Below are positions 1 to 45,046 of a stretch of 45,046 bases of DNA, piece after piece. Positions within the stretch are counted from its first letter, which is position 1. The number at the start of each line of letters is the position of its first letter. The notes beneath the pieces were generated by a model. It was not told the DNA's origin, did no database searches, and saw only the letters and a program-made list of their open reading frames with translations. Origin of the DNA: an uncultured Eubacteriales bacterium (lineage in GTDB: Bacteria; Bacillota; Clostridia; Saccharofermentanales; Saccharofermentanaceae); NCBI GenBank assembly GCA_900317035.1, contig ONFC01000018.1, forward strand, positions 1 through 45,046, given 5' to 3'. The position numbers and the translations under genes are program-made.

Positions 1-843
1 GAATCTGAGGGAGATATTGAGAAAGCTGTTGCATGGCTGCGTGAAAAGGGTATTGCTAAGGCTGAGAAGAAGTCTGCAAGAGTTGCTGCTGAAGGAGCAG
101 TAATTGCCAAGATCGCTGACGACAAGAAGTCCGGTGCTCTCGTAGAGATCAACATCGAGACAGACTTTGCTGCTAACACAGACAAGTTCAAGGCTTTCGC
201 AGATGCAGTTGCTACACACATTCTTGCTAAGAAGCCGGCGAATGTTGAAGAACTGATGGCTCAGACACTTTACAATGATGATTCCAAGACAGTTGAGCTC
301 TTCCAGAAGGAAGCAATCGCAGATATCGGCGAGAATACTTCTATCAGAAGATTCGTAGTATATGAGGTAGAGGGCAACGGTGCTGTTGCTTCTTACATCC
401 ACATGGGTGGTAAGATCGGTGTGTTCGTAGAGTTTGGTACAGATGATGACTCCATCATCGCAGACTCCAAGTTCGCTGATTTTGCTAAGGATATCGCGAT
501 GCAGGTTGCTGCTGCTAACCCGAAGTGGCTCACACGTGAGGATGTTCCGGAAGCTGATCTCGAGAAGGAAAAGGAGATCATCATCAACAAGAACCTCAAC
601 GAAGGTAAGCCGGAGAAGATCATCAAGGAGAGAATCCTGCCGGGTAACATCGAGAAGTTCTATAAGGAGAACTGCCTCGTAGAGCAGGAGTTCGTTAAGG
701 ATGATACCAAGACGATCGCTACATACACAAAGGAATTCGGCAACAATGTTTCCATCCGTCGTTTCACACGTTTCGAAATGGGTGAAGGTATTGCCAAGAA
801 GGAAGAGAACTTCGCTGAAGAGGTTATGAAGCAGATCAAGTAA
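1..843 (+). CDS. tsf: Translation elongation factor Ts, 5' end cut off by the window
   Basis: EF-Ts is the nucleotide exchange factor that recycles EF-Tu-GDP in the cytoplasm. The frame is open from base 1 and gives 280 residues to a TAA at 841-843. The fragment opens with GDIEKAVAWLREKGIAKA, the part of the EF-Ts N-terminal UBA-like region that normally sits about 30 residues after the start, so only the first 30 or so residues are missing. ETDFAANTDKF near residue 53 matches the conserved TDFVA-type core contact with EF-Tu. Both dimerisation/core subdomains are present and the length fits. In most bacteria rpsB lies immediately upstream, outside this window. An ATG at 256 opens a shorter frame but is internal to the conserved core. 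A strong terminator follows at once. Confidence 0.97.
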   Translation, partial: ESEGDIEKAVAWLREKGIAKAEKKSARVAAEGAVIAKIADDKKSGALVEINIETDFAANTDKFKAFADAVATHILAKKPANVEELMAQTLYNDDSKTVELFQKEAIADIGENTSIRRFVVYEVEGNGAVASYIHMGGKIGVFVEFGTDDDSIIADSKFADFAKDIAMQVAAANPKWLTREDVPEADLEKEKEIIINKNLNEGKPEKIIKERILPGNIEKFYKENCLVEQEFVKDDTKTIATYTKEFGNNVSIRRFTRFEMGEGIAKKEENFAEEVMKQIK

Positions 844-865
844 TCTCATCGAATTGATTTTTCTG

Positions 866-898
866 AAGGGACAGTCTTTACGGGCTGTCCCTTTTTTT
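866..898 (+). terminator. Intrinsic terminator of tsf
   Basis: AAGGGACAG (866-874) pairs with CTGTCCCTT (885-893) around a 10-base loop and runs into a T7 tract. This should end the rpsB-tsf transcript and isolates the histidine phosphatase gene that follows. Confidence 0.93.
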
Positions 899-932
899 GC
901 TTATAGTCAAGTCTTTATCTATATAGGTATTC

Positions 933-941
933 TGTTAAAAT
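933..941 (+). promoter_or_regulatory. Candidate extended -10 promoter for the histidine phosphatase
   Basis: TG-T-TAAAAT lies 41 bases before the chosen ATG at 982 and just after the tsf terminator. No good -35 box is visible. The upstream ATG at 940 overlaps this -10 element and would not be in the transcript, which supports the downstream start. Confidence 0.45.
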
Positions 942-981
942 GGATGAGGAGAAGGATCCAAACGAAAAGAAAGGGCCGAAT

Positions 982-1704
982 ATGAAGATATTGATCGTCC
1001 GGCATGGTGATCCGGATTATGAAAATGACTGCCTGACCGAACAGGGAAAAATCGAAGCTGAACTCCTTTCCAGAAGAATGGAAAAAGTTCCGGCGGATTA
1101 TTGCTATGTCTCGCCTCTGGGACGAGCCAAAGAAACGGCTTCCTACTGTCTTCCCAAGATGGGAAAAGCAGCAGAAGAACTGGAGTGGCTCCGTGAATTT
1201 GCGCCGAAAGTCCAGCGTCCGGAGAAGCTCGGAGTTGCCTGGGACTGGTGCCCGCAGGACTGGATGAGCATGCCCGATGCTTTTGATTATGATAAGTGGA
1301 CCGAATATCCTGCGCTGAAAGACGCACATGTTCGAGAGGAACGCGACTGGGTCTATGCTGAGTTTGAAAAACTTCTCGAGAAACATGGCTACAGAAAAGA
1401 AGGAAAATGGTTCCGTGCAGAAAAACCCAATAACGATACGATAGTGCTTTTCTGCCATTACGGGCTGGAAGCGGTCCTTCTGTCTTATCTTTTGAATCTT
1501 TCGCCTTTTATCATGTGGCATGCCATGATGGCGGCCCCTACGTCCGTTACCACTGTCGTGACAGAAGAAAGACGGCAAGGGATCGCGCAGTTCCGTATGC
1601 TTTCTTTCGGAGATGTCTCCCACCTGTACGCCGGTGGAGTCGAGCCGTCCTTTTCCGGCCGGTTCCGCGAATGTTACACCAACGACTATGAGAGAAAAGA
1701 CTAA
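982..1704 (+). CDS. Histidine phosphatase family protein (phosphoglycerate mutase-like)
   Basis: Member of the branch-1 histidine phosphatase superfamily (cobC/gpmB-like), cytoplasmic. The product of 240 residues begins MKILIVRHGD; R7-H8-G9 is the RHG motif with the phospho-accepting His8. Further on are SPLGRAKETA, the typical second substrate-phosphate site, and the second catalytic histidine H159 in LFCHYG. The start at 982 is preferred over the in-frame ATG at 940 because MKILIVRHG is the normal family N-terminus, an AAGGG ribosome binding site sits 6 bases upstream, and a candidate -10 box covers position 940. The true substrate cannot be read from sequence; phosphosugar or nucleotide-loop phosphatases are both common in this family. 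It appears to be a single-gene unit between tsf and pyrH. Confidence 0.88.
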   Translation: MKILIVRHGDPDYENDCLTEQGKIEAELLSRRMEKVPADYCYVSPLGRAKETASYCLPKMGKAAEELEWLREFAPKVQRPEKLGVAWDWCPQDWMSMPDAFDYDKWTEYPALKDAHVREERDWVYAEFEKLLEKHGYRKEGKWFRAEKPNNDTIVLFCHYGLEAVLLSYLLNLSPFIMWHAMMAAPTSVTTVVTEERRQGIAQFRMLSFGDVSHLYAGGVEPSFSGRFRECYTNDYERKD

Positions 1705-1789
1705 AAAGAGAAAAAATCCGGCTTTTGTCTTTTCAGAATCCGGAATTAACGATAAAATGATTTAAGTATATATATGGGAGGACAAGGTA

Positions 1790-2497
1790 ATGAGTGAACC
1801 TGTCTATAAAAGGATCCTTCTCAAGATCAGTGGTGAAGCACTGGCGGGAGATAAGAAAGTCGGTATCGACGATGATACAGTAAAGAGCATCTGCGCAGAG
1901 ATCAAGAAAGTTGCGGATCTCGGTGTAGAAGTCGCAGTCGTTGTCGGTGGCGGAAACTTCTGGAGAGGAAGATCAAGCGAGAATATGGATCGTGTTACTG
2001 CCGACCATATGGGTATGCTGGCAACTCTGATGAATGCACTGGCCATCTCCGATGCTCTCGAGCAGGCAGGTGCTGTCACACGAGTTATGTCCGCTGTTGA
2101 TGTCCGTCAGATGGCGGAACCGTATATCAGAAAGAGAGCCGTAAGACATCTCGAAAAGAAGAGAATCGTTATTTTCGCCTGCGGAACAGGAAACCCGTTC
2201 TTCAGCACAGATACAGGAGCAGCTCTCCGTGCGACCGAGATCGAAGCGGATATCTTCTGTAAGGCAACGATGGTAGATGGTGTCTATGACAAGGATCCGC
2301 ATAAGTATCCGGATGCCGTGAAGTATAAGACGATCACCCATGATGAGGTGCTCTCGAAAAATCTTAAGGTCATGGATGCTACTGCTGCGGCACTCTGCCG
2401 TGATAATCATACGAAGATCATGGTATTTTCCATGGAAGATCCGGGAAATATCGTCCGGGTCGTACTTGGCGAAGATATAGGAACGATCGTAGGCTGA
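1790..2497 (+). CDS. pyrH: UMP kinase
   Basis: Cytoplasmic hexameric UMP kinase (UMP + ATP to UDP + ADP), the pyrimidine nucleotide step feeding UTP and CTP synthesis. The 235-residue length is typical. It opens with [12 protein letters not shown], the amino-acid-kinase family phosphate loop; GGGNFWRG (about residues 54-61) and the following [18 protein letters not shown] form the UMP site; [16 protein letters not shown] near residue 137 is the second signature and is diagnostic for PyrH. The ribosome binding site is GGGAGGACAAG before ATG 1790. The 85-base gap upstream is AT-rich, with TAAAAT at 1753-1758 as a possible -10 element. frr follows 32 bases later, the usual pyrH-frr pairing. Confidence 0.97.
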
Positions 2498-2529
2498 TCG
2501 GAATTTGAGTTCAAAGGAGGCTTGATATT

Positions 2530-3102
2530 ATGGCAATGGTAGAAATTACAAAAGAGGTTTTTGATTCTTATGAAGAGAAAATGAAAAAGACGATCTCAAA
2601 CCTCACGGAAAACTTTAACGCGATCCGTGCCGGTCGTGCTAACCCGCATGTTCTTGATCGTATTACAGTAGATTATTACGGTACACAGTCTCAGCTGAAT
2701 GCTGTTGCGAATATCCAGGTCCCGGAGCCGAGAATGATCACTCTGACACCTTGGGATCCGTCAATGCTCAAAGAGATCGAGAAAGCGATCCAGTCTTCTG
2801 ATCTCGGAATTAACCCCAGCAATGACGGAAAGATGATCCGTCTGGTTTTCCCGATTCTTACTGAGGAACGCCGTAAGGAACTCGTAAAGAGTGTTATGAA
2901 GTATGGTGAGGAAGCAAAGGTTGCGATCCGTAATATCCGCCGTGAAGGTATTGATAAATATCGTGCCATCAATAAGAAAAAAGAACTCACCGATGATGAT
3001 CTGGGCTATTTTGAAGAGCAGATCCAGAAACTTACCGACAAGTATGTAAAAGAGGTCGATAAGAGCTGTGAGGCTAAGCAGAAGGATCTTATGGAGATCT
3101 GA
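2530..3102 (+). CDS. frr: Ribosome recycling factor
   Basis: RRF splits post-termination ribosomes together with EF-G. The product is 190 residues, slightly longer than the usual 185. It shows the three-helix-bundle signatures NFNAIRAGRANPHVLDRI near residue 28, YYGTQSQLNAVANIQVPEPR near 48-68 and DGKMIRLVFPILTEERRKEL near 97-117. Helix III ends with LGYFEEQIQKLTDKYVKEVD. AAAGGAGG at about 2513-2520 gives a very strong ribosome binding site 9-10 bases before ATG 2530. It is transcribed with pyrH and followed by a strong terminator. Confidence 0.98.
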   Translation: MAMVEITKEVFDSYEEKMKKTISNLTENFNAIRAGRANPHVLDRITVDYYGTQSQLNAVANIQVPEPRMITLTPWDPSMLKEIEKAIQSSDLGINPSNDGKMIRLVFPILTEERRKELVKSVMKYGEEAKVAIRNIRREGIDKYRAINKKKELTDDDLGYFEEQIQKLTDKYVKEVDKSCEAKQKDLMEI

Positions 3103-3125
3103 TAACCGTAGAAGGAAAAATAAAG

Positions 3126-3167
3126 GGTTGTCTCCGGGTATGATCCTTCGAGACAACCTCTTTTTTT
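3126..3167 (+). terminator. Intrinsic terminator between frr and uppS, touching the uppS ribosome binding site
   Basis: GGTTGTCTC (3126-3134) pairs with GAGACAACC (3150-3158) around a 15-base loop, followed by TCTTTTTTT. The last U is directly next to GGAGA (3168-3172), the ribosome binding site of uppS. uppS therefore depends on read-through or on a promoter inside frr. Confidence 0.9.
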
Positions 3168-3177
3168 GGAGAAGTGT

Positions 3178-3972
3178 ATGTGCCCTGCTGAGGACGGAAA
3201 ATTAGGATTCTTTTCTAGAAAAAAAGCCGTGGAGGTTGATGCTTCCCAGCTGAAGATACCGACGCATCTTGCTGTCATTATGGATGGCAACGGAAGATGG
3301 GCCAAAAAACGTATGCTTCCAAGATCCGCAGGTCACCGTGCCGGTGCGGATAATCTGAAGAATCTTTGTAAGTACTGCGGTCACTATGGAATCAAGTACG
3401 TGACCGTCTATGCTTTTTCCACGGAGAACTGGTCACGTCCGGAAAGTGAAGTGCATACTCTGATGGAGCTTTTCGTCGAGTATTTTGACCGGTATGATCC
3501 GGAGCTTGAAGCAGAAGGTATCCGTGTCCGCTTTACCGGTGATATCGCTGCACTTCCGCAGAATATTCAGGATGTCTGCAAGAGGGCGGAAGAAGGAAGC
3601 AAACACCGTAACCGTATGACGCTTATCGTCGCATTTAATTACGGCGGCAGAAGAGAGATCGTGCAGGCTGCTCAGAAACTTGCGGATCAGGTGGCTTCCG
3701 GAAAGCTCAAAAGTGAAGATATCACGGAAGATCTCTTTGCTAAACAGCTGTATCTGCCGGATGTTCCGGATCCTGATCTTATCATCCGTCCTAGCGGAGA
3801 GGAAAGAACATCGAATTTCCTTGTCTGGGAAGGTGCATATTCCGAACTTTGGTTTTCGGATGTGCTCTGGCCGGATTTCGGTATGAAAGAACTTACCGAT
3901 GCACTTATCGCATATACGAAGAGAGATCGCCGATTCGGCGGACTGTCCAAGGAGAAGAAGGAAGAGAACTGA
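3178..3972 (+). CDS. uppS: Isoprenyl transferase, undecaprenyl diphosphate synthase type
   Basis: Cis-prenyltransferase making undecaprenyl diphosphate, the lipid carrier for peptidoglycan and other envelope glycans. From ATG 3178 the product is 264 residues. HLAVIMDGNGRWAKKR contains the catalytic Asp36 and the phosphate-binding arginine region; AGHRAGADNLK, VYAFSTENWSRP, VAFNYGGRREI and DLIIRPSGEERTSNFLVW are the other four family blocks, and LWPDF near the end binds isopentenyl diphosphate. An in-frame TTG at 3166 would lengthen it by four residues, but the TTG lies in the terminator U tract and in the GGAGA ribosome binding site, so ATG 3178 is the start. cdsA follows after 3 bases. Confidence 0.97.
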   Translation: MCPAEDGKLGFFSRKKAVEVDASQLKIPTHLAVIMDGNGRWAKKRMLPRSAGHRAGADNLKNLCKYCGHYGIKYVTVYAFSTENWSRPESEVHTLMELFVEYFDRYDPELEAEGIRVRFTGDIAALPQNIQDVCKRAEEGSKHRNRMTLIVAFNYGGRREIVQAAQKLADQVASGKLKSEDITEDLFAKQLYLPDVPDPDLIIRPSGEERTSNFLVWEGAYSELWFSDVLWPDFGMKELTDALIAYTKRDRRFGGLSKEKKEEN

Positions 3973-3975
3973 CGT

Positions 3976-4836
3976 ATGTTACAGAGGATCATTACAGGAA
4001 CGATTTTTACTGTTGCTGTGTTAGCACTGGTCATCCCGGCATATTTTGTGCCGCCGGTCCTCATTGCTTTCACTTTTATCGTCACGACGATGGCTCTTGT
4101 TGAATTGATCAAGGCAGCTAAGCATACACAGACGGAGATGTCTGTTCCGGCAACTGTCCTTGGCGGATATTTAGGATTTCTTCCTCTGGTCTTCTGGCTG
4201 ACGGAAGGCACTCCTTCTCAGGGGTTTACGCTATATGCGCTGATCACGCTGATCTACTGCTTCATTTCTACGATGATCCCGCCGCTTGTAAAAGAACATC
4301 CTGAAGCGATCCGCTCCGGATTTGCTTCCTCTATGATCATCATATATGTCTCATTTCCGATCGCATGTACCCATGTCATGATGTACCTGATCCCTAACGG
4401 CTGGTACTTTATGGTCATCGGTCTTTTTGCCCCGTGGATCTCGGATGTTTTTGCATATTTTTGCGGATCGTTTTTCGGTAAGCATAAGATCGTACCGCAT
4501 ATCAGCCCGAAGAAGACCTGGGAAGGCTGTATTGGAGGAGCTCTGTTTACAGCACTTCTTACTGCACTTTTCTTTGCGTTCGTAATGGTCCATGTTATGG
4601 AAGTGACCATGTCATTTACGCTTTTTGTGACTCTGGCTGCTATTTTCGGTTTCCTCCTGTCCTGCGTTTCGCAGCTTGGAGACTGGATGGCTTCAAGTAT
4701 TAAACGACTCGTAGGCATTAAGGATTTTGGAAAGATCATGCCGGGACACGGCGGTATTATGGATCGCTTTGACAGTGCATTTTTCACGCTTCCTGTTGCT
4801 TTGGGCCTCGCATATGCTGTAGTTTGGGGAGGTTAA
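3976..4836 (+). CDS. cdsA: Phosphatidate cytidylyltransferase
   Basis: Integral membrane enzyme that makes CDP-diacylglycerol from CTP and phosphatidic acid, the entry to all anionic phospholipids. The 286-residue protein is hydrophobic with about eight membrane segments. The C-terminal CDS signature is clear at about residues 232-272: SQLGDWMASSIKRLVGIKDF, then KIMPGHGGIMDRFDS with the metal-binding aspartates, preceded by SPKKTWEG near residue 177. It lies 3 bases after uppS, and its final codons carry the GGAGG of dxr, so the genes are translationally close. Confidence 0.97.
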   Translation: MLQRIITGTIFTVAVLALVIPAYFVPPVLIAFTFIVTTMALVELIKAAKHTQTEMSVPATVLGGYLGFLPLVFWLTEGTPSQGFTLYALITLIYCFISTMIPPLVKEHPEAIRSGFASSMIIIYVSFPIACTHVMMYLIPNGWYFMVIGLFAPWISDVFAYFCGSFFGKHKIVPHISPKKTWEGCIGGALFTALLTALFFAFVMVHVMEVTMSFTLFVTLAAIFGFLLSCVSQLGDWMASSIKRLVGIKDFGKIMPGHGGIMDRFDSAFFTLPVALGLAYAVVWGG

Positions 4837-4837
4837 T

Positions 4838-6004
4838 ATGAAGTCTCTTTGTATTTTAGGTTCTACAGGTTCAATCGGTACGCAGACGCTTCAGGTAGTA
4901 CGTCATTTCCGTGAAGAATTTAAGATTATCTCCCTTACCTGCGGATATAATATCGAACTCCTTCTGGAGCAGATCATCGAGTTTTCTCCGGAGTGTGTAA
5001 GTGTGGCTACGAAAGAGAGAAGAGACACGTTAAAGCGTATGCTTCCCCGTGATTCCAAAGTGAAGGTCTTTTGTGAAGATGATGGAAACTGTCACTGTGC
5101 GACTCTTCCGAAAGTCGACTGCGTAGTGGGCGCTATGGTCGGAATGAAAGGTCTTTCGCCGGTCATTGCCGCGATCCATGCCGGAAAGGATATTGCTCTT
5201 GCAAATAAAGAAACACTGGTTACCGCGGGTTCTATCGTTATGCCGCTGGTAAAACAGAAGAAGGTTGCGCTTCTGCCTGTGGATTCGGAGCATTCCGCGA
5301 TCTGGCAGTGCCTCATGGGACAGCCCGAGGGTTCTCTAAAAAAGATCCTTCTGACGGCATCCGGCGGACCTTTCCGCGGATTTACCCGTGAACAGCTGAA
5401 AGACGTGACCTTGGATGACGCGATGAATCATCCGACCTGGAATATGGGCGGTAAAGTTACGATCGATTCTTCCACGATGATGAATAAAGGACTGGAAGTT
5501 CTGGAAGCCTCCTGGCTCTTCGATCTTCCTGTGGATCAGATCGATATCGTCGTACATCCGCAAAGTATCGTTCACTCCATGGTCGAGCTTTCAGATGGTT
5601 CTGTGCTTGCGCAGATGGGTTTCCCGAATATGATGATGCCGATCCAGGTGGCTCTTTTCCATCCGAAAAGAAGCTTGGGTATCTGCCGTCCTTTCTCGCC
5701 ATTTGATGAGCAGACGGGAACGCTTACTTTTGAACCCTGCAACCGTCAGGTATTCCATCTCGTAGATATGGCATATCATGCGGGAAGAGTCGGTGGTACT
5801 CTTCCGGCTGCCATGAATGCTGCCAATGAGGTGATCGTTGCGGACTTCCTTAAGGGAAAAGCATCGTTCCTCGATATCGAGAAGACCGTGTGTACGGTAA
5901 TGGAAAGACATGAGCGGGATGGCGTCACGCAGAATCCGTCACTTGGCGAGATCTTTGCGGTGGATTCGTGGGCAAGAATGATTACTGAAGAAATTAGAAA
6001 GTGA
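4838..6004 (+). CDS. dxr: 1-deoxy-D-xylulose 5-phosphate reductoisomerase
   Basis: NADPH- and metal-dependent enzyme converting DXP to 2-C-methyl-erythritol 4-phosphate, the committed step of the MEP isoprenoid pathway. The 388-residue length is standard. The NADPH site is LGSTGSIGTQTLQVV at residues 7-21; NKETLVTAG (about 128-136), VDSEHSAIWQCL (about 148-159) with metal-binding Asp and Glu, ASGGPFRGF, and MMNKGLEVLEASWLF are all present, as is VVHPQSIVHSMVE. The start is one base after the cdsA stop, with GGAGG inside the cdsA 3' end. Together with ispG two genes on and uppS upstream it supplies prenyl precursors for the envelope. Confidence 0.98.
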   Translation: MKSLCILGSTGSIGTQTLQVVRHFREEFKIISLTCGYNIELLLEQIIEFSPECVSVATKERRDTLKRMLPRDSKVKVFCEDDGNCHCATLPKVDCVVGAMVGMKGLSPVIAAIHAGKDIALANKETLVTAGSIVMPLVKQKKVALLPVDSEHSAIWQCLMGQPEGSLKKILLTASGGPFRGFTREQLKDVTLDDAMNHPTWNMGGKVTIDSSTMMNKGLEVLEASWLFDLPVDQIDIVVHPQSIVHSMVELSDGSVLAQMGFPNMMMPIQVALFHPKRSLGICRPFSPFDEQTGTLTFEPCNRQVFHLVDMAYHAGRVGGTLPAAMNAANEVIVADFLKGKASFLDIEKTVCTVMERHERDGVTQNPSLGEIFAVDSWARMITEEIRK

Positions 6005-6017
6005 GCCTCTGAACAAT

Positions 6018-7331
6018 ATGTCACCGTTAAGTATTATTATCTGCATATTGGGATTAGGTATCCTGGCTGCTGTGCACGAGATCGGTCATTTTATCGTTGC
6101 ACGCCTTCTGAAGATTAAAGTATATGAATTATCTGTCTTTGTCGGACCGAAGCTTTTCTCGTGGAAAAGAAAGGATATCGAGTATTATATCCGCCTGATC
6201 CCGCTGGGCGCGTATGTCCGCTTTTCGGAAATCGATGATGAGACCGGGGAACTAAAGGACGATAATCCCGAGAATCTGATCAATCAGGCCAGATGGAAGC
6301 GCCTTTTAGTCTCGCTTGCCGGTCCGGCTATGAATGTTATTCTCGGCATCATCATTTTTATGATCTGCTTTTCAAAATTCGGTTTTCTCGAGCTGAAACA
6401 GGATGTTGTCGTGCCGGGAACGCAGGTTGCCGCCACACAGATGATCGAAGAGGGAGATACCATCCTAAAGTTTAACGGGCAGAGAGTATTCTGCCAGATG
6501 GATCTGTCTTACTATCTTGGTAAAGTAAATAATTCGGATGAGATCACACTGCAGATGAAATCTGCACGCACGGGTGAAAAGTACGAGGTTATCCTTGTTC
6601 CGGAAATCACAGAACAGTATATGCTCGGTATTACACACTATGCCGGTCTTGATCAGAATCAGGGCTGGACGATCACATCTGTAGATCCTTCCCAGAATGA
6701 AGGAGATCCGGTTCTGAAAGCGAAGGACTCGATCCTTTCTGTCAATGATGTACCTGTTTCCGATCCGGGGATCTCTGATCTTGTACGTAATTCCAAGGGA
6801 GAGACACTGACGATACGGCTGATCCGAAATGGTGAAGAGATGACGGTTACGATGCGGGCGACAAAGATCAAGAGTTCGAACCTGCGTGGTATTTATCTCA
6901 GAGACGGAAAAGGATTCGTCTCCTGTCTCCGTGAATCTATCGTTTTCCCGATCGCCTTTGTCCGAATATCCATTGATGCACTTGCGCAGGCATTTACAGG
7001 GAATGTCCCTGCATATGATGTTGTTTCCGGACCGGTCGGTATCGCATCGGTCGTATCGGACGTAGTGGATGCACCGGATACAGACAGCAGTGAGAAGATC
7101 GAGATGCTCCTTATCCTTTTGGGCGGCATTTCCGTCGGCCTTGCATTCACGAACATGCTTCCGATCCCGGGTCTTGACGGTAACGCGATCGTTCTTACTG
7201 TCGTAGAGATGATCCGCGGAAAGAAACTGTCCAGAAAAGCTGAACAGGTCATAAATGTGATCGGATTTGTCATGATCATAGGACTGGTCATATTTGCACT
7301 TGTGTCCGATATCATACGATTATCGAGGTGA
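6018..7331 (+). CDS. rseP: RIP site-2 metalloprotease
   Basis: Intramembrane zinc protease of the RseP/RasP/MmpA family, which cleaves anti-sigma factors and signal-peptide remnants in the membrane. It has 437 residues. HEIGH (H20, E21, H24) in the first membrane helix gives two zinc ligands and the catalytic Glu; the third ligand is D387 in PIPGLDGN near the C-terminus. The region between about residues 130 and 300 has the length and composition of one complete and one partial PDZ domain. The usual LDGGR after the third ligand is LDGNA here, a mild variation. The ribosome binding site is weak (AAAGTGAG, long spacing), but no other start precedes HEIGH suitably. It keeps its common place between dxr and ispG. 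Confidence 0.95.
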   Translation: MSPLSIIICILGLGILAAVHEIGHFIVARLLKIKVYELSVFVGPKLFSWKRKDIEYYIRLIPLGAYVRFSEIDDETGELKDDNPENLINQARWKRLLVSLAGPAMNVILGIIIFMICFSKFGFLELKQDVVVPGTQVAATQMIEEGDTILKFNGQRVFCQMDLSYYLGKVNNSDEITLQMKSARTGEKYEVILVPEITEQYMLGITHYAGLDQNQGWTITSVDPSQNEGDPVLKAKDSILSVNDVPVSDPGISDLVRNSKGETLTIRLIRNGEEMTVTMRATKIKSSNLRGIYLRDGKGFVSCLRESIVFPIAFVRISIDALAQAFTGNVPAYDVVSGPVGIASVVSDVVDAPDTDSSEKIEMLLILLGGISVGLAFTNMLPIPGLDGNAIVLTVVEMIRGKKLSRKAEQVINVIGFVMIIGLVIFALVSDIIRLSR

Positions 7332-7336
7332 CGTAG

Positions 7337-8398
7337 ATGATTGAGCGATTTCAAACTAAGCAGGTAAATATCGGCGGAGTACTTGTCGGAGGCGATGCAC
7401 CGGTCGCGATCCAGTCGATGAATAATACGGATACCCGTGATGTAGCGGCAACGCTTGCCCAGATTACTGAATTGAAAAATGCGGGCTGTGATATCACCCG
7501 CGTGGCTATCCTGAATATGGAGGCAGCGGAAGCTCTCTCGGAGATCACGAAGAAGAGTCCGCTTCCCGTTGTTGCAGATATACACTTCGATTACCGTCTG
7601 GCGCTGGAATCCATAAAAAACGGTGCTTCAAAGATCCGTATCAATCCCGGTAATATCGGTGGAATCGACCGCGTAAAAGCTGTGGCTGATCTTGCGAAAG
7701 AAAGAGGAATCCCGATCCGTGTCGGCGTAAACTCCGGATCGATCGGCAAAGATATGCTCGAAAAGTACGGCGGAGTAAATGCGGACTCTCTTTCCCAGAG
7801 TGCACTTTCGTCGATCCGTATCCTGGAAGACTGCGGGTTTGACGATATTGTCGTCAGTATGAAGTCCTCGGATCCGGTATTGACGATCGAGAGTTACCGA
7901 CTTCTTCGGAAGCAGGTTCCATATCCTTTCCATGTAGGGGTTACCGAGGCCGGTACACTCCGGGAGGGCATCATCCGAAGCAGTGTCGGTATCGGTGCGC
8001 TGCTTTCTGAGGGGATCGGTGATACGATCCGTGTCAGTCTGACCGATGAGCCGAAAGAAGAAGTATATGCAGGAATTTCGATCCTGCGGGCGCTGGGCCT
8101 TCGGTCCGGCGGTATGCGTCTGGTTTCCTGTCCGACGTGCGGCAGGACACAGGTTCCGCTGATCGAAGTGGCGAAAGAAGTTGAATCACGCATCCGGGAT
8201 CTTCCGTATGATATGACTGTTGCCGTAATGGGATGCGCTGTGAACGGCCCGGGTGAGGCCAGAGAGGCAGATGTCGGTATTGCCGGCGGTGTGGATGAAT
8301 TCCTGCTGTTTAAGAAAGGCGAACCCGTCTGCAAGGTCCCCAAAGAATCTGCAGTAGATGCGCTGATGAAAGCCATCGAAGAAATGAATCAGAATTAA
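7337..8398 (+). CDS. ispG: 4-hydroxy-3-methylbut-2-en-1-yl diphosphate synthase
   Basis: [4Fe-4S] enzyme that reduces MEcPP to HMBPP in the MEP pathway. The protein has 353 residues, typical of the two-domain bacterial form: a TIM barrel (residues 1-250, with VAIQSMNNTDTRD and IRINPGNIG) and a C-terminal cluster domain. C265, C268 (SCPTCGRT) and C300 (MGCAVNGPGE) are the three cysteine ligands, and E307 is the expected fourth ligand. The ribosome binding site is GAGGTGA, 5 bases before ATG 7337. The gene follows rseP by 5 bases and precedes polC by 39. Confidence 0.98.
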   Translation: MIERFQTKQVNIGGVLVGGDAPVAIQSMNNTDTRDVAATLAQITELKNAGCDITRVAILNMEAAEALSEITKKSPLPVVADIHFDYRLALESIKNGASKIRINPGNIGGIDRVKAVADLAKERGIPIRVGVNSGSIGKDMLEKYGGVNADSLSQSALSSIRILEDCGFDDIVVSMKSSDPVLTIESYRLLRKQVPYPFHVGVTEAGTLREGIIRSSVGIGALLSEGIGDTIRVSLTDEPKEEVYAGISILRALGLRSGGMRLVSCPTCGRTQVPLIEVAKEVESRIRDLPYDMTVAVMGCAVNGPGEAREADVGIAGGVDEFLLFKKGEPVCKVPKESAVDALMKAIEEMNQN

Positions 8399-8437
8399 GT
8401 TCGACCGTTTTTCGGTCTTCGGAAGGATACGATAGAA

Positions 8438-11400
8438 ATGACATTATATGAGTTTGCTTTACAGGCTTCGCAGGATGAGGATCTGGCGAAGATAGCTAAA
8501 GCTATACCAAGTGAGGTGCAGGAGATCCGCATCGACGAGCGTTTTGAGGGAATGGAGCTCAAGATCGAGCTGACAGGACCTATTGCGTCGAGACGTGCGC
8601 TCAAGGCACTGGAGCAATACCTCAAGCAGGTACTGCATCTTTCACATGTGAGGATATTCATTTCTAATATGTCCAGTGAATTCGGGACGCAGAGCCTTCA
8701 GCCTGTCATGGACTGGATCCTGTGGGTCATTCATACGAAGACAGGATACGGCGCATGTATCGATGAGATCGTCCCTGCGGAGGGGTGTATTCGTGTTATT
8801 TTATCGACACTTCTGACCGACGAAATAAAAGACGGGATCAGTGCTTTTATCAACGAATTCACATCCACTTATCTTATGAGAAGCTGGGACGTGAAATATG
8901 AGTATAATCCGCCGGATACATCTGCGGATTCGGATCCGGACTATTTCTTGAACCGTATGCGTGAGCGGGCGGTAAAACAGGCGAAAAAAGCGGTAGATGA
9001 GGCGATCTCTTCCGACGGAAAAGCACCTGAAACGAAGAAAGAATCAAAACAGTCCAATTCCAAGAAGCCGGATAAGATCGATCCGGATATGGATAAGGGA
9101 TCCTGGGAATATAAGTCGATCGTCGAAAAACAGAATATCAAGCAGGAGAAGAAAGGTGATTTCCGTCGCGGACAGAAGTTTGAAGATGTCTCTGAGGCCG
9201 GCGAAGTCATCTGGGGTCTCTGTGATATGTCCACGAAGAAATATAAGATCAAAGATGCGATCTCCAAGGCGGGAAGTAATCTTCTTACTTCGGATATGGT
9301 CATCCGTCTTGAAGGTGAGATCAAAGTCGATCAGGAGTCACAGCGTCTGGTCGGCAAGAATAAGAACATGATCCTTTATAAGTTCTTCCTTTCCGATGAC
9401 ACGTATGCGGTGGACTGTGTTTTCTTTCCCTCGCCGAAAGATGCGGACCAGTTGAATGACAAATTCGGAAAAGGCGGATACGTCGGGGTTTCCGCCACCA
9501 TCGGATATAGCAAGTTTGACGGACAGATCAATGCCAGTGTCAAGGGCTTCTATGTGGCGAAGCCTCCGAAAAAGCGTATGGATAATGCGGAAGAGAAGCG
9601 TATCGAGCTTCATGCCCATACGAAGATGAGTGAGAAGGATGCGGTCATCGAGCCGAAGGATCTGATCAAGACGGCATACCGCATGGGACATCCTGCCTGC
9701 GCGATCACCGACCATGGTGTCGTACAGGGCTTTAACGATGCATATTCTGCATATAAAGAGTGTAAGAAAAAGGGCGAAGTTCCGGGCTTTAAGCTGATCT
9801 TCGGCATGGAAGGCTACCTGGTCGATGACGGTAACTGTATCGCATATCACATCGGCGAAGAAGATGTATCTCTGGATAGCTTCGTAGCGCTCGATGTCGA
9901 GACGACAGGTCTGGACTGCACCAGAGAAGGACTTCTTGAGATCGCGGCGATCCGCTATGAAAAGGGAGAAGACGGAAACTACTCGGAGACCGGTGTATTT
10001 ACAACGATGGTCAACCCGGGCGTTCCGATCTCTGATAAGGCAAAAGAACTTACCGGCATTACAGAAGAGATGATCGAGGGAGCACCCACTCCTTTTGAAG
10101 CCGTGACGAAACTGGCGGAGTTCCTGAAAAAGGAGGACATCCTGGTCGGTCACAATATTTTCTTTGACATGGGATTCATCCGTGAGGCGGGATTCCAGAT
10201 CGATATCGAGCAACTTGATGAGGAGAAACATCACCCGTATCGTGTGAAGTTCTATCAGCCGGAGCTCGATACCGTATCCGCAGTTACCTTCCTCTATCCG
10301 GATATGCAGAAGCATAACTTGAAGGATGCCTGTGAATTCTTAGGTATCGTCAATGAGTCGGAACACAGGGCGATGGGCGATTGCCGTGCCAGCGCACAGA
10401 TCCTTCTGCGCTGTATAAAGGATTTCGGCTTCACTTCCTGCAAACAGATGAATGATCATGTGGGTCTTCTTCCGAAATCGGAAGTCACGAAGAGAAAGAC
10501 TCCGTCGTACCATATTATCTTCCTGGTAAAGGATACGCTCGGTCTTTATAACCTCTACCGTATGGTCTCGGAGGGACATACCGAGTACTTCTGCATGCGT
10601 CCGAGAATCCCGAAGTCGGAAGTCCGCTATTTAAGTGCGGGTATCATCGTCGGCGGCGCTTGTGAGAGAGGACAGATCTTCCGTGCGGTCCATCAGGCCT
10701 ATATCAGCCATGGAAATAATATCGACAGTACGCTCGAATTCCTCAGTTCGGATTCCGCCTTTAACCGCATGATCCGCCTGTATGACTATTTCGAGATCCA
10801 GCCGATCTGCAACAACGAATTCTATCTTCGTGAGGAGGATTCCGGTCTTCATACGAAAGAGGACCTGATCAATATCAATAAAATCATTTCTCTAATGGCC
10901 GAGCGTGTCGGAAAACCCTGCTGTGCGACAACTGACGCCCATTTCCTCGATCAGAAGGACGGCGAGTACAGAAAGTACATGCTGATGGACATGGGCTTTA
11001 AGGATGCGGAACTTCAGAGTGATCTTTATTTCCGTACCACGGATGAGATGCTCGAGGAATTTGCCTATCTTGGAGAAGAACGTGCCAAAGAGGTCGTTAT
11101 CGATGCACCGAGAAAAATCGTCGAGCCGGTCCGTGACGATATCAAGCCGTTCCCGGATGGTACGTATCCGCCGGTTATCCTTTCCGCTCCGGATGATCTT
11201 CGTGCGATTGTTAATAAGACGATGAAAGAGATGTACGAGCACGAGGGCGTGATCCCGGAGATCGTACAGGAACGTGTCGATAAAGAACTGAACAGTATCA
11301 TCGGTAACGGATACTCGATCATGTACTACATCGCATATAAGCTGGTAGGCAAGTCAAACTCCGACGGTTACGTCGTCGGCTCGAGAGGTTCTGTAGGATC

Positions 11401-13072
11401 TTCGCTGGTCGCGACTTTCTCGGGTATTTCGGAAGTAAATCCTCTGGCGCCTCACAGAAGATGCCCGAAGTGTAAATACTCCGAGTTTGACCTGACCGGT
11501 ACCTATGGCTCCGGATATGACCTTCCGATCGAGCCGTGTCCGAAGTGCGGCACGATGATGATCTCGGACGGTCAGGATATTCCGTTTGAAACGTTCCTCG
11601 GATTTAACGGTGATAAGCAGCCGGATATCGACCTGAACTTCTCCGGTGAGTATCAGCCGCGTGCGCATAAATATGTTGAAGAACTATTCGGAAAGCACCA
11701 TACTTTCCGTGCCGGTACGATCGGCTGCTTCGCGGATAAGAATGCGATCGCCCTCGTGAAGAACATCTGTGATACGAAGGGTGAAGTCGTGACAGATGCG
11801 GAGCTGAACCGCCGTGCGGCCGGCCTCATCGGTGTTAAGAGAACGACAGGACAGCATCCGGGCGGAATCGTCGTACTTCCGAAGGAAATGGATATCTATG
11901 AGTTTACGCCTGTACAGCATCCTGCCAATAAGCTCGACTGCGGCATTATCACCACGCATTATGACTTTAATGCGCTTCATGATACGATCCTGAAACTCGA
12001 TATCTTAGGACATGATGATCCGACGATGATCCGTATGCTTACGGACCTTACCGGTGTCGATGTTCATACGATCCCGATCCCGGATCCGAAGGTCATGTCA
12101 CTGTTTACTTCTACAGAGGCACTTGGTATCCCGGACGGCACGTCACCGGCGGAAGCCGCGACACTCGGACTTCCGGAGCTTGGTACCAAGATGGCCCGAG
12201 AGATGATCAAAGAGACGAAGCCTTCCAGGTTCTACGATCTTGTCCAGCTGATGGGTCTTTCCCATGGTACAGACGTATGGAACGGTAACGCACAGGATCT
12301 TATCCGTAACGGAACATGTACGCTGAATACCGTTATCGGATGCCGTGACTCGATCATGACGCAGCTGATCTACTGGGGTATGCCGAATAAAGAAGCTTTC
12401 GACATCATGGAGGCCGTCCGAAAAGGTAAGGTCGCGAAGGGAAAAGAACCCAGATGGCCGGACTTCAAGGCGCATATGCAGGAAAAGGGCGTGCCTGACT
12501 GGTATATCGATTCCTGTAATAAGATCAAGTACATGTTCCCGAAGGCGCACGCTGCCGCGTATGCGATCTCCGCGCTCCGTATCGCATGGTTCAAGGTCAA
12601 CTATCCGGAAGAGTATTACTGCGCGTTCTTTACGATCCGTGCGGATGAATTTGACGGTGATCTTCTTTGTAAGGGCATCGAGTATGTCACCGCCAAGCGG
12701 AAAGAACTCGACAATGGTCTTCAGAGACGTAAGCCGAATGAAAAAGCACTGTACTATCTTTGTGAACTAGTAGAAGAGATGTATCTGCGCGGCATTTCCT
12801 TTGTGCCGTATGATCTGACGAAGTCAGACGCAGTGAAGTTTATAAAGGTGGAAAAAGGGAAGATCCTGCCGCCGTTTAATGTCATTCCGTCGATCAGTAC
12901 ATCGATGGCGGAGGGCATCGTCCAGGCAAGAAATGAACGTCCGTTCACTACCCAGGAAGACCTGCAGGAGCGCGCTCATCTCGGTCCGTCCGCGATGAAA
13001 AAACTCGAAGAGGAAGGACTCATCTCGCAGTTCCCGAGAACCCGTCAGATGGACCTTTTCGATCTGCTTTAA
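8438..13072 (+). CDS. polC: DNA polymerase III alpha subunit, Gram-positive PolC type
   Basis: Main replicative DNA polymerase of low-GC Gram-positives, with built-in proofreading. It has 1544 residues, about 100 more than the Bacillus enzyme. The order is: N-terminal domain (1-160); a charged Lys/Ser/Glu linker (about 165-240) that accounts for part of the extra length; an OB fold (about 245-380); a PHP domain starting RIELHAHTKM near 388 and interrupted by the DEDDh exonuclease (ALDVETTGLD near 484, ending HRAMGDCRAS near 650); a zinc finger with two CPKC-type pairs near 1009-1040; and the polymerase palm with PDIDLNFSGEYQ near 1060 carrying two catalytic aspartates. It ends with a helix-hairpin-helix region. 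The PHP domain retains the HAH motif. The ribosome binding site (GGAAGG) is 11 bases from ATG 8438. Confidence 0.98.
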   Translation: MTLYEFALQASQDEDLAKIAKAIPSEVQEIRIDERFEGMELKIELTGPIASRRALKALEQYLKQVLHLSHVRIFISNMSSEFGTQSLQPVMDWILWVIHTKTGYGACIDEIVPAEGCIRVILSTLLTDEIKDGISAFINEFTSTYLMRSWDVKYEYNPPDTSADSDPDYFLNRMRERAVKQAKKAVDEAISSDGKAPETKKESKQSNSKKPDKIDPDMDKGSWEYKSIVEKQNIKQEKKGDFRRGQKFEDVSEAGEVIWGLCDMSTKKYKIKDAISKAGSNLLTSDMVIRLEGEIKVDQESQRLVGKNKNMILYKFFLSDDTYAVDCVFFPSPKDADQLNDKFGKGGYVGVSATIGYSKFDGQINASVKGFYVAKPPKKRMDNAEEKRIELHAHTKMSEKDAVIEPKDLIKTAYRMGHPACAITDHGVVQGFNDAYSAYKECKKKGEVPGFKLIFGMEGYLVDDGNCIAYHIGEEDVSLDSFVALDVETTGLDCTREGLLEIAAIRYEKGEDGNYSETGVFTTMVNPGVPISDKAKELTGITEEMIEGAPTPFEAVTKLAEFLKKEDILVGHNIFFDMGFIREAGFQIDIEQLDEEKHHPYRVKFYQPELDTVSAVTFLYPDMQKHNLKDACEFLGIVNESEHRAMGDCRASAQILLRCIKDFGFTSCKQMNDHVGLLPKSEVTKRKTPSYHIIFLVKDTLGLYNLYRMVSEGHTEYFCMRPRIPKSEVRYLSAGIIVGGACERGQIFRAVHQAYISHGNNIDSTLEFLSSDSAFNRMIRLYDYFEIQPICNNEFYLREEDSGLHTKEDLININKIISLMAERVGKPCCATTDAHFLDQKDGEYRKYMLMDMGFKDAELQSDLYFRTTDEMLEEFAYLGEERAKEVVIDAPRKIVEPVRDDIKPFPDGTYPPVILSAPDDLRAIVNKTMKEMYEHEGVIPEIVQERVDKELNSIIGNGYSIMYYIAYKLVGKSNSDGYVVGSRGSVGSSLVATFSGISEVNPLAPHRRCPKCKYSEFDLTGTYGSGYDLPIEPCPKCGTMMISDGQDIPFETFLGFNGDKQPDIDLNFSGEYQPRAHKYVEELFGKHHTFRAGTIGCFADKNAIALVKNICDTKGEVVTDAELNRRAAGLIGVKRTTGQHPGGIVVLPKEMDIYEFTPVQHPANKLDCGIITTHYDFNALHDTILKLDILGHDDPTMIRMLTDLTGVDVHTIPIPDPKVMSLFTSTEALGIPDGTSPAEAATLGLPELGTKMAREMIKETKPSRFYDLVQLMGLSHGTDVWNGNAQDLIRNGTCTLNTVIGCRDSIMTQLIYWGMPNKEAFDIMEAVRKGKVAKGKEPRWPDFKAHMQEKGVPDWYIDSCNKIKYMFPKAHAAAYAISALRIAWFKVNYPEEYYCAFFTIRADEFDGDLLCKGIEYVTAKRKELDNGLQRRKPNEKALYYLCELVEEMYLRGISFVPYDLTKSDAVKFIKVEKGKILPPFNVIPSISTSMAEGIVQARNERPFTTQEDLQERAHLGPSAMKKLEEEGLISQFPRTRQMDLFDLL

Positions 13073-13116
13073 GTAACATACCTGAAGAAACCGGATCTTT
13101 ATAGAAAGGAGAAGCC

Positions 13117-15360
13117 ATGATCGCTCAAGTAGTCCTTCGCGACTGTGTATGGCAGACAAATAAGATCTATGACTATCTGGTCCCGGATGAACTCCTTGAA
13201 AAGATCCGGGAAGGTCAGTATGTGCGGGTGCTTTTCGGAAAGGGAAACAGGGCGGAAGTGGCGCTCGTACTAAATCTCAAGGAAACTTCCGATTCGAAAT
13301 ATAAACTCAAGTCGATCGATTCCCTGGTCGAAGAGGAGCCGGTCCTGAATCAGGAACAGCTCGATCTTCTCCGTTTCGTGGTGAAGCGGTATTCATGCAC
13401 ATATGGATCTGCGATGCACCAGATGGTGCCTGCACTTGTGACGAAACGCTCCGGCAGATCGCAGCTGGTCGTATCTCTGGAATCCCCCGAAAAAGCAAGA
13501 GAGGCGCTGGAGAACGAAGCAGTCGGATCGATCCAGCAGATCCGTGCGCTGGAGTGGCTGCTGGAAGTGGAGGAGATGACACTTGCCGATCTCATGCAGG
13601 AACTGTCGATCAGCAGATCGCCCATCGATACTCTTGCGAAAAACGGTCTGGTGAAGATCCGGTCCGTAAAATTCTCCGCGGAGGAACTCCAGAAAAAAGA
13701 ACCGGCGGAAGAAGAGATACCGGCCGTTCCGAAGGAAGAGATCGATCTCAATACGGAGCAGCAGACGGCTGTCGAAACAGTGCTTTCCGAAGAGGGAAAG
13801 AAAGAATTCCTGCTTTTCGGTGTGACCGGAAGCGGAAAGACGGAAGTATATCTGCGTATCACTGAAAAGATCCTAAGCGAAGGCGGAAGCGTGCTGTATC
13901 TTGTTCCCGAGATCTCGCTCACGCCACAGACCGTCGCGAGGATACGCTCGCATTTCCCGACAAGGATCGCCGTGCTTCACAGCAGAATGACAGCGAAAGA
14001 AAGATATGATTCCTGGAAGATGATCCAGAAGGGAGAGGTCAATATCGTTGTCGGCGCGAGATCGGCTGTCTTCGCTCCGGTACAGAATCTCAAACTGATC
14101 ATACTCGATGAGGAGCACGATTCCTCGTATAAGGCGGATACGCTTCTTCGGTATTCTGCGCGCGATGTTGCCAGATACCGTGCAAGGAAAGCCGGGATCA
14201 AACTCCTTCTGGGGTCGGCGACCCCGTCCGTTGAGACCTTCTATGCGGCAAAACTCGGATATATCCGGCTGCTTACGCTGAAGAACCGTGCTGTTAGCGG
14301 TGCCGTGCTTCCGAAGGTCGAGATCGTCGATATGCAAAAAGAACTCGAAGGAAACAACCGCTCGATGTTCAGTAGAAAACTGTATACTGCGATGAAAGAG
14401 GCGCTTTCCCGTGGGGAACAGGTCATGCTTCTTTTAAACCGCAGAGGTTTTTCCCAGAATGTCTACTGTACGTCCTGCCGATCCATGATCCGCTGTCCGG
14501 AATGTGATGTCCCGATGACCCTTCATACGAAGACCATGGGAAGACATAAACTCCTTATCTGCCATTATTGCGGAAAGGTCATCCCGCAGCCGGATACCTG
14601 TCCCTACTGTTCCAGTGAGTATCTGGCGATAAGAGGAGACGGAGTTCAGAAACTGGAGGACTGGGCAGAGCAGGATTTTCCGGGGGCACGTGTACTTCGT
14701 ATGGATCAGGATACGACATCGTACCGGGGCGCCCACGAGAAGATCCTGACAGCATTTAAGAACCATGAAGCGGACATTCTTGTCGGAACACAGATGATCG
14801 CCAAAGGCCATGATTTTCCGAAGGTATCCGTCGTCGGTATCCTCGGGGCAGACAGTGTCCTGTGGCAGAGCGACTACCGTGCGAGGGAGAGAGCTTTTCA
14901 ATTACTGGCACAGATCAGCGGAAGAGCCGGAAGAGGAGATGTTCCCGGCCGGGTCTTTATCCAGACGCTTTGCCCGGATTCTGAGATCTATACATATGCC
15001 GCAGCCCAGGACTATGAGAAGTTCTTCGAAAGTGAGATCAAATACAGGGAACAGCTCTCTTATCCGCCTTTCCGTGCGATCGGCGGGATCATGATCACCC
15101 ATGAGAATGAAGAAGCATGCAGTATGCAGGCAAATATGGTCGCCGGGACCCTTCGGGAGATGGCGGTCAACCTCGGGGACGATATGATGATCCTCGGACC
15201 ATGTCCGGCGGGTATTCCGAGACTTATGAACCGGTACCGCTATCAGATCGTCGTGAGAGCAAAGAATAAAGGACTGCTTTCTGATGGTTTCACCAAGCTT
15301 CAGCAGTCTTATGCAGGATATGGAATATCTATCTCTACGGATATCGACGCGATGTGGTAA
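13117..15360 (+). CDS. priA: Primosomal protein N', replication restart helicase
   Basis: PriA binds stalled forks and reloads the replicative helicase. It has 747 residues in the usual order: 3'-DNA-binding domain (1-100), winged helix, then the helicase core with Walker A FGVTGSGKTEVYL near 233-245 and DEEH box LDEEHDSSYK near 330. Eight cysteines in four pairs between about 449 and 500 (CTSC, CPEC, CHYC, CPYC) form the two zinc sites. GTQMIAKGHDFP and QISGRAGRGD are motifs V and VI. The ribosome binding site is AAAGGAG. It follows polC by 44 bases and def follows after 33, the conserved priA-def-fmt order. Confidence 0.97.
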   Translation: MIAQVVLRDCVWQTNKIYDYLVPDELLEKIREGQYVRVLFGKGNRAEVALVLNLKETSDSKYKLKSIDSLVEEEPVLNQEQLDLLRFVVKRYSCTYGSAMHQMVPALVTKRSGRSQLVVSLESPEKAREALENEAVGSIQQIRALEWLLEVEEMTLADLMQELSISRSPIDTLAKNGLVKIRSVKFSAEELQKKEPAEEEIPAVPKEEIDLNTEQQTAVETVLSEEGKKEFLLFGVTGSGKTEVYLRITEKILSEGGSVLYLVPEISLTPQTVARIRSHFPTRIAVLHSRMTAKERYDSWKMIQKGEVNIVVGARSAVFAPVQNLKLIILDEEHDSSYKADTLLRYSARDVARYRARKAGIKLLLGSATPSVETFYAAKLGYIRLLTLKNRAVSGAVLPKVEIVDMQKELEGNNRSMFSRKLYTAMKEALSRGEQVMLLLNRRGFSQNVYCTSCRSMIRCPECDVPMTLHTKTMGRHKLLICHYCGKVIPQPDTCPYCSSEYLAIRGDGVQKLEDWAEQDFPGARVLRMDQDTTSYRGAHEKILTAFKNHEADILVGTQMIAKGHDFPKVSVVGILGADSVLWQSDYRARERAFQLLAQISGRAGRGDVPGRVFIQTLCPDSEIYTYAAAQDYEKFFESEIKYREQLSYPPFRAIGGIMITHENEEACSMQANMVAGTLREMAVNLGDDMMILGPCPAGIPRLMNRYRYQIVVRAKNKGLLSDGFTKLQQSYAGYGISISTDIDAMW

Positions 15361-15393
15361 AATGTATAATCATATTCATGAGGTGAAAGAATC

Positions 15394-15879
15394 ATGGCAA
15401 TGCGTGAGATCGTAGTGGATGGAGATCCGATCCTTCGGAAAAAGTCCCGTCCTGTTGAGAAATTTGATGAAAAACTCGCCACCCTTCTGGATGATATGGC
15501 GGAAACTATGTATTTTGAGAACAGAGGCATCGGTATTGCCGCTGTTCAGGTCGGCATCCTGAGGCGTATCTTTGTTGTCGATGTCGGAGATGAAAACGGA
15601 AAACTCGAGTTCATCAATCCGGAGATCTATGAAAGAGAAGGAACACAGCTTTTCATGGAAGGCTGCCTGTCCTGCCCCGGGAAGAACGGTTATGTGGAAA
15701 GACCCGAAAAGATCCGTGTCCGTGCACAGAATAGAAACGGCGAGTGGTTCGATATGGAAGCGACGGATCTTCTGGCAGTATGTATCTGCCACGAATATGA
15801 TCATCTCGATGGCATCCTCTTCATCGATAAAGTAGTGGAAGTGGAAGAGGAAGACCTCGAGGACGGAGAAGAAGAGTAA
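15394..15879 (+). CDS. def: Peptide deformylase
   Basis: Metal-dependent hydrolase that removes the formyl group from nascent chains at the ribosome exit. The product has 161 residues. All three motifs are visible: GIGIAAVQVG at residues 45-54, EGCLS at 89-93 with metal ligand C91, and HEYDH at 133-137 with two His ligands and the catalytic Glu. The C-terminal tail is very acidic (EVEEEDLEDGEEE). AGGTGA precedes ATG 15394. fmt starts 2 bases after its stop, pairing formyl addition and removal in one transcript. Confidence 0.98.
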   Translation: MAMREIVVDGDPILRKKSRPVEKFDEKLATLLDDMAETMYFENRGIGIAAVQVGILRRIFVVDVGDENGKLEFINPEIYEREGTQLFMEGCLSCPGKNGYVERPEKIRVRAQNRNGEWFDMEATDLLAVCICHEYDHLDGILFIDKVVEVEEEDLEDGEEE

Positions 15880-15881
15880 CT

Positions 15882-16847
15882 ATGCGTGTCATTTTTATGG
15901 GAACGCCGGAACTGGCGGCGACTGTGCTGCACCGGCTTGTAGAAGAAAAATACGACGTGGTGCTTTGTGTGACCCAGCCGGATAAGCCGGTGGGAAGAAA
16001 GATGATCCTTACTGCCCCTCCGGCAAAAGTGGAAGCGGAAAAGAACGGGATCGAAGTATGGCAGCCAAATTCCCTCCGGAATGAAGAAGCTCTTCAGAAG
16101 ATCGCGTCTTATGAACCGGATATGATCATTACCGCTGCGTATGGAAAGATCCTTCCTCAGGCGATGCTTGATCTTCCGAAATATGGATGTCTGAATGTAC
16201 ATGGATCCCTTCTCCCGAAATACAGAGGTGCGGCTCCTGTTCAGTGGGCGATCTTAAATGAGGATGAGAAGACCGGCATCACGATCATGAAGATGGATGC
16301 CGGAATGGATACCGGGGATATCCTTACACAAGAGGAAGTTATCATCGATTCCAGAGTACATACTCCGGAACTGATGGCGCAGCTTGCCACCGTCGGTGCG
16401 GAACTTCTTATCCGTACGATCCCTGGCTATATTGACGGTTCTATTCAGCCGGTTCCCCAGAAGGAAGAGGATGCGACGATGTCTCCTCCGATCTCAAAGG
16501 ATCAGGGAAAGATAACATGGAATAATAAGAGTTCATCGATTGCGGCACAGGTACGTGCCCTTTCTTCCTGGCCGGGTGCTTCCACTACATGGAAGGGCGG
16601 CAAAATGAAGATATATGATGCCGTCCCGTCGGAAGATGAATCGATTCTTACAAACTATAAAGAGCAGCATGGAGATCCTGTCCCGGGAACAGTGCTTTTC
16701 GCTAAGAAAGGTACGCTTGCTGTTATGTGCCAGGATAAGCCTTTGCTTCTTTTAGAGCTTCAGCCGGCATCCGGTAAACGCATGAAGGCGATTGACTGCG
16801 CCCATAACTTTGAGGTGGGCGCGAAGATGGAGGACGAGGCGGAATGA
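15882..16847 (+). CDS. fmt: Methionyl-tRNA formyltransferase
   Basis: Transfers formyl from 10-formyl-tetrahydrofolate to Met-tRNAfMet. The product has 321 residues. It starts MRVIFMGTPELAATVL, the Rossmann-like N-terminus; NVHGSLLPKYRGAAPVQWA near residues 106-124 contains the catalytic His and the SLLP motif, and MDAGMDTGDIL follows near 140. The C-terminal OB-like domain starts near 205. The stop overlaps the rsmB start by 4 bases (ATGA), so translation of rsmB is probably coupled. Confidence 0.98.
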   Translation: MRVIFMGTPELAATVLHRLVEEKYDVVLCVTQPDKPVGRKMILTAPPAKVEAEKNGIEVWQPNSLRNEEALQKIASYEPDMIITAAYGKILPQAMLDLPKYGCLNVHGSLLPKYRGAAPVQWAILNEDEKTGITIMKMDAGMDTGDILTQEEVIIDSRVHTPELMAQLATVGAELLIRTIPGYIDGSIQPVPQKEEDATMSPPISKDQGKITWNNKSSSIAAQVRALSSWPGASTTWKGGKMKIYDAVPSEDESILTNYKEQHGDPVPGTVLFAKKGTLAVMCQDKPLLLLELQPASGKRMKAIDCAHNFEVGAKMEDEAE

Positions 16848-18220
16848 CCCTTTCTTCGGACGGTGCCAGAAAAACGGCATACCGCTGTTTGATGGAAGTC
16901 CTGGAAAACGAGGGCTATTCTAATCTTGTTTTAAAACAGGAGCTGGGCGCTTCATCTCTTTCCTCCCAGGATCGTGCCTTTGTTACGGCGATGGTCTATG
17001 GAACGGTTACGAGAGTATATACGATCGATGCTCTGCTCTCGCCTTATCTCAAAAGAGAAATAGATAAACTGGATGCATCTGTCAGAACATGTCTCCGTAT
17101 GGGTGCTTGGCAGGTGCTTTTCGCATATGGGGTAAAAGACTATGCAGCGGTATCCGAGACAGTCGCGCTTGCCAGGGAAGTATGCCCGAAAGGGGCGGAA
17201 ACGATGGTGAATGCCGTGCTGCGCCGGATCGCTAAGGAAGGACCTGAAAAGCTCTCAAGTATCCCTGCAAAAAAGGTGAATATACGTTATTCTCTGAAAA
17301 GTGAGATAGCGGGATGCCTGATCAAGTGGTATGGGAGTGAAAAAGCGGAAAGCATCATGGAGGCATTCCTTTCCATTCCTGAAGTTAATGTGCGCCCCAA
17401 TTTTCTAAAGGTGAAAGATACGGATACGCTGATAAAAGAACTGGAGGCGGAATCGGTACGTGCCGAAAAAGATCCGGTCCTTCCGGAGGCGGCCGATATA
17501 CCCGGAAACAGTATAGATATCTCTAAGACGGAATCCTTCCGGGAAGGACATTTCTCCGTACAAAGCCTTTCCGCCATGCTTGTCGGACGTATCGCATCTC
17601 CGGAGGAGAACTGGAATGTACTGGATACCTGTAGCGCTCCTGGCGGTAAAACCGCCCATCTTGCGGAGTTGATGGGGAATAAGGGTCACATCGATGCACT
17701 CGATGCCAATGATGTCCGCCTAAAGATGGTCGATCAGACGGCAGAAAGACTCGGCCTTTCGATCATCTCTACGATGCACTATGACTGCACGTACCTTAAA
17801 GATGAAACGGAGAAACTGCTGCCTGAGTATGATCTGGTACTCTGTGATGTTCCCTGCAGCGGACTCGGGCTTCTTCACAGAAAGCCGGACATCCGCCTCT
17901 CCATGTCGTATGAAAAGATGCAGGATCTTCTTCCTGTACAGGAGAGTATACTGGAAAACAGCTGTCTGCGGGTGAAAAGAGGAGGATACCTCATCTATAG
18001 CACCTGTACGATCAACCCGAATGAGAATGAAAAGCAGATCGAGTCGTTCCTTTCCCGTCATGATGACTTTGAATGCGTGCCGTTTACAGAGCTTCTGCCG
18101 GAAAGATTAAAGAATAACCCGAGACTGTCTGAAGGAAGCAGGGAAGGAATGATGACGATCCTTCCGGATGAAGAGGGAATGGACGGATTCTTTATTGCGA
18201 AAATGAGGAGGAAAAACTGA
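16844..18220 (+). CDS. rsmB: 16S rRNA (cytosine-C5)-methyltransferase, RsmB/Sun type
   Basis: SAM-dependent enzyme predicted to methylate C967 (E. coli numbering) of 16S rRNA. It has 458 residues: a NusB-like RNA-binding domain (about 1-140) and a Rossmann methyltransferase domain. TCSAPGGKTAHLAELM near 262 is the SAM site; CDVPCSGLGLLHRKPDIR contains the release cysteine C338 and YSTCTINPNENE the nucleophile C388, the two-cysteine arrangement typical of m5C enzymes. Start ATG 16844 overlaps the fmt stop by 4 bases, and its own stop shares one base with the rlmN start. Confidence 0.95.
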   Translation: MTLSSDGARKTAYRCLMEVLENEGYSNLVLKQELGASSLSSQDRAFVTAMVYGTVTRVYTIDALLSPYLKREIDKLDASVRTCLRMGAWQVLFAYGVKDYAAVSETVALAREVCPKGAETMVNAVLRRIAKEGPEKLSSIPAKKVNIRYSLKSEIAGCLIKWYGSEKAESIMEAFLSIPEVNVRPNFLKVKDTDTLIKELEAESVRAEKDPVLPEAADIPGNSIDISKTESFREGHFSVQSLSAMLVGRIASPEENWNVLDTCSAPGGKTAHLAELMGNKGHIDALDANDVRLKMVDQTAERLGLSIISTMHYDCTYLKDETEKLLPEYDLVLCDVPCSGLGLLHRKPDIRLSMSYEKMQDLLPVQESILENSCLRVKRGGYLIYSTCTINPNENEKQIESFLSRHDDFECVPFTELLPERLKNNPRLSEGSREGMMTILPDEEGMDGFFIAKMRRKN

Positions 18221-19260
18221 TGCCGAAGAAATTCATCCTGGACATGGATCTTCCTTCCTGGGAAGAATATATGAAAGAGAAGGGATACCCGAAATTCCGG
18301 GCATCGCAGGTCTTTTCCTGGTGCAGCAAAGGCGTGATCGACCTCGATAAGATGTCGAATGTTCCTGCAAATATCAAGGATTCTCTCCGTGAGGACTTCG
18401 TGGTCGAGAGCATGAGTATCGAAAAGCATCTCGTATCGGAGATCGACGGGACCCAGAAATTCGTGTTCCGCCTTTACGACGGCCACTGTATCGAAACGGT
18501 TCTGATGCGGTATAAGACCGGTCTTTCGATCTGTATCTCCTCACAGGCCGGGTGTAAGATGGGATGCCGCTTCTGCGCATCGGCACATGCGGGCTTCGGA
18601 AGATCCCTGACAAGAGGCGAGATGCTGGGTCAGGTGCTGCTTGCGGGTGCTTTTGCCGGCGAAAGGATCCATAGCGTCGTAGTGATGGGCATCGGTGAGC
18701 CATTTGACAATTATGAGGAACTGATTGGTTTCCTGCACCTCGCGAATGACGAAAAAGGGCTGAATCTAGGCGCTAGACACATCACGGTGTCAACTTGCGG
18801 ACTTGTACCGCAAATGATACAATTTTCTTTGATCGATATGCAGGTGAATCTGTCTGTTTCTCTACATGCGCCGAATGATGAGCTCCGAAAGAGCATCATG
18901 CCGATCGCAAACCGGTATAGTCTAAAAGAACTTCTTGAGGCCTGCCGGACATATGAGAAAAATACGAACCGCAGGATCACTTTCGAGTATTCGCTGTTTG
19001 ATGGGGTAAATGATACTCCAGAGTGTGCCCGAGAGCTGTGCCGTGTCCTTAAAGGGATCCACTGTCATATCAATCTGATCGCCGCCAATGAATTTGACGG
19101 AAGCCCGTTCCATAGAAGTAAGCCCGGTTCGGTCCGGGCGTTCCAGGATCTTCTGGAAAAGGCCGGGATGACCGTAACTCTGCGGCGTGAGATGGGAACT
19201 GATATTATGGCCGCCTGTGGTCAGTTGCGCAGAGGCCTGCAGGAGAAGAAACTGACATGA
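18220..19260 (+). CDS. rlmN: Dual-specificity 23S rRNA/tRNA adenine-C2 methyltransferase
   Basis: Radical-SAM enzyme making m2A2503 in 23S rRNA and m2A37 in some tRNAs. It has 346 residues. C112, C116 and C119 (AGCKMGCRFCAS) bind the [4Fe-4S] cluster; MGIGEPFDNYEELI near 155 is the SAM GEP motif; NLSVSLHAPNDELR follows near 208; C333 in MAACGQLRRG is the methyl-carrying cysteine near the C-terminus. The start overlaps the rsmB stop by a single base. The product is shorter and slightly more divergent around the cluster than typical RlmN (CASAHAGF in place of CATG), but all catalytic cysteines are in place. Its stop overlaps the next start by 4 bases. Confidence 0.95.
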   Translation: MPKKFILDMDLPSWEEYMKEKGYPKFRASQVFSWCSKGVIDLDKMSNVPANIKDSLREDFVVESMSIEKHLVSEIDGTQKFVFRLYDGHCIETVLMRYKTGLSICISSQAGCKMGCRFCASAHAGFGRSLTRGEMLGQVLLAGAFAGERIHSVVVMGIGEPFDNYEELIGFLHLANDEKGLNLGARHITVSTCGLVPQMIQFSLIDMQVNLSVSLHAPNDELRKSIMPIANRYSLKELLEACRTYEKNTNRRITFEYSLFDGVNDTPECARELCRVLKGIHCHINLIAANEFDGSPFHRSKPGSVRAFQDLLEKAGMTVTLRREMGTDIMAACGQLRRGLQEKKLT

Positions 19261-20012
19261 AAGTAGTGAGTGTATCCGACACCGGTCTGGTACGCACAAA
19301 CAATGAAGATTGTCTTTCTGTGTTTTCCGTCGGCAAGGACGAGTGTTTCGTGATTGCGGACGGTATGGGTGGTCATGCGGCCGGAGAACTGGCTAGTAAG
19401 ACCGCGGTCGAATATGTCACGCAGTCTCTTAATGAATATCTTTTTGAAGCGGATGATGCCCAGAAACTTCAGAAGCTCCTCGCATTTACCCTGGAAAAGG
19501 CAAACGTTAAAGTGTATCTGGCTTCTTTAGGAAGTTTCCGTTACCGCGGAATGGGTACGACCCTTACGGTGGCTGTTCTTCGTGATAAGACCCTGTATAT
19601 CTCACATATCGGCGATTGCCGTGTGTATCTGCTCCACGGACAGAGAATGAAGACGCTTACAACGGATCATACACTCGTTCAGAGAATGGTCGATAAGGGA
19701 ATGATCACCAAGGAAGAAGCCAGAAGTCATCCGAAAAGACATGTGCTTCTCCGCTCTCTTGGGGTGAATGAATATGTTAAGCCGGATACCTTCTCAGTTG
19801 AAATTAGCAACGGAGATGTTATACTGTTATGTTCAGACGGTCTTTATGGCTGTGTGGAAGATAAGACGATACGTGCAGTGCTGCGGAAACACAAGGATCT
19901 GAATTACTGTCTGCAGCTGCTGAAGGACCTGGCGGAGGCAGCCGGTGCTCCTGATAATATATCGATGATCATCGCGGAATGCGAGGTCCGAAAAGGTAAG
20001 GAGAGAACATGA
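19257..20012 (+). CDS. prpC: PP2C-family Ser/Thr protein phosphatase, partner of the PASTA kinase
   Basis: Metal-dependent phosphatase that reverses phosphorylation by the adjacent kinase. The product has 251 residues with the PPM motifs in order: VRTNNEDCLSVF (residues 13-24), ADGMGGHAAGE (about 35-45), YRGMGTTLTVAVL, HIGDCRVYLL (about 119), LLCSDGLYGCVED (about 191) and APDNISMII (about 233). The four acidic metal ligands (in NNED, DGMGG, CSDG, PDN) are all present. It overlaps rlmN upstream and the kinase downstream by 4 bases each (ATGA), so the phosphatase and kinase are translationally coupled. No membrane segment; cytoplasmic. Confidence 0.95.
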   Translation: MKVVSVSDTGLVRTNNEDCLSVFSVGKDECFVIADGMGGHAAGELASKTAVEYVTQSLNEYLFEADDAQKLQKLLAFTLEKANVKVYLASLGSFRYRGMGTTLTVAVLRDKTLYISHIGDCRVYLLHGQRMKTLTTDHTLVQRMVDKGMITKEEARSHPKRHVLLRSLGVNEYVKPDTFSVEISNGDVILLCSDGLYGCVEDKTIRAVLRKHKDLNYCLQLLKDLAEAAGAPDNISMIIAECEVRKGKERT

Positions 20013-22105
20013 GTGCAAATATGAGCCCTGAGGGCATGATCTTAGGCGGAAGATACAGGATCATTAAACTGATCGGCAGTGGCGGTATGGCAGACGTGTA
20101 TCTGGCATCCGATCTTTCTTCCGGCATGAACGTGGCGATCAAGATCCTGAAACAGGAGTTTGCCTCCAATGTCGAGTTTATTAAACGCTTTGATACGGAA
20201 GCAAAAGCTGCTTCGTCGCTTTCGCATGCGAATATTGTTCATGTATTTGGTGTCGGTCAGGAAGGCAATATCCGTTATATGGTCCAGGAGTACGTGGAAG
20301 GTATCACGGTAAAAGATATGATCCTTCAGAACGGACATCTGGACTGGAAAGTAGCTGTCCCTGTCGTTATTCAGGTGGGAATGGCACTGGATACCGCGCA
20401 TCAGAACGGCATTGTACACAGAGATATTAAGCCGCACAATATTCTTATTACGCGTGACCGTATTGCAAAGGTGACCGACTTCGGTATCGCGCATGCATCT
20501 ACCAATCATACGATCACGCTTACTTCCGGCGGTGCGCTCGGATCCGTTCACTATTTTTCTCCGGAGCAGGCCAGAGGCGGCATCGTCAGTCCGAGTTCAG
20601 ATATTTACTCTCTCGGCGTTACTCTATTTGAGATGGTTACCGGACGTGTTCCTTTCGATGGAGAGAACTCGGTAGCGATTGCCGTGAAACATCTTCAGGA
20701 ACCTGTTCCGTATGCGTCTAACTTCGTACCGGGTATTCCGCAGGGTCTTGATGCAATTATTCAGAAAGCCATGCAGAAAGATCCGAAACTCCGTTATAAG
20801 TCTATCCGGGAAATGGTTACTGAACTGGATGCACTTATGGTCGATCCGAACGGATCTTACGGTATCGTTGATGCCAATAGTGTGGAAACGCCGAAGGAGC
20901 CTCTGGATGCTACCGGTGTTTCTCCGGTCATCCGTCAGGAGCCGAACTACGGAAAACTCAAGGATATTGAACGTTCCATCAAGACCAGAAGAAGATCCAG
21001 ATGGAAGGATAATCTGATCGTCGCAGTCGTTGTGGTGCTGATCATCGGTATTCTGATCGGTCTTACGTACCTTGTCACTGACACACTGAAAAAGTCGGTG
21101 AAGCAGGAGACACAAAGTGTTTTTGTCGTCCAGGATTATGTCGGGAAAAAGATCTCTGAGGTACAGCAGAACTTCACGGAGCATGGATTTACAACATATA
21201 AGATCGAATACGAAGTTCGTTCCGACTATGCTGAAGATGTTGTAATTAAGCAGAATATACAGCCGGGCATGGAGATGAAGAATAACAGTTCCGTGAATGT
21301 GCTTGTGCTGACAGTTAGTAAGGCGCCAAAGGATGTGGAGCTTGAGGATTATTACGGCCAGCAGTACTGGAAGATCTACGAGAAGCTGAAGGTAGACGGT
21401 TATGTTGTCCGTACCCGTCCGGAAATCAATAATGATGTGGATGAGGGTATAGTCCTTCGAACAGATCCGCCGGCAGGTACACCGGTGAAACCGAATTCCG
21501 AGATCACGATCATCTTCAGTGAGAAATCATCTGAGATCGAGGTGCCGGATATTATCAAAATGGATCTGGAAACAGCAAGAACGACGATCGATGAGACTGG
21601 CCTTGTACTGTCTTCAGTAGAAATGAGCCCTGAACTTCAGGCGCAGAACCTGAGTGAAAAGGACCTGTTTGTCATGCTTACGGATCCTGCTCCGGGAACG
21701 AAAGTACAGAGAAAGTCTGCGATCCGTATCTATGTTGGAAATGCCGAGGATGTTGCCAGAGGCGGTACCCCGACTCCGACACCGGAAGTGATCGGTTTTA
21801 ACGTGCATCTTGTTGCATCCGGTCAGGGTTCTGTCGGTGGAGAAGGTGTCTATGCACCGTTTGTGGCCTGGGTAGATGAGAATAATACTCCTATCAGTTA
21901 TTCTTCGACATACTCGTTTATTATGCCTGAAAAGGATGTGACGCTGACGGCTGTATTTGAACCGACGCCGACACCTTCGCCGATTCCTACGAATACACCG
22001 GTTCCGACTCCGACGCTGTCTCCGACACCGACACCGACTCCGGTACCTCCGCCGCCTCCGCCGCCGGATAACCAGAACCAGGATCCTGAAGTGATCACCG
22101 GCTGA
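20009..22105 (+). CDS. pknB: PASTA-domain Ser/Thr protein kinase with an extra C-terminal InlB-like repeat and Thr-Pro tail
   Basis: Membrane receptor kinase of the PrkC/PknB/Stk1 group, sensing peptidoglycan and controlling wall synthesis and division. It has 698 residues. The cytoplasmic kinase domain (about 10-275) has the Gly loop IGSGGMADVYLA, K45, HRDIKPHNIL (D139), DFG, and an activation loop rich in Thr. A single membrane helix lies at about 336-358. Outside the cell are three PASTA repeats (about 372-440, 441-508, 509-580), each with the DP.PG turn or close to it. The remainder is unusual: a domain of about 55 residues (about 593-648) ending YSFIMPEKDVTLTAVFEPT, the pattern of InlB B-repeat/bacterial repeat domains, then a 50-residue tail of TPTPTP and eight prolines, possibly spanning the wall. 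It overlaps the phosphatase gene by 4 bases. Confidence 0.95.
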   Translation: MSANMSPEGMILGGRYRIIKLIGSGGMADVYLASDLSSGMNVAIKILKQEFASNVEFIKRFDTEAKAASSLSHANIVHVFGVGQEGNIRYMVQEYVEGITVKDMILQNGHLDWKVAVPVVIQVGMALDTAHQNGIVHRDIKPHNILITRDRIAKVTDFGIAHASTNHTITLTSGGALGSVHYFSPEQARGGIVSPSSDIYSLGVTLFEMVTGRVPFDGENSVAIAVKHLQEPVPYASNFVPGIPQGLDAIIQKAMQKDPKLRYKSIREMVTELDALMVDPNGSYGIVDANSVETPKEPLDATGVSPVIRQEPNYGKLKDIERSIKTRRRSRWKDNLIVAVVVVLIIGILIGLTYLVTDTLKKSVKQETQSVFVVQDYVGKKISEVQQNFTEHGFTTYKIEYEVRSDYAEDVVIKQNIQPGMEMKNNSSVNVLVLTVSKAPKDVELEDYYGQQYWKIYEKLKVDGYVVRTRPEINNDVDEGIVLRTDPPAGTPVKPNSEITIIFSEKSSEIEVPDIIKMDLETARTTIDETGLVLSSVEMSPELQAQNLSEKDLFVMLTDPAPGTKVQRKSAIRIYVGNAEDVARGGTPTPTPEVIGFNVHLVASGQGSVGGEGVYAPFVAWVDENNTPISYSSTYSFIMPEKDVTLTAVFEPTPTPSPIPTNTPVPTPTLSPTPTPTPVPPPPPPPDNQNQDPEVITG
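21959..22066 (+). repeat. Low-complexity CCGAC-type repeat encoding the Thr-Pro tail of the kinase
   Basis: Degenerate hexamer-like units (CCGACA, CCGACT, CCTACG) encode alternating Thr-Pro/Ser-Pro pairs followed by a run of Pro codons. Such tracts change length easily by slippage, and the six-base unit keeps the frame. Confidence 0.75.
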
Positions 22106-22151
22106 TCTTATGGCTGTAGGATCTAGATTTATAGGAGATATGAGCTGATCT

Positions 22152-23057
22152 ATGGAGGATTCCAGAAAAAAGGGCAGGATCACAAAAGGGGTCGGAGGTG
22201 AATACACGATCCTTCTTGATGATGGAGAATATGTTCTTGCTAAGCCGAGAGGTATTTTCCGGAATAAAAAGGTGATTCCGACCGTAGGGGATTTCTGTGA
22301 GGTTGAGCCTTCCGGAGATCCGGATATTCCATATGTGATCGTATCTATCGGGGACAGGAAGAATCTCCTTGTCCGTCCGAGTGTTGCGAATATTGATGTG
22401 CTGATCATTGCCGTTTCTACTGCAGATCCGGAACCTGATCTAAAACTGCTCGACAAGCTTTTGATCCTGTGTCCGAAGCTCGATATCGATCCGCTGATTT
22501 GGCTGACGAAGACCGATCTCTCAAGACAGAAAGCTGATACTCTTATCAAAGAGTATTCCGATGCGGGATTCCATGTTGTCGAGTCGTCTCATGACCAGAT
22601 GCTTCCGGATGAGAAGATCCATGAGATATTCTGCGGCCATACTGTCGGCATCGCAGGACAATCCGGTGTCGGAAAGTCTACTCTCTGCCACCGCCTGACC
22701 GGCATGGATAAGATCGAGGTCGGCAGTATAAGCGAAAGACTTAAGCGGGGAAAACATACGACCCGTCATGTGGAACTTTTTCCGTTTGAAGGCGGTTTCC
22801 TGATTGATACTCCCGGTTTCTCCTCTCTGGATGTCGATAGGATCGGAATTGAAGAAGAGGATCTGATCGGAGGATATCCGGAACTTCTGAGGATCGCCGG
22901 GAAGTGCCGGTTCCAGGATTGCCGTCATAACGGCGAACTGGGGTGCAGGATACAAGAAAGTGGGATTTCCGATGCAAGACTTGCGCGTTATCGTGAGTTT
23001 TTGGATATAATATTAGTGAATTCGAAGAAATACGGAAAAAAGAAGGAAGGTCTGTAA
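22152..23057 (+). CDS. rsgA: Ribosome small-subunit-dependent GTPase A
   Basis: Circularly permuted GTPase that checks late 30S maturation. It has 301 residues. An N-terminal OB fold (about 5-70) precedes the permuted G domain: G4-like LTKTDLS near 118, then G1 GQSGVGKST at 169-177, and G3 DTPGFSS near 219. The C-terminal zinc site is C252, C257, H259 and C264 in CRFQDCRHNGELGC. The usual NKxD is TKTD here, which is common in this family. It lies 46 bases downstream of the kinase; in many Firmicutes the PASTA kinase sits in the same operon as rsgA. Confidence 0.97.
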   Translation: MEDSRKKGRITKGVGGEYTILLDDGEYVLAKPRGIFRNKKVIPTVGDFCEVEPSGDPDIPYVIVSIGDRKNLLVRPSVANIDVLIIAVSTADPEPDLKLLDKLLILCPKLDIDPLIWLTKTDLSRQKADTLIKEYSDAGFHVVESSHDQMLPDEKIHEIFCGHTVGIAGQSGVGKSTLCHRLTGMDKIEVGSISERLKRGKHTTRHVELFPFEGGFLIDTPGFSSLDVDRIGIEEEDLIGGYPELLRIAGKCRFQDCRHNGELGCRIQESGISDARLARYREFLDIILVNSKKYGKKKEGL

Positions 23058-23058
23058 C

Positions 23059-23718
23059 ATGAATGATGTGGTGATTGCCCCATCCATACTGGCAGCGGAT
23101 TGCGGCCGCCTTAACGAAGAAATCAAAGAGGTCGAAAAAGAAACTTCATTTCTTCATATCGATGTTATGGACGGGCATTATGTCCCGAATCTCACGTTCG
23201 GTGTTCCGATCGTGGAATCTATCCGTAAAGCGACGAATATGGTGTTTGATGTTCATCTTATGGTGACGAATCCTATGGATTTCTTTAAACCGTTTGCGGA
23301 CGCCGGTGCCGATATGCTGACTTTTCATGTCGAAACAGTAGAGGATCCGGACGCTGCAATCGAGGCAATACGTAAATTAGGGAAGAGAGCGGGTATTTCG
23401 ATTCATCCGGATACGCCTATAGAGAAAGTATTCCCGTATGCTGCCAAGTGCGATCTTGTACTGGTGATGACTGTCCGTCCCGGATTTGGCGGCCAGCATT
23501 TTATGGAGAGTTCTATCGACAGGATCAAGGCTGTCCGTAAGGTGATCGATGAGGCAAATGCCAATACCATTATTTCCGTCGATGGCGGTATCTGTGATGA
23601 AACTGCGCCGCGTGTCGTAGAAGCAGGCGCAGGTTATCTTGTTGCCGGATCTGCAGTTTTTTCTAACAAAGATCATGCTTCAGCTATAAAGGAGCTCCGT
23701 TCGTGTGCTATGTCGTAA
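23059..23718 (+). CDS. rpe: Ribulose-phosphate 3-epimerase
   Basis: Interconverts ribulose 5-phosphate and xylulose 5-phosphate in the pentose phosphate pathway, which also feeds DXP synthesis. It has 219 residues forming a TIM barrel. IAPSILAADCGRLNEEI at the start, HIDVMDGHYVPNLTFG near 32-47 with metal-binding His and Asp, VMTVRPGFGGQHFM near 138, and VDGGICDETAP near 174 are diagnostic. AAGGAAGG precedes ATG 23059, one base after the rsgA stop. The AAAGGAG ribosome binding site of thiN lies within its last codons. Confidence 0.98.
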   Translation: MNDVVIAPSILAADCGRLNEEIKEVEKETSFLHIDVMDGHYVPNLTFGVPIVESIRKATNMVFDVHLMVTNPMDFFKPFADAGADMLTFHVETVEDPDAAIEAIRKLGKRAGISIHPDTPIEKVFPYAAKCDLVLVMTVRPGFGGQHFMESSIDRIKAVRKVIDEANANTIISVDGGICDETAPRVVEAGAGYLVAGSAVFSNKDHASAIKELRSCAMS

Positions 23719-24356
23719 TTGCAGGCGGTCCGAATAAAGATCTTTCCCGGATACTTCCGCGTATTACTTCCGCGGAAAAGATCATATGTGCCGATAGCGG
23801 TGCAGATGCGCTTCTTCCATATGATATCGTTCCGGATATGGTGTGGGGAGATATGGATTCCATCCGTCCGGAAACAAGGGCGTTCCTTGAGAAAAACCAG
23901 GTTTCAAACCGTCTTTTTCCGATTGAAAAGGATATGACGGATTCAGAACTTTGCCTTCGAAGTGTTCCGAAAGAGAAGAAGATACTCTTTGTTACATCAC
24001 TTCTGGGACGTCTGGATCATGTCATGGCTAATCTTCTTCTTACGATGCGTCTTCGTGAAGAAGGCTTCGATATCGTTACTACTGATGGAAATACATGGGT
24101 ATATCCTCTTAGCGGGAAAAATCACTTTGTTGTGCCGGCCGAGCATGTGCGAGCGGGAAATACCTGTTCTCTGATTCCGCTTGGAAATGGTGCTGCCGCC
24201 GTGACTACCTTCGGCATGAAGTATTCATTGAAGGACCATGATATCGTTCCGGGAAGCTCGCTTACGGTCAGTAATGAATTTGACCTGAATGAAAAAGAGC
24301 ATGGCTTCGACATGAATGACGGAACCATGCTCGTGATCGTTACTGAAAAGGTCTGA
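23703..24356 (+). CDS. thiN: Thiamine diphosphokinase
   Basis: Transfers diphosphate from ATP to thiamine, giving the cofactor TPP used by transketolase and DXP synthase. It has 217 residues with the ThiN pattern: ICADSGADALLPYDIVPDMV near 30-49, WGDMDSIRP near 50-58, EKDMTDSELCL near 78, and LLGRLDHVMANLLL near 99. The start is GTG 23703, with AAAGGAG at 23689-23695, so the gene overlaps rpe by 16 bases. It closes the long plus-strand run; its stop is 8 bases from the stop of the convergent aminotransferase. Confidence 0.93.
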   Translation: MCYVVIAGGPNKDLSRILPRITSAEKIICADSGADALLPYDIVPDMVWGDMDSIRPETRAFLEKNQVSNRLFPIEKDMTDSELCLRSVPKEKKILFVTSLLGRLDHVMANLLLTMRLREEGFDIVTTDGNTWVYPLSGKNHFVVPAEHVRAGNTCSLIPLGNGAAAVTTFGMKYSLKDHDIVPGSSLTVSNEFDLNEKEHGFDMNDGTMLVIVTEKV

Positions 24357-24363
24357 TTTAAGA

Positions 24364-25539
24364 TCAAGCCTTTAACCCGAGTTCTTTTGCAATCGCTTCA
24401 AAAGCATCCTTCGATCCGAGGATCGTTTTTTCGGATACGCAGAATGCAAGCCTTACATATCCTTCGCGCTTGAAAGCGGAGCCCGGAACGACAAGAACGT
24501 TATATTTGGCACATACTTCGCAGAATTTTGTATCTTCGATCGGTGTTTTCATGAAGAGGTACAGAGCACCCTGCGGCTTCGTGCAGGTAAATCCGGCTTC
24601 TGTGATGATGTTATAAAGCAGATTTCTTCTTCTTTCGTAGTTCGGTACATCTACTTTTGCATTCAGGGCCTTGGCAACTACACGCTGCATAAGAGCCGGA
24701 GCATTTACCGCACCGAGGATACGGTTGCAGAGAACGAGAGCCTGTGTCAGAAGCTCAAAGTCTTCATGTTTCGGGCTGACACAGGTATATCCGATACGTT
24801 CTCCCGGGAGAGAAAGGGATTTACTCCAGGAGAAGCAGACGATCAGGTTATCAAAACAGGACAGGGAAGACGGGACCGTCATTCCATCATAAGCGAGGTC
24901 AATATACGGCTCGTCGGAGATCACATGGATTACGTGATCCTGCTTCTTTAGAAGGGCATTGAGCTCTACGAGTACTTCCTTCGGATAGATCGCTCCGCTC
25001 GGGTTGTTCGGGGAGTTGATGATGATCGCCTTTGTTTTGGGAGTGATCGCTTTTTCAATCTCAGACATGATCGGGAGGAAGGTATCCGGATCAGTATTCA
25101 CGATAACCGGAACTCCCTTAACATTACTGATATAGTTCAGGTACTCGAGGAAGAAAGGTGCGAGAAGGATGATCTCGTCCTCCGGTTCCATGATGGCACG
25201 GAGAATGTTATTCATACCGGATGCAGCGCCGCATGTCATGCAGATGGAATCGATCCCGATGGTAAGACCGCTCTCTGCGGAAAGCTTGTCTGCGATCGCT
25301 TTTCTGGTTTCAGGATAACCGGCATTTGCCATGTATCCGTGCATGCCGGGAATATCCGCGTTGGCAAGCTCGATCAGCGCATCTTTCACTTCCTTCGGCG
25401 GTTCCAGGTCAGGGTTTCCGATGGAAAAGTCGAATACCTTATCATCTCCGTAGATCTTTTTTAGACGGGTTCCTTCGTCGAACATCTTACGGATCAGGGA
25501 ACCTCCGGAGATCTTGTTTTCTATTTCTTTTGCAATCAT
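24364..25539 (-). CDS. PLP-dependent class I aminotransferase
   Basis: Fold-type I aminotransferase of the AspC/AlaT-like group, cytoplasmic. From ATG 25539 the product has 391 residues: SIGNPDLEPP near 39-48, INSPNNPSG with the carboxylate-contacting Asn near 178, D209 that holds the pyridine ring, K240 in FSWSKSLSLPGERIGY as the Schiff-base lysine, and a late Arg-containing block near VRLAFC. The frame is open for a further 49 codons upstream, but AAAGGAAG 8 bases before ATG 25539 and a candidate promoter further upstream show the shorter start. Substrate cannot be assigned; aspartate or aromatic/alanine use is possible. It is the only minus-strand gene in the first 31 kb and converges on thiN without a visible terminator between them. 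Confidence 0.9.
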   Translation of the reverse strand: MIAKEIENKISGGSLIRKMFDEGTRLKKIYGDDKVFDFSIGNPDLEPPKEVKDALIELANADIPGMHGYMANAGYPETRKAIADKLSAESGLTIGIDSICMTCGAASGMNNILRAIMEPEDEIILLAPFFLEYLNYISNVKGVPVIVNTDPDTFLPIMSEIEKAITPKTKAIIINSPNNPSGAIYPKEVLVELNALLKKQDHVIHVISDEPYIDLAYDGMTVPSSLSCFDNLIVCFSWSKSLSLPGERIGYTCVSPKHEDFELLTQALVLCNRILGAVNAPALMQRVVAKALNAKVDVPNYERRRNLLYNIITEAGFTCTKPQGALYLFMKTPIEDTKFCEVCAKYNVLVVPGSAFKREGYVRLAFCVSEKTILGSKDAFEAIAKELGLKA

Positions 25540-25579
25540 CTTGTTCACTTCCTTTAGTAATTCGGATTCGATATATGCG

Positions 25580-25588
25580 ATTATAGCA
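25580..25588 (-). promoter_or_regulatory. Extended -10 promoter of the aminotransferase
   Basis: Read on the minus strand, TGC-TATAAT is an extended -10 element located about 40 bases before ATG 25539. The -35 region is not consensus. Confidence 0.55.
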
Positions 25589-25605
25589 TATAAAATAAAT
25601 GCTAT
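25583..25605. promoter_or_regulatory. Inverted repeat overlapping the aminotransferase promoter, candidate operator
   Basis: ATAGCAT (25583-25589) and ATGCTAT (25599-25605) form perfect 7-base arms separated by an AT-only 9-base spacer. The left arm overlaps the minus-strand -10 element, a position suited to repression. No regulator gene is nearby. Confidence 0.35.
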
Positions 25606-25654
25606 TTCGCTATTTTGACAGAAATAGAACTGTTTTCCCGACATGGTGGCGGAA

Positions 25655-25683
25655 TTTAACCGGATACGAAGTAGTGATATTAT
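25655..25683 (+). promoter_or_regulatory. Candidate promoter of the DUF805 gene
   Basis: TTTAAC (25655-25660), 17 bases, then TATTAT (25678-25683) preceded by TGA, an extended -10. It lies 46 bases before ATG 25730. Confidence 0.45.
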
Positions 25684-25729
25684 CAAAGCAGGTTTAGGTT
25701 TTAGTTGCTGAAGTTGGAGGGAATGGTAT

Positions 25730-26149
25730 ATGCGTGGTTTAGGTTTCCTGTTCTGGCTAGGTTTTCTTGATAAAGGAGATCTGGCTCAATTTATCGGTGA
25801 GTATTTCAGATTTAGAGACGGTGTGCTTACAAGAAAGCAGTTCTATATCGGGCAGATCATTGTTTATACGATCATGCTGATTATTATTGCTCCAATCTTT
25901 ATCTTTATTGCGGCCAAGAATCCCGGAATACTTGATATGAGCGATTCTTCACAAACAAAACTGGTTTTGGCTATTGCATATTTCACCATAACTCCTGTCC
26001 AGCTTTCGGCTTTTGTCCGTAGAATGAATGACGCGGCCATGTCGAGGTGGTTTGCGCTGATCCTGCTTTTCCCGATCGTAGGAAATGTGCTGGCAACGGT
26101 TCTGGGGATCATTTTTCCGACAAACTATGGTGTCGAAAGGTATTATTGA
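25730..26149 (+). CDS. DUF805 family membrane protein
   Basis: Small inner-membrane protein of 139 residues with unknown function. DUF805 hallmarks are visible: RDGVLTRKQFYIGQIIVY at about 33-50, which matches the family's R..R..fW opening, and RRMNDAAMSRWFALILLFP near 90-108, matching RRLHDxgrSgWw. Three to four membrane segments are predicted (45-68, 79-92, 101-128). It has a longer N-terminus than many members. GGAGGG lies about 11 bases before ATG 25730. Own promoter likely; infC promoter starts 54 bases after its stop. Role unknown. Confidence 0.8.
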   Translation: MRGLGFLFWLGFLDKGDLAQFIGEYFRFRDGVLTRKQFYIGQIIVYTIMLIIIAPIFIFIAAKNPGILDMSDSSQTKLVLAIAYFTITPVQLSAFVRRMNDAAMSRWFALILLFPIVGNVLATVLGIIFPTNYGVERYY

Positions 26150-26202
26150 GTATAATCTAACGGGAAAGCCTATGGGGTTTCTGAAATAATCGCATATTAT
26201 GC

Positions 26203-26231
26203 TTGACAAGCCAACTTCGAACAGTTATTAT
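26203..26231 (+). promoter_or_regulatory. Promoter of the infC-rpmI-rplT operon
   Basis: Perfect -35 TTGACA (26203-26208), 17-base spacer, -10 TATTAT (26226-26231). Among the strongest sigma-70/SigA-type sites in the window. Transcription would begin near 26238, giving a leader of about 140 bases before infC. Confidence 0.85.
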
Positions 26232-26237
26232 ATTGAA

Positions 26238-26376
26238 GTTACAGCAAGTAGGAGTTTCCGCTTCTCACCTCAAGTTTCGATGAAGAGGTTCACTAAAGTG
26301 GCTTATATCAAGTAAGTTTTGACGGAGTGAAGCGGGAAAGTTTCGCTCCGTTTTTGTTTTAAGGAGGTGGGTTCTT
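26238..26376 (+). ncRNA. Structured infC leader with built-in terminator (ribosomal protein L20 leader type)
   Basis: The roughly 140-base untranslated leader contains CACCTC pairing with GAGG a short distance downstream (about 26266-26289), a further GTGGC-containing segment, and then a strong terminator just before the infC ribosome binding site. In low-GC Gram-positives, L20 binds such a leader and causes premature termination of infC-rpmI-rplT. Position and architecture fit that known autoregulation; that L20 is the ligand here is inferred. Confidence 0.65.
26322..26360 (+). terminator. Leader terminator (attenuator) upstream of infC
   Basis: A 12-pair stem (26322-26333 with 26340-26351, two G-U pairs) with a GGGAAA loop is followed by TTTTTGTTTT. 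It ends directly before AGGAGG at 26362-26367, so the operon is transcribed only when termination is avoided. Confidence 0.88.
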
Positions 26377-26898
26377 ATCGCCAGACAGAATAATGGGCAG
26401 CCTATCAACGAGGAGATTCGTTTTGAGAAGGTGCGACTGATTGATGCAGATGGTACTATGGTCGGTATCGTTCCGATCGAGCAGGCTAGAAAGGCCGCAG
26501 ATCTTGCAGGACTGGATCTTGTATTGATAGCTAATAATCCGGATAACCCGGTCTGCAAAGTAATGGATTACGGTAAGTATCTGTTTGAGCAGGCGAAGCG
26601 TGAGAAGGAAGCCCGTAAGAATCAGAAAGTGATCGAGACAAAGGAAGTCGGTATGAAACTGACCACAGAAGATCATGATCTGAATGTCAAGACGAAGAAT
26701 GCCTGCCGTTTCCTTAAGGATGGAAACCGAGTGAAGGTCATCGTTAAGTTCCGTGGACGTGAGATGGCTTATCAGAACCAGGGATATGCTGTAATGGAAA
26801 AGTTCGCATCTTTATGCGAAGAAGTCGGTCAGATCGATAAGCCGGCGAAGATAGAGGGCAGGAATATGGTTATGTTCCTGGCTCCGAAGAAAAACTGA
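26377..26898 (+). CDS. infC: Translation initiation factor IF-3, AUC start codon
   Basis: IF-3 keeps 30S subunits free and checks start codon-anticodon pairing. From ATC 26377 the product has 173 residues, the normal length: (M)ARQNNGQPINEEIRFEKVR, then LIDADGTMVGIVPIEQARKA of the N-terminal domain, a Lys-rich linker, and the C-terminal domain with VKVIVKFRGREM and GRNMVMFLAPKKN. AGGAGG at 26362-26367 is 9 bases upstream and no ATG, GTG or TTG lies at usable distance. The first GTG in frame (26431) would delete conserved INEEIR and lacks a ribosome binding site. infC in other bacteria uses AUU, AUC or AUA, letting IF-3 repress its own translation. Confidence 0.93.
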   Translation: MARQNNGQPINEEIRFEKVRLIDADGTMVGIVPIEQARKAADLAGLDLVLIANNPDNPVCKVMDYGKYLFEQAKREKEARKNQKVIETKEVGMKLTTEDHDLNVKTKNACRFLKDGNRVKVIVKFRGREMAYQNQGYAVMEKFASLCEEVGQIDKPAKIEGRNMVMFLAPKKN

Positions 26899-26924
26899 TT
26901 GTGATTTAAGGAGGAAATAGAAAC

Positions 26925-27122
26925 ATGCCTAAGCAGAAAACACACAGTTCATCTAAGAAGAGATTTAAGGTAACGGGTACCGGTAAGGTTCTGTATTCCC
27001 AGGCTTTCCGTCGCCACATCCTGAGCAAGAGACCGAGCAAGAGAATGAGACATCTTCGTCACACAGCTGTTTGCTCTGCGCCGAATGCGAAGATCATTAA
27101 GACAATGGTTCCGTATAAATAA
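26925..27122 (+). CDS. rpmI: 50S ribosomal protein L35
   Basis: Small basic ribosomal protein of 65 residues. [20 protein letters not shown] and the later [15 protein letters not shown] match L35 closely. AAGGAGG precedes ATG 26925. Second gene of the infC-rpmI-rplT operon, 26 bases after infC. Confidence 0.97.
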
Positions 27123-27178
27123 TCGGTACCGAAGTGGATTTGAAAGTTAGTTTAAATATCTAAGGGAGGAACAATACC

Positions 27179-27532
27179 ATGTCCAGAGTAAAAAGAGGTA
27201 TGCGTACAAGAGCGCGTCATCATAAGATTTTAAAGCAGGCCAAGGGCTATTTCGGTCACAAGAGCAAGCTTTTCAAGGTTGCTAACCAGCAGGTAATGAA
27301 GTCCGGTAACTATGCTTACCGCGACAGAAGAAATAAGAAGAGAGATTTCAGAAAACTGTGGATCCAGCGTATCAATGCTGCTTGCCGCGTAAATGGTCTT
27401 TCTTACAGCCGTTTCATGAATGGCCTGAAGAAGGCTAATATCGCTCTCGACCGTAAGGTTCTGTCTGATATCGCTATTACAGATCCTAAGGGATTTTCTG
27501 CACTCTGCGAGCAGGCTAAGAGCGCACTCTGA
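27179..27532 (+). CDS. rplT: 50S ribosomal protein L20
   Basis: Early-assembly 23S rRNA-binding protein of 117 residues, also the expected repressor of this operon. [20 protein letters not shown] with the long basic N-terminal extension, then [20 protein letters not shown] and [14 protein letters not shown], are typical. GGGAGG lies before ATG 27179. No clear terminator follows; the next start is 11 bases beyond its stop. Confidence 0.98.
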
Positions 27533-27543
27533 TCCTTTCAGAA

Positions 27544-28347
27544 GTGGAACGCTATTTCGAGATAAAAAGCAAAGAAAACCCTCGATTCCGATCACTTGCT
27601 GCCCTGCACGACCGTAAGGTCGCGCGGACGCAGGGAAAGGTCTTCATCGAGGGTTTGCGTTTGTGTGAAGATGCGATCCTTTCCGGGCTGGTTCCGGAAG
27701 TTATTATTATCCGATCCGGAGAAGAAGCAGTAGCCGATAAATGGAAGAAAGACTATCCTTCGCTTCAATCAGTTGATGTGATAGTTCTTACCGAAGCGCT
27801 TTTTTCCAAGCTCTCATCGACAAAGAATCCGCAAGGCATGGCGCTTGTTGTTGAAGCACCTGTCATGGAGGGTTCTTTTCCGTATGAAGAAGGGAAGAGC
27901 AGGTATATTGTTCTGGAGCATCTTCAGGATCCGGGAAATATGGGGACGATCATCCGGATGGCGGATGCCTTTGGATACACGGCAGTGCTTTTCACAGAGG
28001 ATTCCGTTGATCCCTATAATGAAAAGGTCCTTCGTGCTTCTATGGGATCCTGTTTTCACATTCCGCTTATCTCATTTTCGGACAGCGGGAAGATTTTTGA
28101 TACGTTAAAAGAAAAGAATATTCCTTCCATCGGTGCCCATCTTCGTGGAAATGATCTTCGGACAGTGGAATTTCCGCATTCATCGGCTCTTTGGATCGGA
28201 AATGAGGCCAATGGTTTAAGTGAGTTGACTTCTTCGTGTTGTGATATACTGATTAAGATACCAATGCCTGGTCGTGCAGAATCTTTAAATGCAGCTTCTG
28301 CAGCATCGATCCTGGGCTATTTACTGGCATTTGCGCCGGATAAATGA
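27544..28347 (+). CDS. SpoU-family (SPOUT) RNA 2'-O-methyltransferase
   Basis: TrmH/RlmB-like enzyme that methylates a ribose 2'-OH in rRNA or tRNA; target not readable. The product has 267 residues: an L30e-like substrate-binding domain (about 1-100, with VFIEGLRLCEDAI), then the SPOUT knot with motif 1 LQDPGNMGTIIRMADAFG near 125-142, motif 2 LWIGNEANGLS near 217, and motif 3 IPMPGRAESLNAASAASILG near 239-258. The start is GTG 27544 with only a weak CAGAAG ribosome binding site, so read-through from rplT and coupling are likely. The first potassium-regulator gene follows after 18 bases. Confidence 0.9.
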   Translation: MERYFEIKSKENPRFRSLAALHDRKVARTQGKVFIEGLRLCEDAILSGLVPEVIIIRSGEEAVADKWKKDYPSLQSVDVIVLTEALFSKLSSTKNPQGMALVVEAPVMEGSFPYEEGKSRYIVLEHLQDPGNMGTIIRMADAFGYTAVLFTEDSVDPYNEKVLRASMGSCFHIPLISFSDSGKIFDTLKEKNIPSIGAHLRGNDLRTVEFPHSSALWIGNEANGLSELTSSCCDILIKIPMPGRAESLNAASAASILGYLLAFAPDK

Positions 28348-28365
28348 TTATTGGAGGCCGTATCC

Positions 28366-28995
28366 ATGCAAATCATGATTTTGGGTGCTTCGCGCTCAAG
28401 TGTCTTTCTTATGAAACGCCTGATCGAAAAAGGGCATACATGTGTTCTTGTAGATCCGAAGGCGCAGGAGATAGAGCGACAGTTTAACTTAGGTGTTCTT
28501 ACATTTAACGGTGTGATCATTGATATCGATGTATTAAGAGAAGCGGATATCGGTTCTATGGATATCGTTTGTGCCATGAGTGACAGCGAGAACCAGAATC
28601 TGATGGCTTCCGAGATCGCAAGAGATATTTTTCACATTAAAAGCGTTATTACGAGAGTGTTTGCCTCTGAAGATTACCATCTCTTTGATGATGCGGGTTT
28701 TCTGTCAATTTCATCTACGGTTCTTACTTCTGATGCTTTTATCCGGGCAATCGACGGAAAAACGGCAAAAGAGGACTATACCGGTCAGTGTGTCTCGAAT
28801 ATATTCGGAAACAGCATCTCCTTTACTGTGCTCGAACTTGATGAGAGCTTTGTAGGGGCAAAAATCAGAGATGTTGAGGATACAGAAGGCCGTCATATTT
28901 TCGGAATCGTTCGGCATGATTCATTTATGACTACGCTTCCAAACATGAAACTGGAGAAGGGAGATAAGCTGATCCTGGCTGAGAAAAAGGTCTGA
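28366..28995 (+). CDS. TrkA/KtrA-like regulatory protein with a degenerate nucleotide-binding loop
   Basis: Cytoplasmic RCK protein of 209 residues, likely regulator of the TrkH channel two genes on. An RCK_N Rossmann domain (1-125) is followed by an RCK_C domain (about 133-209, FTVLELDESFVGAKIRDVED and KLEKGDKLILAEKK). The glycine-rich loop is MILGASRSSVFL rather than GxGxxG, so the second and third glycines are missing; the acidic residue after strand 2 (VDP) remains. It may bind nucleotide poorly and act as a structural partner of the next protein. ATG 28366 is chosen because GGAGG lies 8 bases upstream; a TTG at 28351 falls in that ribosome binding site. Confidence 0.85.
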   Translation: MQIMILGASRSSVFLMKRLIEKGHTCVLVDPKAQEIERQFNLGVLTFNGVIIDIDVLREADIGSMDIVCAMSDSENQNLMASEIARDIFHIKSVITRVFASEDYHLFDDAGFLSISSTVLTSDAFIRAIDGKTAKEDYTGQCVSNIFGNSISFTVLELDESFVGAKIRDVEDTEGRHIFGIVRHDSFMTTLPNMKLEKGDKLILAEKKV

Positions 28996-29010
28996 TCAGA
29001 AGAGAATCAT

Positions 29011-29664
29011 ATGAAGATCGTTATTGTTGGTGCCGGAAAGCTTGCCTATTACCTGATTCATGAACTGGAACAGGCAGATGAGATCGTTGTTATTGATAAA
29101 GACTATGACGCTGCGATGAGATTTGCGGATAATCAGGTATCCGAAGTTATCCACGGCGACGGATCCTCTTATCCGGTATTAAGTGAAGCCTGTAAAGGCG
29201 CGGACATGATCGTCGCCCTTACAAATGAAGATGAAACGAATCTGATTGCATGCCAGATCGCCAAAGATCATCTGGGAGTAGCTAAAGCGATTGCCAGAGT
29301 AAATAATCCGAAAAATCGCGAGATTATGGAACACTTCGGTATCGACCGTGCATTTTCCGGAACTCAGATACTTGCCAGTATGATCGAACAGGAGATCGAT
29401 TTCGAAGGTCTTCGTATCGTTCACCGTATCAAAAACTCGGATCATGTGCTGATCGAATTTGTTTTATCGAAGAATTCTGATGCCTGTGAAAAATCAATGA
29501 TGCAGTATAAGTTTATCCATGGCGCCCGTGTTGTTGTAATGGCCGGTGAAGATGGAGGAACGATTACTCCTGTCGGTGATACAGTCATGCATGCAGGAAA
29601 CCAGATCATGATGGTTTGTTCGAAGAAGGATATTGAAGCTATCTGGAAAGCGATGGTGCAGTAA
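29011..29664 (+). CDS. trkA: TrkA-type potassium uptake regulatory subunit
   Basis: Peripheral RCK protein that gates TrkH/KtrB with bound NAD(H) or ATP/ADP. It has 217 residues. KIVIVGAGKLAYYLIHEL has the GxGxxA loop, VVIDKD the acidic ribose contact, and HGDGSSYPVLSEACKGADMIVALTNEDETNLIACQ (in pieces) the standard RCK_N body; RCK_C starts near 143. Unlike its upstream neighbour it keeps the nucleotide loop. It sits 15 bases after that gene, and its stop directly touches the trkH start. Two different RCK proteins with one channel suggest a hetero-ring. Confidence 0.92.
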   Translation: MKIVIVGAGKLAYYLIHELEQADEIVVIDKDYDAAMRFADNQVSEVIHGDGSSYPVLSEACKGADMIVALTNEDETNLIACQIAKDHLGVAKAIARVNNPKNREIMEHFGIDRAFSGTQILASMIEQEIDFEGLRIVHRIKNSDHVLIEFVLSKNSDACEKSMMQYKFIHGARVVVMAGEDGGTITPVGDTVMHAGNQIMMVCSKKDIEAIWKAMVQ

Positions 29665-31116
29665 ATGCTTGTTCGAAGGAGTAAGACAAAGAGAATCGTC
29701 CAGTGGATGATGGACCGTCCCGCTCGAGTAATTGTGGCGAGTTTCCTTCTTATCATGGCTATCGGAACGATTCTTCTGATGATGCCTTTTGCCACAAAAT
29801 CCGGGGAAAGTATCGGTTTTTTTGATTCTCTCTTTACCACTGTCTCGGCAACTTGTGTGACTGGTCTTATTGTTCGGGATACGGCAACGACATTTAACAC
29901 TTTTGGACAGGTCGTTCTTATGCTTCTGATCCAGGTTGGCGGTCTGGGACTTGTAACGATCTATTCCTTTGCAGTGAATCTCTTCCGTAGAAAGATATCG
30001 GTAAAGACACGAGTTCTGGCACAGGAGAACAGCGGCAGTTTCACCTATTCCGAACTGAAAGGATTGCTTAAAACGATCGTGCTTATGACGTTCGCTTTTG
30101 AGTTTATCGGTTTTTTACTGTTTGCAACTCAGTTTGTACCGGAATTTGGTTATGGAGATGGATTATTTAAGTCTCTGTTTACGTCTATCTCTTCATTCTG
30201 TAATGCCGGATTCGATCTTATGGGCGATACGGCATCCGGGCCGTACTCCAGTTTTACCGCTTTTAATGCCAATTCCGTAGTAATGCTTACGGCGACATTC
30301 CTGATCTTCTCGGGAGGTCTTGGTTTTCATGTGTGGAAAGACCTGATCGATTATTCAACGCAGAAGATCAAGACTCTTATAAAACATGATAAAAAAGAAC
30401 GCACGAATATCCATATGAAGTTTCATACAAGACTTGCTTTCTTTATGACAGTCTTCCTTTTGGTTTCCGGTGCAATCTTAATATTCCTTATGGAAATGAC
30501 CAACGATGGAGGCCTTACAATAGGAAATCTCTCGTTAGGGGAGAAATTGAATGCTTCTATCTTCCAGTCTATGTCTCTCAGAACTGCCGGAATGAATTCT
30601 ATCGATCTTCTCGCGATGCGTGACTGCACTAAGATCCTCTGCGTGATCTTTATGTTTATCGGAGCCGGAGCCGGATCTACCGGTGGTGGTATTAAAGTAC
30701 AGGCTTTTGCGCTCCTTGTCAGTGCCGTTAAATGCGACATTACCGGCAAGAATGAAGTGGTTATAAGAAATCACCGTGTTTCCAGATCGACAGTGCAGCG
30801 TGCGCTTACCATTTTCTCGCTGGGCTTTTTGCTGATGATATTACTGACATGCATTCTTTCGGTAACGGAGCGGGATCTTATCGCATCCGGCAAATTTACC
30901 TTTTTGGACCTGCTGTTTGAGTCAGCCTCTGCATTTGGTACTGTAGGACTTTCGTCAGCGGCGACACCGCAGTTTTCCTTCTTTGGACAGCTGGCCATCA
31001 TTCCGGTTATGTTTTTAGGCCGTGTTGGTCCTTTGACTTTCGCTATGGGGCTTGTCACAAAAGATAAGAATAAAGTGAAGAGTGTCTATCCTGAGGCGAA
31101 GATCCATCTCGGCTGA
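29665..31116 (+). CDS. trkH: TrkH/KtrB family potassium channel subunit
   Basis: Membrane K+ translocating subunit of 483 residues with four pseudo-repeated M1-P-M2 units. The four selectivity-filter segments are SATCVTGLIV (about residue 68), SSFCNAGF (about 177), LRTAGM (about 312) and SAFGTVGLSS (about 423), each with the single essential glycine; GAGAGSTGGGIKV near 332-344 is the intramembrane gate-loop region typical of the family. The start ATG 29665 directly follows the trkA stop. Length and motifs fit KtrB/TrkH of Gram-positives, usually Na+- or H+-assisted. A shared terminator follows. Confidence 0.95.
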   Translation: MLVRRSKTKRIVQWMMDRPARVIVASFLLIMAIGTILLMMPFATKSGESIGFFDSLFTTVSATCVTGLIVRDTATTFNTFGQVVLMLLIQVGGLGLVTIYSFAVNLFRRKISVKTRVLAQENSGSFTYSELKGLLKTIVLMTFAFEFIGFLLFATQFVPEFGYGDGLFKSLFTSISSFCNAGFDLMGDTASGPYSSFTAFNANSVVMLTATFLIFSGGLGFHVWKDLIDYSTQKIKTLIKHDKKERTNIHMKFHTRLAFFMTVFLLVSGAILIFLMEMTNDGGLTIGNLSLGEKLNASIFQSMSLRTAGMNSIDLLAMRDCTKILCVIFMFIGAGAGSTGGGIKVQAFALLVSAVKCDITGKNEVVIRNHRVSRSTVQRALTIFSLGFLLMILLTCILSVTERDLIASGKFTFLDLLFESASAFGTVGLSSAATPQFSFFGQLAIIPVMFLGRVGPLTFAMGLVTKDKNKVKSVYPEAKIHLG

Positions 31117-31133
31117 TCCTGTTTTATAGAAAT

Positions 31134-31170
31134 AAAAAGTGGCGGTTCCTTTTTCGAGACCGCCACTTTC
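31134..31170. terminator. Bidirectional terminator between trkH and a convergent lipoprotein gene
   Basis: AAAGTGGCGGT (31136-31146) pairs with ACCGCCACTTT (31159-31169). On the minus strand it is followed by TTTTTATTTC, a full terminator for the lipoprotein gene. On the plus strand the tail is only TTTCTATAT, so trkH termination is weaker. Confidence 0.85.
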
Positions 31171-31214
31171 TATATAGAAACTACAAGTAGGAAAGAGTCA
31201 GATCCTTCCCGGAA

Positions 31215-32378
31215 TCAGTCGATGGAGAGTGTCCCGGCAACCGGGTTTCGGTATCTGGGATCATTTTCAGGAAGAGCTGAATACCGTGTGCCATAGTATT
31301 CATCTGAGAATCCGTTAGGGGCATAGTATATCTCGCCTGTCTCGTTATCAACGACACGCTCTCTGCCAAGCGTAGAATCACTACGCATCTGAGACAGGAT
31401 ATCATGCGTTTCGCTCGATTTATTCCAGGTATCCATAATCATATCGCCCATCTGATCCGCCATCTTGCCCAGGTACTGGGACGTTCCTATGATCTGAGCC
31501 CATTCACGGTTTCTATCCTGCATGAACTGCTCACTGAAATTAATGGAGTTAAACATCTGTGTCATTACAGGGATCCAGTTAGTATAGTCCTCTTCCGGAG
31601 CTGCCATGACTAAAAGATTAGATACACTATACCAGCCGCAGTCAATGCCGCTCATCCAGTAATCCATGGTATTCCAGACCGAGCCGCCAAAAACACCGGT
31701 TACATAGTTTCCGTTTGGAGATTTGCAGGTGCCTTCTATAACATCCCCGAACAGCGGGTTGTTTTCCTCAAGTTTAGTGATCATCGCAAAGTCATTAAGA
31801 TTCATGTATGCTCCGCCACACTCAGCGAAGAAGCCTTCTGTAGTAGGAGTAGTTAAATACGGGTGATCTACAAATGCATTGGAAGAACCCATGTAGTTGC
31901 CGCCGGCATTTTTGGCCCAGAAGTCATGGGACTCTTTAGATTTAACAAAAGGCGATGCAAGAAGTTGGAATATAAAAATACGGTCAGGACATGTTTCATC
32001 TTGAGCAATCAAGCCATATCCGATGAGATCTGTCATGATGAATTCGACTTTCCAGGTGTCGGGTACAGTGACAGATGTGTAGCCGTAAGGATCTTTGACT
32101 TCGACCCAGTTGATCTTCTTGGTATCTGCCGGTTCGATTGATATCTGCTGGACGGAAGTGGTCGGTTCCTCTGTGGTCTCAACTGTGGTCGTAGTTGGCT
32201 TTTCTGAATCAGAGGTATCGATATCTTCAGTAGATTCAATAGTTTCTGTGATATTGGTCTGACTTTTAGTCTTCTTTTTCTTTTTTGATGTTTGCGTGGA
32301 TTCTTCTTTTGAACTGCAGGCACAGAGAAGATTAAGAAGCAAGGTTAAACAAATGAAAACAGATATTTTTCTCTTCAT
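31215..32378 (-). CDS. Predicted lipoprotein of unknown function
   Basis: Exported protein of 387 residues. The signal peptide ends in a lipobox LLCAC with the lipidated Cys near residue 21. Next comes a Ser/Lys/Thr-rich linker (22-80) that should hold the domain off the membrane. The globular part begins NWVEVKDPYGYTSVTVPDTW, then has several Cys residues and a repeated Trp/Tyr pattern (WNTMDYWMSG), and ends in a helical stretch and a motif RERVVDNETGEIYYAPNGFSD. I do not recognise the family. AAGGAGG lies before ATG 32378. It is a single-gene unit with the terminator at 31134-31170. Function unknown; a surface sensor or binding protein is conceivable but unproven. Confidence 0.85.
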   Translation of the reverse strand: MKRKISVFICLTLLLNLLCACSSKEESTQTSKKKKKTKSQTNITETIESTEDIDTSDSEKPTTTTVETTEEPTTSVQQISIEPADTKKINWVEVKDPYGYTSVTVPDTWKVEFIMTDLIGYGLIAQDETCPDRIFIFQLLASPFVKSKESHDFWAKNAGGNYMGSSNAFVDHPYLTTPTTEGFFAECGGAYMNLNDFAMITKLEENNPLFGDVIEGTCKSPNGNYVTGVFGGSVWNTMDYWMSGIDCGWYSVSNLLVMAAPEEDYTNWIPVMTQMFNSINFSEQFMQDRNREWAQIIGTSQYLGKMADQMGDMIMDTWNKSSETHDILSQMRSDSTLGRERVVDNETGEIYYAPNGFSDEYYGTRYSALPENDPRYRNPVAGTLSID

Positions 32379-32515
32379 GTCGCTCCTCCTTTTTTGGGGA
32401 AATACTTGATGTCTATAGCTTTATTTTATTGAAAAGATGAAATTTCATTTTTATCAAAATATGAATTTTCTGTTTTTTAATCGAAAACAAATACTAAAAG
32501 ACAGGAGAAACTCTA

Positions 32516-32521
32516 TATAAT
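32516..32521 (+). promoter_or_regulatory. Candidate -10 element of the acyltransferase gene
   Basis: TATAAT 72 bases before ATG 32593 in the 214-base AT-rich divergent spacer; no -35 of note. The rest of the spacer shows nothing clear. Confidence 0.3.
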
Positions 32522-32592
32522 TAATTATTACGGTTTCCATTAAAGTGAATATGTGAGAAAATACATACGAAATTAAGGAAGAAGGGTTTCTT

Positions 32593-33858
32593 ATGCTAAA
32601 AGATTTCTTCAATATCTGGTCGATACTTCGTGTCGCCACATACTATTTTTTCTTTATGCTTCTTTTCTGGGGCAGTTCCAGTAAACTTGGAAAAAAAGAC
32701 TTCCATAAGGATTTCTGTTCACTAGATATGATGAAGTCGCTTCGCGGATTTGCCGCGATTGGTGTTATCCTGCACCATATTTCGCAGGAAGAGGCTTTTC
32801 AGCGGAGTAGAGTATTAAGCCCGTTTGTAAATGCCGGAGCTTTTTTCGTCGCGATATTCTTTTTCTGTTCCGGCTATGGACTTCTTAAAAGCTTGAATAC
32901 AAAAGAAAACTACCTTAAAGGCTTTATCAGAAACCGTATAGTTAAGTCGATACTGTTGCCTTTTTATGTAAATGTGATCCTGTATGCGATCTATTATGCT
33001 TTTGTCGTAAAAGTGAAGTGGCCGGCGGCGCAGTGGATCTGCAATTTTACGGGACTTACCATGATGAATCCATATGCCTGGTTCCCTGTGGTACTGGCGA
33101 TCCTCTATCTGGTATTCTTCCTGACGTTCCGCTTTATTAAGAATCGTCCGGTATGCTTTACCATCATTGGGCTTGTGATCATCGGTATGGGCATCGGATT
33201 CTGTTTCAACGGACACATGGCCTGGTGGCATGGACCGAAGAACTGGTGGCTTTCTGGAACTAAAGTCCCGTGGTGGTGTGAACAGAAGATCCTGTGGTTT
33301 AACGGTGAGTGGTGGGTCAATTCCGCTATAGCTTTCTTAACCGGCCTTCTGTTTGCACAGTTTGAAGAGAAGATCGTCTCCTGGTTCAGACGCCTGTATG
33401 CGCTGAAGTTCCATATTGTTCTTCTTTTAACTTATCTTGCGTATCTTCTATCAAATTATGGACAGACAGCTTTCGGATATTGGACGGAATACAGCGGAAA
33501 AGGCCCCGGGATCGTTAGCAAAGTGCAGACATATTTCTGCCAGCTCCCGCTGTTCGCTCTTCTTGGGTTCCTTATCATCATCTTCATGATGAAGTATCAT
33601 GTCGATAATCCGGTAACAAGGTTCTTCGGGAAATTCTCGCTGGATACATATCTTATGAACCTCATGGCTCTGGAGATCATGAGATATCTGATGGATAATA
33701 AGAAATTCCCGTTCAAGGTAAAGAACTATAATCTGCTCATTTTTGCTTTAACCGTATTTGCACTTACGATCCTTCTGGGTGTGATCGAGAAATACATCAC
33801 TGACGGCATAAAAAAGCTGCTTTTCCGTAATAAAGCAGGAAAAACAGCTTCGACCTGA
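32593..33858 (+). CDS. Acyltransferase-3 family membrane protein with a Trp-rich loop
   Basis: Integral membrane O-acyltransferase-like protein of 421 residues with about ten membrane helices. The family signature is present: SLRGFAAIGVILHHIS (about 49-64) with the conserved Arg and His, and GAFFVAIFFFCSGYGLLKS (about 77-95). Such proteins usually acetylate or succinylate surface glycans, lipids or peptidoglycan; some are polysaccharide exporters of the same fold. The region 211-241 holds nine tryptophans in 31 residues, in five clusters, between two membrane helices and before AFLTGLLFAQFE. GAAGGG precedes ATG 32593. It stands alone between two divergently or convergently placed lipoprotein genes. 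Confidence 0.85.
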   Translation: MLKDFFNIWSILRVATYYFFFMLLFWGSSSKLGKKDFHKDFCSLDMMKSLRGFAAIGVILHHISQEEAFQRSRVLSPFVNAGAFFVAIFFFCSGYGLLKSLNTKENYLKGFIRNRIVKSILLPFYVNVILYAIYYAFVVKVKWPAAQWICNFTGLTMMNPYAWFPVVLAILYLVFFLTFRFIKNRPVCFTIIGLVIIGMGIGFCFNGHMAWWHGPKNWWLSGTKVPWWCEQKILWFNGEWWVNSAIAFLTGLLFAQFEEKIVSWFRRLYALKFHIVLLLTYLAYLLSNYGQTAFGYWTEYSGKGPGIVSKVQTYFCQLPLFALLGFLIIIFMMKYHVDNPVTRFFGKFSLDTYLMNLMALEIMRYLMDNKKFPFKVKNYNLLIFALTVFALTILLGVIEKYITDGIKKLLFRNKAGKTAST

Positions 33859-33877
33859 GTGTTCTGTAAATATGTCT

Positions 33878-34480
33878 TTACAGCAGTTCCTCAATGCTTG
33901 GTTCGAGACCGAAAGGTGAATGGATCTGCAGATCTTTAAACAGTTTGTCTACTTTTTTCAGCCATTCTGCGTCAAGTCTGCTGGCATCAGAAGCGGAAAG
34001 AACGATGGAAACAAATAATATAGCATCATCTTTGATGTATAAACATTCGAAGTTGAAAGTTAACTGATCCTTGGAAGAAAGTACAAGAAGATAATCTTTC
34101 CCGGATTCGGACCGGTGAGTATTAGGTGCGGAAATAACAAGATCCTTTTCGGCACTGGTTAATTCGTTGAAGAAGTTTTGGGCTTCCGTAGCATCCTGGT
34201 AATCGGAGTAGACCATGAACAGATTTCCGACGGTTCCATTGGTAGCGTTGGAATAAACCTGTGAGTAGTGATCGAGTTTTGCATCTGTATAATTCGACAT
34301 TTCGCTATCCAGAGCATAATATCCGAGAGCTTGACCGTCAGTACTTTCTTTTTTCTCCAATTCCAAATCGGAAAGAACATGCTTTTCAAAAGATGTGATA
34401 TCCAGACGTGGCTTTCTCGCACATCCTGATGCTTGAATGATTAATACCAGAGAGAGAGCAAGTGCCAGTGCTTTTTTCAT
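33878..34480 (-). CDS. Predicted lipoprotein with a domain shared by two other exported proteins here
   Basis: Small exported protein of 200 residues. Signal peptide 1-19, lipobox QASGC with the lipidated Cys at residue 20. The mature part opens with a helix (SFEKHVLSDLELEKKES), continues with a Tyr-rich segment and a helix DATEAQNFFNEL, then paired strands ECLYIKDDAILFVSIV, and closes with a Lys/Leu helix WLKKVDKLFKDLQI. The last part aligns by eye with the C-termini of the proteins at 37481-38287 and 40545-41720. No database family is recognised. AGGAGG lies 8-9 bases before ATG 34480. Confidence 0.82.
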   Translation of the reverse strand: MKKALALALSLVLIIQASGCARKPRLDITSFEKHVLSDLELEKKESTDGQALGYYALDSEMSNYTDAKLDHYSQVYSNATNGTVGNLFMVYSDYQDATEAQNFFNELTSAEKDLVISAPNTHRSESGKDYLLVLSSKDQLTFNFECLYIKDDAILFVSIVLSASDASRLDAEWLKKVDKLFKDLQIHSPFGLEPSIEELL

Positions 34481-34544
34481 AGTATCCTCCTAAATAACCT
34501 GCTTTATCTACGCGTTCCATCATATCACAACAAGGAAAAGGATG

Positions 34545-34553
34545 TGCTATAAT
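34545..34553 (+). promoter_or_regulatory. Extended -10 promoter of the two-repeat exported protein
   Basis: TGC-TATAAT, 35 bases before ATG 34588, in the 107-base divergent spacer; -35 box weak. Confidence 0.55.
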
Positions 34554-34587
34554 TTTCTTGGAATGAGATATATAAGAGGGCCTAACT

Positions 34588-35637
34588 ATGAAAAAGTTTC
34601 TTCCTGAATTATTGATACTGAGCCTGTTGATCGGGATACCTATGACTATCTGTTCATGCAAACATGAAGAGGGGTCCAGGAAACTTGCAAGAAGATCCGG
34701 TTTTCCGATAGAAACGATGACGGAGACCGATACTCCATCGAGTTCTTCGGAACCATCAGTCAGCCCGGAACCTACTGATACTGATCCTACTACAACAACA
34801 AGCGAGACCTTGTCAAAAGGTTCCGAAATCACTTCCTCGTTCGATTGTGAAGTTGAAGTGCTTCCTCCGCATGAAGTTCCGGAATATGAGTATAAGGAGA
34901 TAAAGATAGAAGATACCGAGATCCTAAACAAGGACGGACTCTCCATACATATTTATGGTTATAGTGTCGGCATCGGCACGACACGTTCTCTTTTAATGCG
35001 GGTCGATAATCAGACCGGCCATCCAGTAACACTTCATCTTGAAAGACTTACTGTGGACGGGTATTCTATGGTCCCTCTCTGGATGATGGACTTCGAAAGC
35101 GGCTCGACAAAAGAATGTGAACTCGAGTTTTTCCAAACACTGGGAAATGAGATCGGGCTTTGGAACCCGGGAAAGTTTGAAGTGTCTTTTAAGGTCGAAT
35201 ACACTGATGTTCAGGAGACTTATGTTTCAGAACTGGCGACAGTGCTCACTTCTTTATATGATGAAAACTATGTATATGAAATCCCGTATGAATATACGGT
35301 TTATGATGAAAATGGCATAAAGATCTCGGTTCTCGGTTATAATCCTCCATCCAGATCGGATGCGACGCTGCTGTTCCTTATTGAAAACAACTCTGACCAG
35401 GATATTCAGGTAAAGACGGAAGAATCTCTGATTAATGGTATTCCGGTGAACATACATTTATTCCAGATGCTTTCTCCGGGGGAGAAGGTCATAGCAACGC
35501 CTACGATTTATCAATCCAGACTGGATGATGCCAAGATCTCGAAGGTCAAGCAGATCGAGATGATCCTTAGGATTCAGATCGGCAGTGATTACAAAAACGC
35601 TATCCTGACGGATCCTTTTGCGGTCTCTGTTGAATAA
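34588..35637 (+). CDS. Exported protein (probable lipoprotein) with two tandem beta-rich repeats
   Basis: Protein of 349 residues with a signal peptide and a lipobox-like ICSC (Cys near residue 24), a Ser/Thr/Glu/Pro linker (about 30-90), and two related domains. Repeat 1 (about 110-215) has KDGLSIHIYGYSVG, SLLMRVDNQTGHPVTL and VDGYSM. Repeat 2 (about 235-345) has ENGIKISVLGYNPP, TLLFLIENNSDQDIQV and INGIPV. The shared order is strand, GY, hydrophobic strand, N-Q/S-turn, G-I/Y, suggesting two Ig-like sandwiches. Function unknown. It is followed after 16 bases by a zinc-ribbon membrane protein, so the two may act together. Confidence 0.83.
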   Translation: MKKFLPELLILSLLIGIPMTICSCKHEEGSRKLARRSGFPIETMTETDTPSSSSEPSVSPEPTDTDPTTTTSETLSKGSEITSSFDCEVEVLPPHEVPEYEYKEIKIEDTEILNKDGLSIHIYGYSVGIGTTRSLLMRVDNQTGHPVTLHLERLTVDGYSMVPLWMMDFESGSTKECELEFFQTLGNEIGLWNPGKFEVSFKVEYTDVQETYVSELATVLTSLYDENYVYEIPYEYTVYDENGIKISVLGYNPPSRSDATLLFLIENNSDQDIQVKTEESLINGIPVNIHLFQMLSPGEKVIATPTIYQSRLDDAKISKVKQIEMILRIQIGSDYKNAILTDPFAVSVE

Positions 35638-35653
35638 GTAAAGGTATAAGAAA

Positions 35654-36286
35654 ATGAAACTGGTGGATATGACATGCACCGGGTGCGGTGCGAATGTAAC
35701 TGTTGATTCAGCCGTAAAGGTCGCGACTTGTACTGTTTGCGGCAAACAGATGCTAATTTCCAGAAGCGGGGATTACGGTGAGGGATATGATCGTGAGATC
35801 GGCCGTATCCAGGCTCAGCGTGACATGGAAGAAACCTGGAAAAAAGAGCGGGAAGAGAAGATCCGGCTTTTAGAAGAGGAGAAGAAACGTAAAGCGGAAC
35901 AGCAGAAGATGGATCATATCCGTAAGCAGCTGAACATAGTCTGTATTGTGGAGAGTATCATCTGCTTCCTTTTTATGGGATCTCCTTTAGTCATAAATGA
36001 CACTGTTTTGACTTCCTGGATCCGCTTCGGTTCGGGCTTTGTTCAGCTTGGCCTTGTATCAGTGGTCACTTTCTTTTTTACGAAGGATGAATACTATGGC
36101 AAGGTTATTCTAGCCTGTATCCTTTGTGCTCTCTTAAGCGCCGGAACGTCCTTTTTCTCCGGGTCAGTGCTTTGCTTCCTTGCATTTAATATTGTAAAAC
36201 TTACCTGGATGATGCGAGTGGAAAAGGTACGTTATTCCTGGAAAGATATACTTCATCAGATGATTGGAAAAGAAGTTAAGTCATAA
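35654..36286 (+). CDS. Zinc-ribbon membrane protein with coiled coil
   Basis: Protein of 210 residues. An N-terminal zinc ribbon (CTGC at 8-11 and CTVC at about 31-34) is followed by a highly charged coiled-coil stretch (about 50-92, rich in Glu/Lys/Arg) and then three or four membrane helices (about 98-120, 128-147, 153-185), with a basic tail. The ribbon and coiled coil should face the cytoplasm. AAAGG lies before ATG 35654, 16 bases after the preceding exported-protein gene. Specific function not recognised; such small ribbon-plus-membrane proteins are common but uncharacterised in Clostridia. Confidence 0.82.
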   Translation: MKLVDMTCTGCGANVTVDSAVKVATCTVCGKQMLISRSGDYGEGYDREIGRIQAQRDMEETWKKEREEKIRLLEEEKKRKAEQQKMDHIRKQLNIVCIVESIICFLFMGSPLVINDTVLTSWIRFGSGFVQLGLVSVVTFFFTKDEYYGKVILACILCALLSAGTSFFSGSVLCFLAFNIVKLTWMMRVEKVRYSWKDILHQMIGKEVKS

Positions 36287-36298
36287 TTCCCCGCGTTC

Positions 36299-36307
36299 TG
36301 ATATAAT
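36299..36307 (+). promoter_or_regulatory. Extended -10 promoter of the ADP-ribosylglycohydrolase gene
   Basis: TG-A-TATAAT, 22 bases before ATG 36330 with GGGAGG between; -35 weak. Confidence 0.5.
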
Positions 36308-36329
36308 GTCCTTATAGGGAGGGTGGATT

Positions 36330-37478
36330 ATGGACAAGACAAATCTTCCGGAAGATATTCGGACTGTTGTTTCTGAACGCGAAAAGTCTCTGGACCGTAT
36401 CCGGGGCTGCCTTTTTGGCGGCGCCTGCGGCGATGCGCTCGGTTATCCGGTCGAGTTTAAACAATATGAAGAGATTTTAGAGCAATATGGCGCCTCCGGG
36501 ATCACATCTTATTCCTTAGATCCGGCGACCGGACTTGCTCTTTTTTCTGATGATACTCAGATGAGTCTCTTTACGGCTAACGGACTGCTTTTTGGTCAGA
36601 CCCGAGCATCCCTTTCCGGAATATCCTCTCAACCGAGATACTATGTATATCTGGCATACCTCGACTGGCTGGAAACTCAGCGTGGAGGTGATCATGAGGA
36701 ACGTATCTGCTGGCTTTCCGACATAAAGGAGCTTTGGAGCTGCAGAGCTCCTGGTGCAACATGCCTGGATGCCCTCTCGAGCGGAGAACAGGGATCTACT
36801 GAACATCGGATCAATCACAGTAAAGGCTGTGGCGGTGTCATGCGTATTGCTCCTGTAGGTCTTGCCCTTCGGAATTTTCAGGACAGTGTGGCGGATATGG
36901 AAGGTGCAGAGATCGCAGCTCTTACTCACTCGCATTCTCTCGCGTTTATGCCGGCAGCTTTTCTTACTCATGTTATTAAGCATATCGTTTCAGAAAGTGG
37001 AGATGTCGATCTTCTGGAACTGGTCCATGAAGCATCTGAGATGATCCGTGCTTTGTTTCCGGCACGTAAACATCTTGGAGTATTTATGGATCTGATCGAT
37101 AAAGCGGTGCTTCTTTCTTCCAATAACCGTACAGATATTGAGAATATAGCATCGATCGGTTCCGGCTGGTGCGGCGATGAAGCACTTGCTATAGCGGTGT
37201 ACTGTTCGCTGAAATATAAGACGGACTTTTCCGCTGCTCTTATTGCTGCTGTCAATCACGGCGGAGACAGCGATTCTACCGGAGCACTGACCGGAAATAT
37301 CGTCGGAGCTCTTTGCGGTTATGATGCAATTGATGAGAAATGGAAGAGGGATCTGGAACTGAAGGATACGATTCTTGAAGTTGCGGATGATCTATGTTAT
37401 GGCTGCCTGATGAATAGTGACAGTGAATACAAAGACGAAATCTGGCTGGATAAATATGTCCGGTCAATCAGGAGATAA
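36330..37478 (+). CDS. ADP-ribosylglycohydrolase family protein
   Basis: DraG/ARH-type dinuclear-magnesium hydrolase predicted to remove ADP-ribose from a modified target, or to act on a related ADP-ribosyl compound. It has 382 residues. RIRGCLFGGACGDALGYPVEF (about 23-43) is the family opening; FSDDTQMSLFT (about 71-81) and HGGDSDSTGALTGNIVGAL (about 311-329) carry the metal-binding aspartates; SKGCGGVMRIAPVGLA near 155-170 and GWCGDEALAIAVYC near 281 are further blocks. All metal ligands appear intact, so it is probably active. GGGAGG precedes ATG 36330. No ADP-ribosyltransferase is visible in the window. The next gene starts 2 bases after its stop. Confidence 0.92.
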   Translation: MDKTNLPEDIRTVVSEREKSLDRIRGCLFGGACGDALGYPVEFKQYEEILEQYGASGITSYSLDPATGLALFSDDTQMSLFTANGLLFGQTRASLSGISSQPRYYVYLAYLDWLETQRGGDHEERICWLSDIKELWSCRAPGATCLDALSSGEQGSTEHRINHSKGCGGVMRIAPVGLALRNFQDSVADMEGAEIAALTHSHSLAFMPAAFLTHVIKHIVSESGDVDLLELVHEASEMIRALFPARKHLGVFMDLIDKAVLLSSNNRTDIENIASIGSGWCGDEALAIAVYCSLKYKTDFSAALIAAVNHGGDSDSTGALTGNIVGALCGYDAIDEKWKRDLELKDTILEVADDLCYGCLMNSDSEYKDEIWLDKYVRSIRR

Positions 37479-37480
37479 AG

Positions 37481-38287
37481 ATGGCATCAGACGATTCAAC
37501 GAATAAAACAGAAGAGATGGAAAATGTTGAAGCCGAACTTGTGGAATCTTCTGATTCTGCGGATGTGTCGGAAAAGCTTACTCCTGAAACAGTAGCGGAG
37601 CCGGCAGTCTCTTCTGATAAAACATCGAAAAACAGTGCAAAGAAAGATGCATCCGCAAAGGACCAGATGTTTTGGAAAAATCTGTGTTTGGTTTTGATTG
37701 CGGTTATTTTGGTTGGAATCGTTGCCGGAGTTGCCGGATACTATGCCGGGAAAAAGGGCGCGTCCGATAATCCGTCGAAGACGGACTCCTCGGGAGAACA
37801 GAATTCTGAAACCCGTGCCAATTATATTTCAAAGAGTGCAGAAAAGATTGCTAAATCTGCGAAACGGCGGCAGCATAAGGACATCATCTTTACTCCCGAT
37901 GAGATCAAGAAGTTCTGCACGGACAACGGCCTTCAGATACAGCAGGGCCAGACAGGAACAGGTTTTCTTGCCATAAATGAGACCATGGGAGTGATCGTAA
38001 CTGTCGAGGAGCATCAGGGGAAAACGTTTGATGAACTGGTAAATCAGCTTGTGGTTTCCAGTGCTCCTTTGAATTCCAGGAATTTTGAAATGTCAGATAA
38101 TCTGCTGATCTATGAAGGATATCTGGATAAAGACAAGCCCGAGTATGGATACTGCTATCTGGAGCTCCTGTATGGAGATAAATACTATATTTTCCTTCAG
38201 GGCCTCGGAGATACTCCGTCTGCTGCGGATATAGCCCAGATGCGTATTTTGGCTTTTCAGATGGAAAAACTGCTCAAATTAAGATAA
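37481..38287 (+). CDS. Single-pass membrane protein with an exported domain, unknown function
   Basis: Protein of 268 residues: an acidic Ser/Glu/Thr-rich cytoplasmic N-terminus (1-62), one membrane helix (about 66-91, NLCLVLIAVILVGIVAGVAG) without a signal cleavage site, a polar linker, and an outer domain (about 130-268). The outer domain starts FTPDEIKKFCTDNGLQIQQG and ends with strands CYLELLYGDKYYIFLQGLGD and a Leu-rich helix. This arrangement matches the C-terminal parts of the lipoproteins at 33878-34480 and 40545-41720. GGAGATAAAG precedes ATG 37481, only 2 bases after the ADP-ribosylglycohydrolase stop, so they share a transcript. Confidence 0.83.
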   Translation: MASDDSTNKTEEMENVEAELVESSDSADVSEKLTPETVAEPAVSSDKTSKNSAKKDASAKDQMFWKNLCLVLIAVILVGIVAGVAGYYAGKKGASDNPSKTDSSGEQNSETRANYISKSAEKIAKSAKRRQHKDIIFTPDEIKKFCTDNGLQIQQGQTGTGFLAINETMGVIVTVEEHQGKTFDELVNQLVVSSAPLNSRNFEMSDNLLIYEGYLDKDKPEYGYCYLELLYGDKYYIFLQGLGDTPSAADIAQMRILAFQMEKLLKLR

Positions 38288-38322
38288 ATCTGCTTGATAT
38301 TTATATTTGCGGTAAAAAACCG

Positions 38323-38351
38323 CTTGCAATTCGGGATAGGTTGGAATAAAC
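38323..38351 (+). promoter_or_regulatory. Promoter of the thrS T-box transcript
   Basis: TTGCAA (38323-38328), 17-base spacer, TAAACT (38346-38351). Start would be near 38358, at the foot of T-box stem I. A small hairpin GCGGT/ACCGC (38308-38322) without a T tract lies just upstream and may weakly end the previous transcript. Confidence 0.55.
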
Positions 38352-38357
38352 TGATAC

Positions 38358-38611
38358 TCAATTAAGACGTTGAAGAGGACATGTTTTCCGATATGTTCTC
38401 CTGCCAGAGAGAAAGAACCATCGGCTGAAAGTTCTTTTACAGGAGTGATTGGGAAGTACCACCTCAGAGTTGCGCTTCGGAAAGACTACAAGTATGAAGC
38501 AGCCGCTGCCTACAAGCGTTACCAGGGGAAATGAGTGGTCCGGAGATTCCGGGCAATTAGGGTGGAACCGTGCAGTCATGCATCCCTATATGCGGGATGC
38601 GTGGCTTTTTT
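38358..38611 (+). promoter_or_regulatory. T-box riboswitch controlling thrS, ACC (Thr) specifier
   Basis: This leader fills the 369-base gap before thrS. Conserved T-box blocks are seen in order: AAGACGTTGAAGAGGA at the stem I base, CCAGAGAG and GGCTGAAAG of the distal stem I, a threonine codon ACC at 38458-38460 (repeated at 38461-38463) followed by CTCAGAG at the specifier loop, and the T-box core AGGGTGGAACCG at 38559-38570, whose TGGA pairs with the tRNA NCCA end. Uncharged tRNA-Thr should favour the antiterminator and switch thrS on when threonine is short. Confidence 0.93.
38574..38611 (+). terminator. T-box terminator
   Basis: GCATCCC (38580-38586) pairs with GGGATGC (38594-38600), extended outward by six pairs (38574-38579 with 38601-38606), then a T6 tract. 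The 5' arm overlaps the 3' part of the T-box antiterminator, giving mutually exclusive folds. Confidence 0.92.
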
Positions 38612-38656
38612 GTATTCCGCGGGAAAAATTTAAGACCATAAAAGGAGGAAAGCAAA

Positions 38657-40435
38657 ATGGTTGATTTTGAAAACAAAGAAGAAAGAAACAAGTATCGCCA
38701 TAGTACGTCTCACATCATGGCTCAGGCGATCAAGAGACTGTGGCCTGAAACCAAATTAGCTATCGGTCCTGCTATAGATGATGGTTTCTATTACGATTTT
38801 GACCGTGATGAGGCTTTCTCGGCAGAAGATCTGAAGAAGATCGAAGAAGAAATGAAGAAGATCGTGAAGGAAAATCTTCCGATCGAGCGATTCGAACTTC
38901 CGAGAAAAGAAGCAAGAGAACTGATGGTGAAACTGGATGAGCCGTATAAAGTTGAACTGATCGATGACCTTCCGGAAGATGCGGTTATCTCGTTCTATAA
39001 GCAGGGTGAGTTTACGGATCTCTGTGCAGGTCCTCACATGGAATCGACAGGTGAGATCAAAGCATTCAAGCTTCTTTCCTGTGCCGGTGCATACTGGAGA
39101 GGTTCGGAAAAGAATAAGATGCTCCAGCGTATCTACGGAACAGCTTTCCCGGACAAAGAGCAGCTGAAGGCATTTGTTGCTGCAAGGGAAGAAGCTCTTA
39201 AGCGTGACCATAATAAGCTCGGCCGTGAACTTGAGTACTTCACAACTGTTGATTATATCGGTCAGGGACTTCCGATCCTTCTTCCGAAGGGTGCCCGTGT
39301 CGTCCAGCTTCTGCAGCGCTGGGTCGAGGATTATGAACAGTCCAAGGGCTGTCTTCTGACCAAGACACCGTATTTTGCGAAGCGTGACCTCTATAAGATC
39401 TCCGGTCACTGGGATCATTATCGTGATGGTATGTTCATCATGGGTGATCCGGATGATGAGTCGAAAGAGTGCTTCGCACTTCGTCCGATGACCTGCCCGT
39501 TCCAGTATCAGGTATTCCTGAACCGCCAGAGAAGTTACCGTGACCTGCCGATGCGACTGACCGAGACCTCCACTTTGTTCCGTAATGAGGACAGTGGCGA
39601 GATGCACGGTCTGATCCGTGTCCGTCAGTTTACTATCTCCGAGGGACATTTCATCATCCGTCCTGACCAGCTGGAGCAGGAATTCAGCAACTGCCTTGAA
39701 ATGGCCAAGTATTTCCTCGGCACTGTAGGTCTTCTGGAAGACTGTACTTTCCGTTTCTCCCAGTGGGATCCGGCAAACCCGAAGAATAAGTACGAAGGTA
39801 CTGCCGAGCAGTGGGAAGAGGCTCAGGCTGCGATGAAGAAGATCCTCGACGATCTCGGACTGGAGTACACCATCGGAATCGATGAGGCTGCTTTCTACGG
39901 ACCGAAGCTCGACATTCAGTATAAGAATGTATTCGGTAAGGAAGATACTCTCGTTACCATCCAGATCGATATGCTCCTAGCTGAAAAGTTCGGTATGGAA
40001 TACATCGACAAAGACGGACAGAAGAAACTGCCGTACATCATCCACAGAACCAGCCTCGGCTGCTTCGAGAGAACACTGGCGTATCTTATCGAGAAATATG
40101 CCGGCTGTCTGCCTCTTTGGATGGCACCGGAACAGGTTCGTATCCTGCCGATCGCAGATGCACATCTTGACAGAGCATTCGAGATCCGTGATGCACTTCG
40201 TGCAAAAGGAATCCGTGCAGAAGTTGACGACCGTTCCGAAAAACTCGGAAAGAAGATCAGAGAAGCCAATATCGATAAGGTCATCTACATGTTTACTGTG
40301 GGTGATAAAGAAGTGGAAGAGGGGACTGTTTCTGTCCGCTCCCGTTTCGAAGGCGATCTCGGTTCAATGAGTTTGGATGCCATTTCTGAAAAGATGCTCG
40401 AAGAAATCGATTCTAAGAAGGCAGTTAAGAACTGA
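38657..40435 (+). CDS. thrS: Threonyl-tRNA synthetase lacking the TGS domain
   Basis: Class II synthetase charging tRNA-Thr. It has 592 residues against about 640 for the usual form; the N-terminal TGS domain is absent and the protein begins almost at the editing domain. Editing residues are kept: HSTSH (H15, H19) and CAGPH near 122. The catalytic core has the motif 2 region YRDLPMRLTETSTLFRNEDS, a zinc site with C280 (MTCPFQ), the His in ISEGHF and the His in IIHRTSLG, and the anticodon-binding domain from about 485. MTCPFQYQVF replaces the canonical CPxH block. AAAGGAGG lies 9 bases before ATG 38657. Regulated by the T-box upstream. Confidence 0.96.
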   Translation: MVDFENKEERNKYRHSTSHIMAQAIKRLWPETKLAIGPAIDDGFYYDFDRDEAFSAEDLKKIEEEMKKIVKENLPIERFELPRKEARELMVKLDEPYKVELIDDLPEDAVISFYKQGEFTDLCAGPHMESTGEIKAFKLLSCAGAYWRGSEKNKMLQRIYGTAFPDKEQLKAFVAAREEALKRDHNKLGRELEYFTTVDYIGQGLPILLPKGARVVQLLQRWVEDYEQSKGCLLTKTPYFAKRDLYKISGHWDHYRDGMFIMGDPDDESKECFALRPMTCPFQYQVFLNRQRSYRDLPMRLTETSTLFRNEDSGEMHGLIRVRQFTISEGHFIIRPDQLEQEFSNCLEMAKYFLGTVGLLEDCTFRFSQWDPANPKNKYEGTAEQWEEAQAAMKKILDDLGLEYTIGIDEAAFYGPKLDIQYKNVFGKEDTLVTIQIDMLLAEKFGMEYIDKDGQKKLPYIIHRTSLGCFERTLAYLIEKYAGCLPLWMAPEQVRILPIADAHLDRAFEIRDALRAKGIRAEVDDRSEKLGKKIREANIDKVIYMFTVGDKEVEEGTVSVRSRFEGDLGSMSLDAISEKMLEEIDSKKAVKN

Positions 40436-40459
40436 TCGGTTAATTAACCAAGCATACAA

Positions 40460-40530
40460 CAAAAGCTTTCTCGTGCTGTCTGCAGCGCTGATCCGCTGCA
40501 GGTACACTTGAAAGCTTTTGCTTTAGTTTA
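40460..40530. terminator. Two-tier bidirectional terminator after thrS
   Basis: Outer arms CAAAAGCTTTC (40460-40470) and GAAAGCTTTTG (40510-40520) enclose an inner perfect hairpin CTGCAGCG/CGCTGCAG (40480-40487, 40494-40501). The plus tail is CTTTAGTTTA. On the minus strand the outer stem ends GCTTTTGTTG, serving the convergent lipoprotein gene. Confidence 0.75.
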
Positions 40531-40544
40531 GATAATTCTTTGTA

Positions 40545-41720
40545 TCAGAATTTCCAAAGACCGATTTCTTCAAACCAAATTAAATAATCGACGCAGATAT
40601 CTGCATCAGGATATTCATCGAGACCGCCAATAACAAGGAGATCATCTTTCTGATAGATGTAAAGATCATAGTTGTGATTATCGTCCTTGCGGTGTGTAGA
40701 ATAAATGTTATGCGTGTTGCCCTGCCATTTATCAGTAACGGTACCGTCTTGCATCGCCATGATTTCATAGACCATTTCATCAATTATGTCAGGAGCATAC
40801 GCGTCTGCAGTATCTTTGCTGTCAAACTCGATGACATAGAGGAAAATATCATCTTCCTCACAGGAGTAGAAGGTAATTTTTTGGCCGTCTTCAGAATAAG
40901 TGTCCGCATCAAAACCATTTTCCTTAAACAGCTTGTCGATTTCGGAAGGGGATTTCATATGTCCGTCAACCTGTCCCGGAGATGGCTGAGTAGATAGAGT
41001 TTCATGTGTAGGTTTGGGATCCGAAGCAGATGTATTATCCGGAGTCGGTGTAGCGGATTCCTGAGAGGATTCTTCTGATGTCGGATCTTCAGTCGATGTC
41101 GGTTCCTCGGTAGTGGCGGGGTCCTCGGTCGTCGGCTCCTCAGTCGTCGTCGGCGTATGGATTTCTGTCTCGGTCGGCTCAAGAGGGTGGAGGTAATAAC
41201 CCAGATCGGATTCTCCATTCAGGAGTAATTCATAAATGGAGGAATCATCGGTTATTATCCAGACATCTTCATCATTTTTCAAAGAGACTTTGACGGTTTC
41301 CTTGCCGGGTTTCTCATCTTTTATGGCATCGATAATGCTCTCTTTGTCTGCCTGACCGTCAAAATTGTTAAGTACAGATTCCAAATCGACATATGTTATT
41401 TCAACTGTCGCGGAAGCAGTATTTTTCTTTTTGATCGTGGTTTCCGTCACCTCGATCTTGGCCCGCTTTAAAAGAGCAGATATGATCTCGGATTCTTCAG
41501 AGTCTAAATCAAGAGTTTCAAAATCTGAATCTGATGCATAGTCCAGGATCTTATCAATAGAGAGTTTTTTGACTGCTTTTCCGTAGTTTTTGATAACTTC
41601 AACGATTTCTTCGTCAAGATCTGAATCGTTTTCTTTCTTTTTCGCGCAGCCGCAACATGATGAAATAAGGAGTGCCGCGGAGAGAAAGAGCGATGCAAAT
41701 GAAACTATTCTTCTTCTCAT
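40545..41720 (-). CDS. Predicted two-domain lipoprotein with a TEEPT linker
   Basis: Exported protein of 391 residues. The signal peptide contains two possible lipobox cysteines (SSCCGC, about 22-25). Domain 1 (about 35-170) has an opening helix EEIVEVIKNYGKAVKKLSID and strands such as ASATVEITYVDLE and VKVSLKNDEDVWIITD, the layout of NTF2-like/DUF4878-type secreted domains. A long Thr/Glu/Pro linker with TEEPTTEDPATTEEPT follows (about 185-255). Domain 2 (about 265-391) starts SPSEIDKLFKENGFDADTY and has LYIYQKDDLLVIGGLDE near the end; it resembles two other exported proteins nearby. AAGGAGG lies before ATG 41720. Function unknown. Confidence 0.83.
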   Translation of the reverse strand: MRRRIVSFASLFLSAALLISSCCGCAKKKENDSDLDEEIVEVIKNYGKAVKKLSIDKILDYASDSDFETLDLDSEESEIISALLKRAKIEVTETTIKKKNTASATVEITYVDLESVLNNFDGQADKESIIDAIKDEKPGKETVKVSLKNDEDVWIITDDSSIYELLLNGESDLGYYLHPLEPTETEIHTPTTTEEPTTEDPATTEEPTSTEDPTSEESSQESATPTPDNTSASDPKPTHETLSTQPSPGQVDGHMKSPSEIDKLFKENGFDADTYSEDGQKITFYSCEEDDIFLYVIEFDSKDTADAYAPDIIDEMVYEIMAMQDGTVTDKWQGNTHNIYSTHRKDDNHNYDLYIYQKDDLLVIGGLDEYPDADICVDYLIWFEEIGLWKF

Positions 41721-41768
41721 AGATGTTCCTCCTTTTATTCTTTGAAACGGATTGAATTCCTTAGCGTT

Positions 41769-41797
41769 ATAATATAATCATTACTTTACAAAATCAA
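41769..41797 (-). promoter_or_regulatory. Promoter of the two-domain lipoprotein gene
   Basis: On the minus strand TTGATT, 17-base spacer, TATTAT; 49 bases before the ATG at 41720. Confidence 0.6.
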
Positions 41798-41846
41798 ATA
41801 AGCTATACCAAGAGTGGGAATTTCACAAGGTTTTGCATTATTTTTG

Positions 41847-41875
41847 TTGACATGACAGCATTTTAGAAGTATGAT
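41847..41875 (+). promoter_or_regulatory. Promoter of tRNA-Pro
   Basis: Perfect -35 TTGACA (41847-41852), 17-base spacer, -10 TATGAT (41870-41875); 14 bases before the mature tRNA 5' end. Confidence 0.85.
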
Positions 41876-41889
41876 TTAGAAGTTCGCGA

Positions 41890-41965
41890 CGGGGTGTGGC
41901 TCAGGTGGTAGAGTGCTTGCTTCGGGAGCAAGAGGCCGCGAGTTCGAGTCTCGCCACTCCGACCA
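41890..41965 (+). tRNA. tRNA-Pro, anticodon CGG, CCA encoded
   Basis: Acceptor CGGGGTG pairs with CACTCCG (one G-U); D arm with AGGTGGTA; anticodon stem CTTGC/GCAAG around loop TTCGGGA, giving anticodon CGG for codon CCG; T arm CGCGAGTTCGAGTCTCG with TTCGAGT; discriminator A and encoded CCA at 41963-41965. The 76-base length is normal. It is a single-gene transcript with its own promoter and terminator. Confidence 0.97.
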
Positions 41966-41969
41966 GAAC

Positions 41970-42012
41970 AAAAAGCACAGTGATGATTTTCTCACTGTGC
42001 TTTTTCTTTTTT
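41970..42012 (+). terminator. Terminator of tRNA-Pro
   Basis: AAAAAGCACAGTGA (41970-41983) pairs with TCACTGTGCTTTTT (41992-42005), followed by CTTTTTT. Very strong. Confidence 0.95.
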
Positions 42013-42023
42013 CTGTTTTAACG

Positions 42024-42029
42024 TATAAT
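42024..42029 (+). promoter_or_regulatory. Candidate -10 element of the MscS-type channel gene
   Basis: TATAAT 31 bases before ATG 42060; the -35 position falls in the T-rich tail of the tRNA terminator and is poor. Confidence 0.4.
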
Positions 42030-42059
42030 TTCAATATCTTAAGAATGATGGAGATGTTC

Positions 42060-42836
42060 ATGGACGCGATAATTGATTGGATGCTTTCTCCCAAACCGTA
42101 TCTTTGTGTAGCCACTGTTTTGTTTTCGCTTATAGCGTGGGCAATGATCAGAAGGTTTGTACGTAAAGTGTTTGGTAAAACGGATAAACAGTCCGGTGCT
42201 TTATCTATTATTCTAAATATCATCAAGTATTTCTTTATCATATTGTGTGTTCTTTTGATCCTTCAGATCAACGGAATCGATGTTACCAGTGCCGTTGCCG
42301 GTTTAGGTATTGCCAGCGTTATTATCGGTCTTGCTCTGCAGGATGCGCTTAAAGATATTATTATGGGCGTGAATATCATCAGTGAGGAATTCTTTAGGAT
42401 CGGAGATGTTATAAAGGTCGATAATCATGTCGGAAGAGTAACGAGCATGTCATTAAAGTCTACCCGCATCGTAAATGCTGAAGAGGGCTATGAGGTAAGG
42501 ATCTGTAATAGAAACATCGATCGTGTATTCCGATATAACGACGTCTTGTTTGTGGATATTCCGCTGGCTTATGACGAATCTCCTGAGAAGATCCGCGCTG
42601 TCTTTGATGATATCGTCAAGGAGATCACTACCTGGAAAGATGTCAAAAAAGTCGAATTCCTCGGCCTTCAGGAATTTCAGGATTCTTCAATCGCTTATCG
42701 GCTGAGGGTAATGGTCCCACCGACGAAACGTGCAGATACAAAACGGCGTACTCTACAGACTGTGGATGAGCATTTCCGCAAAAATGGAATAACCATACCT
42801 TTCCCGCAGCTGGACGTACATACAGATAAACAGTAA
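42060..42836 (+). CDS. Small-conductance mechanosensitive channel, MscS family
   Basis: Membrane channel opened by lateral tension, protecting against osmotic down-shock. From ATG 42060 it has 258 residues: three membrane helices (about 10-33, 47-68, 73-100), the third being the Gly/Ala-rich pore helix AGLGIASVIIGLALQDALKD, then the beta domain RIGDVIKVDNHVGRVTSMSLKSTRI and the alpha/beta tail with an acidic VxHTDK end. An in-frame ATG inside the tRNA gene (41913) would add residues encoded by tRNA and terminator and is rejected; GGAG at 42050-42053 fits ATG 42060, though ATG 42045, 42048 and 42054 are also in frame. Confidence 0.93.
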   Translation: MDAIIDWMLSPKPYLCVATVLFSLIAWAMIRRFVRKVFGKTDKQSGALSIILNIIKYFFIILCVLLILQINGIDVTSAVAGLGIASVIIGLALQDALKDIIMGVNIISEEFFRIGDVIKVDNHVGRVTSMSLKSTRIVNAEEGYEVRICNRNIDRVFRYNDVLFVDIPLAYDESPEKIRAVFDDIVKEITTWKDVKKVEFLGLQEFQDSSIAYRLRVMVPPTKRADTKRRTLQTVDEHFRKNGITIPFPQLDVHTDKQ

Positions 42837-42882
42837 AAGATCTAATCCCCGGTGTAAGAAATTGCCACGTGTTTCCTGTTCA

Positions 42883-42900
42883 CAAATTGTTTACAATTTG
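42883..42900. promoter_or_regulatory. Inverted repeat over a -35 box, candidate operator
   Basis: CAAATTGT-TT-ACAATTTG, perfect 8-base arms two bases apart, overlapping the -35 (TTTACA, 42890-42895) of the next gene. No T tract follows, so it is not a terminator of the MscS gene. Confidence 0.45.
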
Positions 42901-42919
42901 CGGCGGTATGTGGTAATAT
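42890..42919 (+). promoter_or_regulatory. Promoter of the paired exported-protein genes
   Basis: TTTACA (42890-42895), 18-base spacer, extended -10 TG-G-TAATAT (42911-42919); 31 bases before ATG 42950. Confidence 0.6.
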
Positions 42920-42949
42920 CAAAGTGATTTTACAAAAGGGGAAAAAGAT

Positions 42950-43516
42950 ATGAAGAGATCGTACTGGATTTGTTCGGCAATACTTCTTGTGTTGGTTGCA
43001 GTTATGATCATTACAGGCATCGTCCAGGATCGTAAACTTAAGAAAGCAAAGTTGCGTGATAGTGCTGTGGATACACTCACTGCCGCTGGCTGTGTTGAAG
43101 TGGATGAGTCGTATGTTCCTCCTTTTGAACCTCAAAGCGACTTTTTAGGAGACGATGAAGTAGATCTTTCTCAACTTAATAATGTAAAGACTGTTTTTTC
43201 ATCATCTTCTGATTCGAATATGGACGGTCAGTTCCTGTTTAACAAGATAGGGTCAACTCTCCTGCAGAATGCGAAGTTTTATATTACAAGCACAAAAGTA
43301 AGCGGAAGGGACGCTACTGTTAAGGTCCATCTTTTTTACAACAATAATACTGAAGGCGATCTGGAACTTGAGTATTTCTATTATGATGGAGAATGGAGAC
43401 TTTCTAATACGCTGGATGCATTGAAAAATTTAAGAGTTAATGGCAAAGATTATGACGAAGTATCTGCGTCAGCATATGACGAAGCCATCAAATCATTGCA
43501 GGGTGCGCTCGGATAA
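42950..43516 (+). CDS. Membrane-anchored exported protein, unknown function
   Basis: Protein of 188 residues with an N-terminal membrane helix (about 5-24, WICSAILLVLVAVMIITGIV) that is a signal anchor without a lipobox. The outer part has an acidic stretch (about 50-75) and then strands ATVKVHLFYNNN, GDLELEYFYYDGEWRLSN. The pattern of a beta pair ending in GEW-L resembles NTF2-like/DUF4878-type secreted domains and recurs in the next protein. AAAGGGG lies before ATG 42950. Function not recognised. Confidence 0.8.
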   Translation: MKRSYWICSAILLVLVAVMIITGIVQDRKLKKAKLRDSAVDTLTAAGCVEVDESYVPPFEPQSDFLGDDEVDLSQLNNVKTVFSSSSDSNMDGQFLFNKIGSTLLQNAKFYITSTKVSGRDATVKVHLFYNNNTEGDLELEYFYYDGEWRLSNTLDALKNLRVNGKDYDEVSASAYDEAIKSLQGALG

Positions 43517-43530
43517 TCAGCAGAAAACAT

Positions 43531-44052
43531 ATGAAAAAGAGTTATAAAATTGCACTGGTATTTATCATACTCGCTGTGGTCGGAATAATCGCATATTATT
43601 TTATTTCGACGTATGGCCCGGGGAGCGAACGCGCTCAGATCAAGAAGCGTGTCGAATATGTTCTGGAATCATATGGGGCGATCAATCACAATAAAGGAAC
43701 ATGGTCAACATATTCACCGGATGGTTCTGATTTAAAGATCGGTGGCTCCTGCAGATCATTATGCTCTTCCTTAAGACATGAGACATATGATAATGAAGAT
43801 GATGCGCGGTATGCTTTACTTTCAGGCGTTATTTTTGATATTGATAAGGTTGAAAAAGATGATGAGTATTATATTGTTACTGTTGACCTTACCTGCAGGG
43901 ATAAGCAAGAAACCGTCTGCTATTTCATATTTGAACGTGAAAGCGGTGAATGGGTGCTGAATAGTCAGTGTGTCGAGCAGGCCGTTTATGCCGGAAACGG
44001 TATTGGCGGGACGGGAAGTACTTTGATGGATATCGTGAAGATGCTATCGTAA
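43531..44052 (+). CDS. Membrane-anchored exported protein, likely relative of the preceding one
   Basis: Protein of 173 residues with a signal anchor (about 6-26, IALVFIILAVVGIIAYYFI). The outer domain has a helix QIKKRVEYVLESYGAI, two cysteines close together (CRSLC) and a third in DLTCRD, and strands EYYIVTVDLTCRD and VCYFIFERESGEWVLNSQC. The VxVDL...YFxFExxxGEWVLNS run parallels VKVHL...EYFYYDGEWRLSN of the upstream protein. It ends in a Gly-rich tail. The ribosome binding site is weak and the gene lies 14 bases after its neighbour, so co-transcription is likely. A terminator follows. Confidence 0.8.
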   Translation: MKKSYKIALVFIILAVVGIIAYYFISTYGPGSERAQIKKRVEYVLESYGAINHNKGTWSTYSPDGSDLKIGGSCRSLCSSLRHETYDNEDDARYALLSGVIFDIDKVEKDDEYYIVTVDLTCRDKQETVCYFIFERESGEWVLNSQCVEQAVYAGNGIGGTGSTLMDIVKMLS

Positions 44053-44076
44053 CTGCAGAAAAATAAAGATTTCCAG

Positions 44077-44110
44077 AGACTGTACTTTTAAAAAGTGCAG
44101 TCTTTTTCTT
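44077..44110 (+). terminator. Terminator of the exported-protein pair
   Basis: AGACTGTACTTTT (44077-44089) pairs with AAAAGTGCAGTCT (44091-44103, one G-U), followed by TTTTCTT. Confidence 0.88.
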
Positions 44111-44126
44111 ATAATTCACAAAGTTT

Positions 44127-44140
44127 CGAAATCGATTTCG
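44127..44140. promoter_or_regulatory. Perfect palindrome of LacI-family operator type
   Basis: CGAAATCGATTTCG is a 14-base perfect palindrome with the AANCGNTT core and central CG typical of LacI/GalR-family and CcpA-like sites. It lies 10 bases upstream of the -35 of the carbohydrate-binding lipoprotein gene. Confidence 0.5.
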
Positions 44141-44149
44141 GTAAAATCG

Positions 44150-44178
44150 TTGAAGTTCTATTTCCTTTTGGTTAATAT
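44150..44178 (+). promoter_or_regulatory. Promoter of the carbohydrate-binding lipoprotein gene
   Basis: TTGAAG (44150-44155), 17-base spacer, TAATAT (44173-44178). The short leader holds a small hairpin CCGGG/CCCGG (44196-44210) before GGAGG. Confidence 0.65.
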
Positions 44179-44233
44179 GAATAAGTAACAAATACCCGGG
44201 TCATGCCCGGTTAGGTAAATGGAGGATATAACA

Positions 44234-44662
44234 ATGATGAAGAAGAGAATCGGCGCCATGGCTATGACGCTGGTAATGCTTTCTTCCATGGCGTTGGCCG
44301 GATGTAAAAAGAAGGCTGACAAACCGACGGAGACAGAAAAACCTGCCATTCCGAGTATCGTGGAAGAAATCGGCGCTGAACAGGTGACGTATGAGCCGCG
44401 TGGTGAAGTAAAGCTGGACATCGAAGATGGGGAAAACGGTAAAGTCCTGCATTGCTCCAACCGTACAGAGGCATGGAATGGTGTAAATTTCCCGTGCAAT
44501 TTCTTTGCAGGAAATACTATTAAGATCAAGACTTCTGTAAAGTCTGAAAGTGATGATGTTATCATCTCGTTGCAGTTCGATACATTAGGAAGTACAACAT
44601 ACTCTAATGTATTCCATATTTACTTGCTGAACGATGGAACGAAATACACAGGTTTCTCTTGA
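44234..44662 (+). CDS. Lipoprotein with a partial carbohydrate-binding module, probably truncated
   Basis: From ATG 44234 (GGAGG 8 bases upstream; an in-frame ATG at 44219 overlaps that site) the product has 142 residues. The signal peptide ends MALAGC with a lipidated Cys near residue 23, then a Lys/Thr/Glu/Pro linker. The rest resembles the first half of a CBM4/9/22-type beta sandwich: LDIEDGENGKVLHCSNRTEA, WNGVNFPCNFFAGNTIKIKT and VIISLQFD match the usual G..L.vsnRt..WnGv...l..G.tY.....vk..s pattern. Such modules usually precede a xylanase or related catalytic domain, which is missing. The last 15 or so residues do not follow the family and lie over the 3' end of the convergent gene, suggesting a junction. 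Confidence 0.72.
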   Translation: MMKKRIGAMAMTLVMLSSMALAGCKKKADKPTETEKPAIPSIVEEIGAEQVTYEPRGEVKLDIEDGENGKVLHCSNRTEAWNGVNFPCNFFAGNTIKIKTSVKSESDDVIISLQFDTLGSTTYSNVFHIYLLNDGTKYTGFS

Positions 44663-45021
44663 TGGTGGTCACAGTCGTGATGATCGCAGGATTCAAGCGA
44701 ATCTTTCAGCTCACCATTAAGATAAGCCTTCAGTATATCATCAACTTTGCCCTGGCATCCTCTGATAACTGCGATGCCGTGAGCCGAAAGCTTGTTGTAG
44801 GCTCCCATGCCCATGTTGCCAGCCAGCATGAGGGTGATGCCCATCTCCTGCATAACAGATGCTATATTCGATTTGCATCCGCATCCTTCAGAAGAATCCA
44901 GACGCTCTTGCTTTATAACATGATTCTGTTCGTCGAGTGTTACTACGGTATAATAGGCACAGTGACCGAAGTGGTCATCAACCATGCCATCACGTGTTGG
45001 AATTGCTATTAACTTCATCAT
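44620..45021 (-). CDS. NifX/NifB-like dinitrogenase iron-molybdenum cofactor family protein
   Basis: Small cytoplasmic protein of the Nitro_FeMo-Co domain family (133 residues; many members are about 110-125). MMKLIAIPTRDGMVDDHFGH has the family opening with DxHFG; LAGNMGMGAYNKLSAHGI and VIRGCQGKVDDILKAYLNGEL match the core and C-terminal helix. Cysteines in SSEGCGCKSN and the tail SCDHHDCDHH suggest metal or cluster binding. In Clostridia these proteins occur outside nitrogen fixation, near Mrp-type iron-sulfur ATPases. The final residues after the His-rich tail (QEKPVYFVPSFSK) look foreign and are encoded over the neighbouring lipoprotein frame. ATG 45021 or 45018 could be the start; the ribosome binding site is poor. 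Confidence 0.82.
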   Translation of the reverse strand: MMKLIAIPTRDGMVDDHFGHCAYYTVVTLDEQNHVIKQERLDSSEGCGCKSNIASVMQEMGITLMLAGNMGMGAYNKLSAHGIAVIRGCQGKVDDILKAYLNGELKDSLESCDHHDCDHHQEKPVYFVPSFSK

Positions 45022-45046
45022 TATTTCACAAATACTATTAATTCAA

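Follow-up and report, generated by a model that had tools for sequence, protein, structure and literature searches.

The window, by which we mean the whole stretch of 45,046 nucleotides that was analysed, carries a gene for a PASTA-type Ser/Thr kinase in the gene order rsmB-rlmN-stp-prkC-rsgA-rpe-thiN, which is the usual order for PrkC. The kinase gene, its immediate neighbours and the parts of its product lie at the following positions.

19257..20012, plus strand: Stp1/IreP-type PP2C phosphatase (NF033484, 257.5 bits, cut-off 230)
20009..22105, plus strand: Stk1/PrkC-family PASTA Ser/Thr kinase, 698 aa (NF033483, PF00069)
20054..20800, plus strand: protein kinase domain, aa 16-264 (PF00069; HRDIKPHN motif at aa 137-144)
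21008..21079, plus strand: putative transmembrane segment, aa 334-357 (hydrophobic run read off the sequence)
21128..21307, plus strand: PASTA 1, aa 374-433 (PF03793; boundaries from a local profile)
21335..21514, plus strand: PASTA 2, aa 443-502 (PF03793; boundaries from a local profile)
21536..21736, plus strand: PASTA 3, aa 510-576 (PF03793; boundaries from a local profile)
21767..21784, plus strand: TPTPTP linker, aa 587-592 (identical in all 34 family sequences of alignment A1)
21797..21859, plus strand: N-terminal remnant of an InlB B-repeat-like domain, aa 597-617 (family profile positions 1-30)
21859..21860, plus strand: point at which 45 bp (15 codons) are deleted in frame (comparison with DNA from the four nearest relatives; alignment)
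21860..21958, plus strand: C-terminal remnant of the InlB B-repeat-like domain, aa 618-650 (PF18998 positions 37-72; family profile 47-79)
21959..22102, plus strand: Thr-Pro/poly-Pro tail, aa 651-698, 48 residues, 62.5% Pro+Thr (sequence composition)
22152..23057, plus strand: RsgA, ribosome small subunit-dependent GTPase A, downstream of the kinase (TIGR00157, 182.3 bits, cut-off 100)

The kinase gave a full-length equivalog match to NF033483 over aa 9-576, scoring 524.4 bits and lying above the curated cut-off of 450, and the Pkinase domain (PF00069) scored 165.8 bits. The three PASTA repeats named in the preliminary description are present as three Pfam stretches (PF03793), the exact limits of the repeats being those of a locally built model. 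The 3' end of the phosphatase gene overlaps the start of the kinase gene by 4 bases, and the combination that characterizes Stk1/PrkC, namely kinase and PASTA domains with an adjoining Stp phosphatase, was found (Pfam, NF033484). Judged by these matches, the kinase is taken as the PrkC orthologue and not as an unusual paralogue. On the minus strand, an Arg-rich open reading frame of 311 codons (21614-22549) faces the Thr/Pro codons of the kinase gene; it was disregarded as a probable mirror artefact of Thr/Pro codon use.

The preliminary description had let a 55-residue InlB-like domain and a proline-rich tail begin at 21780, a start that is approximately right: the linker in fact begins at 21767, and the domain follows from 21797. 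The tail is there with the length and composition given above, and the InlB B-repeat-type ending of the added segment is confirmed: the InlB-like segment (aa 597-650) ends in FIMPEKDVTLTAVF, and the divergent InlB B-repeat profile PF18998 matched the isolated segment with 26.8 bits (cut-off 23.6, E 5.2e-6), which by profile statistics is more than a chance match. The suggested HMM search against InlB families thus succeeded on the isolated segment, and it fell just below the 23.6 cut-off in a scan of the whole kinase (22.2 bits, aa 618-653). Among the aligned family domains the window copy scored 23.9 against the gathering cut-off of 23.6, a comparison with the cut-off that concerns the window copy only. 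The segment does not qualify as a complete domain. It matches only the C-terminal half of the PF18998 profile (positions 37-72 of 73), 15 residues being deleted, and a profile built from the family matches the segment in two pieces, positions 1-30 and 47-79 of 79. A search of the own genome with this family profile up to E 10 gave no match beyond the kinase segment. The original observation is therefore partly confirmed, being real but incomplete: the signal was true, and a truncated domain had been taken as complete.

Comparison with the DNA of the four nearest relatives located the loss. All four carry 45 extra bases between the YAP (or YPT) codons and the FV(A/C)W codons, and the lost 15 residues read NSAVTISAVPSIGYQ in the nearest relative, whose kinase is 94% identical. 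Apart from the 15 deleted columns, the structured part of 22 aligned genus kinases shows no gap confined to one genome, the 23rd member (L020) being left out because its kinase is cut at the start. Across the family, the deleted segment is kept in 109 of 110 readable orthologues, with the window as the lone exception. The spacing to the domain tryptophan is 34 in the window versus 47-55 in 96 other family tails; in 13 further tails this measurement failed owing to an upstream tryptophan, and reading by eye shows the segment present.

The selection acting on the kinase parts was estimated from pairs of genus members (22 of 23, L020 left out). Median dN/dS rose from 0.021 in the kinase domain through 0.118 in PASTA and 0.184 in the InlB-like domain to 0.361 in the tail, with 195-227 of 231 pairs giving a defined ratio; these values are rough, as many pairs approach saturation at synonymous sites and the pairs are not independent. 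On such ratios, the InlB-like domain is under purifying selection somewhat weaker than that on PASTA, and the tail is far less constrained. For the 56 domain codons remaining in the window, comparison with the nearest relative gave a dN/dS of 0.112 (18.5 synonymous and 9.5 other differences). Because the remaining codons still appear constrained, the deletion would be recent, or an error, or would have left a remnant with residual function, and the constraint speaks against a long-dead domain. The 45-bp deletion is most likely recent or an assembly error.

Structures of the intact domain from a relative (L058) and of the window domain were predicted with the same six sequences as alignment for both. 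The intact domain was modelled with a pLDDT of 94.5, a pTM of 0.79 and eight strand segments, and the window domain with a pLDDT of 66.5 and a pTM of 0.39. Mapped on the L058 model, the deletion wholly removes the strand at residues 32-39 plus the turn after it. When the intact model was compared with the PDB by Foldseek, the first match was the InlB B-repeat 2y5p (probability 1.00, TM 0.58/0.62) at a weak E of 0.096, with no match at E <= 0.001. The structure prediction that had been proposed as a check thus points to InlB for the intact relative, at a weak E, and yielded a poor model for the window. VIA placed 2y5p third with a Z of 6.4 beside Ig and FN3 chains at Z 5-6, scores in a range (under 8) where the tool warns of a merely common arrangement; the sequence profile match is to PF18998. 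The top VIA entry was a Treponema sialidase domain (Z 7.3 and 6.9), tied with InlB within 1 Z. In a sequence profile search of the PDB, 2y5p came second of nine weak matches (E 0.27). Given that sequence profile and structure agree, we take the intact domain to be InlB-like, the structural score alone being modest. The window model had no InlB chain among the best 50 of its 85 PDB matches, which at its low confidence cannot exclude the fold. With its central strand gone, the window domain has probably lost its folding. The preliminary description had proposed binding of a wall polymer or protein by this domain; with the central strand deleted and the model of low confidence, the window domain probably cannot play this role. 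The interpretation first offered is, overall, partly supported.

In the family, PF18998 matched all 34 aligned domains including that of the window at E <= 0.01 (best E 8.1e-20), PF09479 matched 17 of the 34, and the complete domain in relatives is about 70 residues long. Alignment A1 leaves out L031, which has two domains, and alignment A2 leaves out both L031 and the window. Within the domain itself, the residues that never vary in A1 are G, G, F, W and F, which in view of the Pfam family are presumably core residues. Labelled relatives are metagenome bins assigned to Clostridiales or Clostridiaceae, three of them from water buffalo or sheep gut; the family is presumably the Saccharofermentanaceae of GTDB. 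The 23 tails of the genus span 43-117 aa with 42-71% Pro+Thr. A tandem pair of InlB-like domains follows PASTA 3 in two kinases, L026 (and L060) and L031, and part of a sister genus (L194, L197, L202-L204, L206-L210, L214) carries an insertion of about 10 residues before the last strand, often DPDGDPLTPTTIN or similar.

The distribution of the architecture was followed with a profile spanning PASTA 3 and the domain. The order sample held 188 genomes, 115 in the family of the window and 73 in three other families. A single spanning match was found in 109 of the 115, and one more (G123) had a partial match at positions 32-161; the remaining five were without a readable C-terminus of the orthologue, one kinase being cut at a contig edge and four genomes having no full-length match. 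The domain profile matched all 110 readable kinase tails of the family. By contrast, none of the 73 other-family genomes gave a spanning match among up to 20 candidates scored per genome. Among the matches listed for samples of 391 genomes from the class and 398 from the phylum, with up to nine candidates scored per genome, no spanning match outside the family appeared; the 11 family members among the class matches all spanned, and the own genome was the only family member among the phylum matches. Because the profile was trained on the family, these counts could miss a fusion with a very different linker. Forty regions with a domain-bearing open reading frame (33 outside the family; inside it G029, G028, G010, G156, G169, G093 and G034), chosen by open-frame length among the matches listed, had no kinase or PASTA match in any of their open reading frames, and 56 pattern matches on viral contigs searched for the domain yielded none confirmed. 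As far as sampled, the PASTA3-InlB-like fusion thus appears to be a trait of one family and not a general feature of clostridial PASTA kinases. Domains matching the family profile also occur on large unrelated surface proteins of family and other genomes.

The preliminary description had further assumed that PrkC/PknB proteins typically stop at the last PASTA repeat or shortly beyond it, which is not what we found. Among 75 non-family PASTA kinases taken from the 80 nearest database matches, and so not a random sample, 74 continue for over 30 residues past the last PASTA, with a median of 101. Within the order, 20 non-family kinases were read by eye, from 20 of 24 genomes (fragment-only G042, G048, G051 and G054 left out); in 12 the tail is clearly rich in Thr/Pro or Thr and lacks an InlB-like domain, and the others end shortly or carry one more PASTA-like repeat. 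Six of these 20 loci (L047, L050, L052-L055), which were not parsed by motif and stand outside the tail-length counts, showed no InlB module when read individually.

The published PrkC structure that serves for comparison is presumably that of Staphylococcus aureus. In PrkC, an Ig-like domain is described behind three PASTA domains, and adhesive or peptidoglycan-binding properties are suggested for it (PMC3601408). According to two further papers, Bacillus subtilis PrkC has been studied with constructs that include the Ig-like domain, its autophosphorylation persisting without the PASTA repeats (PMC5786024), and an SGN-rich segment of Clostridioides difficile PrkC is dispensable for phosphorylation and septal localisation (PMC9674922). 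Because 74 of 75 kinases extend and an Ig-like domain is known at this place, the family module occupies a position held by another module or tail elsewhere: a distal module or tail is common in PASTA kinases, and its kind differs by lineage. PrkC (Stk1) with a C-terminal Ig-like domain shares with the family kinase the kinase domain, one membrane pass, PASTA repeats and one small distal beta domain, whereas the distal domain of the family is InlB B-repeat-like (PF18998) and Thr/Pro-flanked, and truncated in the window. C. difficile PrkC shares a low-complexity segment beyond the PASTA repeats, but here this segment is Thr/Pro instead of Ser/Gly/Asn, there are three PASTA repeats instead of two, and a beta domain lies between (PMC9674922). 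With the Listeria monocytogenes InlB B-repeat (2y5p; PF18998/PF09479) the domain shares the profile match, the first Foldseek match and the W and FIMP...AVF landmarks; unlike it, the domain is single copy (tandem in two kinases) and belongs to a membrane kinase, not to a surface protein, and its structural score is modest. The open-licence literature searched gave no report of a PASTA kinase that carries an InlB-like domain, and the portion consulted of one paper that names PASTA kinases does not mention the combination (PMC1262709). Divergent InlB B-repeat domains are reported for proteins similar to one dextran-selected and one pectin-selected clone (PMC10076258); this was not counted in favour of sugar binding, since the selected clones themselves are given there without a Pfam match.

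Both components of the extension recur on other proteins. Four consecutive Thr-Pro codon pairs occur at eight places of the own genome, in eight non-kinase proteins; the four compared with Pfam are a transpeptidase with a PASTA match, a PGA_cap, a transglutaminase-like and a FecR protein. Being present in eight other proteins, Thr/Pro tracts look like a general spacer of the organism. One of these proteins (L251:1-1707, G000:C213) is a penicillin-binding transpeptidase with a PASTA match and, near its end, TPTPTPTP plus an acidic stretch, apparently within the last PASTA repeat; in L246, L248 and L250, the tracts lie in PGA_cap capsule-synthesis, FecR and transglutaminase-like proteins. In another genome of the family (L243:2-1531, G029), an L,D-transpeptidase (YkuD) is followed by an InlB-like domain and a Thr/Pro tail. 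As judged by profile, the InlB-like module is thus common to the PrkC kinase and a wall enzyme.

A kinase of the PrkC family, a module present throughout one family of the order, a confident model of the intact domain and a deletion in the assembly are established by these results. Our preferred reading, to which we assign a probability of about 0.6, is that the extension is a lineage-specific distal wall-side module of PrkC with a presumed anchoring function, broken here by a recent deletion or a misassembly. The gene product would be the Stk1/PrkC-type cell-wall-sensing kinase of the organism. In the ancestor of the family, an InlB B-repeat-like beta domain may have become fixed after the third PASTA and before the Thr/Pro-rich tail, at the place where other Firmicutes PrkC have an Ig-like domain or another tail. 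The PASTA rod would bind peptidoglycan, the Thr/Pro linker and tail would provide reach, and the small beta domain may hold or position the far end in the wall. Catalysis and septal targeting would be independent of the domain, as suggested by PrkC of other species. In the window genome, loss of the central strand would probably leave the domain unfolded and at most a flexible spacer, with a presumable loss of function.

It is possible, if on the unlikely side, that the 45 bp are missing only through an error in the assembly or consensus of the metagenome bin, the real protein being complete like its 109 relatives. The species is represented by a single, fragmented assembly of 234 contigs, the gap is found in just one of 110 tails, and the remaining codons are still constrained, all of which fits such an error. 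However, the deletion is exactly in frame in a gene that is otherwise open, and no clear flanking direct repeat that an assembler could collapse was seen by eye at the junction 21859/21860.

Rather more doubtful is the proposal that the whole extension is a neutral spacer, in which Thr/Pro tracts and domain merely lengthen the ectodomain and loss of the domain is harmless. The fast evolution of the tail (dN/dS 0.36) and the Thr/Pro tracts in eight other proteins of the own genome are compatible with it, as are the autophosphorylation and septal arrival reported for C. difficile PrkC without its SGN-rich tail (PMC9674922) and the tolerance of a broken domain by the window, if its sequence is correct. 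Against it, every one of the 110 readable orthologues has the domain, 109 of them including the deleted segment, and the domain appears to be under purifying selection somewhat weaker than that on PASTA.

That the domain is a ligand-binding sensor for a specific wall glycopolymer or surface protein, reporting the state of the outer wall to the kinase, seems unlikely. Presence throughout the family under purifying selection, the distal position behind a linker and the occurrence of the module on an L,D-transpeptidase are in line with a sensor, and the PrkC Ig-like domain at the same place has been suggested to bind peptidoglycan (PMC3601408). Against this, large, unrelated surface proteins of these and other genomes carry profile-matching domains as well, and the domain is broken in the window. 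The invariant G, G, F, W and F of the domain also count against a sensor, since they resemble core residues of the Pfam family. Finally, we consider it quite improbable that the whole family gave up a probably peptidoglycan-contacting PrkC module and took in its place an InlB-like domain that binds another ligand, the window genome having lost that input but retained sensing through PASTA.

PASTA kinases have a central part in regulating wall growth, and the ligands of their outermost domains are unsettled. The locus represents a genuine but modest variation on the architecture of a known kinase family, carried by 110 orthologues and damaged in the window copy, and it illustrates that a reader of one genome can take a damaged domain for a complete one. 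Were the module swap true, the wall-sensing kinase of this family would read another outer-wall polymer or protein. A family with a different conserved far-end module together with one broken member would allow a direct comparison between a module that gives the kinase input and one that gives reach only.
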